A DNA stretch of 36,410 nucleotides from a virus. Shown one piece after another: positions 1 through 36,410 of this stretch. Below the pieces are notes generated by a model. It was not told the DNA's origin. It did no database searches and saw only the letters and a program-made list of their open reading frames with translations. The first letter of the stretch is position 1, and every line of letters starts with the position of its first letter. Location of the stretch: IMG/VR virus record IMGVR_UViG_3300015360_000106, positions 1 to 36,410 of that record, one strand, 5' to 3'. The position numbers and the translations under genes were made by a program.

Positions 1-129
1 ATTGATCTCAATCAATTTCTGTACTTAGAAATAAGTTTAATAACAGCAAAACAGTGAACATCACCTACTTTTTGCCTAAACTTATTTTATGACATCAACG
101 AACTAATGCTTGCTTTATTGTAGCAAAAA

Positions 130-177
130 CTACAATATATTGTAGAAAATTTTATAATATATTTCTAAAATTTTCTA
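130..177. repeat. AT-rich palindromes upstream of the tail operon
   Basis: Positions 130-145 form a perfect 16-base palindrome (ctacaatatattgtag). Immediately after it, 11-base arms at 143-153 and 167-177 form an inverted repeat. Both lie in the 282-base gene-free leader before the sheath stabiliser gene. They could be operator or processing sites. No protein-binding family can be named from sequence alone. Confidence 0.5.
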
Positions 178-181
178 ACTT

Positions 182-210
182 TTGTGTAAAGATATGCGAT
201 GACTTATACA
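182..210 (+). promoter_or_regulatory. Possible promoter for the tail operon
   Basis: TTGTGT at 182-187 and TATACA at 205-210 are separated by 17 bases, a fair sigma70-like pair upstream of the gene at 283. A TATAGATA string at 261-268 is one base from the T4-type late promoter TATAAATA and could be the late start used by the gp55-like sigma. Neither is proven. Confidence 0.3.
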
Positions 211-282
211 ATAGAACAGTGATGGAAAAAATTACTTATCCGCAAAAAGAACTTAAGATCTATAGATATTAAAAGAGGAATT

Positions 283-1299
283 ATGTCAGAACCAACATTA
301 GTGCCATGCAATGAACCGGGCAACATTAAAAATTTAAATATCGATACCTCTCCTCCGTATTGTCGTGATGGAGAAACAGAAAAATCATCAGGCACGATTG
401 ATCGTAAAAGTTTCTTTGAAAGTCAAAAAGATGTGGCAAGTCGAGATATTTCTTGGTTAGAAGACGCCACTCAAAGAAAAATGGGTCAAGGTGCATCCGC
501 CTTGTGTGACCCACAACAAACTGGACACATCATCAATGAACAAGGGATGAGTGAACCAAACAGAAATACTGTTTACCGATATGCAAAATCTATTCGTGGA
601 ACAGATGAAGCTTGTATGGATCTATTTAGAGATGTCATTGTTCTTGATGAATCTGGCAAAGCCCATCAAATTCCAATTATTTGGGCGACACAAGAGAAAG
701 CTGTTGCTTACATACTTCAAGAAAATGTAAGAAAAGATGAAAGTTTGGTTGTAGATCGAATCAGGCTTCCAATGTTGGCGATACATGCTTCGAATTACAA
801 CTACAATCAAAGCAGATACACATATCATAAAGCAATCGATTATCTAAGAGATTTTAAAAATAATTGGCGACCGGGATTTACAACAAATGAACGATATGAA
901 AAAGATACAGTGTTCGGAGTAAGTAGAGGTATTCCAGTCGATATTAGTTACACATTGTATGCTTGGACTTTGTACGAAGAAGATATGAATCAGATTCTTA
1001 CACAAGTCGTCACAAAATTTTCACCAATGGCATACATACGAGTAAGAGGAATCTCTTGGGAGATAGGTGTTAAGCTCGATTCAATTGCTAATAACGTAAA
1101 TGTTGAACCGGGCGATAAACAAGTAAGAGTCTTTAAGTATCAGTTTACTTTCACTGCTGAGTCATTTGTGGCACAGCCAATTGTCAGAAAGAAAGCGGTT
1201 CTTAAAACAAAAATTGAAATCACTGATTCGCCCAACGAAGATGACATAACCGCAGTCTTGAGTAGGTTGGAACAAGCAGTAAAGGAATTGGAAGAATGA
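283..1299 (+). CDS. Tail sheath stabiliser/completion protein, T4 gp15-like
   Basis: The 338-residue protein has the order of features I know from T4 gp15. A 'IPIIWATQEKA' strand corresponds to gp15 'VPITYASKEHF'. A 'VDRIRLPMLAIHASNYNYN' block matches gp15 'TILPRINLHLVDFSYN'. A 'VDISYTLYAWTLYEEDMNQI' segment matches 'MIYELSIFTRYEDDMFQI'. In T4, gp15 caps the sheath and tube so that the head can attach. The N-terminal 90 residues are an extra hydrophilic region. The start is supported by the ribosome site AGAGGAA just upstream. It is followed with a 4-base overlap by a small gene and then the sheath gene, the expected neighbourhood. The residue-level match is from memory of the family. Confidence 0.8.
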   Translation: MSEPTLVPCNEPGNIKNLNIDTSPPYCRDGETEKSSGTIDRKSFFESQKDVASRDISWLEDATQRKMGQGASALCDPQQTGHIINEQGMSEPNRNTVYRYAKSIRGTDEACMDLFRDVIVLDESGKAHQIPIIWATQEKAVAYILQENVRKDESLVVDRIRLPMLAIHASNYNYNQSRYTYHKAIDYLRDFKNNWRPGFTTNERYEKDTVFGVSRGIPVDISYTLYAWTLYEEDMNQILTQVVTKFSPMAYIRVRGISWEIGVKLDSIANNVNVEPGDKQVRVFKYQFTFTAESFVAQPIVRKKAVLKTKIEITDSPNEDDITAVLSRLEQAVKELEE

Positions 1300-1520
1300 T
1301 TGAAATAAAAAACAAGCAGAAAAGTCCAGTACAAATATTGGTCAGATCGAGGAAGTCTCCTAGATCTTTCACAACCCTAATCATTCCGGGCATTGGTAAG
1401 GGTCAAAACATCAGGCTCATTGATGACGAACTCAAGACAGATATTATTGATAGAGTAGAGAAGATGGGCCTAATCTCTACTAGATACATTCCAAACTCTG
1501 AGATTCGCAAGGGAGATTAA
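1296..1520 (+). CDS. Small protein between sheath stabiliser and sheath genes
   Basis: A 74-residue basic protein with no family I recognise. Its ATG overlaps the stop of the preceding gene (ATGA), implying translational coupling, and the sheath gene starts 3 bases after its stop. The middle contains a hydrophobic 'TLIIPGIGKG' turn followed by charged helices. Its position suggests a tail assembly or structural role, but that is inference only. Confidence 0.7.
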   Translation: MIEIKNKQKSPVQILVRSRKSPRSFTTLIIPGIGKGQNIRLIDDELKTDIIDRVEKMGLISTRYIPNSEIRKGD

Positions 1521-1523
1521 GAC

Positions 1524-3869
1524 ATGGCTATTCTAAGGGGATTTCCACCATCGAATACAATTTCACCGAGCGTAAGGATCACTGAAAAGGATTTGAGCTT
1601 TGTAGCTCCTCAACAATCCTTTCACCGTGCTGGACTCATTGGATTTGCGAGCAAAGGTCCGATCAACGTGCCGACACTGGTTTCGACCCAGCGTCAACTA
1701 AACACGGTGTTCGGATATCCGCATCCTGAATCTGGAGACCCTTACCTCATTTACGCCGCAGACCAGTATCTTTTAATTGCTAGCGAACTATACATTGTTC
1801 GTGTAGCAGACGAAGATGCAGTCAGCGACGAAGCTGCTTTGACAGCCGAAGTTGATATTCCATCTGCTGGTGGGCAGATTCAAATTTTGTCAGATATTGC
1901 TGGCAACAAAACATTCGCAACAGACTCATTCTTTAGATGGAAGCTTAATGGCGTTCTCCATTCAAAGACACTTGTAGTCTTAACGGGAACTTATACTCCA
2001 GCACAATTAGTTGAAGATTTAAATCTTCAATTGGTAGGAGATATAGACGGAATTGAATTTATTACACACACAAGCGACACCAAAGTTAGTGTTAAAACAA
2101 CATTCTCATTCGGACCAGACGCCGAACTTGAATTAGTTTCTGTTCAAGATGCTATTTACGGAGGACCATCAGGAGCTACTAACCCTCTTGGACTTGGTCT
2201 TAGCATGACACAAGCCAGCATTACTGGGTCTCTTGACAAGTATCCATCAACTTATCAAACAGCAGGAGAATATGACTTTGCTGGTTTGACAGATTTAAAT
2301 CTTCAAATAGTGATTGATGGTACAGACAATGTGTTGATTGACAATGTGGTTCAAGTTATTGACCTTGCCGCTCTTGAAGGAATTGAATCTACGATTACAG
2401 AAGTTGTTGATGAAATCAACAGTCAAATTGTAAATCTTCCGGGCGGATTCGAGGCTTTCGAAGACGGCGATAATGTCGGTCTAAGAACCTTGCACCACGG
2501 TCGTGACGCAAGAATGCTTGTTAAGCCAGATAGCACAGCAGACGCTCTATTCGGACTTGCCAATGTTACAGTAACTGGTGCTAGCCCAGTAGGAACATCT
2601 GGCGACGGTTCAACAGAAGATTATGGTCGAGTTAATGGAGACGCCAACGGAACAGGAGCTATCACTTTCACAGTAACAGCAGATAGTTCTGGCATCGACG
2701 GAAATTCAACACAAGTTGTAATAACTAATAACATTCGTGAAGGAAACTTCTCGATTCAAGTTTATAACGGTGGAGCACAAGTAGAAAGCTGGGGCGGTCT
2801 TACAAAAGACGAAAACAGCAGATTCTATGTTGAGACTTTCATGTCATTGGTGTCTGATTGGATTCGAGTGTCAGACAATACAGCAAACGCAGCATCGCCA
2901 CTTGATGGAACCTATAACCTCGCAGGAGGTTCTGACGGTATTCCATCAGACCCAGATGATCAGGACGCATTGATTGTTGGAAATCAATTAGCTTACACAG
3001 GCATGTATGCTTTGAGTGAGCCAGAACAAATTGACATCGACTTGATCGCTGTGCCGGGACACGCTTCAACAACTGTTGTTACAGCAATGTTGGATGTATG
3101 TCAGAACGTCAGAATGGATTGTATGGCAATCGTTGACGCTCCTTTCGGACTCACAGTTAATGAAATTGTAGATTGGCAGAATGGAACCCATCCTCTCAAC
3201 ACTACAAGATTCGATTCTGACTTTGGTGCTCTTTATTGGCCATGGGTAAAAATTAGAGACAACTACAACAGAGTTGATATTTGGGCACCGCCTAGTGGTT
3301 CTGTTATGGCGACTATCGCTAGATCAGATCAACTTTCAGCCCCTTGGTTTGCACCCGCTGGTGTAAATCGTGGTGTAGTTCCAAATATTACAGATGTGTT
3401 CTCAAGACCAACTCTTGAAGAACGAGATTTAATGTATGGCTACAGAAACTCCATCAACCCAATCGTTCAATTCGTGGACTTCCAAGGATTTGTAATTTGG
3501 GGACAGAAGACTTTGCAAAGAACTCCAACTGCTCTTGATCGTGTAAACGTCAGAAGATTGATGTTTGTTATTGAAAAGAGAATTAGAGTTGCAGCACGTC
3601 AGTTGCTCTTCGATCCACATGATGATGTTCTACGAGCAAAATTTGTAAGAATCGCCACATCAATTCTTACAGAAATTCAGGTTGGCCGTGGTGTTGATGA
3701 CTTCAGAGTAATTTGCGATACAAGTCTTAATACTCCAGATGTTATCGACAGAAATGAATTGCGTGCCAGAATTGGTGTTATTCCAATTAGAGCAGCAGAA
3801 TTCATCTTCATCGAATTCTCCATCCACAGAACTGGTTCGGACTTCTCAGACAGTTCAACTACATTCTAA
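1524..3869 (+). CDS. Contractile tail sheath protein, T4 gp18-like
   Basis: The 781-residue product begins with the 'PSVRITEKDLSF' and 'GLIGFASKGPINVPTLVSTQRQLNTVFG' elements typical of phage sheath N-termini. It ends with the conserved C-terminal domain: 'RVNVRRLMFVIEKRI', 'ILTEIQVGRGVDDFRVICD', 'ARIGVIPIRAAEFIFIEFSI'. T4 gp18 is about 659 residues. The extra length lies in the middle (about residues 100-450), where sheath proteins carry surface-exposed insert domains. Sheath subunits polymerise around the tube and contract on infection. A GGGAG ribosome site precedes the ATG, and a long hairpin follows the stop. Confidence 0.93.
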   Translation: MAILRGFPPSNTISPSVRITEKDLSFVAPQQSFHRAGLIGFASKGPINVPTLVSTQRQLNTVFGYPHPESGDPYLIYAADQYLLIASELYIVRVADEDAVSDEAALTAEVDIPSAGGQIQILSDIAGNKTFATDSFFRWKLNGVLHSKTLVVLTGTYTPAQLVEDLNLQLVGDIDGIEFITHTSDTKVSVKTTFSFGPDAELELVSVQDAIYGGPSGATNPLGLGLSMTQASITGSLDKYPSTYQTAGEYDFAGLTDLNLQIVIDGTDNVLIDNVVQVIDLAALEGIESTITEVVDEINSQIVNLPGGFEAFEDGDNVGLRTLHHGRDARMLVKPDSTADALFGLANVTVTGASPVGTSGDGSTEDYGRVNGDANGTGAITFTVTADSSGIDGNSTQVVITNNIREGNFSIQVYNGGAQVESWGGLTKDENSRFYVETFMSLVSDWIRVSDNTANAASPLDGTYNLAGGSDGIPSDPDDQDALIVGNQLAYTGMYALSEPEQIDIDLIAVPGHASTTVVTAMLDVCQNVRMDCMAIVDAPFGLTVNEIVDWQNGTHPLNTTRFDSDFGALYWPWVKIRDNYNRVDIWAPPSGSVMATIARSDQLSAPWFAPAGVNRGVVPNITDVFSRPTLEERDLMYGYRNSINPIVQFVDFQGFVIWGQKTLQRTPTALDRVNVRRLMFVIEKRIRVAARQLLFDPHDDVLRAKFVRIATSILTEIQVGRGVDDFRVICDTSLNTPDVIDRNELRARIGVIPIRAAEFIFIEFSIHRTGSDFSDSSTTF

Positions 3870-3877
3870 TTATAAGG

Positions 3878-3908
3878 TATCAAGGGGCTGAAAATCAGCC
3901 CCTTGATA
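3878..3908 (+). terminator. Hairpin after the sheath gene
   Basis: A perfect 13-14 bp stem (left arm from 3878, right arm to 3908) with an AAA or AAAAT loop lies directly after the sheath stop codon. The following TATATATTTG is only partly T-rich, so it may be a weak terminator or an RNA-stabilising hairpin that sets the sheath/tube expression ratio. Confidence 0.6.
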
Positions 3909-3933
3909 TATATTTGCTCAGAAAGAGGTGAAA

Positions 3934-4491
3934 ATGTCCGACATGGGAATTGGCGAATTGGGTATGCCCAATACGATCATTAAACGTAAATTCAGATACG
4001 CAGTAACGTTTCAAACTCCACTTGGAGAAATCCCAGAACATTACGTTAAAGTTGCGAATCGTCCGCAATTAGAAATTGACGAATTAGAAATACAGTTTTT
4101 AAACGCTAGTACATGGATTCCGGGAAAAGGCAGATGGCAACCACTTAATATCACATATATAGATGTATCGAGCGTTTTGATGCAACCCCTTTATGACTGG
4201 GTTGCAACTGTATACGACTTTCAGACTTATTCAACTAGCAATACACTAAAACAATCTGAAAGACGTGGTTGGAATTCACAATGTAGGATGAGCGTCTTTG
4301 ACGGTTGTGGGGCTGAATTAGAAATATGGGAGTTGTTAGGTTGTTTTCCACAATCTATTAACTTTGGAGATCTTGATTATGGTTCAAACGATGAATGTAC
4401 TATCGATTTGACAATCAGGTTCGATAAGGCAAGCCTGATAGGATATTGCGGAGGTCCGACACCTAATGGAAGACCTTTGGGTTGTATGTAA
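3934..4491 (+). CDS. Tail tube protein, gp19-like, paralogue 1
   Basis: A 185-residue protein from the ATG at 3934. The upstream GTG at 3928 lies inside the ribosome site AAAGAGG, so 3934 is preferred. It has the tube-protein pattern shared by the next genes: 'FKRKFRYxxTF', 'HYVKVANRPQLEIDELEIQFLN', 'WIPGKGRWQPLNITYID', 'LYDWVATVYDF', 'VFDGCGAELEIWELLGCFPQSINFGDLDY', 'CTIDLTIRF'. T4 gp19 (163 residues) forms the hexameric inner tube and follows gp18, as here. It is one of four consecutive paralogues. Confidence 0.88.
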   Translation: MSDMGIGELGMPNTIIKRKFRYAVTFQTPLGEIPEHYVKVANRPQLEIDELEIQFLNASTWIPGKGRWQPLNITYIDVSSVLMQPLYDWVATVYDFQTYSTSNTLKQSERRGWNSQCRMSVFDGCGAELEIWELLGCFPQSINFGDLDYGSNDECTIDLTIRFDKASLIGYCGGPTPNGRPLGCM

Positions 4492-4509
4492 AATAATAGG
4501 AGTAATAAA

Positions 4510-5127
4510 ATGACTGATCGCAAACCAATGGGAATAGGTGTTATTGGACAACCAGACGTTGTGTTTAAACGGAAATTCCGTTGGACGTTCGAAATTCAAG
4601 GCTTTTGCAAAAATGAAAAGAACGTAATTCCAGAACACTTTGTTAAAGTGGCTTCACGACCGAATCTTGAAATCGAAGAAACAGAAATCAATCACCTAAA
4701 CGCTAAGATGTGGATTCCCGGCAAGGCTTCTTGGCAAACAATTACTGTAACTTATATGGACGTAGCACACGATCAAATGCGTAGCCTCTGGAACTGGCTT
4801 GCTACAATGTATGATTTCACAGATCCAGTAAATTTGAAACAAGGAAATCGACGTGACTGGGACGCTACAGGCGTTCTTAATATGTACGATGGTTGTGGCA
4901 CATTGCTTGAACAATGGCAGCTACAACACTGCTGGCCAACTGGAATCAACTTCGGAGAATTGGATTATTCTTCCTCAGAAGAGGCTACTATTGAACTAAC
5001 GCTAAGATACTGGGACGTTATTTACAGAAGCTATTGCCCAGACTTCGTACCAACAGGTTGCTATACAGGTTGCGGCAATGGAACTGGAACTGGAACTGGA
5101 ACTCTTGTAGACCGCAATAACAACTAA
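4510..5127 (+). CDS. Tail tube protein, gp19-like, paralogue 2
   Basis: A 205-residue homologue of the preceding gene sharing the KRKFRW, 'HFVKVASRPNLEIEETEINHLNAKMWIPGKA', 'MYDGCGTLLEQWQLQHCWPTGINFGELDY' and 'ATIELTLRY' blocks. It differs in having a C-terminal extension rich in Cys and Gly-Thr repeats, encoded by four tandem GGAACT units. The AGGAG ribosome site lies 8 bases before the ATG. It may form part of the tube or a specialised tube-end ring. The tail is likely surface-exposed or disordered. Confidence 0.85.
   Translation: MTDRKPMGIGVIGQPDVVFKRKFRWTFEIQGFCKNEKNVIPEHFVKVASRPNLEIEETEINHLNAKMWIPGKASWQTITVTYMDVAHDQMRSLWNWLATMYDFTDPVNLKQGNRRDWDATGVLNMYDGCGTLLEQWQLQHCWPTGINFGELDYSSSEEATIELTLRYWDVIYRSYCPDFVPTGCYTGCGNGTGTGTGTLVDRNNN
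5080..5103 (+). repeat. Four tandem GGAACT units inside tube paralogue 2
   Basis: Four perfect 6-base units encode a Gly-Thr repeat near the protein's C-terminus. This is a slippage-prone microsatellite, so length variation between related genomes is expected. Confidence 0.9.
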
Positions 5128-5149
5128 TCAAAAAGAATAGGAGACAATT

Positions 5150-5731
5150 ATGGCAATTCCAATGGGAATTGGAGCATTAGGCTTCAGCAACACCATATTT
5201 AAAAGAAAATTTAGATATACTTTCGAGGTATTTAACATCTGTGGAAACGCAAGCAAAAGAGTTCCTGCTTCATATGTTAAAACTGCTGCACGACCAAACC
5301 TTGCAATAGAAGAAACTGAAGTTAATTTCTTAAATGCTAAAATGTTTATTCCGGGCAAAGCTACTTGGGACACTATTTCAGTGACTTACATCGATGCTGT
5401 GGATGTAACAAATCCACAGATTATGAAGCCTCTGTTTGATTGGCTAGCTTCAGTCTATGCTTTTCACAAACCAATAGCATTGCCTATGGGATCTCGTGCT
5501 CAAGATTATTCTGCCACTGGATTAATTAGCATGTATGATGGTTGTGGAACTTTATTAGAAACTTGGGAATTGCAAAAGATGTGGCCAACTAGCATAAATT
5601 TTGGAGATTTAGACTATGCTTCTTCTGATGAAGCTACAATTGAATTGACATTACGTTATTCTGATGTAATTTACACACCAATCTGTCCAGCATTCACTAT
5701 CGAAAATTGCTGTACGCCTTGTGGTTCTTAA
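5150..5731 (+). CDS. Tail tube protein, gp19-like, paralogue 3
   Basis: A 193-residue homologue, closest in pattern to paralogue 2: 'YVKTAARPNLAIEETEVNFLNAKMFIPGKATWDTISVTYID', 'MYDGCGTLLETWELQKMWPTSINFGDLDYASSDEATIELTLRY'. It ends with a short Cys-containing tail 'CCTPCGS', parallel to the Cys-rich tails of paralogues 1 and 2. AGGAG precedes the ATG. A strong terminator follows, so the three homologues form one expression block. Confidence 0.86.
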   Translation: MAIPMGIGALGFSNTIFKRKFRYTFEVFNICGNASKRVPASYVKTAARPNLAIEETEVNFLNAKMFIPGKATWDTISVTYIDAVDVTNPQIMKPLFDWLASVYAFHKPIALPMGSRAQDYSATGLISMYDGCGTLLETWELQKMWPTSINFGDLDYASSDEATIELTLRYSDVIYTPICPAFTIENCCTPCGS

Positions 5732-5752
5732 TCTTAAAATGACAACTATTAT

Positions 5753-5785
5753 AAGGGGTGCGGAATATTCCGCACCCCTTTTTTT
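5753..5785 (+). terminator. Intrinsic terminator after tube paralogue 3
   Basis: A perfect 13-bp GC-rich stem (5753-5765 with 5768-5780) is followed by a run of T. It ends 15 bases before the fourth paralogue's start, separating that gene from the three upstream. Confidence 0.92.
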
Positions 5786-5799
5786 ATTAAGGAAAAACT

Positions 5800-6339
5800 A
5801 TGCCATCAATGGGTATGCAAATGGGACTAGAAGGAGATGGTCGTTTCTGCAAACGACAATTTCGCTGGATGTTCACTGTAGATAATATTATTGGAGATCA
5901 ATCATCATCTGGAGGCAGTTTGCAATGCTTGCCTCCTGAAAAGGGTGCTCGTCCAAATCTATCGTTCAAAGAAATGAATGTACAACATGTGATTGAAGAA
6001 GTGTTTTATCCAACTAAGCCAGACTGGAAGCCTATTACTGTCACAGTATTTGATCTAAAGAAAAGTAATCACCCATTATGGAAATGGATAACTGAGTTAT
6101 ATGATCCAAAAAAAGGCACATTTTCTGAGCCTAATAAAAATCCTGCTATAAACGAAGGTTTTATTCGTCAATGTACATTGCAATTATTTGATGGGTGCGG
6201 TGAAATCGTAGAAAAATGGCTGTATGAAGACTGTTGGCCACAATCCGTGAATTTTCAATCACTAGATATGACGCAAAATGGAATTGTTATGTGTGATATT
6301 ACGCTACGATATGCAAGAGCTTATATAGAAGAACAATAA
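5800..6339 (+). CDS. Diverged tail tube-like protein, paralogue 4
   Basis: A 179-residue protein that keeps the tube scaffold in order: 'CKRQFRWMFTV', 'GARPNLSFKEMNVQHV', 'FYPTKPDWKPITVTVFD', 'LWKWITELYD', 'LQLFDGCGEIVEKWLYEDCWPQSVNFQSLD', 'CDITLRYARAY'. It has diverged from the other three and lacks the Cys-rich tail. It lies behind a terminator, with an AAGGA ribosome site only. It could be a tail-terminator, initiator-ring or neck component. Paralogy is seen; the role is inference. Confidence 0.75.
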   Translation: MPSMGMQMGLEGDGRFCKRQFRWMFTVDNIIGDQSSSGGSLQCLPPEKGARPNLSFKEMNVQHVIEEVFYPTKPDWKPITVTVFDLKKSNHPLWKWITELYDPKKGTFSEPNKNPAINEGFIRQCTLQLFDGCGEIVEKWLYEDCWPQSVNFQSLDMTQNGIVMCDITLRYARAYIEEQ

Positions 6340-6340
6340 A

Positions 6341-6625
6341 TCACTCTTCTTCTTCTTCTTCTTCTTCAACTTCAAAAAATTGAAATTCGCCATTAAGAAT
6401 TTCTTTCATTCCTTCAATAGCATCTTCTAATTGTTTGCTAGTCCAACCGAGTTTACGAATAGTAGCACTCTTATTAAGACGACCACGTTTTGTATAACAT
6501 TCATTGTCGTCATCTAATAGACACTCGACAATTTTGCCATAACCATTTTTATGGAGTTTATCAACAATTTCTTGCATTTCAATAGCGTATACTGGAACTG
6601 CAACGCTAGGTTTATTCATATCCAT
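6341..6625 (-). CDS. Small protein with poly-glutamate tail
   Basis: 94 residues, not recognised. The C-terminal half 'LNKSATIRKLGWTSKQLEDAIEGMKEIL' looks like a small helical, winged-helix-like fold. The protein ends in 'FEVEEEEEEEE', eight glutamates encoded by a GAA/GAG repeat. The ATG lies 3 bases after the stop of the upstream endonuclease gene. An acidic C-terminus after a hydrophobic 'FQFF' is reminiscent of sliding-clamp or polymerase contact tails, but that is speculation. Confidence 0.65.
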   Translation of the reverse strand: MDMNKPSVAVPVYAIEMQEIVDKLHKNGYGKIVECLLDDDNECYTKRGRLNKSATIRKLGWTSKQLEDAIEGMKEILNGEFQFFEVEEEEEEEE

Positions 6626-6628
6626 AAT

Positions 6629-7939
6629 TTACCATGAATTAGTGTCTCTGTCAAGTACAAATTGACTTAATTTATTGTTTATCTGATCAAATTCCTTAAA
6701 ATGTATAGACAGAAACGGAATCTTATGTTCGTTACAGTAAGACGCTTTGATCTTATCATTTTTCTGAACCATCAATAACGATTTAAGTCCACCAAAATAT
6801 TCTATAGGCTCATAATGCTGCCGTCCTTGATACTCAATCAAACCAAACAACTTCCTGCCTTTAATTATAGCAAAATCAAATGGCAATCGTTTCTTGTTTT
6901 TGCAACCATCTATCTTATATTCTCGCTTGTAATCAATGTTATTTTTGTCTAACCAATCCTTGATTGACTTTTCTCCTTTAGATGAAGCACAAAATGGACA
7001 CTGATCACCTCTTGATCTTGAATCAATTCTACATTCCCATTCATGGGTCAGATCATCAGGACACAAGAACCAAGCTCTTTTGTTTGAAGCATAAGTTACA
7101 TCTCGTGGAGTAAAAGTGTTTTTTGTTGGATGCCATTCTCTTGTAATCACTGGATGAGTTGTTTCTAGGCAATTAGAATTGACAACTTTCCTTTGTTTTC
7201 TGCCGGGGCAACATGGACATCCGGTTTTGTGAAATGTTCTATTCACAATAGTAGCTTTCCATTCATGATCATCAGCTACTGGACATTTCCAGCAAATAAC
7301 AACATGACTTCCAGCAACAACTTCTATAGGATTTATTGAATTTTTAGAAAAATCCCATTCTTTAATTAAATCTGGATGAGTCACTAAAAGCGAATTCTCT
7401 TCACATGTTTTTTGGTTGCTGCAATAAGGACAACCAGTTCCTTTTTCATCTCGTCCGCCTGCTGTTCGATGAGTAAGCGATGCTTGCCACTCATGCCCTT
7501 TACAACACTTCCACCAAACTTTCTTACCTGATCTGCAATGAGCCTCAAATGGATCAAGAGAATTTTTTTCAAAAATCCATTCTTTAAGCAAATCTGGATG
7601 TTGATGTCCGACAGAATCTTCCGGCAGTACCTTCTTGCCTTTGCAGTAAGGACATCCAGCTCCTTGCTGCGTCCTAGAGAATATTCGTGCTTCCCATTTG
7701 TGTCTTGGATCTACAGAACATTTCCACCAAACCTTTTTGGCGGAACTAGGTGTATAATCTGTAAAATCACTTTTGTTTGTTTCAGCGTCAAATTCTTGCT
7801 CAATTTTATTCATGAAATATGTAGTCATGTGATTAAAGAATTTTTTCACATGTTTCCGTTCTTGAATAATTTTACCAAGAACCATGGTCTTGATCAACGT
7901 GATTTCTGTTATTTTGATATTTTTCCCGTGAATTTCCAT
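6629..7939 (-). CDS. Zinc-ribbon and Vsr-like homing endonuclease
   Basis: Up to 436 residues. Four tandem treble-clef/zinc-ribbon units (about residues 70-330) follow the pattern 'KKVWWKC...HEW..R...R....GCPYC', each introduced by a 'HPDL..EW' or similar segment, as in the Pfam probable zinc-ribbon repeat family (PF14311). The C-terminal about 110 residues contain 'FDFAIIKGRKLFGLIEYQGR' and 'KNDKIKASYCNEHKIPFLSI', a Vsr/PD-(D/E)xK-type nuclease core known in phage mobile endonucleases. The start is unclear: the longest frame overlaps the sigma gene by 68 bases. Internal ATGs at 7885 and 7828 reduce or remove the overlap, and none has a good ribosome site. Probably a selfish mobile gene inserted next to the sigma gene. 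Confidence 0.8.
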   Translation of the reverse strand: MEIHGKNIKITEITLIKTMVLGKIIQERKHVKKFFNHMTTYFMNKIEQEFDAETNKSDFTDYTPSSAKKVWWKCSVDPRHKWEARIFSRTQQGAGCPYCKGKKVLPEDSVGHQHPDLLKEWIFEKNSLDPFEAHCRSGKKVWWKCCKGHEWQASLTHRTAGGRDEKGTGCPYCSNQKTCEENSLLVTHPDLIKEWDFSKNSINPIEVVAGSHVVICWKCPVADDHEWKATIVNRTFHKTGCPCCPGRKQRKVVNSNCLETTHPVITREWHPTKNTFTPRDVTYASNKRAWFLCPDDLTHEWECRIDSRSRGDQCPFCASSKGEKSIKDWLDKNNIDYKREYKIDGCKNKKRLPFDFAIIKGRKLFGLIEYQGRQHYEPIEYFGGLKSLLMVQKNDKIKASYCNEHKIPFLSIHFKEFDQINNKLSQFVLDRDTNSW

Positions 7940-8438
7940 TTCTTATAATAGCACTATCAAATTTATCTGACAAATACACTAAATATTTTTTCTTAAGTTC
8001 GTTATAGTTTCTAGCAGATCTATATAACTGACGATAATGATTAAGAATACAAGTTGTCATATAGTTAAAAGCTTTGCCCTTGCGAGGATCAAAACGATCG
8101 ATTTTTTCGAAGCATATTAGCACACCTTCTTGAACTGCATCATCTACATCAATTCCACTAAACTTTGCATAATTTGTAATGTTTTGAGCCAAAATATAAA
8201 AAGCATAAGCTAATTGATTTTGATAATCTTTAAAATTAGCAAAAGATTCATTAAAGTTGCCAAGAGATAAATCTAGTTTTTCTTTTTTTGCATCATCTTT
8301 ATATTTATTAAATCTTCGATTATAAGTCTCTTTCCAATCAGTAAGCATCATTTCATTTCGATCTTTTTCTCTTTTATGAAATTGAAATAATTGAATAATA
8401 GATTCAAATGTCTTGTTGTTTAAGTATTCGTTGGCCAT
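7872..8438 (-). CDS. Late-transcription sigma factor, T4 gp55-like
   Basis: 188 residues, close to the T4 gp55 length (185). The core 'DVDDAVQEGVLICFEKIDRFDPRKGKAFNYMTTCILNHYRQLYR' (about residues 95-140) is a sigma region 2 pattern. Gp55 has the equivalent '[41 protein letters not shown]'. In T4 it directs host RNA polymerase to TATAAATA late promoters and binds the sliding clamp through a hydrophobic C-terminal tail. Here the C-terminus 'NHVDQDHGSW' lacks such a tail and overlaps the endonuclease gene. A GGAGGA ribosome site supports the start. Confidence 0.85.
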   Translation of the reverse strand: MANEYLNNKTFESIIQLFQFHKREKDRNEMMLTDWKETYNRRFNKYKDDAKKEKLDLSLGNFNESFANFKDYQNQLAYAFYILAQNITNYAKFSGIDVDDAVQEGVLICFEKIDRFDPRKGKAFNYMTTCILNHYRQLYRSARNYNELKKKYLVYLSDKFDSAIIRNGNSREKYQNNRNHVDQDHGSW

Positions 8439-8533
8439 TTTCCTCCGACTAGCGATAAAAGTGTCTTTGTATTTGCACTGCGACGTACATTATCAGAGAA
8501 AAAATCCATTTTTCCACTATCATTAAAAGTAGT

Positions 8534-8734
8534 ATGAAAACAGTAAAGTTATATGCGGAATTGCTGGCAAATCCAAAGAGTTTGGTTGCTTATCGTAGCT
8601 TGTTGGATGAATACAAAAATAACAATCTTGATAATGAAGCCAAAGCAATCGAGGAATTGATCCAAAGGAAGTTCGATGCCTACAATACACTTGCTCACAA
8701 AAAACAACTCGAAAACAATACTCAAGGCAATTAA
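8534..8734 (+). CDS. Small protein overlapping the glycosyltransferase start
   Basis: 66 residues, unrecognised, helical and charged ('SLVAYRSLLDEYKNNNLDNEAKAIEELIQRKFDAYNTLAHKKQ'). Its last 59 bases overlap the next gene in another frame. The ribosome site is weak. The overlap suggests translational coupling to the glycosyltransferase. Confidence 0.55.
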   Translation: MKTVKLYAELLANPKSLVAYRSLLDEYKNNNLDNEAKAIEELIQRKFDAYNTLAHKKQLENNTQGN

Positions 8735-9599
8735 TTCTGTGCAATGGGCTAATAGAATTATGGTTGCAGACCTTGGCAGCAGTGACAATACATTAAAAAT
8801 CTGCGAAGATGCTGGTGTTGAAATTTATAAAATGAAATGCCATAGAAATGAAGCTAGAAACAGATTGATCGACAACACGTCTGGCGTGACATTTTTATTA
8901 GAGCCATGGGAAACTTTTATCAAAGGAGCTGATAATTTAAATCGATTATCAACGACAAGCTATGCGACAATATTACAAAACAACATGTTGACAAAAGATA
9001 TAAGAGCATGGACAGACAAGCCAAGATTTGTCAATCCTGTGTACGAAACAATTGAACAAAATGCGGTCGATGCTGACATTTTGATTTATTCAACAGGCCG
9101 CAATGACCACGAAGATATTTTGTTGGCGATAAATGAATGGAAAAAATCTTTTCCAATTGCTATAGCTCCATACTATTACGAAGCTTGCACGTTATTATCT
9201 ATGGGAAAATGGCAACAGTTTTTAACAGCATCAGAATACTATATGTTTTTAGACAAAACGTTATCTATGCCAGCAATAATGAATCATTACTATTTTGCTA
9301 TGGTTCAATTGATGAATCTTAAAAAAGTGCGACCATCTTTACAGAATTTATCAATCTGCTTGTCTGCAAAACCATTAATGGCTGAATTTTGGTGCCTTGC
9401 TGGAGACGTTCATTATCATTTGACAAAGAAATTTAATGTTGCAAAAGATCTTTATGAGAATGCTATTTTTTTGGGCGGTAAAAGATTGAAAAATGATAAT
9501 TGCCCAATGGATCTTGCAAAATACAAAACATATCCAAACAAAATGATTGATAGTTGCGACAAAATTATGCAAAGTAAGTCTGTCTATATTTCAACTTAG
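8676..9599 (+). CDS. GT2-like glycosyltransferase with helical repeat C-terminus
   Basis: 307 residues. The N-terminus 'TIHLLTKNNSKTILKAINSV' and 'IMVADLGSSDNTLKICEDAGVEIYK' match the nucleotide-sugar-binding half of GT-A family 2 enzymes. The rest looks like TPR-type helical repeats ('YYYEACTLLSMGKWQQFLTASEYYMF', 'WCLAGDVHYHLTKKFNVAKDLYENAIFLG'). The catalytic half after residue about 75 is short, so activity is uncertain. The ATG has an AAGGAAG ribosome site although it lies within the preceding gene. A role in modifying DNA, virion or host surface glycans is possible. Confidence 0.7.
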   Translation: MPTIHLLTKNNSKTILKAINSVQWANRIMVADLGSSDNTLKICEDAGVEIYKMKCHRNEARNRLIDNTSGVTFLLEPWETFIKGADNLNRLSTTSYATILQNNMLTKDIRAWTDKPRFVNPVYETIEQNAVDADILIYSTGRNDHEDILLAINEWKKSFPIAIAPYYYEACTLLSMGKWQQFLTASEYYMFLDKTLSMPAIMNHYYFAMVQLMNLKKVRPSLQNLSICLSAKPLMAEFWCLAGDVHYHLTKKFNVAKDLYENAIFLGGKRLKNDNCPMDLAKYKTYPNKMIDSCDKIMQSKSVYIST

Positions 9600-9982
9600 T
9601 ATAAATCTTCAAGATGATTTATAACAATTGTAACTTGATCTTGCCAGCGGGCGATATCAAGTTGTTTTCTGCCAACAGGCAATTTCTTAAGTTCTGCTGA
9701 TAATTCCTGAATATTGCAGTTTATTACCTGCCATTCATTTTTTGCAACTCTCTCTAGGGTTTTTTCCATTTCATCTGAAGATACATCTTTTGTAGGAAAA
9801 TAGTTAGCAATTTCCTTGCCAGCCTTACGCATAACATTCATATAAATTGGATGATTGCAAGCACATCCCGGATTTTTCAAGAAACTTTGAACATCTTCAG
9901 TCAATTCTGGAGGTAAAGAACCTCTGAATCTTTCGTCCAATAACGCCTGTTTAATATCATGAATATTGACTTTTTTCTTCAT
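9596..9982 (-). CDS. Hypothetical protein, end of a five-gene operon
   Basis: 128 residues, unrecognised. It has a 'NPGCACNHPIYMNVMRKAG' segment with a possible Cys/His metal site and a C-terminal 'RKQLDIARWQDQVTIVINHLEDLY' helix. An AGGAT ribosome site precedes the start. The end overlaps the convergent glycosyltransferase by 4 bases, leaving no room for a terminator. Confidence 0.7.
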   Translation of the reverse strand: MKKKVNIHDIKQALLDERFRGSLPPELTEDVQSFLKNPGCACNHPIYMNVMRKAGKEIANYFPTKDVSSDEMEKTLERVAKNEWQVINCNIQELSAELKKLPVGRKQLDIARWQDQVTIVINHLEDLY

Positions 9983-9983
9983 A

Positions 9984-10346
9984 TTATCCTAAAAATTCTG
10001 GTGGATTGTATTTATGAGGCATTCCATCTTCGATTCGTTTTATTTTTTCTGCTTCTTCTTTAGCTTGTTGTTCTCTTTTATCAATTTCATCATAAGATTT
10101 TGAATAAACATCAGGTAGAGGTTTTAAAACAACGCCTCGACCGCACTTAGGGCATTTCGCTTTTGCAAGTTGTTTATGTGTCGGTCTGTCAATAATTTTG
10201 CCTTTTTCCAGTCTAGGAGAACCACCCGGAACTGGCGAAATTTTAATTTGCGTAAGATCATCTGGAGAATTAGTGTCATAGATTTTCTTATAAGAACATG
10301 GTTCGCAAAAAATTAAAAACCTTTTAATCTTCTCTTGTCTCATCAT
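9984..10346 (-). CDS. Zinc-ribbon-like small protein
   Basis: 120 residues. Two Cys pairs, 'FCEPCSYKK' near the N-terminus and 'KCPKCGRG' about 50 residues later, suggest a single zinc ribbon. The C-terminal third is a charged helix. It is likely a nucleic-acid-binding or structural zinc protein; no family is named. The start overlaps the upstream gene by 23 bases and has a GAGG ribosome site. Confidence 0.65.
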   Translation of the reverse strand: MMRQEKIKRFLIFCEPCSYKKIYDTNSPDDLTQIKISPVPGGSPRLEKGKIIDRPTHKQLAKAKCPKCGRGVVLKPLPDVYSKSYDEIDKREQQAKEEAEKIKRIEDGMPHKYNPPEFLG

Positions 10347-10656
10347 GATTTACCTCAAATTCAGTTTTACTTCTAATTAAATAAATCAAATCTGTAAAGG
10401 TTTGAGAAATCACGCTTCCTGCAAAACCGCAAGTCAAAATTAAACCACAACTGTCAGAAACAATTAAATAACCGCAAATTAATCCAGACCAAAAACCAGT
10501 GCATTCGTAACATTCAAAAATTTGTTTTGACCAATTCCATTTGTGCATCCATTCTCGAACACTAAACTTAAACACTTTGATTAAATCAAATATGCGGCCA
10601 TGAACCAAAATATTGGTAAGCCCAATTGTTGCTAACATAAATAATAAAATTGTCAT
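10324..10656 (-). CDS. Membrane protein resembling DUF1360
   Basis: 110 residues. The N-terminal hydrophobic segment 'MTILLFMLATIGLTNILV' and a central one 'GLILTCGFAGSVISQTFTDLIYLI' are membrane spans. 'FECYECTGFWSGLICGYLI' matches the C-x-x-C-x-GFW-G motif I associate with DUF1360-type phage and bacterial membrane proteins. GAAGGAT is the ribosome site. Function unknown; a lysis or superinfection role is possible but unsupported. Confidence 0.7.
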   Translation of the reverse strand: MTILLFMLATIGLTNILVHGRIFDLIKVFKFSVREWMHKWNWSKQIFECYECTGFWSGLICGYLIVSDSCGLILTCGFAGSVISQTFTDLIYLIRSKTEFEVNHDETRED

Positions 10657-10659
10657 TTA

Positions 10660-10890
10660 CTATCCTTCTTCATTATCTTCATTTTCACGATTGGCAATAT
10701 CTGTTTTTTCAACTCGACACGCTTCATTAAAACATGGAATAAAAATACTTAAATATCCGTCTTTAGACAGCAATTCAATGCTCGCTGCATTTTGTTTTCT
10801 TATCAATTCAATATATTCTTCAATACTAATATGTTGATTATGCTCATTGATATTGAGAAAAAAACTAACAAACCCTTTTGTTTCAATCAT
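10660..10890 (-). CDS. Small hypothetical protein
   Basis: 76 residues, not recognised, acidic C-terminus ('NRENEDNEEG'). A good AAGGAGC ribosome site and 3-base spacing to the next gene support it as a real member of the operon. Confidence 0.65.
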   Translation of the reverse strand: MIETKGFVSFFLNINEHNQHISIEEYIELIRKQNAASIELLSKDGYLSIFIPCFNEACRVEKTDIANRENEDNEEG

Positions 10891-10905
10891 AATTGCTCCT
10901 TAAAT

Positions 10906-11283
10906 TTAACGCCAAAAACTGATATAAAGGTGCTCATCATCTCGCCAAGTGCTAAAGTAATTAAAATCAGTGATTTCACACAACTTATTGCAAATTTCAG
11001 CAGATTCAGCTAATGGAATCTTAATATTTCGAGTGATGTTGTAATTTAGTTTCTGAACAAGAATCTTATCGCCAAAATAGATTTCTAATGTTTTAACATC
11101 TTCCTCTGTTAATGAATTTAAGAGATCTAATACTGCTTGTTTTCCAATCCCTCCCAACATTGGCAATCGCTTTGCGATACGCCATTGTTCAAATATACTA
11201 AAATAACTAGGAGGCAAAATTTGCTGTGCTTCCTTGTTATAAAAAATCAATTTTTCAATATTGGAGAAATTAAAATCAAGCAT
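10906..11283 (-). CDS. Hypothetical protein, first gene of a five-gene operon
   Basis: 125 residues from the ATG at 11283; a GTG at 11301 would add six. It is not recognised. 'LGGIGKQAVLDLLNSLTEEDVKTLEIYFGDKILVQKLNYNITRN' looks like a compact alpha/beta fold. It is divergent from the gp26-like gene, with a shared upstream interval of about 55 bases. Confidence 0.65.
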   Translation of the reverse strand: MLDFNFSNIEKLIFYNKEAQQILPPSYFSIFEQWRIAKRLPMLGGIGKQAVLDLLNSLTEEDVKTLEIYFGDKILVQKLNYNITRNIKIPLAESAEICNKLCEITDFNYFSTWRDDEHLYISFWR

Positions 11284-11338
11284 ACTCTTATATTCACACA
11301 CGATGACCCAAATTCATCATAGTATGAAGGAGAAAAAT

Positions 11339-12505
11339 ATGGCAGATGATGTTTATCGACAGAGAAGAAAAGTGAGTTCAAGTGATTTAGGAGATTTCGT
11401 TGATGAATCGCCTGCAAGTGAAAACGATCCTCTATCTTCGGTTAAAAAGATTCAACAACAAGCAGCCAATGAAGTTGGACAAGAATCTTCTGAACAACCT
11501 CTTTTAAGAGGAGAAGCTCCATTTTCAATTAGCGGAGCAGTTCCACCGGCTTTTAGAGAAGCAATGGCAAAAAGATCACAAGGCCCAGCAGCAGCAGCAG
11601 CAGCAGCAGCAGATGATGAAGATCTTCCTCCGTTTATTAAAGAATCAAGAACTCGTTCCGCTGTGCCAAAATCGCAGCCAAAGGCAACTCCAGATGCCAA
11701 AGTTAGAGTCACAGGTTCTGATCAGTTCGAAAATTTGCTACAAAGATTGGCTGAACAACATCAGTGGGAAGAATTTGAGTTTCCATCTAAAGGCAGATTT
11801 TACAACAACATTCCAGCAACTGTTCATGTTAGGCCAATGACAGGTGAAGAAGAACAAATTTTAGCAACTCCTCGTTTTGTAAAACGTGGAAAAGCAATTG
11901 ATATGATTTTCGACAGATGTATTAGAGAAAAAATTAACACAGAAGAATTATTGTCTGTAGATAGAACTCACTTATTAATTTATTTGCGTGGTATTTCTTA
12001 TACTCCAGAATACGACGTTGAGATCAAATGTCCTGAATGCGGAATAAAATTTCAAACTATTATCGACCTTAACTCTTTAGATGTTAATGATTGTCCTCCA
12101 GAATTCGGCCCTGATTCATTAGAAGGCACTCTTCCAATGAGTGGATTTAAATACCGATACAGATTATCTCTTGGAAAAGATGAACAGCAAATCTCGCAAT
12201 ATAGAGAAAAGAAGATTCAAGACTGGGGAGATCAAAGTGAAGACGACACACTTCTTTACCGAACGGCTTTGTTGTTGGAAGAAATCGAAGGCGTGAAAAT
12301 GTTAAAAGAAATTCAATTCTTGTTAAAGAAATTGCCTATTGCCGATGTGGCTTATCTTAGAAATGAGATCAATACACCACCTTTCGGAGTAAGAACAGAA
12401 GTTCCATTGCTATGCCCATCATGTACAGAGGAGTTCAAAATCGACCTCCCACTGGAGACAAGTTTTTTCTTCCCAAGGAAGAGGGAGGAAAAACCCCAAG
12501 CGTAG
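11339..12505 (+). CDS. Baseplate protein, T4 gp26-like, with long disordered N-terminus
   Basis: 388 residues from the ATG at 11339, which has a GAAGGAG ribosome site; an in-frame start further up lacks one. Residues 1-140 are low complexity, with eight alanines from GCA repeats. The rest matches the T4 baseplate gp26 family (PF12322): 'FPSKGRFYNNIPATVHVRPMTGEEE', 'GKAIDMIFDRCI', 'LLIYLRGISYTPEYDVEIKCPECG', 'LLCPSCTEEFKIDL'. The two CxxC pairs probably bind zinc. T4 gp26 (208 residues) acts in hub assembly. The next gene is the usual small partner. Confidence 0.8.
   Translation: MADDVYRQRRKVSSSDLGDFVDESPASENDPLSSVKKIQQQAANEVGQESSEQPLLRGEAPFSISGAVPPAFREAMAKRSQGPAAAAAAAADDEDLPPFIKESRTRSAVPKSQPKATPDAKVRVTGSDQFENLLQRLAEQHQWEEFEFPSKGRFYNNIPATVHVRPMTGEEEQILATPRFVKRGKAIDMIFDRCIREKINTEELLSVDRTHLLIYLRGISYTPEYDVEIKCPECGIKFQTIIDLNSLDVNDCPPEFGPDSLEGTLPMSGFKYRYRLSLGKDEQQISQYREKKIQDWGDQSEDDTLLYRTALLLEEIEGVKMLKEIQFLLKKLPIADVAYLRNEINTPPFGVRTEVPLLCPSCTEEFKIDLPLETSFFFPRKREEKPQA
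11588..11611 (+). repeat. GCA microsatellite (8 units) encoding poly-alanine
   Basis: Eight perfect GCA codons inside the disordered N-terminus of the baseplate protein. Slippage here would change linker length without a frameshift. Confidence 0.9.
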
Positions 12506-12522
12506 AGCTTTGGAGAAATCTC

Positions 12523-12678
12523 ATGGAGGAGCTATTCTTCTTCCAGTATCACATGCACATGAGCAAGCAAGACTGTATGACAATCCCAGTCCACGAACGC
12601 AAGTGGTTGATCCAAAGATTCATAGAGCAAAAAAAGAAGGAGGGGGAGGCAATTGAACGCATGAAGAAAAAGAAATAA
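12523..12678 (+). CDS. Small baseplate-associated protein downstream of the gp26-like gene
   Basis: 51 residues from the ATG at 12523, supported by a GGAGAA ribosome site five bases upstream; a longer frame starts at 12412 inside the previous gene. 'FFFQYHMHMSKQDCMTIPVHERKWLIQRFIEQKKKE' resembles the short 'simple fold' proteins following gp26 homologues in other T4-like phages, as I recall. Possibly a baseplate chaperone-like helper. Confidence 0.65.
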   Translation: MEELFFFQYHMHMSKQDCMTIPVHERKWLIQRFIEQKKKEGEAIERMKKKK

Positions 12679-12840
12679 CTGATTTTTACTGTAAATATCA
12701 CAATTTTATTTCTTAAAATTAATGAAAAAGTAGTTACAGACACTTATTTGACAATACAAAAAGACAAGATGGAAGAGTCTGATTTATTTGTCGAGCTTTG
12801 TTCTAGGTTGATAGATAAGATAAAAAAGAACAAGGAATAA
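12679..12840 (+). other. Open frame directly after a stop codon, protein-like
   Basis: Reading on in the same frame after the TAA of the previous gene gives about 53 codons ending at 12840. The encoded text is protein-like: 'VNITILFLKINEKVVTDTYLTIQKDKMEESDLFVELCSRLIDKIKKNKE'. The only standard starts are TTG at 12748 and ATG at 12769. It may be a small gene with a non-standard start, a readthrough extension, or decay. Confidence 0.35.
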
Positions 12841-12841
12841 C

Positions 12842-12973
12842 ATGAAAAATTTTTGGATTAACCGTCATAACAACAAAAAGAAAATCGAGGAGACTGTTCT
12901 AAAAATAGTCAAACTAGCTATTCAAAAAAAGCTAGGAATCCTTGTAGTAAAAATGCCATGGAACAAACCATAG
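12842..12973 (+). CDS. Very small basic protein
   Basis: 43 residues, 'MKNFWINRHNNKKKIEETVL...', with a clear AAGGAA ribosome site five bases before the ATG. It is strongly basic at the N-terminus and then amphipathic. Unrecognised. It overlaps the start of the broken nucleotidyltransferase. Confidence 0.55.
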   Translation: MKNFWINRHNNKKKIEETVLKIVKLAIQKKLGILVVKMPWNKP

Positions 12974-13348
12974 AAGATTATCCAGAGCCACGTTTTTGTG
13001 GTTATGTAGGAATGCCTAGCATTGTATTTAAAGATATTTGCAAATTACATAAAGGACATTTTTTCTCAAGATGTTTATTTGGTTGGATCTTCTTTGTCAA
13101 AGAAAGATTGGCATGATTTAGACATTGTCTAAATCATGCCAGACAAAATATGGGATGATTACAAATTTGGCAATCCAAAAAATAGATTCTCAAACAAGAA
13201 GTGGATTGCTTATTGTTTGGCGATATCAAATTTTGGAAAATCATTGCTCAATTGTGAAATAGACTTTCAAATAACAAAAGAATCATATAACGAAATTCAC
13301 AAATCGGACATACGATTAAATTTAACAGAAGAATTTGGAGACAAATAG
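12958..13348 (+). pseudogene. Broken nucleotidyltransferase-like gene
   Basis: The 5' part reads 'EPRFCGYVGMPSIVFKDICK' in the frame of the ATG at 12958. The continuation 'YIKDIFSQDVYLVGSSLSKKDWHDLDIV' is one frame off; removing one T near 13045 joins them. An in-frame TAA at 13130-13132 then interrupts before 'IMPDKIWDD', and the frame resumes to 13348, including 'CEIDFQI'. The GSS...D.D pattern is that of Pol-beta-type nucleotidyltransferases, and I recall phage homologues with a 'D.D.R' motif and '.IDFQI'. Two lesions make it a pseudogene unless they are assembly errors. Confidence 0.65.
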
Positions 13349-14088
13349 TGGCAATCAAGGAAAGATATCAAAACCCAGCCATAGGCGATTCAGTCAAATT
13401 AAGGCTATTCACCTATAACAGCAACAACCTTGCTGATCTATCAAGCATCTGTAAAGTTGACATTTATTATTTTGATAGATATTCAATCTCTGCTGAAAAC
13501 CCAGATGGCAGACGATTGGTTGAGTCATTTGATGGGTCTGCTGTAACGGTTGAGGATACAGGAACACATCTACTTGAAATTGAAATACAAGAATCTTTGT
13601 ATGTCATTGGAAAGTATTTGGATATTTGGACAGTCAATGTGTCAGATTCGCAGCCATCAGAAACAATAGAACAGGTTTTTGATATTTACCCAAATCTCTG
13701 GTACACAACACCGATCCCAGTAGTATACGATTTTAGTTTTCATTTTCAGCCAAATAAATTTCGCAAAGGTTCAAAACAATTTCTTATCATTGAAATTGTT
13801 CCTAATGTGCCAACGGCAGGAGACCTTAGAAAATACTACGAAAACCTAGCAATTGTTTCAGATCTTAAAATATCAATTTCGCAAAGTTGCGGACCATGCG
13901 TTCCAGCAGAAGCCGATCTTCGATTAATCGTGGATGAAGAGTCCGTTGATTATCGTGAAAAACGATATGGATATTATAAGATCAACACTGAGGATATGGA
14001 CTGCGGAATATACGATGTTTGGTTCCGCCTCGATTTTGGCGGAAACACATATATTAGTGATCGTTACAACATTCAAGTGTATAATTAA
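13348..14088 (+). CDS. Probable virion structural protein
   Basis: 246 residues starting at GTG 13348, which overlaps the previous stop by one base, behind a GGAG ribosome site. All-beta character: strands such as 'SVKLRLFTYNSNNLADLSSICKVDIYYFD' and 'GTHLLEIEIQES', with a tail 'GIYDVWFRLDFGGNTYISDRYNIQVYN' like repeated Ig-type or jelly-roll virion modules. I do not recognise the family. It sits among baseplate-type and other late genes, which favours a structural role. Confidence 0.6.
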   Translation: MAIKERYQNPAIGDSVKLRLFTYNSNNLADLSSICKVDIYYFDRYSISAENPDGRRLVESFDGSAVTVEDTGTHLLEIEIQESLYVIGKYLDIWTVNVSDSQPSETIEQVFDIYPNLWYTTPIPVVYDFSFHFQPNKFRKGSKQFLIIEIVPNVPTAGDLRKYYENLAIVSDLKISISQSCGPCVPAEADLRLIVDEESVDYREKRYGYYKINTEDMDCGIYDVWFRLDFGGNTYISDRYNIQVYN

Positions 14089-14091
14089 AAA

Positions 14092-14124
14092 TTGACACTA
14101 TCATAATCAAATCATGTATAAATA
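14092..14124 (+). promoter_or_regulatory. Promoter with TTGACA and TATAAATA
   Basis: TTGACA at 14092-14097 lies 17 bases before TGTATA (14115-14120) and 19 before a perfect T4-type late box TATAAATA (14117-14124). It may serve both host sigma70 and the gp55-like sigma. The late start would fall a few bases before the ATG at 14135. Confidence 0.5.
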
Positions 14125-14134
14125 GGAATCAAAA

Positions 14135-14680
14135 ATGAATAAAACAGAAACAGTTAAAATCGAACTAACAGCAAAACAAAGTCCGCCAGTCAAACACTGT
14201 AATTCTAAAAATAAACCGCCAATGTCAGAAAAGTTTAAACTTGTGCCGAAGTACATTCCATTCTTGGTGCAATTTATTACAGAGTCGTCATGGAATTGCG
14301 TAGAAAAAACGATTGATATTGAAATCAATGAAACGGCAGGATTTGATGCTTATAATTGGTTTGGAGGAATCAACAAAAGAATGGCTGAAGCACAAAAAAG
14401 TTCTTTTGTCGATTTAGACCAAGATAGCCTATTGCTTGTTTTTATGGACGAATGTGAGAAAGAAGTCGCAAATATTAAGTTTTGCGGTTTGGAACTTATG
14501 AGCCATCACTGCTATTTGTCAAAATCATATCAATATTCTTTGTGCCATTCTATAACCATACATTATACAGAATGTGTAGCCATTCCGAATACAAGGACAG
14601 AGGAAGAAGAGAATTTTCGTAGATCTCATTCAGATGAGAATGTAATTGTAGACGAAGAGTGGCAAGAAATAAATGTTTGA
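14135..14680 (+). CDS. Hypothetical protein
   Basis: 181 residues, unrecognised. Central block 'FDAYNWFGGINKRMAEAQKSSFVDLDQDSLLLVFMDECEKEVANIKFCGLELMSHHCYLS' has mixed alpha/beta character. It has an acidic C-terminus ('EEEENFRRSHSDENVIVDEEWQEINV') and scattered cysteines. AGGAAT is the ribosome site. It has its own promoter-like sequence and sits between structural-type genes. Confidence 0.65.
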   Translation: MNKTETVKIELTAKQSPPVKHCNSKNKPPMSEKFKLVPKYIPFLVQFITESSWNCVEKTIDIEINETAGFDAYNWFGGINKRMAEAQKSSFVDLDQDSLLLVFMDECEKEVANIKFCGLELMSHHCYLSKSYQYSLCHSITIHYTECVAIPNTRTEEEENFRRSHSDENVIVDEEWQEINV

Positions 14681-14699
14681 ATTTTCTGTAAAAATTATC

Positions 14700-14729
14700 T
14701 TGAAGATTTAGTTACAGAATCGCTATAAT
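14700..14729 (+). promoter_or_regulatory. Sigma70-like promoter
   Basis: TTGAAG at 14700-14705 and a perfect TATAAT at 14724-14729, spaced 18 bases. The start would be near 14736, giving an approximately 97-base structured leader before the gene at 14833. Confidence 0.6.
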
Positions 14730-14735
14730 ATTTAT

Positions 14736-14832
14736 AGACTGGAACATTCCTCGGGAGTATGACTTAGCTCCCAAAGCAATTTTGCAAAGCCCAACAGAGG
14801 ATGAGGGTTCCCAGCGTTAGGGGGATAAGTTG
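14736..14832 (+). promoter_or_regulatory. Structured 5' leader
   Basis: Between the promoter and the ATG at 14833. CCTC (14749-14752) pairs with GAGG (14797-14800). Inside are hairpins GGGAG/CTCCC (14753-14757, 14768-14772) and GCAA/TTGC (14776-14779, 14782-14785), giving a three-way junction. It ends in a G-rich GGGGGAT ribosome site. Possibly a translational control element; no known riboswitch motif was recognised. Confidence 0.35.
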
Positions 14833-15771
14833 ATGTACTCAAATCATTTCGTTTTCTGTGTTTTAGTAAACGGAGAACCACAAAAAGAACTCGCAAACGG
14901 AACTGTGAATATCCCATTTGGTGAATATTCCTTGCGTTTCCGCAATAAAAATGACCGCCGAGCCGTCGTCAAAATTTACATTGACGGAGAAAATGTCTCT
15001 GGAGAAGGTTATATCATTAATGGCAATGGTCACGTCGATATTAAACGACATCACGACAAAGACCGATCTTTTAAGTTTGTGTCTTTAGACAGTAGTGAAG
15101 CTGTTGACTTTGGAAAAAATGGTCCGAACGAAGATAAAGTAAAAGGCACAATAGAGGCTAAATTTTATCTCGAAAAAGAACGACCAAAAATGATGTATCC
15201 AATACATCATCACCATCATTACTTGTTACCACGACCATATCCAAATCCAAATCCAAATCCAAATCCGTTTTACACCACAAGCATGGGTGGAACAACAGAT
15301 GGTTCGGTTTGCAGAACTTCATTGGCCGGAGGATCAAATTGCGAGTCTAGTTTTCGAGATGGTTCAAGATCAGTAAAAAGAAGTAGGGCTACTGGATCAT
15401 CTGCATCGCCTAACACTAATTATAGTTGTAATGAAATTCCTACGATTTCTTCTTTAGAGTCTCTCAAAGACGGCTGTACGGTCGAAGGAAGCAATACTGG
15501 TCAAAACTTCCATACTGTATATATTGACGTAGAAGACACGTACACGAGCTTGAAATTATTCCTTCAAGGGTTCAATGGAAACGATAATACAAATTTTGTA
15601 TCAATTCCAGAAGCACGTAAGACAAACCAATCAAAACGTGTTGATGACTTGGAAATGGAAAACGAAAATCTTAGACAAAAATTAGCCGAGATTGAAAACC
15701 AACAACTCAAAGATAAATTGTCGGCTTTAGAGAAACCAAAAGCCAAGCCACGTTCAAAAAAGAACGAGTAA
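14833..15771 (+). CDS. Surface-type virion protein with low-complexity centre and coiled-coil C-terminus
   Basis: 312 residues from the ATG at 14833. Residues 1-115 form a beta domain ('NGEPQKELANGTVNIPFGEYSLRFRNKNDRRAVVKIYIDG', 'GYIINGNGHVDI'). I recall this pattern in proteins with an Ig-like 'LRFRN..RRA.V.I.IDG' module on virus surfaces. A low-complexity part follows: a run of five histidines, then Pro-Asn repeats ('PYPNPNPNPNPF'), then Ser/Gly-rich sequence. The last 45 residues are a coiled coil ('VDDLEMENENLRQKLAEIENQQLKDKLSALEKPK'). Likely a decoration or fibre-associated protein; family not certain. Confidence 0.6.
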   Translation: MYSNHFVFCVLVNGEPQKELANGTVNIPFGEYSLRFRNKNDRRAVVKIYIDGENVSGEGYIINGNGHVDIKRHHDKDRSFKFVSLDSSEAVDFGKNGPNEDKVKGTIEAKFYLEKERPKMMYPIHHHHHYLLPRPYPNPNPNPNPFYTTSMGGTTDGSVCRTSLAGGSNCESSFRDGSRSVKRSRATGSSASPNTNYSCNEIPTISSLESLKDGCTVEGSNTGQNFHTVYIDVEDTYTSLKLFLQGFNGNDNTNFVSIPEARKTNQSKRVDDLEMENENLRQKLAEIENQQLKDKLSALEKPKAKPRSKKNE

Positions 15772-15774
15772 ATA

Positions 15775-15808
15775 AAAAAGCCCGGCAGATTACTCTGCCG
15801 GGCTTTTT
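15775..15808. terminator. Bidirectional intrinsic terminator
   Basis: A perfect 15-bp stem (15775-15789 with 15794-15808, loop TTAC) has A-tract and T-tract flanks, so it works on both strands. It lies between convergent genes ending at 15771 and 15820. Confidence 0.95.
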
Positions 15809-15819
15809 GTTTTCAGCAA

Positions 15820-17343
15820 TTAGTTATTGCTAAATCCGGGACGACGCTTCTTGGAGGTAGTCTTCATAATAATCTTTTCAATCGTTTTTGGATTGGCGAT
15901 CTTACTGAGAAGAGCATGAGCGAACTGATCCATCAGCAAATCACCAGCCAGCTTCATCGGATCGATTGATATATCGTCTTCTTCGGCTTGCATTCCGGCC
16001 TCGGGACAAACCATGCGGATGTGAGTCTGCATGGAAGCCACAGCAATTCTGATATCATCAGGACGAATGATCATGGCGTCTTCACTATTACTGATTGCAG
16101 AAAGCTTTGCACGTTCTACGGCTTCCTGAACGAAAGCAGCATTGGAGCCAGTCAGTCCTTTAACAGCAGTGATGATATCTGCATCGGACCCTTCGATGAT
16201 AGGAGTGCCATCTTTTGACTTGCCATAATGGCGAACGAGTCGCAACATGGCTTGATCATCAGGAGCCTGAATCGGAATCACAGTGTCGATACGACCGGGA
16301 CGCAAAAATCCAGAATGAATTCCACCCACATGATTCGTGGTCAGAACAGTCATCACTTCCAAATGCTTGCTTTCAACCCCGTCAAGAATGTTGAGAATCC
16401 TGTCGATTTCTGGAGTTCGAGGACCATTCGGCATTGTGCGATCAACATCTTCGGCAAACAGTACACAAGGTGAGTACAGTTTAGCGAAAGCAACCGCCAT
16501 GTCGAGATCACGCACGTCTTCAACGTACAAGAAAGTCCATCCATTTTCAACGCAGAGTTGTGCCAGACGGTGTGCCGTCAGAGTTTTTCCGGTTCCATAT
16601 CGCCCTTCGAGGAGAATTCCACGCTTCAATGGGACGCCATTTTTGCGGCAGCGATCCGTATGGATCACAGGATTGAACAAATTCGTCTGAATCATCTGTT
16701 CAGTTTCGGAAGAATAGACAATCTGCTGGCCAGCGTACTTCTTTAGATCGATGAAGCGTGGTGCAAAAGTTGGATCAAAGGTGCTTTGACGATCGCCATC
16801 TCGATCTCGGAAGTTGATCTTTACTGCCTGACCACGATAAATAGAATCGCTAGAAACAATCTCACGAACTCGCTTGGCAATTTCTGCCACAACCTTTTCG
16901 TGCCGTCGCTTGACAGTGGCGGTAAGATTGAAGATTGGCATCTGGTTGTCTTCTTTCCAACCAGTCGCAAGAGTTCCATCAACTTTTGGAACCTTGCATC
17001 GACCCCAAGGGATCTGCAATGTTTCTCCAAAAGCGACTTCTACTCCAATCATTGATGGAGGATTGTCGCCGAAAAATCCGGGAGTAGGCAACAAATTTGC
17101 CCAACCATATTTTTCCTTCAAAGCCTTCTGGAAGGCTACAGCCCCATCCAAAGGAAAGGCGTTGATCGGTTCTTGAACCGAAACTTCGGTTCTCTCTTCG
17201 TCACGCTGTCGAGCCAATGACTCGATAGCTTCGTCGAAATCCATATCCTGCGGTATCACGAATCTATCGCCGTGGAATTCCACGTCGATTTTCCGAGGTT
17301 CTTTCTTTTCAACAAGTTTTGGTACTGCTACTGGTGGTGCCAT
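15820..17343 (-). CDS. AAA+ ATPase, FtsH/proteasomal-ATPase-like module
   Basis: 507 residues from the ATG at 17343, with ribosome site GGGAGGAT; the frame is open 48 bases further. Walker A 'GRYGTGKT' (247-254), Walker B 'CVLFAEDVDR' (293-302), then 'LTTNHVGGIHSGFLRPGRID' (334-353) with sensor 1 and arginine-finger residues of the classical AAA clade. After that comes a helical lid ('FVQEAVERAKLSA'). No protease motif is present, and the N-terminal 240 residues match nothing I know. Probably a protein-remodelling motor acting on phage or host complexes; the substrate is unknown. Codon use looks more GC-rich than its neighbours. Confidence 0.85.
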   Translation of the reverse strand: MAPPVAVPKLVEKKEPRKIDVEFHGDRFVIPQDMDFDEAIESLARQRDEERTEVSVQEPINAFPLDGAVAFQKALKEKYGWANLLPTPGFFGDNPPSMIGVEVAFGETLQIPWGRCKVPKVDGTLATGWKEDNQMPIFNLTATVKRRHEKVVAEIAKRVREIVSSDSIYRGQAVKINFRDRDGDRQSTFDPTFAPRFIDLKKYAGQQIVYSSETEQMIQTNLFNPVIHTDRCRKNGVPLKRGILLEGRYGTGKTLTAHRLAQLCVENGWTFLYVEDVRDLDMAVAFAKLYSPCVLFAEDVDRTMPNGPRTPEIDRILNILDGVESKHLEVMTVLTTNHVGGIHSGFLRPGRIDTVIPIQAPDDQAMLRLVRHYGKSKDGTPIIEGSDADIITAVKGLTGSNAAFVQEAVERAKLSAISNSEDAMIIRPDDIRIAVASMQTHIRMVCPEAGMQAEEDDISIDPMKLAGDLLMDQFAHALLSKIANPKTIEKIIMKTTSKKRRPGFSNN

Positions 17344-17456
17344 GGGTATCCTCCCACAATTTGAATTAAACTTGAAAGTTGTTTCCAACACATCCGGATT
17401 GTAGGTTTGATTTTTTGGTTGTAAAGCACAGGCTCTAAAATTTGTATCAAAAAATC

Positions 17457-17832
17457 TTACAAGTCAAAAATATCGCCCTTTCGAATGAATCCGCCAAAAC
17501 CATCATTCTTAGAATTTTGCAGAGGATTTGGTTGATAGTGATAGAGTCTCATTTTAGACTTCACGCATTCATCTAAGGTTTTTAGATCATCATAGTGAGC
17601 GTGAACTCCGCTGTGGTGCGGAGAAGTTTCGCAATCCTGAAAAATAATATCTGCTTTGAGATAAAATTTCTCAATTTGACGTGGACAAAATTGTGTGTCG
17701 GTTGTAAGAAATGTCTTCCTAGATCCACGTTCAATCATTAATCCATAACTGTTGACTATTTCATATCCATTCATCACGTGAGATGTGATGCGTCGTAAAC
17801 GCACTCCCGGCCCCTGCAAATTGAATTTTCAT
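17457..17832 (-). pseudogene. MBL-fold hydrolase with internal deletion
   Basis: An ATG at 17832 (ribosome site AGGAT) opens 'MKIQFAGAGSAFTT', the standard first strand of a metallo-beta-lactamase-fold protein. That frame stops within about ten codons. In the next frame the C-terminal part reads 'SHVMNGYEIVNSYGLMIE', 'TFLTTDTQFCPRQIEKFYLKADIIFQDCET', 'SGVHAHYDDLKTL', 'MRLYHYQPNP'. The middle, about 150 residues with the HxHxDH metal site in family members, is absent. The simplest reading is an out-of-frame internal deletion. The remaining 120-codon frame could still be translated but should lack catalysis. Confidence 0.7.
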
Positions 17833-17919
17833 ATTGCTTATCCTGCGAACTCAACAACAAAAATAGTGTCTTCCTCATAGATAGAAATTCTGATAATATC
17901 TATATCAAGGAAAGAAAAA

Positions 17920-18570
17920 ATGAAAACATACCATGAGATACCGGGACCATCAGGCGGACATCATAAACCATGTTACACTTTTGTAAAGTATGATGGAAGC
18001 AATATGCGTTTTGAGTGGAGTAGAAAACGTGGATGGTACAAATTTGGCACTCGAAAAACAATGATCGATGAAAACACTCCAATTTTTGGATCAGCAATTC
18101 CGATGTTTTTGCAAAAATACGGAGATGATCTGGCAAATGTGTTCAAATCAGAAAAACATTTTCATGGAGTGCAAAACGTCGTTGTGTTTGCTGAGTGGTA
18201 TGGAAAGCTTTCTTTCGCTGGACAACACTACCCATGGGATAAAGACTATGACATTGTTCTTTTCGACGTAAATCCGATGAAGAAAGGAATGTTAGGTCCG
18301 AAACAATTTTTAGACATGTTTGGTCATCTAAAAATTGCAGAACTTATTTGTACTGGAAACTTTGGAGATTTATTGGTTGAGTCTGTTCGCAAAGAAACAA
18401 TAGATATCAAATCCAAATATGATGTGCAAGTAGATTTTCCAGAGGGAGTTATCTGTAAGGGAGCCGAATCAGACCCGCATAAACAATGGTCTTGCAAAAT
18501 AAAGACTGAGAGATACAAAGAAGCTTTGAAGGCTTTGTATGAAGGCAATTGGGAAAAACACTGGGAGTAA
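17920..18570 (+). CDS. RNA/DNA ligase-like covalent nucleotidyltransferase
   Basis: 216 residues. Motif I 'KYDGSN' with catalytic Lys23, motif III-like 'VVFAEWYG' (88-95), motif IV 'EGVICKG' (175-181) and motif V 'WSCKIKT' (190-196) are in the right order and spacing for the ligase/capping superfamily, closest in style to small Rnl2-like RNA ligases. No OB-fold C-terminal domain is present. It probably seals nicked RNA, possibly tRNAs cut by host defence; that target is inference, helped by the tRNA cluster in this genome. AAGGAAAG is the ribosome site. Confidence 0.85.
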   Translation: MKTYHEIPGPSGGHHKPCYTFVKYDGSNMRFEWSRKRGWYKFGTRKTMIDENTPIFGSAIPMFLQKYGDDLANVFKSEKHFHGVQNVVVFAEWYGKLSFAGQHYPWDKDYDIVLFDVNPMKKGMLGPKQFLDMFGHLKIAELICTGNFGDLLVESVRKETIDIKSKYDVQVDFPEGVICKGAESDPHKQWSCKIKTERYKEALKALYEGNWEKHWE

Positions 18571-18573
18571 AAT

Positions 18574-18855
18574 ATGAAATGCTGTGGATGTGGGGCTGAA
18601 AAGGATATGTCTGTTTTAGAAATATATCCTTTTCCAGAAGACGAAACATTTTGCAAAGAACCGATTCAACCGCTATTGAGTTTGGAATGTCAGCCAAATG
18701 ATAAATCAGGGGAATGGAAATTACCAATCGTTTGCCATGAATGTTTCAAAAAACTTGATCCTGATATGTGGATCAGCGAAAAATGCTGGATTGGAATTAA
18801 TCCAACGGTTGCATTCGAAAGTTTGCCGTCATTGAAAAAGGCGATAGAAACTTAG
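18574..18855 (+). CDS. Small Cys-rich zinc-binding protein
   Basis: 93 residues with 'MKCCGCGAEKD' at the N-terminus and 'LPIVCHECFKKLDPDMW' in the middle, a CxxC...CxxC arrangement likely to bind zinc. It starts 3 bases after the ligase stop, so it is cotranscribed with it. Function not recognised. Confidence 0.7.
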   Translation: MKCCGCGAEKDMSVLEIYPFPEDETFCKEPIQPLLSLECQPNDKSGEWKLPIVCHECFKKLDPDMWISEKCWIGINPTVAFESLPSLKKAIET

Positions 18856-18871
18856 ATGGACTTTAAATATA

Positions 18872-19000
18872 TTATTTTAGTTTTTCGACAAGTCCAATTT
18901 CAATTTCTTTGAGCGATTTTAAAATCAGCTCAACCAAGACACTAGATTGAGCAATGTGCCCAGTCAGTGAGCGAATTACCGTTACCCAATTGTGGGTAAA
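18872..19000 (-). other. Gene-free interval with inverted repeats and a startless frame
   Basis: The interval 18856-19099 has no clear gene. It holds a near-perfect palindrome at 18909-18933 (arms TTGAGC/GCTCAA around gattttaaaatc) and a 7-bp hairpin at 18982-18999 (TTACCCA/TGGGTAA). A minus frame ending at 18872 reads 'TVIRSLTGHIAQSSVLVELI' and 'LKSLKEIEIGLVEKLK' but has no standard start. It may be a gene remnant. Confidence 0.3.
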
Positions 19001-19099
19001 TAAAAAGGAACAGAATTAAATCCAAATGGATATGGAATTACTGAAAATTATGATTTGTTCGAAACGTAAATATATTCATTACAAAACAAAGGAAACAAC

Positions 19100-19747
19100 A
19101 TGCTGACGCACAAGATTTGTTATGATACAGAACGATTTGATTTTAAAGAATTAGTGCAAGAACACTACGGTGTTAAAGATTTATCCCAACTTGATAAATG
19201 GCTTACTAAAGAAGTTCCTTTTTTTGAAGACAAAACATTTGATCAAAGCACAGATTTACATAAACACTTTTACAAAATTTATGATGATGATAAATTTTTG
19301 TCGCTTTATAGATTGTTCATCAAAGAGGTGATTCAACCGGGTTATGGAGAATCTATAGTATATCAAGCCAAACCAACATTTAGAGTTCACCTTCCTAATA
19401 ATGTGGCAGTTGGAGAATGGCACAAAGACGGAGACTACAATCATCAAAGATCTGAAGTAAATTATTGGATGCCATTTACAAGAGCATTCGGAAATAACAC
19501 AATTTGGATTGAGTCAGAAGAGGATAAAGAAGACTATCAGCCATACGATGTTGAGTGCAACGAAGTCTTGATTTTTAATGGGTCTTTTTTAACACATGGA
19601 AATAAAGCAAACGACACAGGAGTTTGTCGAGTGAGCATTGATTTTAGAATCATTCCATATTCTGAATACAAAGCTCTTCAATGTGAATCATCACATCTAA
19701 AACTTAAATTTGAAATTGGCGGATATTATAATCTGCTTGAGGTATAA
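19100..19747 (+). CDS. 2OG-Fe(II) dioxygenase-like protein
   Basis: 215 residues. 'GEWHKDGDYN' gives the HxD pair (His108, Asp110). 'FLTHGNKAND' gives the distal His166, and Arg177 in 'VCRVSIDFR' fits the 2-oxoglutarate anchor. The surrounding text ('RVHLPNNVAVGEWHKDGDYNHQ', 'EVNYWMPFTRAFGNNTIWIES') resembles StrG-type hydroxylases of antibiotic and sugar pathways. It overlaps the next, glycosyltransferase-like gene by one base, so the two probably act on one substrate, for instance a modified sugar or base. The ribosome site is AAAGGAAA. Confidence 0.8.
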   Translation: MLTHKICYDTERFDFKELVQEHYGVKDLSQLDKWLTKEVPFFEDKTFDQSTDLHKHFYKIYDDDKFLSLYRLFIKEVIQPGYGESIVYQAKPTFRVHLPNNVAVGEWHKDGDYNHQRSEVNYWMPFTRAFGNNTIWIESEEDKEDYQPYDVECNEVLIFNGSFLTHGNKANDTGVCRVSIDFRIIPYSEYKALQCESSHLKLKFEIGGYYNLLEV

Positions 19748-20595
19748 TGAATTCATCTGTTTTATATGTAATGGCTTCTTGGAGTGGTCCAAGATCTGAT
19801 GTTAGATTTGACGACACATACGTCGAAAGTCACATCAATCAATTAAAAAAAATTAGCAACAACTTAACACAAATCTCAATAGGAAATCCTGAAAATCAAT
19901 CCAAAAGAGAAGAGTTTGAAGAGTATCTTAAATCTCTTTCAAATGTCAATAACGTTCCAGTTGTGGTGCATGATGTTCCAAACATTGGCCGATCTTACGG
20001 CCAATGGTCACGCATCTATGAAAAATATAGGAAACAATTCGACTATTACATATTCGTCGAGGATGACTATCAACCAGTTATCGACAATTTCGACTCTGTG
20101 TTAATTGACATGTATGAAAGTAAAAATTGTGGATTTTTATGTGGTTTAGTTTTGGATGAAACTGGACGATATGGAATCAAATCTCAGAAGCACGCCGGAA
20201 TTACGAATGGCATAGCAAGTTCTTCTGTCTTAGAAAAAATTAGAGACAAATTTTGTTGTTTGCCTCATGACATGGGCGAATATTCAAATGGACAAATCAT
20301 TTTTTCTAATGGCTTCCTTGAAACAGGCTTTTCAATTGCAGAATATATAGATTCAGGAAAATACAGATCACTGTATGACGATCACACTGATGAAATCAGA
20401 ATCTATGGACCAAATAAAGATGCCAAAGATATTTTCTCGCCAAAAAGAGTTGTTGGCATAGAAAATGCCTTCAATTATGTTCATTTTAAAGAATCTGTTA
20501 GACCTGTTAGACCTGTTAGACCTGTTAGACCTGTTATACCTGTTATACCTGTTAGAAGAACTCCAAAATCAAGAGTTGTCGGAAGGCGTAATTAG
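19747..20595 (+). CDS. Glycosyltransferase-like protein with Pro-Val-Arg tail
   Basis: 282 residues. 'FDYYIFVEDDYQPVIDNFDSVL' has an acidic metal-binding motif (EDDYQ) after a hydrophobic strand, as in GT-A enzymes, and 'IGRSYGQWSRIYEKYRKQ' precedes it. The last 30 residues are a repeat of Pro-Val-Arg/Ile units, encoded by seven 9-base direct repeats, ending in a basic 'RRTPKSRVVGRRN'. The start overlaps the oxygenase stop (TAATG). The basic tail may bind nucleic acid or a virion partner. Confidence 0.65.
   Translation: MNSSVLYVMASWSGPRSDVRFDDTYVESHINQLKKISNNLTQISIGNPENQSKREEFEEYLKSLSNVNNVPVVVHDVPNIGRSYGQWSRIYEKYRKQFDYYIFVEDDYQPVIDNFDSVLIDMYESKNCGFLCGLVLDETGRYGIKSQKHAGITNGIASSSVLEKIRDKFCCLPHDMGEYSNGQIIFSNGFLETGFSIAEYIDSGKYRSLYDDHTDEIRIYGPNKDAKDIFSPKRVVGIENAFNYVHFKESVRPVRPVRPVRPVIPVIPVRRTPKSRVVGRRN
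20495..20557 (+). repeat. Seven tandem 9-base units at the 3' end of the glycosyltransferase gene
   Basis: Units CTGTTAGAC (four), CTGTTATAC (two) and CTGTTAGAA (one) run without gaps and keep the reading frame, encoding Val-Arg-Pro or Val-Ile-Pro triplets. Typical slippage expansion. Confidence 0.92.
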
Positions 20596-21149
20596 CGTCC
20601 ATTGATAAATCTCTGACAAAATCCAGTTGATGTTGCGAGCATATAATTATTCAATAAGACCAAAAACTCATTCAAATGTTCACGTAGTTCGTTTTGCTGC
20701 ATCTTGTCAAGATCTTTGCCTTTCGTTGTTCGCACGTTAGCATGAGCATTTTCCCATGGATCTCCATTAACCATGATGGTGTAGGTTCTCTCCAGTGGTT
20801 GTACTGTGTGCCATGTACGACGATCCACTATTTCATATGTTGAATAAGGTCGCACGATCTCTCTAAAGTGAAAAACAGGTTCTGATTGGAGGTCTTGAGA
20901 AAATCCAATTCGATGTACATATGAGCCTTTGAGCATCAAAAATGCTCCGGGCCACTGATGAGGATGAGAAAAAGATTCTTCAGTTGAGCAAGGGTCGAAA
21001 GCGTGCAAGCAAACTCGATAGTCTCCAAACTTTCTAAACACACGGTATGTCCACGGCTTTCGTCGATTAACGATTAGGCTGTCCCATTCATCGCCACGAT
21101 TAATGCTCGCAAATACTTCTGGGATTAAATTTTGAAGAATTTCAATCAT
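20592..21149 (-). CDS. Cupin-like protein
   Basis: 185 residues. 'SHPHQWPGAFLMLKGSYVHRIGFS' and 'YEIVDRRTWHTVQPLERTYTIMVNGDPW' form the two histidine-bearing beta motifs of a cupin/beta-barrel fold, with HPH and a later His as possible metal ligands. Specific substrate unknown. Its start overlaps the nuclease stop (ATGA), so it is coupled to it. Convergent with the glycosyltransferase by 4 bases. Confidence 0.65.
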   Translation of the reverse strand: MIEILQNLIPEVFASINRGDEWDSLIVNRRKPWTYRVFRKFGDYRVCLHAFDPCSTEESFSHPHQWPGAFLMLKGSYVHRIGFSQDLQSEPVFHFREIVRPYSTYEIVDRRTWHTVQPLERTYTIMVNGDPWENAHANVRTTKGKDLDKMQQNELREHLNEFLVLLNNYMLATSTGFCQRFINGR

Positions 21150-21721
21150 GATTTTTGACTTTCAAACCAATATAATCTATCAGTTTCTTTGAGCAACTTG
21201 TCTAAAGAGATCATCACCCACAATTCATCTTCGCCATATCGATAGTGCAGCCGACAGGGAAATCCAATACATATTGGCGTAAAATCTTCCAATCGAATAC
21301 AAGCTAACCATGGTTTTCTATTTCTCTTCCAGCAAAGAATTGGTTTCCTGCCAGTGTATTCAGCATCTCGACTGACTTGTTCAATGAACTTGTTGAGTTG
21401 TGGAAGAGATCCGTCAACAGCATTTGCAAGCTCCATGTCATCTTCATAGCCACCTTTAGATTCAATGACCCACTTAAAGCCTTCTGGAACACAAATATCT
21501 CCAGAATAAACTTGTTTGGCTTGTTTTGATAAATTAACTTGAGACCATCTATTTCCAGATCCAACTGATCTGGAAAAATTTGCATCTTGACCAAAAAATC
21601 CATTTAATAGCTTACACAAATGTCTTTCTACACTTTTTCCTTTTCTGCAACCATTGATTTTTTTCTTAATCGGATTATTATCAATAATATCTTCTATTTG
21701 CATGTCTTCATCATCACTCAT
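21146..21721 (-). CDS. Holliday-junction-resolvase-like PD-(D/E)xK nuclease
   Basis: 191 residues. 'CRKGKSVERHLCKLLNGFF' with Glu32, 'RSVGSGNRW', then 'SGDICVPEGFKWVIESKGGYE' with Asp75 and Glu87-x-Lys89 fit the E...D...ExK active site of Hjc/RecU-type and phage resolvase-like nucleases. The C-terminal 90 residues add a beta extension. It may resolve branched DNA before packaging, replacing T4 endonuclease VII; this is inference. AGGAG ribosome site, 7 bases downstream of the amidotransferase gene. Confidence 0.75.
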   Translation of the reverse strand: MSDDEDMQIEDIIDNNPIKKKINGCRKGKSVERHLCKLLNGFFGQDANFSRSVGSGNRWSQVNLSKQAKQVYSGDICVPEGFKWVIESKGGYEDDMELANAVDGSLPQLNKFIEQVSRDAEYTGRKPILCWKRNRKPWLACIRLEDFTPICIGFPCRLHYRYGEDELWVMISLDKLLKETDRLYWFESQKS

Positions 21722-21728
21722 TGCACTC

Positions 21729-22925
21729 CTATTCGCCTACTAAACGTAGCGTTCCTTGTAAATCGTTTCTTGTGTTTTCTAATGAATCTAAAATATCATT
21801 ATAATATTGCGGCGGCATAGTTCCCTCTAAACAAGCATTAGTAGAAATAGTTTTTATATTACGAATAATATCCACAATATCATCACAAATACTTTCATGC
21901 TCTGTTCCGCCTTGAACATATGAATCATATAATTCATCATTTTTCAAAGTTGACTTTGCATAATCCTTATGTGTTGAATCTTCAAAATATTCATCTATTA
22001 GCTCATCTCCAGAGTTAAGTTCAGTGACTACTGATACTTTAGTCTTAGGTGATTGCACAATAAAAAATTCATCTTCCCAATCTTTACCGGTTTTTTTAAC
22101 ATCCATTTTAAATCTATAAAACTGACCTTGAGAAGAAACTTGAGGATTGTCATCATCAACATGTAATGCCCAGACTTCGTTAGGCGGAATTTCAATTAAT
22201 TTTTGATCTTTAACAACTGCCTTTACGCCTTCAGAACAAGCAGCAATAGCTCGATACCAGATATCTGGTGATGAAAAGAAGAAAACTTGTCCAAGTCCAA
22301 TACGAAGGTCAGCAATCCATAGTGGACGTTGATCGTTTCTAAAGAGAAACAAATTTCTTTGAGAATCATCTTCTCTTTCTCCAATAGCAACAGCCATGGC
22401 TCCTTCTGTAATTGTAGACCAAACATCTTTGATGCCGCCTAAACGGTGAGATATCCTTGTTGGAATATCTGTCAATTCAAGTTTGTCTTCCATGCCCTTT
22501 TCAAATATTCTCAAAATGACTTCTGAATCTGTTTCTGAAAAACATTGATATTTCTTACTGAGAAAATTTGCTTCATCTATGGTTCCATTGTGAATCATGC
22601 CAATTCTCTTATCAAGGCTTACAAATGGATGGTTGTTGCTATTTGTAGAAGCATGACCAGCACCTTTAGATGTAGATCTAGCATGTGCTAAAAGAACATT
22701 CAATTTAGATTTACGAATCTTTTTCCAAAAATCTTTCTTAATAAATTCGCTAGATTTAATAGGTTCTTTTTGGTAAAATACTTTGCCATTTTTGCCAGCT
22801 TCAGCCGCCCAAATGCCAGCAGCATCGGTTCCTCTGTATTCGAGGAAATCGAATAAATTAGTCATTATTTCATAAGTTGCTTTTGACTTTTTTGATAAGC
22901 CAATAAAACCTGATATTCCGCACAT
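21729..22925 (-). CDS. Class II glutamine amidotransferase (Ntn hydrolase)
   Basis: 398 residues starting 'MCGISGFIG'. Removing Met exposes the catalytic Cys2 typical of class II amidotransferases. 'LEYRGTDAAGIW', 'LLAHARSTSKGAG', 'NNHPFV...IGMIHNGTID' and 'ETDSEVILRIFE' match the GlmS/PurF/AsnB glutaminase domain. No sugar isomerase or synthetase domain follows; the last 170 residues are unrelated and acidic. It should release ammonia from glutamine for an acceptor, perhaps a modified sugar or a 7-deazaguanine-type base, though no partner is visible here. GGAG ribosome site and a good promoter precede it. Confidence 0.85.
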   Translation of the reverse strand: MCGISGFIGLSKKSKATYEIMTNLFDFLEYRGTDAAGIWAAEAGKNGKVFYQKEPIKSSEFIKKDFWKKIRKSKLNVLLAHARSTSKGAGHASTNSNNHPFVSLDKRIGMIHNGTIDEANFLSKKYQCFSETDSEVILRIFEKGMEDKLELTDIPTRISHRLGGIKDVWSTITEGAMAVAIGEREDDSQRNLFLFRNDQRPLWIADLRIGLGQVFFFSSPDIWYRAIAACSEGVKAVVKDQKLIEIPPNEVWALHVDDDNPQVSSQGQFYRFKMDVKKTGKDWEDEFFIVQSPKTKVSVVTELNSGDELIDEYFEDSTHKDYAKSTLKNDELYDSYVQGGTEHESICDDIVDIIRNIKTISTNACLEGTMPPQYYNDILDSLENTRNDLQGTLRLVGE

Positions 22926-22944
22926 GATAATACTCCAATACAGT

Positions 22945-22973
22945 ATTATAACAGTAATTTAAATCGAGATCAA
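22945..22973 (-). promoter_or_regulatory. Sigma70-like promoter for the amidotransferase operon
   Basis: On the minus strand, TTGATC (22968-22973) and a perfect TATAAT (22945-22950) are separated by exactly 17 bases. A start near 22938 leaves a very short leader with GGAG before the ATG at 22925. Confidence 0.7.
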
Positions 22974-23043
22974 GATACATGAACTATTCCAATGAGAATT
23001 ACAAAAATTTTTACCCAAACACTTATTAGCATGTTGTACATAA

Positions 23044-23118
23044 TGGCTCAGGTGGGATTCGAACCCACAAGCATCTCTCCTTCTGAGGGAAAGTGGTCTT
23101 CCAGTTGCCTACCGAGCC
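23044..23118 (-). tRNA. tRNA-Leu (anticodon CAG), short variable arm
   Basis: 75 nt. The 7-bp acceptor pairs fully (GGCTCGG with CTGAGCC, one G-U), with A73. Anticodon stem TTTCC/GGAGA around loop CTCAGAA, T arm GTGGG-TTCGAAT-CCCAC. The D arm resembles other Leu tRNAs, but the variable region is only 7 nt where Leu tRNAs normally have a long arm. Confidence 0.8.
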
Positions 23119-23124
23119 AAAATA

Positions 23125-23333
23125 TCGTTTGCTGACTTATGATCAATACCTGCACCCCGACCTTACGCCCGCAAGCGGTAACAAAAGTTACTTATCGAGC
23201 AGCACCTTGTTAGTTAACATAAGTCCTATCAAGGCTATTCAGTTGCAAACGACAAACAAAGATGACGCCTTGTACTTTGGCAAACGTAGGTGACGCCTCT
23301 GAAATAATCGTCAACTTTTTAACGTCTTTGTTT
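23125..23333 (-). ncRNA. Candidate structured RNA between EF-Tu-like gene and tRNA-Leu
   Basis: The 222-base gene-free stretch 23119-23340 contains nested perfect helices. TCGTTTGC 23125-23132 pairs with 23245-23252. GACTTATG 23134-23141 pairs with 23218-23225, enclosing hairpins at 23169-23178 and 23178-23191 that share one base. A second domain pairs 23254-23262 with 23325-23333 (9 bp), and 23263-23267 with 23309-23313. It is probably cotranscribed with the tRNAs on the minus strand. No known RNA family motif was recognised. Confidence 0.5.
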
Positions 23334-23340
23334 AGTTCAA

Positions 23341-24396
23341 TTATTTCATTACTTCAGCAACAACACCAGAACCAACGGTTTTGCCGCCTTCTCGAATTGC
23401 AAATCTACTGCCCACTTCAAGAGCAACAACTTTGCCAAGATTAACTTCCACATCTACTGTGTCACCCGGAACTGCCATTTCTACTCCATTGAGTAAATTT
23501 GCAGAACCAGTTACGTCTGTTGTACGAAAATAAAACTGTGGTCTATATCCATCAAAAAACGGAGTGTGTCGTCCACCATCTTCTTTAGCCAAAACGTAAA
23601 TCTTTGCTTTGAAACGATTGTGCGGTTTAATCGAATCTGGAGTAACAATTACTTGTCCTCTTTCGATGTTTTCGCCTTTCATGCCTCTCAACAAAACTCC
23701 AACATTGTGTCCAGCCAAGCCCTCATCAAGCGGTTTATTAAACATTTCGACGCCTGTAATGACGCTCTCTTGAGTGTCATTCAAACCTACGATTTGAACT
23801 TTATCGCCGACTCGCACACGACCTTGTTCGATCTTTCCCGTGGCAACTGTCCCACGACCTTCAATCTGATGAACACCTTCAATAGCTAACAGAAAAGGTT
23901 TTTCTGTACGACGTTCTGGGACCATTACATAATTGTCCAAAGCATCAAGCAGATCAACAATGCACTTGTTTGCTTCAGCGTCTTTAGGAGTTGCTAAAGC
24001 TGCTTTGGCGTTGCCTCGAATGAATGGCGTTTTTTCTCCATCAAATCCAAATTTTGTAAGAAGCTCACGAACTTCCATTTCAACCAAATCAAGAAGCTCT
24101 GGATCATCAACCAGATCGCACTTGTTTAGAAACACAACTAGAGCCGGAACATCGACTTGGCGAGCCAAGAGAATGTGCTCACGTGTCTGAGGCATAGGTC
24201 CATCAACTGCTGATACCAACAGAATGGCTCCATCCATTTGAGCCGCACCAGTAATCATGTTTTTGATGTAATCGGCATGTCCCGGACAATCGATGTGTGC
24301 GTAGTGACGGTTTTCGCTTTCGTATTCAACGTGCGAAGTGATGATTGTGACTTGTTTTGTTGGGTCACGAACAATTCCGCCTTTTGACACGTCCAT
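23341..24396 (-). CDS. tuf-like: EF-Tu-like protein lacking the P-loop
   Basis: 351 residues from the first ATG. It has EF-Tu G3 'DCPGHADY' (36-43), '[14 protein letters not shown]' and G4 'NKCD' (91-94), then complete domains II and III ending '[10 protein letters not shown]'. The start of the GTPase domain is missing: EF-Tu should carry GHVDHGKTT about 45 residues further upstream. Upstream DNA in the same frame, without a start, still reads '[20 protein letters not shown]' to 24459, where homology stops against an HNH fragment. So the gene is truncated, or is the 3' exon of a split or intron-bearing gene. The '[11 protein letters not shown]' insertion recalls Planctomycetota-type EF-Tu. 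As it stands it should not bind GTP normally. Confidence 0.75.
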
Positions 24397-24459
24397 GTAA
24401 CTCTTGGCAACAGCCAGATTTTTTGTAGCCTGTACTGCCAGAATTGCGGCTGTGATGCA

Positions 24460-24584
24460 TTTCCTGTAAGTTCTGAAAAACCTTTTGATCCGTTATATCC
24501 AATCGTTTGCGTATGACAATTAGGACACAAAAATCTCAAGTTTTCTGGGCTATCATCTAGCCAGTTAGAATTTTTGTGATCCAC
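24460..24584 (-). pseudogene. C-terminal HNH endonuclease fragment fused upstream of EF-Tu
   Basis: 'VDHKNSNWLDDSPENLRFLCPNCHTQT' is the HNH core (DH...N...N...CPNCH) of the same family as the intact gene at 28386. The first half, with the helix-turn-helix and first CxxC, is gone. A stop directly precedes the GTG at 24584, and tRNA-Tyr lies 18 bases upstream. The fragment ends exactly where EF-Tu homology resumes, as expected for a homing-endonuclease or intron remnant. Confidence 0.7.
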
Positions 24585-24602
24585 TTACTTTAAATAAACA
24601 AA

Positions 24603-24684
24603 TGGGGCCGTCAGGAATCGAACCTGTTATCCGCAAGGCACAAGATTTACAGTCTTATTGGTTTCCCACAACACTAGCAACCCC
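24603..24684 (-). tRNA. tRNA-Tyr (GTA), copy 1
   Basis: 82 nt. Acceptor GGGGTTG/CGGCCCC, A73. Anticodon arm TAAGA-CTGTAAA-TCTTG, long variable arm as expected for bacterial Tyr tRNA. The T stem has one A-A mismatch. Confidence 0.85.
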
Positions 24685-24688
24685 ATAT

Positions 24689-24898
24689 TTATACTTCAAC
24701 GAATTCAAGATGTTCTGAAGTTACTTCAAACTTTTTTTTGCCGACTTCTATGACATCCCCAACATGGAAATTATGCTCCACATTAAAGTTTGTTACAATA
24801 AAGCCATTCAGTTTTACCGCACCCATTGTTATCTGCCTACGTCCTTCAGACATACTGACAGTTGCTCGGAGTTTGGACAATAATTTCGTTAATGTCAT
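24689..24898 (-). CDS. Stand-alone S4 RNA-binding domain protein
   Basis: 69 residues from the ATG at 24898; a longer frame runs into the upstream tRNA. 'LTKLLSKLRATVSMSEGRRQITMGAVKLNGFIVTNFNVEHNFHVGDVIEVGKKKFEVT' is a complete S4 domain. The pattern 'S.SE.RR.I..G.VK.NG' plus 'VGDVIEVGKKKF' is closest to the S4 domain at the C-terminus of bacterial tyrosyl-tRNA synthetase. It lies between two tRNA-Tyr genes. A role in binding structured RNA, possibly tRNA-Tyr, is inferred from fold and position. The start has only a weak ribosome site. Confidence 0.8.
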   Translation of the reverse strand: MTLTKLLSKLRATVSMSEGRRQITMGAVKLNGFIVTNFNVEHNFHVGDVIEVGKKKFEVTSEHLEFVEV

Positions 24899-24919
24899 TT
24901 TTCTTATTCTTTTTAAATT

Positions 24920-25001
24920 TGGGTTGGGAGGGATTCGAACCCCCGAACTCGATGAGAATTGATTTACAGTCAACCTGCTTTATCCACTTGCATACCAACC
25001 C
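24920..25001 (-). tRNA. tRNA-Tyr (GTA), copy 2
   Basis: 82 nt. Acceptor GGGTTGG/CCAACCC, A73. Anticodon arm GTTGA-CTGTAAA-TCAAT, long variable arm. It clearly differs in sequence from copy 1, so it is not a recent duplicate. Confidence 0.87.
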
Positions 25002-25007
25002 GAAATT

Positions 25008-25196
25008 TTACCTTTTCAAAAACTCTTTTTCTCTTTTATTGATCTCGGAAATGTATTCGTAAATATCATCTTCCGTTACATCACCTTTATTAAACGACTC
25101 TCCAATTGAAGTGCTCTCAATGATTCCTTTGGAGAAACTTCCATCATCAAGACAATAATCAACAATGATTTCTTTTTGCTCTTTTGTAAGAGGCAT
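25008..25196 (-). CDS. Small acidic helical protein
   Basis: 62 residues from the ATG at 25196, with AGGA ribosome site (a TTG at 25202 is in frame). 'MPLTKEQKEIIVDYCLDDGSFSKGII...' is not recognised. First small gene upstream of the Tyr cluster; its stop is 6 bases before tRNA-Tyr copy 2. Confidence 0.6.
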   Translation of the reverse strand: MPLTKEQKEIIVDYCLDDGSFSKGIIESTSIGESFNKGDVTEDDIYEYISEINKREKEFLKR

Positions 25197-25206
25197 CTTC
25201 AATCCT

Positions 25207-25476
25207 TTACTTAGATTTTACAAAAAGGGAAAAAGAAAAATTGTCGTTTTCTAAATCCCTTATTTCTTCTTTTAAAGAAGCAATGATTTGTGGATCTCCA
25301 TGTTCTTCCGACCATGTCAACACAAACAAATCACGTTCATGTCTTTTTATCATAACATCAGTCATGCCAATTGTCGAGCATCTTTCTTGTCCATTCTTTT
25401 TTGTTTCAGAATGCACCTGACTAAGTTCTTCTTCAGACATAGAAATAACGTCGTTTATTGACAAATACTTTTTCAT
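25207..25476 (-). CDS. Small hypothetical protein
   Basis: 89 residues, unrecognised, rich in Glu and Ser ('MSEEELSQVHSETKKNGQERCSTIGMTDVMIKRHERDLFVLTWSEEHGD'). The ATG overlaps the stop of the preceding 57-residue gene (ATGA), indicating coupling in a small operon. Confidence 0.65.
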   Translation of the reverse strand: MKKYLSINDVISMSEEELSQVHSETKKNGQERCSTIGMTDVMIKRHERDLFVLTWSEEHGDPQIIASLKEEIRDLENDNFSFSLFVKSK

Positions 25477-25646
25477 TCGTTCACGTAGATCTTTCTGATG
25501 AAATACTCTGCAACAGTCGTAACATCTGGATTAGAAATTTCAGATGTTATTCGTGATTCAGCTTCTTGGTAAGTATCGTATCTGTCAATTTCACTTGATC
25601 CACGTTCTGTGCTAGTGATTTCCATCACTAAAAATTTGATTTTCAT
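25473..25646 (-). CDS. 57-residue protein, translationally coupled on both sides
   Basis: Reads 'MKIKFLVMEITSTERGSSEI...YQEAESRITSEISNPDVTTVAEYFIRKIYVNE', a plausible small alpha/beta protein not recognised as a family. Its ATG overlaps the preceding stop (ATGA) and its stop overlaps the next ATG, which argues strongly that it is translated. Confidence 0.6.
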   Translation of the reverse strand: MKIKFLVMEITSTERGSSEIDRYDTYQEAESRITSEISNPDVTTVAEYFIRKIYVNE

Positions 25647-25933
25647 TTTAAGTCATCCTTGCCTTCTTTGAATTTCAGTTTTGACATCAATTCTTGTTTT
25701 GTGTCTTTTCGTTTCGGATATTTGTCCGAGTGACACAAAAAACATCGTGTGTTGCCGCAATCCCAAGCATCTGTTTTTCTGTACCGACCTTTTTGTTCAT
25801 CACATTTACAATCAACTTTATAAGGGTCAACCCCCGGAATTCGATTGTAATTTATATTACTTTCAACATGCGAAAGAAAATGTTTCTTCCATTCCCGATG
25901 AGTTCGGGAATATTCTTGATGCCATCTTTTCAT
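25643..25933 (-). CDS. Small zinc-binding protein, phage type
   Basis: 96 residues with 'VDCKCDEQKGRYRKTDAWDCGNTRCFLCHSDKYPKRKDTKQE'. The Cys spacing CxC...C....CxxCH suggests a zinc knuckle, and I recall the 'KxDAxDCGxxxCxxCHxDK' string from other large phages. Function unknown. AGGAG ribosome site preceded by a strong hairpin. Confidence 0.7.
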   Translation of the reverse strand: MKRWHQEYSRTHREWKKHFLSHVESNINYNRIPGVDPYKVDCKCDEQKGRYRKTDAWDCGNTRCFLCHSDKYPKRKDTKQELMSKLKFKEGKDDLK

Positions 25934-25953
25934 ATAAGACTCCTGTATGGTAG

Positions 25954-26002
25954 GTTGCTCCCACCGCAGCGACCATACATGATCGACACTGCGATGGGCA
26001 AC
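25954..26002 (-). promoter_or_regulatory. Long leader hairpin
   Basis: An imperfect stem pairs 25954-25969 with 25989-26002 (GTTGC..CCCA.CGCAG type, two unpaired bases) around a 19-base loop. It lies in the gap between two minus-strand genes, about 20 bases before the ribosome site of the gene starting at 25933. Probably an RNA processing or stability element. Confidence 0.4.
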
Positions 26003-26019
26003 AACTGATCCAGCAGTCT

Positions 26020-26247
26020 TTATTGAATTTCATTTCCAAACTCCTCAATTTGAAATCTTTTACAACCGTTTTCAAACTCTTGTCTAGTTGGCAAAGCAGG
26101 ATCAACCTGCGATTTCATGTTTAACGCATCTTTCAATTTGTTAAACAGTTCTGGATAATACCAACATCGTTCATGGCCTTGTTTGTCTAACCATTCTTGT
26201 ACAATTGCACGAACACTTTCGAGTTCTTTTTGTTCTTTTTTTGTCAT
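26020..26247 (-). CDS. Small helical protein, phage type
   Basis: 75 residues from the ATG at 26247; a TTG at 26271 would add eight. 'VQEWLDKQGHERCWYYPELFNKLKDALNM' resembles a short protein family I recall from large phages (WL..QGH.RCWYYPE). Function unknown. Confidence 0.6.
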   Translation of the reverse strand: MTKKEQKELESVRAIVQEWLDKQGHERCWYYPELFNKLKDALNMKSQVDPALPTRQEFENGCKRFQIEEFGNEIQ

Positions 26248-26251
26248 GCAC

Positions 26252-26379
26252 TTAGTCTTCTTTAGGATCAAAAAATTTGTTGCAATGAGTACAATGATAC
26301 AAATTGCAATCTTTTTTCACAACAGATTTTTTCTTCCACAAAAAGGACATTTCACTTCGTTTGTATTTTCATTCTTCAT
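26252..26379 (-). pseudogene. Zinc-ribbon mini-gene frameshifted in an A run
   Basis: The ATG at 26379 opens 'MKNENTNEVKCPFCGRKNLL' and stops. One extra A in the six-A run after CPFCGR would give 'CPFCGRKKSVVKKDCNLYHC' continuing 'THCNKFFDPKED' to a stop at 26252, a complete two-CxxC ribbon. So it is a one-base deletion, a sequencing error at a homopolymer, or a slippage-dependent gene. The ATG is only 2 bases from the tRNA-Ser 3' end, with no ribosome site. Confidence 0.55.
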
Positions 26380-26381
26380 AG

Positions 26382-26470
26382 CGGAAGCGACAGGCGTCGA
26401 ACCTGCAAGACGGATTTAACCGCCTGTCTCTTTAGCAAAGAGGTTAGTATAGCCACTTACAATCACTTCC
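26382..26470 (-). tRNA. tRNA-Ser (GCT)
   Basis: 89 nt. Acceptor GGAAGTG/CGCTTCC, G73 as in Ser tRNAs. D stem TGTA/TATA, anticodon arm CCTCT-TTGCTAA-AGAGA, long variable arm, T arm GCAGG-TTCGACG-CCTGT. Confidence 0.87.
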
Positions 26471-26515
26471 AATTTTGTGAGACAAGAATCGAATAGATAC
26501 GTTTTCAGGATTTCT

Positions 26516-26608
26516 CCTGATTGGCGGGATTTGAACCTGCCTCGAAACTAATCTTTCGAAAAGTCGCTTGTGCCTTGATTCTATCCTATTGAATAGCATC
26601 AGCACTTT
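26516..26608 (-). other. Degenerate tRNA-like remnant
   Basis: It has a T-arm-like unit (GCAGG-TTCAAAT-CCCGC, one mismatch). A partial acceptor CTGAT.. could pair with ..ATCAG about 87 nt apart, which is a class II length. No acceptable anticodon arm forms. Probably a decayed Ser- or Leu-type tRNA. Confidence 0.35.
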
Positions 26609-26640
26609 TCCGTCACATTTCCATTCTACATTCTCACAAG

Positions 26641-26713
26641 TAGCGTGTTCTGGTTTCGAACCAGATTCTGTGAATTTTCAGTTCACCGCATTGACCACAA
26701 TTGCTTACACGCT
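26641..26713 (-). tRNA. tRNA-Phe (GAA), copy 1
   Basis: 73 nt. Acceptor AGCGTGT/ACACGCT perfect, A73. D stem GCA/TGC, anticodon arm GTGAA-CTGAAAA-TTCAC perfect, T arm TCTGG-TTCGAAA-CCAGA. Position 8 is A instead of the usual T. Confidence 0.88.
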
Positions 26714-26742
26714 ATTTGGATGGCGTTTCCACCATCCTGATT

Positions 26743-26961
26743 TTATTCAATTACTTTGTATTGAGTTTTTCTGTATCTCTTCCAGCAGTTGTGATTAATA
26801 CAACTCTTTTGTAGATCATCCCATGCCTCAACAAGGTTTCTTAAGTTTCGACTTGCTCGAAGCGAAATTTTGTATTCATCCCAATAGATGAAGTCTTTTT
26901 TTCCGTTGGCACGACGCTCTTGTGTTGTTCTCGGGCGTCTGTGATAGTGACAAGATAACAT
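26743..26961 (-). CDS. Small basic protein, phage type
   Basis: 72 residues, strongly basic: 'MLSCHYHRRPRTTQERRANGKKDFIYW' and 'SCINHNCWKRYRKTQYKVIE'. The CWKR.RKTQYK ending is one I recall from other large phages. GGAGAG ribosome site. Possibly nucleic-acid binding. Confidence 0.65.
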   Translation of the reverse strand: MLSCHYHRRPRTTQERRANGKKDFIYWDEYKISLRASRNLRNLVEAWDDLQKSCINHNCWKRYRKTQYKVIE

Positions 26962-26990
26962 TTCTTTCTCTCCAAAACCGCACTATTGCG

Positions 26991-27020
26991 TTAAGGAAAG
27001 AATTGTTCTCGATATTTCAT
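26991..27020 (-). other. Nine-codon minicistron with ribosome site
   Basis: AGGAG, 3 bases, then ATG followed by eight codons (MKYREQFFP) and TAA, 30 bases before the gene at 26961. It could be a leader peptide for that gene. A CCGC-CGAA-GCGG hairpin lies further upstream near 27067-27079. Confidence 0.3.
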
Positions 27021-27115
27021 CGGCTCCTCATTTCTAGCAGATTATAGATGTATTCCCAAATCGCATTCCGCCGAAGCGGACAAAAAGAAACCTACGCAGT
27101 TTCAAGTTCGAGAAG

Positions 27116-27190
27116 TGGTCAGTCTCGGAGTCGAACCGAGTTCTTATCTTCTTCAGAGATACGCTGAATAACCGTACTAGCTCACTGACC
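27116..27190 (-). tRNA. tRNA-Phe (GAA), copy 2, with G37
   Basis: 75 nt. Acceptor GGTCAGT/ACTGACC, A73. D stem GCT/AGC, anticodon arm TATCT-CTGAAGA-AGATA perfect, T arm CTCGG-TTCGACT-CCGAG. It shares the AGAA variable region with copy 1. Base 37 is G, while bacterial Phe tRNAs normally have A. Confidence 0.85.
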
Positions 27191-27466
27191 AAAATATTTT
27201 AACACTATCGAGACTTTTCCTACTCTCGATTTCCATTGATCTTTTTCCACAATGATATATTCATCATAGTAGAGATCGGTTCTTCCCGACAACCAAATTG
27301 CTGTTAAGCGATGATGGCCGTCTTCAACTTGTATTTCACCATCTTCGCATCGAGCCAGCGTGATTTGTGGCAACACGCCACCCTCACACAATGTTTTAAT
27401 CATAGCTGGAATTTGCCCAGCACGATGCAGATTCCTCTGCGAAAACCAAATCTTTGTGATATCCAT
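27182..27466 (-). CDS. ParB/sulfiredoxin-like small protein
   Basis: 94 residues from the ATG at 27466, with GGAGG ribosome site (an upstream ATG at 27502 is possible). 'GQIPAMIKTLCEGGVLPQITLARCEDGEIQVEDGHHRLTAIWLSGR' has the DGHHR motif of ParB-N-like domains, which bind nucleotide. The stop codon lies inside the acceptor stem of tRNA-Phe copy 2. Confidence 0.75.
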   Translation of the reverse strand: MDITKIWFSQRNLHRAGQIPAMIKTLCEGGVLPQITLARCEDGEIQVEDGHHRLTAIWLSGRTDLYYDEYIIVEKDQWKSRVGKVSIVLKYFGQ

Positions 27467-27498
27467 GAAAACCTCCATAATTGGAGGTCCAAGGACCA

Positions 27499-27738
27499 TC
27501 ACGAATCAAAAATAAAATCATCTAGTAAATTCCTTTTGTGTCTGAAGTCTTCATAGTAACAGTAACCAGACAAAGAACGACTTAACTTCAATTCCTTGAA
27601 ATCAAGATACCAACAACAAGTGCTGATTTTCTTTCCCCAGTGATCACTCCATCGTATCACCTTTTCGTTTTCATGCCAATATGTAGATCCAGTAAAGGAA
27701 ACATAATCAGGATTACTCACATCGAGTGAAATTGGCAA
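27499..27738 (-). CDS. Small hypothetical protein
   Basis: 79 residues with a TTG start at 27738; a GTG six codons later is also possible. 'DYVSFTGSTYWHENEKVIRWSDHWGKKISTCCWYLDF' is Trp- and Tyr-rich and likely a small beta fold. It overlaps the region upstream of the ParB-like gene. Not recognised. Confidence 0.55.
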   Translation of the reverse strand: MPISLDVSNPDYVSFTGSTYWHENEKVIRWSDHWGKKISTCCWYLDFKELKLSRSLSGYCYYEDFRHKRNLLDDFIFDS

Positions 27739-27779
27739 CTGTTTCTATGAAAAAGTTGTCAAAATCATATTTCATCAAG

Positions 27780-27864
27780 CGGAAGACACGGGAGTCGAAC
27801 CCGCTGCCCCCTTTCGGGAGTTACCTGCTTTCCAAGCAAGCCGCTAACCATTCGCATATCTTCC
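27780..27864 (-). tRNA. tRNA-Ser (GGA)
   Basis: 85 nt. Acceptor GGAAGAT/GTCTTCC, G73. Anticodon arm CTTGC-TTGGAAA-GCAGG, long variable arm with its own stem, T arm GCGGG-TTCGACT-CCCGT. Confidence 0.9.
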
Positions 27865-27897
27865 AAATTACAATTTGTTTGAGACTTGCCATTGGTT

Positions 27898-27950
27898 TTA
27901 ACCGCAGGCCAGACTTCGAACCTGTATTAACGCTCCTCCAGTCTCATAGT
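27898..27950 (-). other. Possible tRNA remnant
   Basis: A T-arm-like unit (ACAGG-TTCGAAG-TCTGG) followed by CCTGCGG looks like the 3' end of a tRNA. No matching 5' acceptor half occurs before the neighbouring tRNA-Ser. Probably a decayed tRNA. Confidence 0.3.
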
Positions 27951-27971
27951 TTTTAAGAAGAACAAATTGAG

Positions 27972-28054
27972 CAGAAGACGGAGAACACGAATCCCAACCA
28001 TTGCTGGTCCAACCGCTTTCGAAACGGTGCTGACTCCTCGTCAGTTCATCTTCT
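27972..28054 (-). tRNA. tRNA-Ser (CGA)
   Basis: 83 nt. Acceptor AGAAGAT/GTCTTCT, G73. D stem CTGA/TCAG, anticodon arm ACCGT-TTCGAAA-GCGGT, long variable arm. The T stem is weak and has a mismatch. Confidence 0.82.
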
Positions 28055-28063
28055 ATGGTTTGA

Positions 28064-28291
28064 CTATTTTTCTTTAATCTTATCAATGTATCCTTTATTC
28101 CAAAATGAACGTGATGTTTCATCTCGATAAGGATTCAGGATAGGATTAATCTTTAATGCACCAGCTTCTAGTCCATCTTCATAAGCTTTTTCGTATCTTA
28201 TGGTATGGATTTTATCTAATTTATTAACAAGAGCCGCTACGATAACAACAAACATTGCAACAGCAAGAACCGTAATAAACAAATTTTTCAT
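28064..28291 (-). CDS. Small single-span membrane protein
   Basis: 75 residues. The N-terminal segment 'LFITVLAVAMFVVIVAALV' is a transmembrane span or uncleaved signal anchor. The rest is a charged domain 'YRDETSRSFWNKGYIDKIKEK'. It sits alone between tRNA-Ser and tRNA-Leu. Function unknown. Confidence 0.7.
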   Translation of the reverse strand: MKNLFITVLAVAMFVVIVAALVNKLDKIHTIRYEKAYEDGLEAGALKINPILNPYRDETSRSFWNKGYIDKIKEK

Positions 28292-28317
28292 TGAATGCTT
28301 TCTTTAAAAATAGTAAG

Positions 28318-28400
28318 TGTCCAAGAGAGGAGTCGAACCTCCACGCCATTACTGGCGGCAGGCCCTCGACCTACTGCGGCTACCGTTACGCCACTTGGAC
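28318..28400 (-). tRNA. tRNA-Leu (GAG), with C33
   Basis: 83 nt. Acceptor GTCCAAG/CTTGGAC, A73. D stem GGC/GCC, anticodon stem GTAGG/CCTGC around TCGAGGG, long variable arm with CGCCA/TGGCG stem, T arm GGAGG-TTCGACT-CCTCT. Base 33 is C instead of the near-universal U. Confidence 0.8.
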
Positions 28401-28925
28401 TTTTTCTTTTAGTCTTCTCAATCTTAAATATTTGGCATTTGAGATAATATCTGTTCCAGAATCTTCTCCCATTGTTGCTTGGCTGTGACAATTTGGACAG
28501 AGAAATTCCAAATTGTCAGCTTCATTATTCAGCCAATTCTCGTCTTTATGATTGACCTGTAATCTCAATTCTTTTCCGTTCCACGATCCTTTATTTTCAC
28601 AATGTTCGCATTTGTATTCTACGCCGCATTCAATTAACGCTCGTCTCAGCCTATAGGCAACTTGCCGTCTATTGGTGTCTGGCATTAATACTAGCACATC
28701 TGACCAGTGCTTTTTCTTTGATCCTTTGTGTTTTTCTCCACAGTTTGCTGCTTGTCCAAGAAAGTGAGATGTGTCAATTTCATAGATTTTGATCCATCTT
28801 TTGATATTCTGTTGTTGACCACCAGACCATTTTATTCCAAGTTTTCTAATCACTTCTGCAAGCGATATACTTTCTTTAATAATTGGTTCTAATAATTCTT
28901 TTGTGTATTTGGTAGACTTGCTCAT
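28386..28925 (-). CDS. HNH endonuclease, intact
   Basis: 179 residues. The N-terminal part 'YTKELLEPIIKESISLAEVIRKLGIKWSGGQQQNIKRWIKIYEIDTSHFLGQ' is a DNA-binding helix-turn-helix typical of mobile HNH genes. After it come 'YKCEHCENKGSWNGKELRLQVNHKDENWLNNEADNLEFLCPNCHSQ', the HNH core with two CxxC zinc pairs. Probably a free-standing homing endonuclease. The C-terminus runs 15 bases into the downstream tRNA-Leu, so the last residues are encoded by the tRNA acceptor. Confidence 0.88.
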   Translation of the reverse strand: MSKSTKYTKELLEPIIKESISLAEVIRKLGIKWSGGQQQNIKRWIKIYEIDTSHFLGQAANCGEKHKGSKKKHWSDVLVLMPDTNRRQVAYRLRRALIECGVEYKCEHCENKGSWNGKELRLQVNHKDENWLNNEADNLEFLCPNCHSQATMGEDSGTDIISNAKYLRLRRLKEKVQVA

Positions 28926-28956
28926 ATTTTAACATAGTGTGTCTGCCAAATATTTA

Positions 28957-29040
28957 TCTCGCTGGAGGGACTCGAACCCTCAATCCTCTAGGGCATCGAA
29001 TTTTAAGTTCGACGTGTATCTCCATTTCCACCACAACGAG
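28957..29040 (-). tRNA. tRNA-Leu (TAA)
   Basis: 84 nt. Acceptor CTCGTTG/CAGCGAG, A73. Anticodon arm TCGAA-CTTAAAA-TTCGA perfect, long variable arm, T arm GAGGG-TTCGAGT-CCCTC. Confidence 0.88.
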
Positions 29041-29079
29041 TTATACTAAATTGAATTAAATTGTTAAAGATCAAAAAAG

Positions 29080-29167
29080 CGGATAACAGAGGTGCCGACC
29101 CCCAAGCCATTCGCATGGCTCCAACCGCTTTCAAGGCGGTGCTTACAGCCGTGTAAGTTTATTATCC
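29080..29167 (-). tRNA. tRNA-Ser (TGA), odd T loop
   Basis: 88 nt. Acceptor GGATAAT/GTTATCC, G73. D stem CTTA/TAAG, anticodon arm ACCGC-CTTGAAA-GCGGT perfect, long variable arm. The T loop reads GTCGGCA instead of TTCRANY, so folding or modification may be impaired. Confidence 0.8.
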
Positions 29168-29175
29168 AAAATTTG

Positions 29176-29432
29176 TATTACATCGAGGGATTCAAACCGT
29201 TCCAAAAAACCTAAGTAATTTGGTTTACTAGGACAAACTAAGTTTTCTGATATTTGGAAAACTTATTTTAATGTTTGCCTTGCGTGGCCTTGCGGCAAGG
29301 CTCCTATCCCTTATTCATAAGAACTCAGGGATTACTTATGTTTTAATTAAATTTAACCTTATTGGAATCAACAAAATGTTGTCTTGGTTAGTATTTCAAT
29401 CTAGGGAATGACCCATACCAACTAAATGTAAT
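29176..29432 (-). ncRNA. Candidate structured RNA with tRNA-like ends
   Basis: About 257 nt filling the gap between tRNA-Ser and tRNA-Leu. Ends pair as a 7-bp acceptor-like helix (29426-29432 with 29177-29183) plus an A at 29176. A T-loop-like GGTTTGAATCC lies just before the 3' end. Inside: 29415-29422 with 29387-29394 (8 bp), hairpin 29369-29381, 29331-29337 with 29213-29219 (7 bp), hairpins 29306-29332, 29287-29301 and 29240-29264. It could be an intron-bearing or decayed tRNA or a new tRNA-capped RNA. It lacks a recognisable tmRNA tag or G3-U70 pair. Confidence 0.5.
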
Positions 29433-29436
29433 ACAG

Positions 29437-29511
29437 TAGCATCGGTGGGACTCGAACCCACAAGCATCTCTCATTTTGAGTGAAAGTGGTCTGCCAATTG
29501 CCTACGATGCC
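29437..29511 (-). tRNA. tRNA-Leu (CAA), short variable arm
   Basis: 75 nt. Acceptor GGCATCG/CGATGCT with one G-U, A73. Anticodon arm TTTCA-CTCAAAA-TGAGA. Same D arm, 7-nt variable region and T arm as the Leu(CAG) gene at 23044. Confidence 0.82.
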
Positions 29512-29623
29512 AAAAATTGTACCATGTCAAAAGATTCGAACTTTTGAACTCAATATGCACCTGTGATTATATTGGATTCGAACCAATCATATTGAACTAT
29601 TATCCCAACGAAACACAATACAG
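29512..29623 (-). other. Two T-arm-like fragments between Leu tRNAs
   Basis: Two perfect T-arm units occur (ATTGG-TTCGAAT-CCAAT and CAAAAG-TTCGAAT-CTTTTG), but there are only about 35 nt upstream of the first. The upstream part forms TTGGG-ATAATAG-TTCAA. They may be decayed tRNAs or a D-armless mini-tRNA. Confidence 0.3.
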
Positions 29624-29698
29624 TAGCACGGGTGGGACTCGAACCCACAAGCATCTCAGATTCTAAGTCTAAGTGGTCTGCCAATTGCCTACCGTGCT
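29624..29698 (-). tRNA. tRNA-Leu (TAG), short variable arm, first of the array
   Basis: 75 nt. Acceptor AGCACGG/CCGTGCT perfect, A73. Anticodon arm TTAGA-CTTAGAA-TCTGA, 7-nt variable region, T arm GTGGG-TTCGAGT-CCCAC. A weak promoter-like TTGAAT-N18-TAAATT lies just upstream on the minus strand (about 29712-29741). Confidence 0.85.
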
Positions 29699-29785
29699 AT
29701 AAAATCTTCTTAAAATTTACTGAAATAATTCTACAAAATTCAACGAATTCTTCCTCCATCATAGTCGGGGCTTTATTTGGCAAAT

Positions 29786-29824
29786 AAAAAAGGTCGTATC
29801 CCGCTAAGGGATACGACCTTTTTT
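29786..29824. terminator. Strong bidirectional intrinsic terminator
   Basis: A perfect 17-bp stem, loop GCTAA, with A run on one side and T run on the other (29786-29802 with 29808-29824). It isolates the tRNA array from upstream minus-strand transcription. Confidence 0.95.
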
Positions 29825-29948
29825 ATTTTCGGTCAATCCAAAGCGATTGCTATTCCTCACCTGATAGGAGGGAATAATACAAACTCGACAGTGAACTAAA
29901 TAAGGATTGCATGATTTTTCTCTTTTTTTTTGTGTGAGCACTTTGCCC
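29825..29948 (-). ncRNA. Candidate small RNA or 20-residue peptide transcript
   Basis: A compact unit: promoter at 29957-29985, likely start near 29948, terminator at 29786-29824, total about 160 nt. It contains a 21-codon frame at 29850-29912 encoding MQSLFSSLSSLYYSLLSGEE behind an AGAGAAA ribosome-like site. It could be a regulatory RNA, a hydrophobic micropeptide, or both. Confidence 0.4.
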
Positions 29949-29956
29949 ACTTTTGT

Positions 29957-29985
29957 ATAGTAGTCATCTCGAAATATTTTTGCAA
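29957..29985 (-). promoter_or_regulatory. Sigma70-like promoter for the small transcript
   Basis: On the minus strand TTGCAA (29980-29985) and TACTAT (29957-29962) are spaced 17 bases. Confidence 0.5.
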
Positions 29986-30064
29986 GCTCCATTACAAAAA
30001 TTTTTCATCCATACCAATAAGACGCAAGGTAAATTAAAAGGTTCGCAGAATTTTTGTAAAAACA

Positions 30065-30101
30065 AAAATGTCAGACAGGTTTTTAGCCTGTCTGACATTT
30101 T
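30065..30101. terminator. Bidirectional terminator after the membrane protein gene
   Basis: A perfect 15-bp stem (30065-30079 with 30087-30101), with TTTTTGTTTTT following on the minus strand. A second hairpin (30146-30155 with 30159-30168) overlaps the gene's own stop codon. Confidence 0.92.
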
Positions 30102-30150
30102 GAACAAAGAAAATAGATTCAGATTCGTTTCAAGCGATTTTTGTAAGAGG

Positions 30151-30753
30151 CTATCCCGGATAGCCTCTAACTGTTGGTCGAGTGACAAATACAGACGTTC
30201 CACAAATTATTGCAGCGAATCCAAGTCCAATCATTCCCCAAGCAACAGGAATCGATACAATTGATTCCTCATTGATTGAAGATTTTTTTACAGGAATTGC
30301 AATCTCTTCGTATGGAACTTCGAGAACAGAATTGTCCAAAGAGACTGGAATTAATTTACCTTCTTCAAGTCGGAAGACCGTATCGCTGTTCATTTGCTTT
30401 GCAGAAACATCTCTACTTTCAGCGTAGCGGAGAACTTCTTTCACAAGTTCAGGATTGCTGTATTCCGTTTTCATGACTTTAACGAGGTCGTAGTTGCTGA
30501 ATCCTGTAGATTCTGCTTCATTTGTTGGTCGGCTTTTCAATTCACCGATTCCCAATCCTGTAGTTCCGAGTCCAGCAGCCAACAATATTGCTGATGTAAT
30601 CCCCAAGAAACTTGCACGTTTGGCAATGCCAACAACCATTGAGCAGGCGGCTTTTGCTGTTCTCCATCCAATCCATGTCGTTACAATTGCTCCAATTACT
30701 GTGAACACCTCTTTGGTTGCGTACTGGCTGAGGGTTTCTCCGATTTCATTCAT
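30151..30753 (-). CDS. Membrane protein of unknown function
   Basis: 200 residues. Hydrophobic segments at about 20-33, 46-72 ('ASFLGITSAILLAAGLGTTGLGIG') and 167-188 ('IPVAWGMIGLGFAAIICGTSVFV') flank a soluble region ('VKVMKTEYSNPELVKEVLRYAESRDVSAKQMNSD'). It probably has two or three membrane spans. Strong promoter, AGGAGC ribosome site and double terminator make it an independent, probably early-expressed gene. A role in host membrane takeover or superinfection exclusion is conjecture. Confidence 0.65.
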   Translation of the reverse strand: MNEIGETLSQYATKEVFTVIGAIVTTWIGWRTAKAACSMVVGIAKRASFLGITSAILLAAGLGTTGLGIGELKSRPTNEAESTGFSNYDLVKVMKTEYSNPELVKEVLRYAESRDVSAKQMNSDTVFRLEEGKLIPVSLDNSVLEVPYEEIAIPVKKSSINEESIVSIPVAWGMIGLGFAAIICGTSVFVTRPTVRGYPG

Positions 30754-30829
30754 GTGATGCTCCTAAAACTAGAGGATTTTTTGTCCTAAAAAATATTCGA
30801 CAGCTAACTTTCGCTGTCTGTGCTTTTCA

Positions 30830-30858
30830 ATCATAGCAGGTAAAAATAAATTTGCCAA
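30830..30858 (-). promoter_or_regulatory. Strong sigma70-like promoter
   Basis: On the minus strand TTGGCA (30853-30858) and TATGAT (30830-30835) are spaced exactly 17 bases. The leader to 30753 contains a GACAGC/GCTGTC hairpin near 30800-30819. Confidence 0.7.
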
Positions 30859-30910
30859 GAGTAGATTTGATTTCATCCCAATTTTTGTATTGAAAACTCT
30901 AAATAGATGT

Positions 30911-31324
30911 ATGCGATTTAGACACTTCATCTTATTAGAACAAGATCCAATGGGCGGCGGCGATCCAATGGCTGGTGGACCACCATCAATGGGAGGTCCA
31001 CAAATGGGCGGAGCACCACCAATGGGAGGTCCACCGGGAATGGACCCAATGGGAGGTCCACCAATGGGAGGTCCACCAATTGGAGGACCACCGGGCGGAG
31101 TGCCAACTCCACCAGAGCCACAGCCAGTTCCTCAACATGCTGATGTGTGGACTGTTTTAGACTCTCTTCTAAGCGGCAAGCCAATAGAACAAGAAGAGGA
31201 ATTGAAAAAATATCAATCTCAGAAGTCGCAACTTTCTTCTCAAAATTCTCCTCCATCACCGGGTGGACCTCCGGGAATGGGCGATCCAACGGGCGGAATG
31301 GGCGGACCAGCTTTGATGAGTTAG
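30911..31324 (+). CDS. Met-Gly-Pro-repeat protein with conserved N-terminus
   Basis: 137 residues from the ATG at 30911. 'MRFRHFILLEQDP' is followed by about 60 residues of MGGPP-type repeats, a short helical segment ('DVWTVLDSLLSGKPIEQEEELKKYQSQKSQ') and another Gly-Pro-rich end. The repeats are encoded by imperfect 12-15-base units over 30947-31108. Basic-hydrophobic N-terminus plus disordered tail suggests a core or scaffold-like virion part. Not recognised. The antisense strand has an equally long frame, a repeat artefact. Confidence 0.6.
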   Translation: MRFRHFILLEQDPMGGGDPMAGGPPSMGGPQMGGAPPMGGPPGMDPMGGPPMGGPPIGGPPGGVPTPPEPQPVPQHADVWTVLDSLLSGKPIEQEEELKKYQSQKSQLSSQNSPPSPGGPPGMGDPTGGMGGPALMS

Positions 31325-31411
31325 GCTTTACTTTAAGAAAGGTGTTCTGTTAGAATGCCTGAATGTTTAAGAAGGCTCGAATAGCTCTCAGCAATTGGAA
31401 AGAATTGAACA

Positions 31412-32500
31412 ATGAGTAAAGCATTGGTGTTTAGCGATTTGCATCTTCACGGCCATAAAGATCGCATTGAACGTCTTAAAGATTGTTTGGATGTTTTAGA
31501 ATGGGTATTTACAACTGCTGCTGAGCGTGATTGTAAATACATTTTCTTTCTTGGTGATTTATTTCACGAACGATCTTTTATTGATGTGCGAAATTATTTG
31601 CATACATTCGAAGTTTTTATGAGGCATATGTTAGACGATGCCTTTGATCGACAAATGTATTTGTTGGTCGGAAACCATGATATGTATCATAAAGAACGAT
31701 GGGATGTTAATTCCATCAAGCCATTATCAGCTATTCCAAACATTACAGTTATTCAAAGCCCTGTTTCTCTTAATATTGGTGGCAGAAAAATTGATTGGCT
31801 TCCTCATGCGGAAAATCCAATTGAGTCTCTGAATAAATTTAAAAAGAATGGGGCTGGAGACATTCTGTTTGGACACATGGCTGTTAGTGGTGCATCTACA
31901 AATACATTTTATGGAGTAAAATCAGATGTCATTGTTGAATACGACAATGAAATGGTTCGTGTAGACGCATCACTGTTTGATGATTGGGGCATGACGATGC
32001 TTGGGCATTATCATGAGGAACAAAAACTTTCACCAAAAGCAGAATATGTTGGTTCTCCATTACAATTATCATTTGGAGAAGCGTTCCAACAAAAACATAT
32101 AATTATCATCGATCTTGAAACGATGGAGAAAGAATATGTTATCAATGATTTTAGTCCAAAACATTTGATTGTTACAGAACAAGACATTGAAAATGAAGCT
32201 TATGATTTAACAGGGAAATTTGTAAGAATAGCTGTAGAGAACATGGGTAAGAAAGATCTTATCGATCTTCAAAGAAAAATCGCCCGAGAAAACAAGCCTC
32301 TTACGGTTGATCTTAAACAAACCGATAAAAAAATCGGAGAGCAAGACGCTACTGTGATTAAGGAAGCTAAATCAATCCTGACAGACACAAAGCAGATGTT
32401 GGATCAATACATCAAGGACAAAGGCGTTCCAGATGGTTTGGATGCTAAAAGATTACTCGCTGCTGGCGAAGAATGTTTGGCAGATATAATTTCTGCTTGA
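31412..32500 (+). CDS. Recombination endonuclease subunit, T4 gp47-like (SbcD/Mre11)
   Basis: 362 residues. Phosphodiesterase motifs in order: 'FSDLHLH' (7-13), 'FLGDLFHER' (46-54), 'LVGNHDMYH' (85-93), 'GDILFGHMA' and 'LGHYHEEQ' (about 150-205), which bind two metal ions. T4 gp47 is 339 residues and with gp46 processes DNA ends for recombination-dependent replication. The partner gene follows. The GGAAAG ribosome site lies 9 bases upstream. Confidence 0.92.
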   Translation: MSKALVFSDLHLHGHKDRIERLKDCLDVLEWVFTTAAERDCKYIFFLGDLFHERSFIDVRNYLHTFEVFMRHMLDDAFDRQMYLLVGNHDMYHKERWDVNSIKPLSAIPNITVIQSPVSLNIGGRKIDWLPHAENPIESLNKFKKNGAGDILFGHMAVSGASTNTFYGVKSDVIVEYDNEMVRVDASLFDDWGMTMLGHYHEEQKLSPKAEYVGSPLQLSFGEAFQQKHIIIIDLETMEKEYVINDFSPKHLIVTEQDIENEAYDLTGKFVRIAVENMGKKDLIDLQRKIARENKPLTVDLKQTDKKIGEQDATVIKEAKSILTDTKQMLDQYIKDKGVPDGLDAKRLLAAGEECLADIISA

Positions 32501-32509
32501 ATTTCAAAC

Positions 32510-32570
32510 GTCTTAAAGAAACTTTCTGTTCTTTAAGACATTTCATTTGTCACATCGAAAGCGATGTTTT
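32510..32570 (+). terminator. Two tandem hairpins between gp47- and gp46-like genes
   Basis: The first pairs 32510-32520 with 32529-32539 (11 bp, 8-base loop). The second pairs 32552-32557 with 32562-32567 (loop AAAG) and is followed by TTTT. They may attenuate transcription into the gp46-like gene or protect mRNA ends. Confidence 0.5.
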
Positions 32571-32599
32571 AAGATTGTGTTCTAAGAATTGGAGCTAGT

Positions 32600-34615
32600 A
32601 TGAGAAATTTGAATTTCCGTTCCGCATATGCAGAAAATATCCTGTGTTTTGGCCCAGAAGGAGTGAATTTTCATTTCACTGACTATGGTCAAGTTGTTCA
32701 AGTCAAGGGAATAAATCTTGATACTCCCGGAACCAAAGAAGATCCCGCTAGCAACGGTACGGGAAAAAGTTCTGTACAGGAGATTCTGTCCATTGGACTG
32801 TTTGGAAAAACAGTTAAAAGTCCGACCAAACTAAAAGGCGGACAGATTATTAATACAATGGCAGAAAAAGCTCACGTTGAAGTTCAGTGGGATGATTATC
32901 GAGTTGTTAGAAGCTTCAAACAAATGTCTTCTGGCAGCATTACAACTAAAATTCGAGTGTGGGAAAGTAAAGATCATATTTGGGATGAAAACTCTGAAGT
33001 CACTAAAGGCGGAAGGCCCGGAGAGACCCAAGATTGGATTCAAGAAAAACTTGGCTTGAATCATCATACATTTTGCAATATTGTAATTTTCGATGATTCA
33101 AGTTTTTATTCTTTTCTTGAATCAGATGCTGCTACAAAAAGACAATTTGTAGAAAACTTATTAGGACTTGATCAATACCGTAAGTATCATGAAAATGCTA
33201 AGTCATTGCTTAAGAGTCGTAAAAGTTCTGTAGAATCTTTGGGCAGTGAATATGATCTTTTGTGCGGTTCTGTTGAGTCTTGTGAACGCAGAATACAAAC
33301 TTTAGAACAGCAGCAGCATAGCTGGAAAAATTCAAAGAAAACTGCTTTCATGGATATGGTTGGTCGAATTAAAACAAAACAAACTTCATTAGAAACAACT
33401 GATACTGGCGAACAATTAGCAAATTGGCAAAAAGGTCAGGATAGAATTGTTGCTTTGACAGCTAAAATTGACGACAAAGAATCAAAACTCAAAAATGTTA
33501 AAGATGCGTTAAAAGTTGCTCGTGAAACTATGGAATCAGCTAGAGAACACAAAAACGCAATTACATCAGTAATTCAACAACACACACTTGCAATCAAAGC
33601 AGCAGAAATTGAATTAAGCAAGCAACTTAAGCAAATTGAAAAACTTGATAAGCTTGAAGATGGTGCTCAATGTCCAGTTTGCCTTGGAACTATTAAGAAA
33701 GATAGTTATGGCAAAGTTCTTAAACATAGTCATACCACTGCTGACGAACAACGTGTTGCTATTCGTAATGAAAATAATTCAATTGACAAACATTCAGAAG
33801 AACTTTCAAAAAAGACTCAAGCTGTTGCGTCAAGTCAAAAAGGCATTAGTGATGCTGAGGGAAGTGTCGCTATAATTGAAGGAGAGATTCGTGAATATAG
33901 AAAAGAAATATCTAAGCTATCTGCAATCAGCAAGCCAGAAGGAAGTTCAAGAGAACAAGTTTTAGAAGCAGAGATTGCTGAATTAAGGAAGCAGGCCAAA
34001 AATCTTAAGGAAGAATATGAAGGAAGTTCTCCTTATGCAGAGATTTTAGTTCAAGCACAGTCAGAATTGACTGAAACTAAAAATCAATCAGAAATAAAAG
34101 CTAATGAAATTTGTGTGGCCGAAGAGCGGCTTCCTTATTATCATTTTTGGGTTGAAGCGTTTGGCGATCGTGGAATTAGAAGATATGTGGTGGATGGAAT
34201 CATTCCTGCCCTTAATGCTCGTGTTGCTTATTGGTTGAACTATCTGATTGATAGCAAGATTGAACTAACATTTAATAACGAGCTTGATGAAAAGATCACT
34301 CGCAGCGGAAACCCTGCTTTTTATTACTCTATGTCAAATGGAGAAAGAAGAAGGATAAATTTGGCTGTATCACAGGCTTTTTCTTATGTTATGATGCTTA
34401 ACTCTGGGTGTTGTCCGAGTTTAGTATTTCTTGATGAAATTACAGGTGGAGGAATTGACAAAGCAGGCATTGTAGGTATTTACAACATGATATTTGAGCT
34501 TGCTAAAGAACGTCAGGTTTTTGTTACAACACATAATGAAAATCTATTGTCGATGTTACAAGGATGTGAGACTTTAACACTTAAAAAAGAAAATGATGTT
34601 ACTGTTCTTTCTTGA
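32600..34615 (+). CDS. Recombination endonuclease subunit, T4 gp46-like (SbcC/Rad50)
   Basis: 671 residues. Walker A 'NGTGKSS' (52-58), a long coiled coil (about 200-500) with zinc hook CPVC at about 358-361, ABC signature 'SNGERRR' (about 579-585), Walker B 'LVFLDEITGGGID' (about 606-618), and 'FVTTHNENLL' as switch region. This is a complete SMC-like ATPase, longer than T4 gp46 (560). It clamps DNA ends with the gp47-like nuclease. Confidence 0.93.
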   Translation: MRNLNFRSAYAENILCFGPEGVNFHFTDYGQVVQVKGINLDTPGTKEDPASNGTGKSSVQEILSIGLFGKTVKSPTKLKGGQIINTMAEKAHVEVQWDDYRVVRSFKQMSSGSITTKIRVWESKDHIWDENSEVTKGGRPGETQDWIQEKLGLNHHTFCNIVIFDDSSFYSFLESDAATKRQFVENLLGLDQYRKYHENAKSLLKSRKSSVESLGSEYDLLCGSVESCERRIQTLEQQQHSWKNSKKTAFMDMVGRIKTKQTSLETTDTGEQLANWQKGQDRIVALTAKIDDKESKLKNVKDALKVARETMESAREHKNAITSVIQQHTLAIKAAEIELSKQLKQIEKLDKLEDGAQCPVCLGTIKKDSYGKVLKHSHTTADEQRVAIRNENNSIDKHSEELSKKTQAVASSQKGISDAEGSVAIIEGEIREYRKEISKLSAISKPEGSSREQVLEAEIAELRKQAKNLKEEYEGSSPYAEILVQAQSELTETKNQSEIKANEICVAEERLPYYHFWVEAFGDRGIRRYVVDGIIPALNARVAYWLNYLIDSKIELTFNNELDEKITRSGNPAFYYSMSNGERRRINLAVSQAFSYVMMLNSGCCPSLVFLDEITGGGIDKAGIVGIYNMIFELAKERQVFVTTHNENLLSMLQGCETLTLKKENDVTVLS

Positions 34616-34721
34616 TAACCAAATCATTTCTTAATACAATTTTTTTAAAAATATATAGTTGGATTTTTTGCTGCTGTTAAGCTTAGCTACCTTCCACCTA
34701 TATTAAAGGAACAAACAAAAC

Positions 34722-36395
34722 ATGTCGGTTAAAGCACTACAAGATTATACGTTCGTCAGCAAATACGCTCGCTACTTGCCTGAACAAAAGAGAAGAGAAA
34801 CATGGGTAGAAGCAGTAGATCGAGTTCGTGATATGCACATCAGGCGATATCCTCAAATCAAGCAGGACATCACTTGGGCGTTTGAACAAGTTAAGCAACG
34901 CAAGGTTCTTGGCTCTCAGAGAGCTTTACAATTTGGCGGTCAACCAATCGAAAAGAAAAATGCAAGAATCTACAATTGTATAAGTTCGTATTGCGATAGG
35001 TTGAGATTCTTCCAAGAGTGCTTCTGGCTACTGTTGTGTGGTTGCGGGACTGGCTTCTCTGTACAGAAGCATCACATTGCAAAATTGCCAAATTTTAATT
35101 CTATTTTGCTGGAAAAGAAATTTCTAACAAAGAAAGTATATGTTATTCCAGACTCTATTGAAGGCTGGTCTGACTCTCTCGGAGTTTTATTAAGTGCATA
35201 TTTTGAAGATGGAGAGTTTTCAGAATACTATGGAACAGAAGTTATTTTTGATTGCAGTTTGATTCGTCAAGAAGGTGCTTTGTTGGGTTCATCATCTGGG
35301 AAAGCTCCGGGTCCAAAGCCATTGATGAGAGCACTGGAAAAGATTCGTAATATTCTTGACAAATGTGTTGCCGATGAACAGAAGTCACTTCGTCCAATTG
35401 ACGCATACGACATTATAATGCACGCATCTGATGCAGTTTTGTCTGGCGGAGTTAGACGATCAGCCACTATTTGCCTGTTCTCTCCAGACGATGAAGAAAT
35501 GGCTACTGCCAAAATTGGAAATTGGTTCATTGACAATCCTCAGCGTGGTCGATCAAACAATTCTGCTATTCTTTTACGTGGAAAAACCACTAAAGAACAG
35601 TTTGAAAAACTGATGGGATATGTTCGTGAATTTGGAGAACCCGGATTCGTTTGGTCAGATTCTTTAGAAATTCTTTTCAATCCTTGTGTTGAAATTTCGC
35701 TCTACGGATATGATATCGAAACTGGTTTGAGTGGATGGCAATGTTGCAATTTGTGTGAAATTAACGGGAAAAAATGTCATACTTTGGATGATTGGATTAT
35801 CGCCGCAAAAGCAGCGGCTATCATTGGAACATGTCAGGCTGGATATTCAGATTTAACATACCTTGGCCCTGTATCAAAGAAAATCATTGAACGAGAGGCA
35901 TTATTGGGGGTCAGCATTACAGGCGTGATGGACAACCCAGAAATTTTACTTGATCCTGAAAAACAACGATTTGTTGCTCAATTAGTTTTAGATGTTAATG
36001 AAGAATTCGCTGCTAAAATAGGGATAAACCCTGCTGCTCGTGCAACATGTTTGAAGCCTGCTGGATGTCTTGAATTCAACACAAAAATAAAAACATCTGA
36101 AGGCTCATTTACACTTTTGGAAATATTTGAAGACCAAGGATATTCGTTTGATGAAATTAAAAACATGAATAAAGAATGGCTGGAATTAAAAAAACCTCTT
36201 TTGATTTTAAACGAAAACAATGAAATAGAAAATGTTACAAGATTGTATGTAAATGGAGAAATTCAAACTTATGAAATACCATTGGATGATGGATCTGTTG
36301 TCAAATGCACACCTTGGCACAAGTTTAAATTAACTGATGAAACTTGGAAAAGAGCAGACGAACTAAGCGAAGGTGATGATATCCTCTCTTATTAG
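34722..36395 (+). CDS. nrdJ: Class II (B12) ribonucleotide reductase, N-terminal part with intein N-half
   Basis: 557 residues. Residues 1-448 match adenosylcobalamin-dependent ribonucleotide reductase: 'ARIYNCISSYC' (first redox Cys), 'GCGTGFSVQKHHI', 'SDAVLSGGVRRSATICLFSPDDEEM', 'GEPGFVW', 'NPCVEISLYG' (likely thiyl-radical Cys), 'GVSITGVMDNPEIL', ending at 'ARATCLKPAG'. At residue 449 the sequence switches to an intein N-terminus 'CLEFNTKIKTSEGSFTLLEIF', with block B 'DDGSVVKCTPWHKF'. It stops after 'WKRADELSEGDDILSY'. No homing endonuclease domain or C-terminal intein block follows before the stop, so protein splicing must occur in trans with a second gene. AAAGGAAC ribosome site. Confidence 0.9.
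   Translation: MSVKALQDYTFVSKYARYLPEQKRRETWVEAVDRVRDMHIRRYPQIKQDITWAFEQVKQRKVLGSQRALQFGGQPIEKKNARIYNCISSYCDRLRFFQECFWLLLCGCGTGFSVQKHHIAKLPNFNSILLEKKFLTKKVYVIPDSIEGWSDSLGVLLSAYFEDGEFSEYYGTEVIFDCSLIRQEGALLGSSSGKAPGPKPLMRALEKIRNILDKCVADEQKSLRPIDAYDIIMHASDAVLSGGVRRSATICLFSPDDEEMATAKIGNWFIDNPQRGRSNNSAILLRGKTTKEQFEKLMGYVREFGEPGFVWSDSLEILFNPCVEISLYGYDIETGLSGWQCCNLCEINGKKCHTLDDWIIAAKAAAIIGTCQAGYSDLTYLGPVSKKIIEREALLGVSITGVMDNPEILLDPEKQRFVAQLVLDVNEEFAAKIGINPAARATCLKPAGCLEFNTKIKTSEGSFTLLEIFEDQGYSFDEIKNMNKEWLELKKPLLILNENNEIENVTRLYVNGEIQTYEIPLDDGSVVKCTPWHKFKLTDETWKRADELSEGDDILSY
36066..36392 (+). other. N-terminal half of a probable split intein
   Basis: 109 residues from Cys449 of the reductase. It has the block A Cys1, block B TxxH ('TPWH'), and terminates at the point where known split inteins (gp41-1, NrdJ-1) are divided, with a closely similar ending (RADELxxxDxLxxx in NrdJ-1, from memory). 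The insertion lies in the conserved 'LKPxG(T/N)' active-site strand. Confidence 0.8.
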
Positions 36396-36410
36396 ATTTA
36401 TTTGAAAAAC

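What the first reader, a model, noticed from the sequence alone, without database searches (positions are those of the whole stretch)
36066..36395. Fractured class II ribonucleotide reductase with a naturally split intein N-half
The reductase frame is complete up to 'CLKPAG', then reads into an intein with Cys1 and the TxxH block and stops after 109 residues, the usual split site. Natural trans-splicing inteins are few and valued for speed; NrdJ and gp41-1 types were found in marine phage metagenomes (Dassa et al. type 'fractured genes'). The C-intein plus C-extein should be encoded within the next few kb, often with a homing endonuclease between. A Vsr-like endonuclease of the kind linked to fractured genes is in this same genome (6629).
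Basis: partly seen in the sequence, partly recalled or inferred. Interest (0 to 1): 0.85.

Follow-up and report, generated by a model that had tools for sequence, protein, structure and literature searches.

The report
Split-intein half in phage ribonucleotide reductase
A phage's DNA-precursor enzyme is encoded in two pieces that should be spliced together as proteins by a split intein; a relative carrying the identical piece supplies the missing half and a homing-type nuclease gene between, so this is a good new example of a known kind of mobile element.

Summary
Window 34722-36395 encodes the N-part of a class II (RTPR-type) ribonucleotide reductase, then a 109-residue N-intein (36066-36392) with Cys1 and TPWH, then TAG. 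The record is an IMG/VR fragment that ends 15 nt later, so the C-half is not in it. A related phage (L002, 65,971 bp) carries the same cassette, 345/345 nt identical to the end of the window, although the flanking reductase is only 82% identical in protein. There the cassette continues with a 19-bp perfect hairpin, a Vsr-like endonuclease gene, and a C-intein ending HN|T joined to the rest of the reductase. Our contig stops 2 nt into that hairpin.

The site (KPxG^T loop) is empty in most relatives. I found 33 distinct split alleles there, in RTPR and NrdJ reductases; class I NrdA of a Klebsiella phage has one too. Fourteen have a Vsr-like endonuclease in the break, 3 GIY-YIG, 2 HNH and 14 none. 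Fifteen of 18 endonuclease leaders fold into strong hairpins.

Verdict: a real, naturally split intein of the fractured-gene kind, at a site different from NrdJ-1, recently mobile. It is a new member of a known kind. Splicing itself is untested.

The parts
34722..36065 (+). N-extein: N-terminal 448 residues of a class II (RTPR-type) ribonucleotide reductase, ending ...ATCLKPAG; includes the NPCVEI active-site motif
   Evidence: TIGR02505 E 6.7e-41; PF21995 E 2e-10; 82% protein identity to L002 N-extein
36066..36392 (+). N-intein (109 aa), Cys1, block B TPWH, ending at the usual split site ...SEGDDILSY
   Evidence: TIGR01445 26.5 bits; model best match native Npu DnaE split N-intein 4qfq; 345/345 nt identical to L002 10001-10345
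36393..36395 (+). TAG stop of the N-half; same stop in L002, next in-frame stop 8 codons on
   Evidence: TAG is an ordinary stop here (window genes TAA 17, TGA 6, TAG 6)
36409..36410 (+). First two bases of the 5' arm of a 19-bp perfect inverted repeat (leader of the endonuclease gene); the rest lies beyond the contig and is known only from L002 10344-10386
   Evidence: continuation in this genome is inferred

Best explanation
This is the N-terminal gene of a 'fractured' reductase carried by a mobile split-intein cassette. The reductase is translated as two proteins: N-extein + N-intein (seen here) and C-intein + C-extein (seen in the relative L002, inferred here). The intein halves associate, Cys1 and the C-terminal His-Asn carry out trans-splicing, and the Gly of KPAG is joined to the Thr that opens the C-extein, restoring the KPAGTTS substrate-binding loop. 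Between the halves lies a Vsr-like homing endonuclease gene (seen in L002), which would cut intein-free alleles at the same loop and spread the whole cassette by repair. Its mRNA leader folds into a strong hairpin that probably restricts endonuclease translation. Shown: N-half, stop, identical cassette in a diverged phage, C-half and endonuclease in that phage, empty sites in relatives, hairpin sequence. Inferred: the C-half in this genome, splicing, cutting, and hairpin control.
For: N-intein by profile and fold. L002 gives the full order N-intein, stop, hairpin, 363-aa ORF (348 aa from ATG 10393), C-intein 'IKVTNKPILSKDKCLTLDIETEKTHTYQLANGVISHN|TTSCILG'. 345/345 nt identity in the cassette against roughly 60-65% ungapped identity in the 225 nt before it, last mismatch 4 nt before the insertion point: what recent homing leaves. 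The two records share only three bases upstream of the point, so an assembler misjoin exactly there is unlikely. Empty alleles KP[AES]G-T/S in 152 of 160 site hits in a first survey. 33 distinct split alleles at the same site. The endonuclease profile matches Vsr and I-Bth0305I by sequence (E 3e-4) and by fold. 15 of 18 endonuclease leaders fold with z below -2 against 2 of 68 control stretches.
Against: No C-half or endonuclease is in this record. In L002 the C-half has no ATG: the aligned start is ATT (AAGGAGG six bases before it), where nearly all relatives have ATG, so that allele, and perhaps this one, may be poorly expressed or decaying. No splicing or cleavage data.
Confidence: 0.88

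Rival explanations
1. Decaying or non-splicing remnant: the cassette inserted but the C-half is no longer properly made (ATT start), so the reductase is inactive and the phage relies on the host's enzyme.
For: ATT in place of the ATG found in nearly all homologues; the window's own C-half is unseen.
Against: The N-extein and N-intein are open, keep every residue invariant across 26 N-halves, and L002's C-half keeps block F/G residues, HN and Thr+1 behind a strong ribosome-binding site. ATT is a rare but real start codon.
Confidence: 0.08
2. Gene in pieces without splicing: the two proteins assemble non-covalently into a working reductase, as reported for a phage NrdA split by a homing endonuclease.
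For: A reductase split by a homing endonuclease that works as two peptides is known (Friedrich 2007, cited in PMC10448857).
Against: Here both halves carry complete intein ends with all catalytic residues, conserved over the alleles aligned; the published genes-in-pieces case has no intein (own knowledge).
Confidence: 0.02
3. Artefact: a contiguous intein cut by a sequencing error, or an assembly chimera at a contig end.
For: The element lies at the very end of the contig.
Against: Same stop in a second record; TAA eight codons after it; upstream flanks share only GGA at the junction, so a misjoin exactly at the intein border is unlikely; the contig ends at the start of a perfect 19-bp hairpin, a natural break point for sequencing or assembly.
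Confidence: 0.02

Closest known systems
Fractured genes with split inteins and Vsr-related endonucleases (Dassa et al. 2009, NAR 37:2560; paper not held, content from memory and from PMC3653736)
   Same: Conserved DNA-metabolism enzyme broken in two by a split intein, free-standing Vsr-like endonuclease in the break, phage origin; reductases among the targets (7 nrdA, 2 nrdJ in ocean data, per PMC3653736).
   Different: Whether this very site was among their loci could not be checked. Here an unchanged cassette is seen in two diverged genomes, and many alleles at the site carry other endonucleases or none.
NrdJ-1 split intein
   Same: Natural split intein of a phage class II reductase; detectable profile relative (8ubs, E 4e-6).
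   Different: NrdJ-1 lies at NPC^SEI with Ser+1 (PMC13123727); this one lies at KPAG^T with Thr+1. The relative L003 carries split inteins at both regions plus a third, giving a reductase in four pieces.
Npu DnaE split intein (N-half)
   Same: Best solved fold match of the N-half (4qfq, TM 0.68-0.73).
   Different: Different host protein, no endonuclease, 25% identity.
I-Bth0305I / Vsr endonuclease
   Same: Catalytic domain of the linked endonuclease in L002 (3r3p, 1vsr, 1cw0).
   Different: Preceded by about 4-8 'KYG' repeats (probable DNA binding); sits between intein halves rather than in a group I intron or as a repair enzyme.
I-TevI-type hairpin control of phage homing endonucleases (own knowledge)
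   Same: Hairpin just before the endonuclease start, in several alleles covering a ribosome-binding site; four leaders hold TATAAATA.
   Different: The late-promoter motif is not clearly enriched (4 seen, 1.3 expected, shuffle maximum 5) and is absent from L002.

Membership tests
Intein (N-terminal splicing domain) | Block A with Cys/Ser/Ala at position 1 and block B TxxH | tested here: met
   C1 and T82-P-W-H85; TIGR01445 above cut-off; C1 and H85 invariant in 26 homologues
Intein (N-terminal splicing domain) | HINT fold | tested here: met
   Model pLDDT 91.7; top matches all inteins
Naturally split intein / fractured gene | N-half ends in a stop at the canonical split site | tested here: met
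   109 aa then TAG; same in L002; other alleles 107-122 aa
Naturally split intein / fractured gene | Separate gene with C-intein ending HN and C/S/T +1, fused to the rest of the same enzyme, in this genome | not testable with these tools
   Contig ends 15 nt after the stop. Met in L002 and L003
Naturally split intein / fractured gene | Free-standing endonuclease gene between the halves | tested here: inconclusive
   Not reached in the window; present in L002 with the identical cassette; absent in L003
Naturally split intein / fractured gene | Protein trans-splicing | not testable with these tools
   Needs expression of both halves
Vsr-like (EDxHD) homing endonuclease, L002 ORF | Sequence and fold match to Vsr / I-Bth0305I catalytic domain | tested here: met
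   Profile E 3.3e-4 to 4.4e-4; Foldseek top hits 3r3p and 1cw0, prob 1.00 though E about 0.01; PF04480 above cut-off
Class II RNR (RTPR type) | Full-length match to TIGR02505 above cut-off | tested here: inconclusive
   Fragment scores 140 bits against a full-length cut-off of 340; best family by far
NrdJ-1 split intein allele | Insertion at NPC^S | tested here: not met
   Inserted at KPAG^T; the window's own NPCVEI motif is uninterrupted

The most novel reading that the evidence does not exclude
The KPxG^T loop of ribonucleotide reductases hosts one old, mobile lineage of naturally split inteins that spans RTPR, NrdJ and class I NrdA, stays split, and works as a landing pad: Vsr-like, GIY-YIG and HNH endonucleases come and go in the same break, most behind an mRNA hairpin that times their production. 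The window holds an allele that has just moved between two diverged phages.
Probability: 0.45. Interest if true: 0.62.

Novelty: new member of a known kind. Interest (0 to 1): 0.5.

Why it matters
Fast natural split inteins are few and in demand. This site supplies at least 33 distinct natural pairs with Thr (two with Ser) at +1, where the literature states that most characterised ultrafast split inteins need Cys (PMC13123727). The window/L002 pair also shows what recent homing of a split-intein cassette looks like at single-base resolution, and the pairs of alleles with and without an endonuclease make endonuclease gain and loss in split inteins testable.

Tried and rejected
Searching the window for the C-half or the L002 endonuclease: none. 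Circular genome with the C-half at the other end: no end repeats and no match. TAG read as sense: rejected, since TAG ends several genes and TAA follows eight codons on. The Vsr-like gene at 6629 as the partner endonuclease: a different architecture, and the partner is a different ORF in L002. Distant scan of genome contigs: the profile was too variable for the tool. Late-promoter enrichment in the leaders: not significant (4 vs 1.3 expected). Fold search of the endonuclease gave no hit below E 0.001; the Vsr call leans on the profile search too. In one search rows marked 'CONTIG len~-62/-64' are a script artefact (negative slice); only L092 and L246 are contiguous. The set of 33 alleles was gathered with motif filters that ask for separate halves, so it does not measure how common split alleles are against contiguous ones. 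The intein tree is a quick one with few strongly supported branches and was used only to see endonuclease types scattered. The Dassa 2009 paper is not held, so overlap with its loci is unchecked.

Full report
Observation. The ORF 34722-36395 encodes 448 residues of an adenosylcobalamin-dependent reductase (TIGR02505 E 6.7e-41; PF21995 E 2e-10) followed without a break by 109 residues of N-intein (TIGR01445 26.5 bits, cut-off 24.5) and TAG. A model of the intein part (pLDDT 91.7) matches the native Npu DnaE split N-half best among solved structures. The record is a 36,410-base virus fragment, without end repeats, and it ends 15 nt after the stop.

The missing half. A scan of IMG/VR with the intein part returned two records. 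L002 (IMGVR_UViG_3300020195_000410, 65,971 bp) has the same cassette: 345 of 345 bases identical to the end of the window, while the 225 bases before it are roughly 60-65% identical without gaps and the N-exteins are 82% identical in protein. The last mismatch is 4 nt before the insertion point. The upstream flanks share only GGA at the junction, so an assembly misjoin is improbable. In L002 the cassette continues with a 19-bp perfect inverted repeat, an ORF of 363 aa (348 from ATG 10393), then a C-intein with AAGGAGG six bases before an ATT start, ending SHN, followed by TTSCILGTASG and the rest of the reductase. The window stops 2 nt into that inverted repeat, which may be why the contig ends. 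Cassette GC is 30-32% against 40-48% in the exteins.

The site. In relatives without the element the loop reads KP[AES]G-T/S; 152 of 160 hits of a first survey were empty. From the distant scans I extracted 33 distinct alleles with separate N- and C-halves at this point. They lie in RTPR and in NrdJ reductases (TIGR02504 E 7e-111 for LR756500). A Klebsiella phage class I NrdA is broken at the matching loop with an ORF between, and a Campylobacter phage NrdA has a contiguous mini-intein there. From own knowledge this is the loop that binds the substrate phosphates. Two relatives are contiguous: L092, with a large unlike intein, and L246, in which N- and C-halves of the split type are fused in frame.

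The endonucleases. Of the 33 alleles, 14 have a Vsr-like ORF with KYG repeats, 3 GIY-YIG, 2 HNH and 14 none. The Vsr-like profile matches Vsr and I-Bth0305I by sequence (E 3e-4) and fold. Close allele pairs differ in the endonuclease: L250 (GIY-YIG) and L233 (none) have 92% identical inteins, and the 72-nt gap of L233 still encodes a tail (ISIEQFLIENKQFKKGRLK, read from the DNA printed) like the end of the L250 enzyme (ISVEQFLLENTQFAKGRLR). That is a trace of endonuclease loss. Intein identity often exceeds extein identity, e.g. 89% against 49% for L237/L240, so movement is not confined to the window's allele.

Leader hairpins. The first 100 nt after the N-half stop fold with z below -2 in 15 of 18 endonuclease-bearing alleles, against 2 of 68 control stretches inside the same gaps; endonuclease-free gaps show 1 of 7. 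In L176 and L241 the 3' arm holds the whole GGAGG or AGGAGG; in L002 it holds AGGT of AGGTGG, just before ATG 10393. This resembles the hairpin control of T4 I-TevI (own knowledge). The late-promoter motif is not significantly enriched.

Mechanism and limits. Best reading: two proteins, trans-splicing at KPAG^T, a homing endonuclease in the break that spreads the cassette. Splicing, cutting and hairpin control are inferred. The C-half of this genome is inferred from the identical cassette. The ATT start in L002 leaves a small chance that the allele is decaying.

Against the known. This is the fractured-gene kind of Dassa et al. 2009 (not held; content from memory, and 7 nrdA + 2 nrdJ in ocean data from PMC3653736). 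It is not the NrdJ-1 allele, which sits at NPC^SEI (PMC13123727). L003 shows how far this goes: three split inteins break one reductase into four genes. I file the window as a new member of a known kind; the site-wide pattern is the more interesting part, and its novelty is not fully checked.

Noticed in passing
window 23341-24396 (-): Elongation factor Tu gene lacking its first ~57 residues, including the GTP-binding P-loop (TIGR00485 positions 59-394, 552 bits), downstream of a tRNA-Tyr with an HNH-like frame between. The INPHARED matches listed are mostly host-like or unannotated records.
   Followed up: partly
window 23043-29698 (-): Eleven tRNA genes, all for Leu (5 anticodons), Ser, Tyr or Phe; an odd, narrow set.
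   Followed up: no
window 6629-7939 (-): Free-standing endonuclease-like protein: four DUF4379 treble-clef repeats and a Vsr-like C-terminus; not the partner of the split intein.
   Followed up: partly
L003 7358-11485: One reductase broken into four ORFs by three split inteins, none with an endonuclease-sized gap.
   Followed up: partly
L002 11435: C-half of the split reductase appears to start at ATT behind AAGGAGG; nearly all homologues start at ATG.
   Followed up: partly
L233 5079-5150 versus L250 5202-5958: Remnant of a GIY-YIG endonuclease tail in an allele that has lost the gene.
   Followed up: yes
LR756500.1 255701-262033 (L169): Unannotated 462-kb phage genome with a full fractured NrdJ: N-intein, Vsr-like endonuclease, C-intein.
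   Followed up: yes
OM654377.1 (L170) 1160-1340: Phage KLEP7 reductase is interrupted near the NPC motif by what looks like a group I intron rather than an intein.
   Followed up: no
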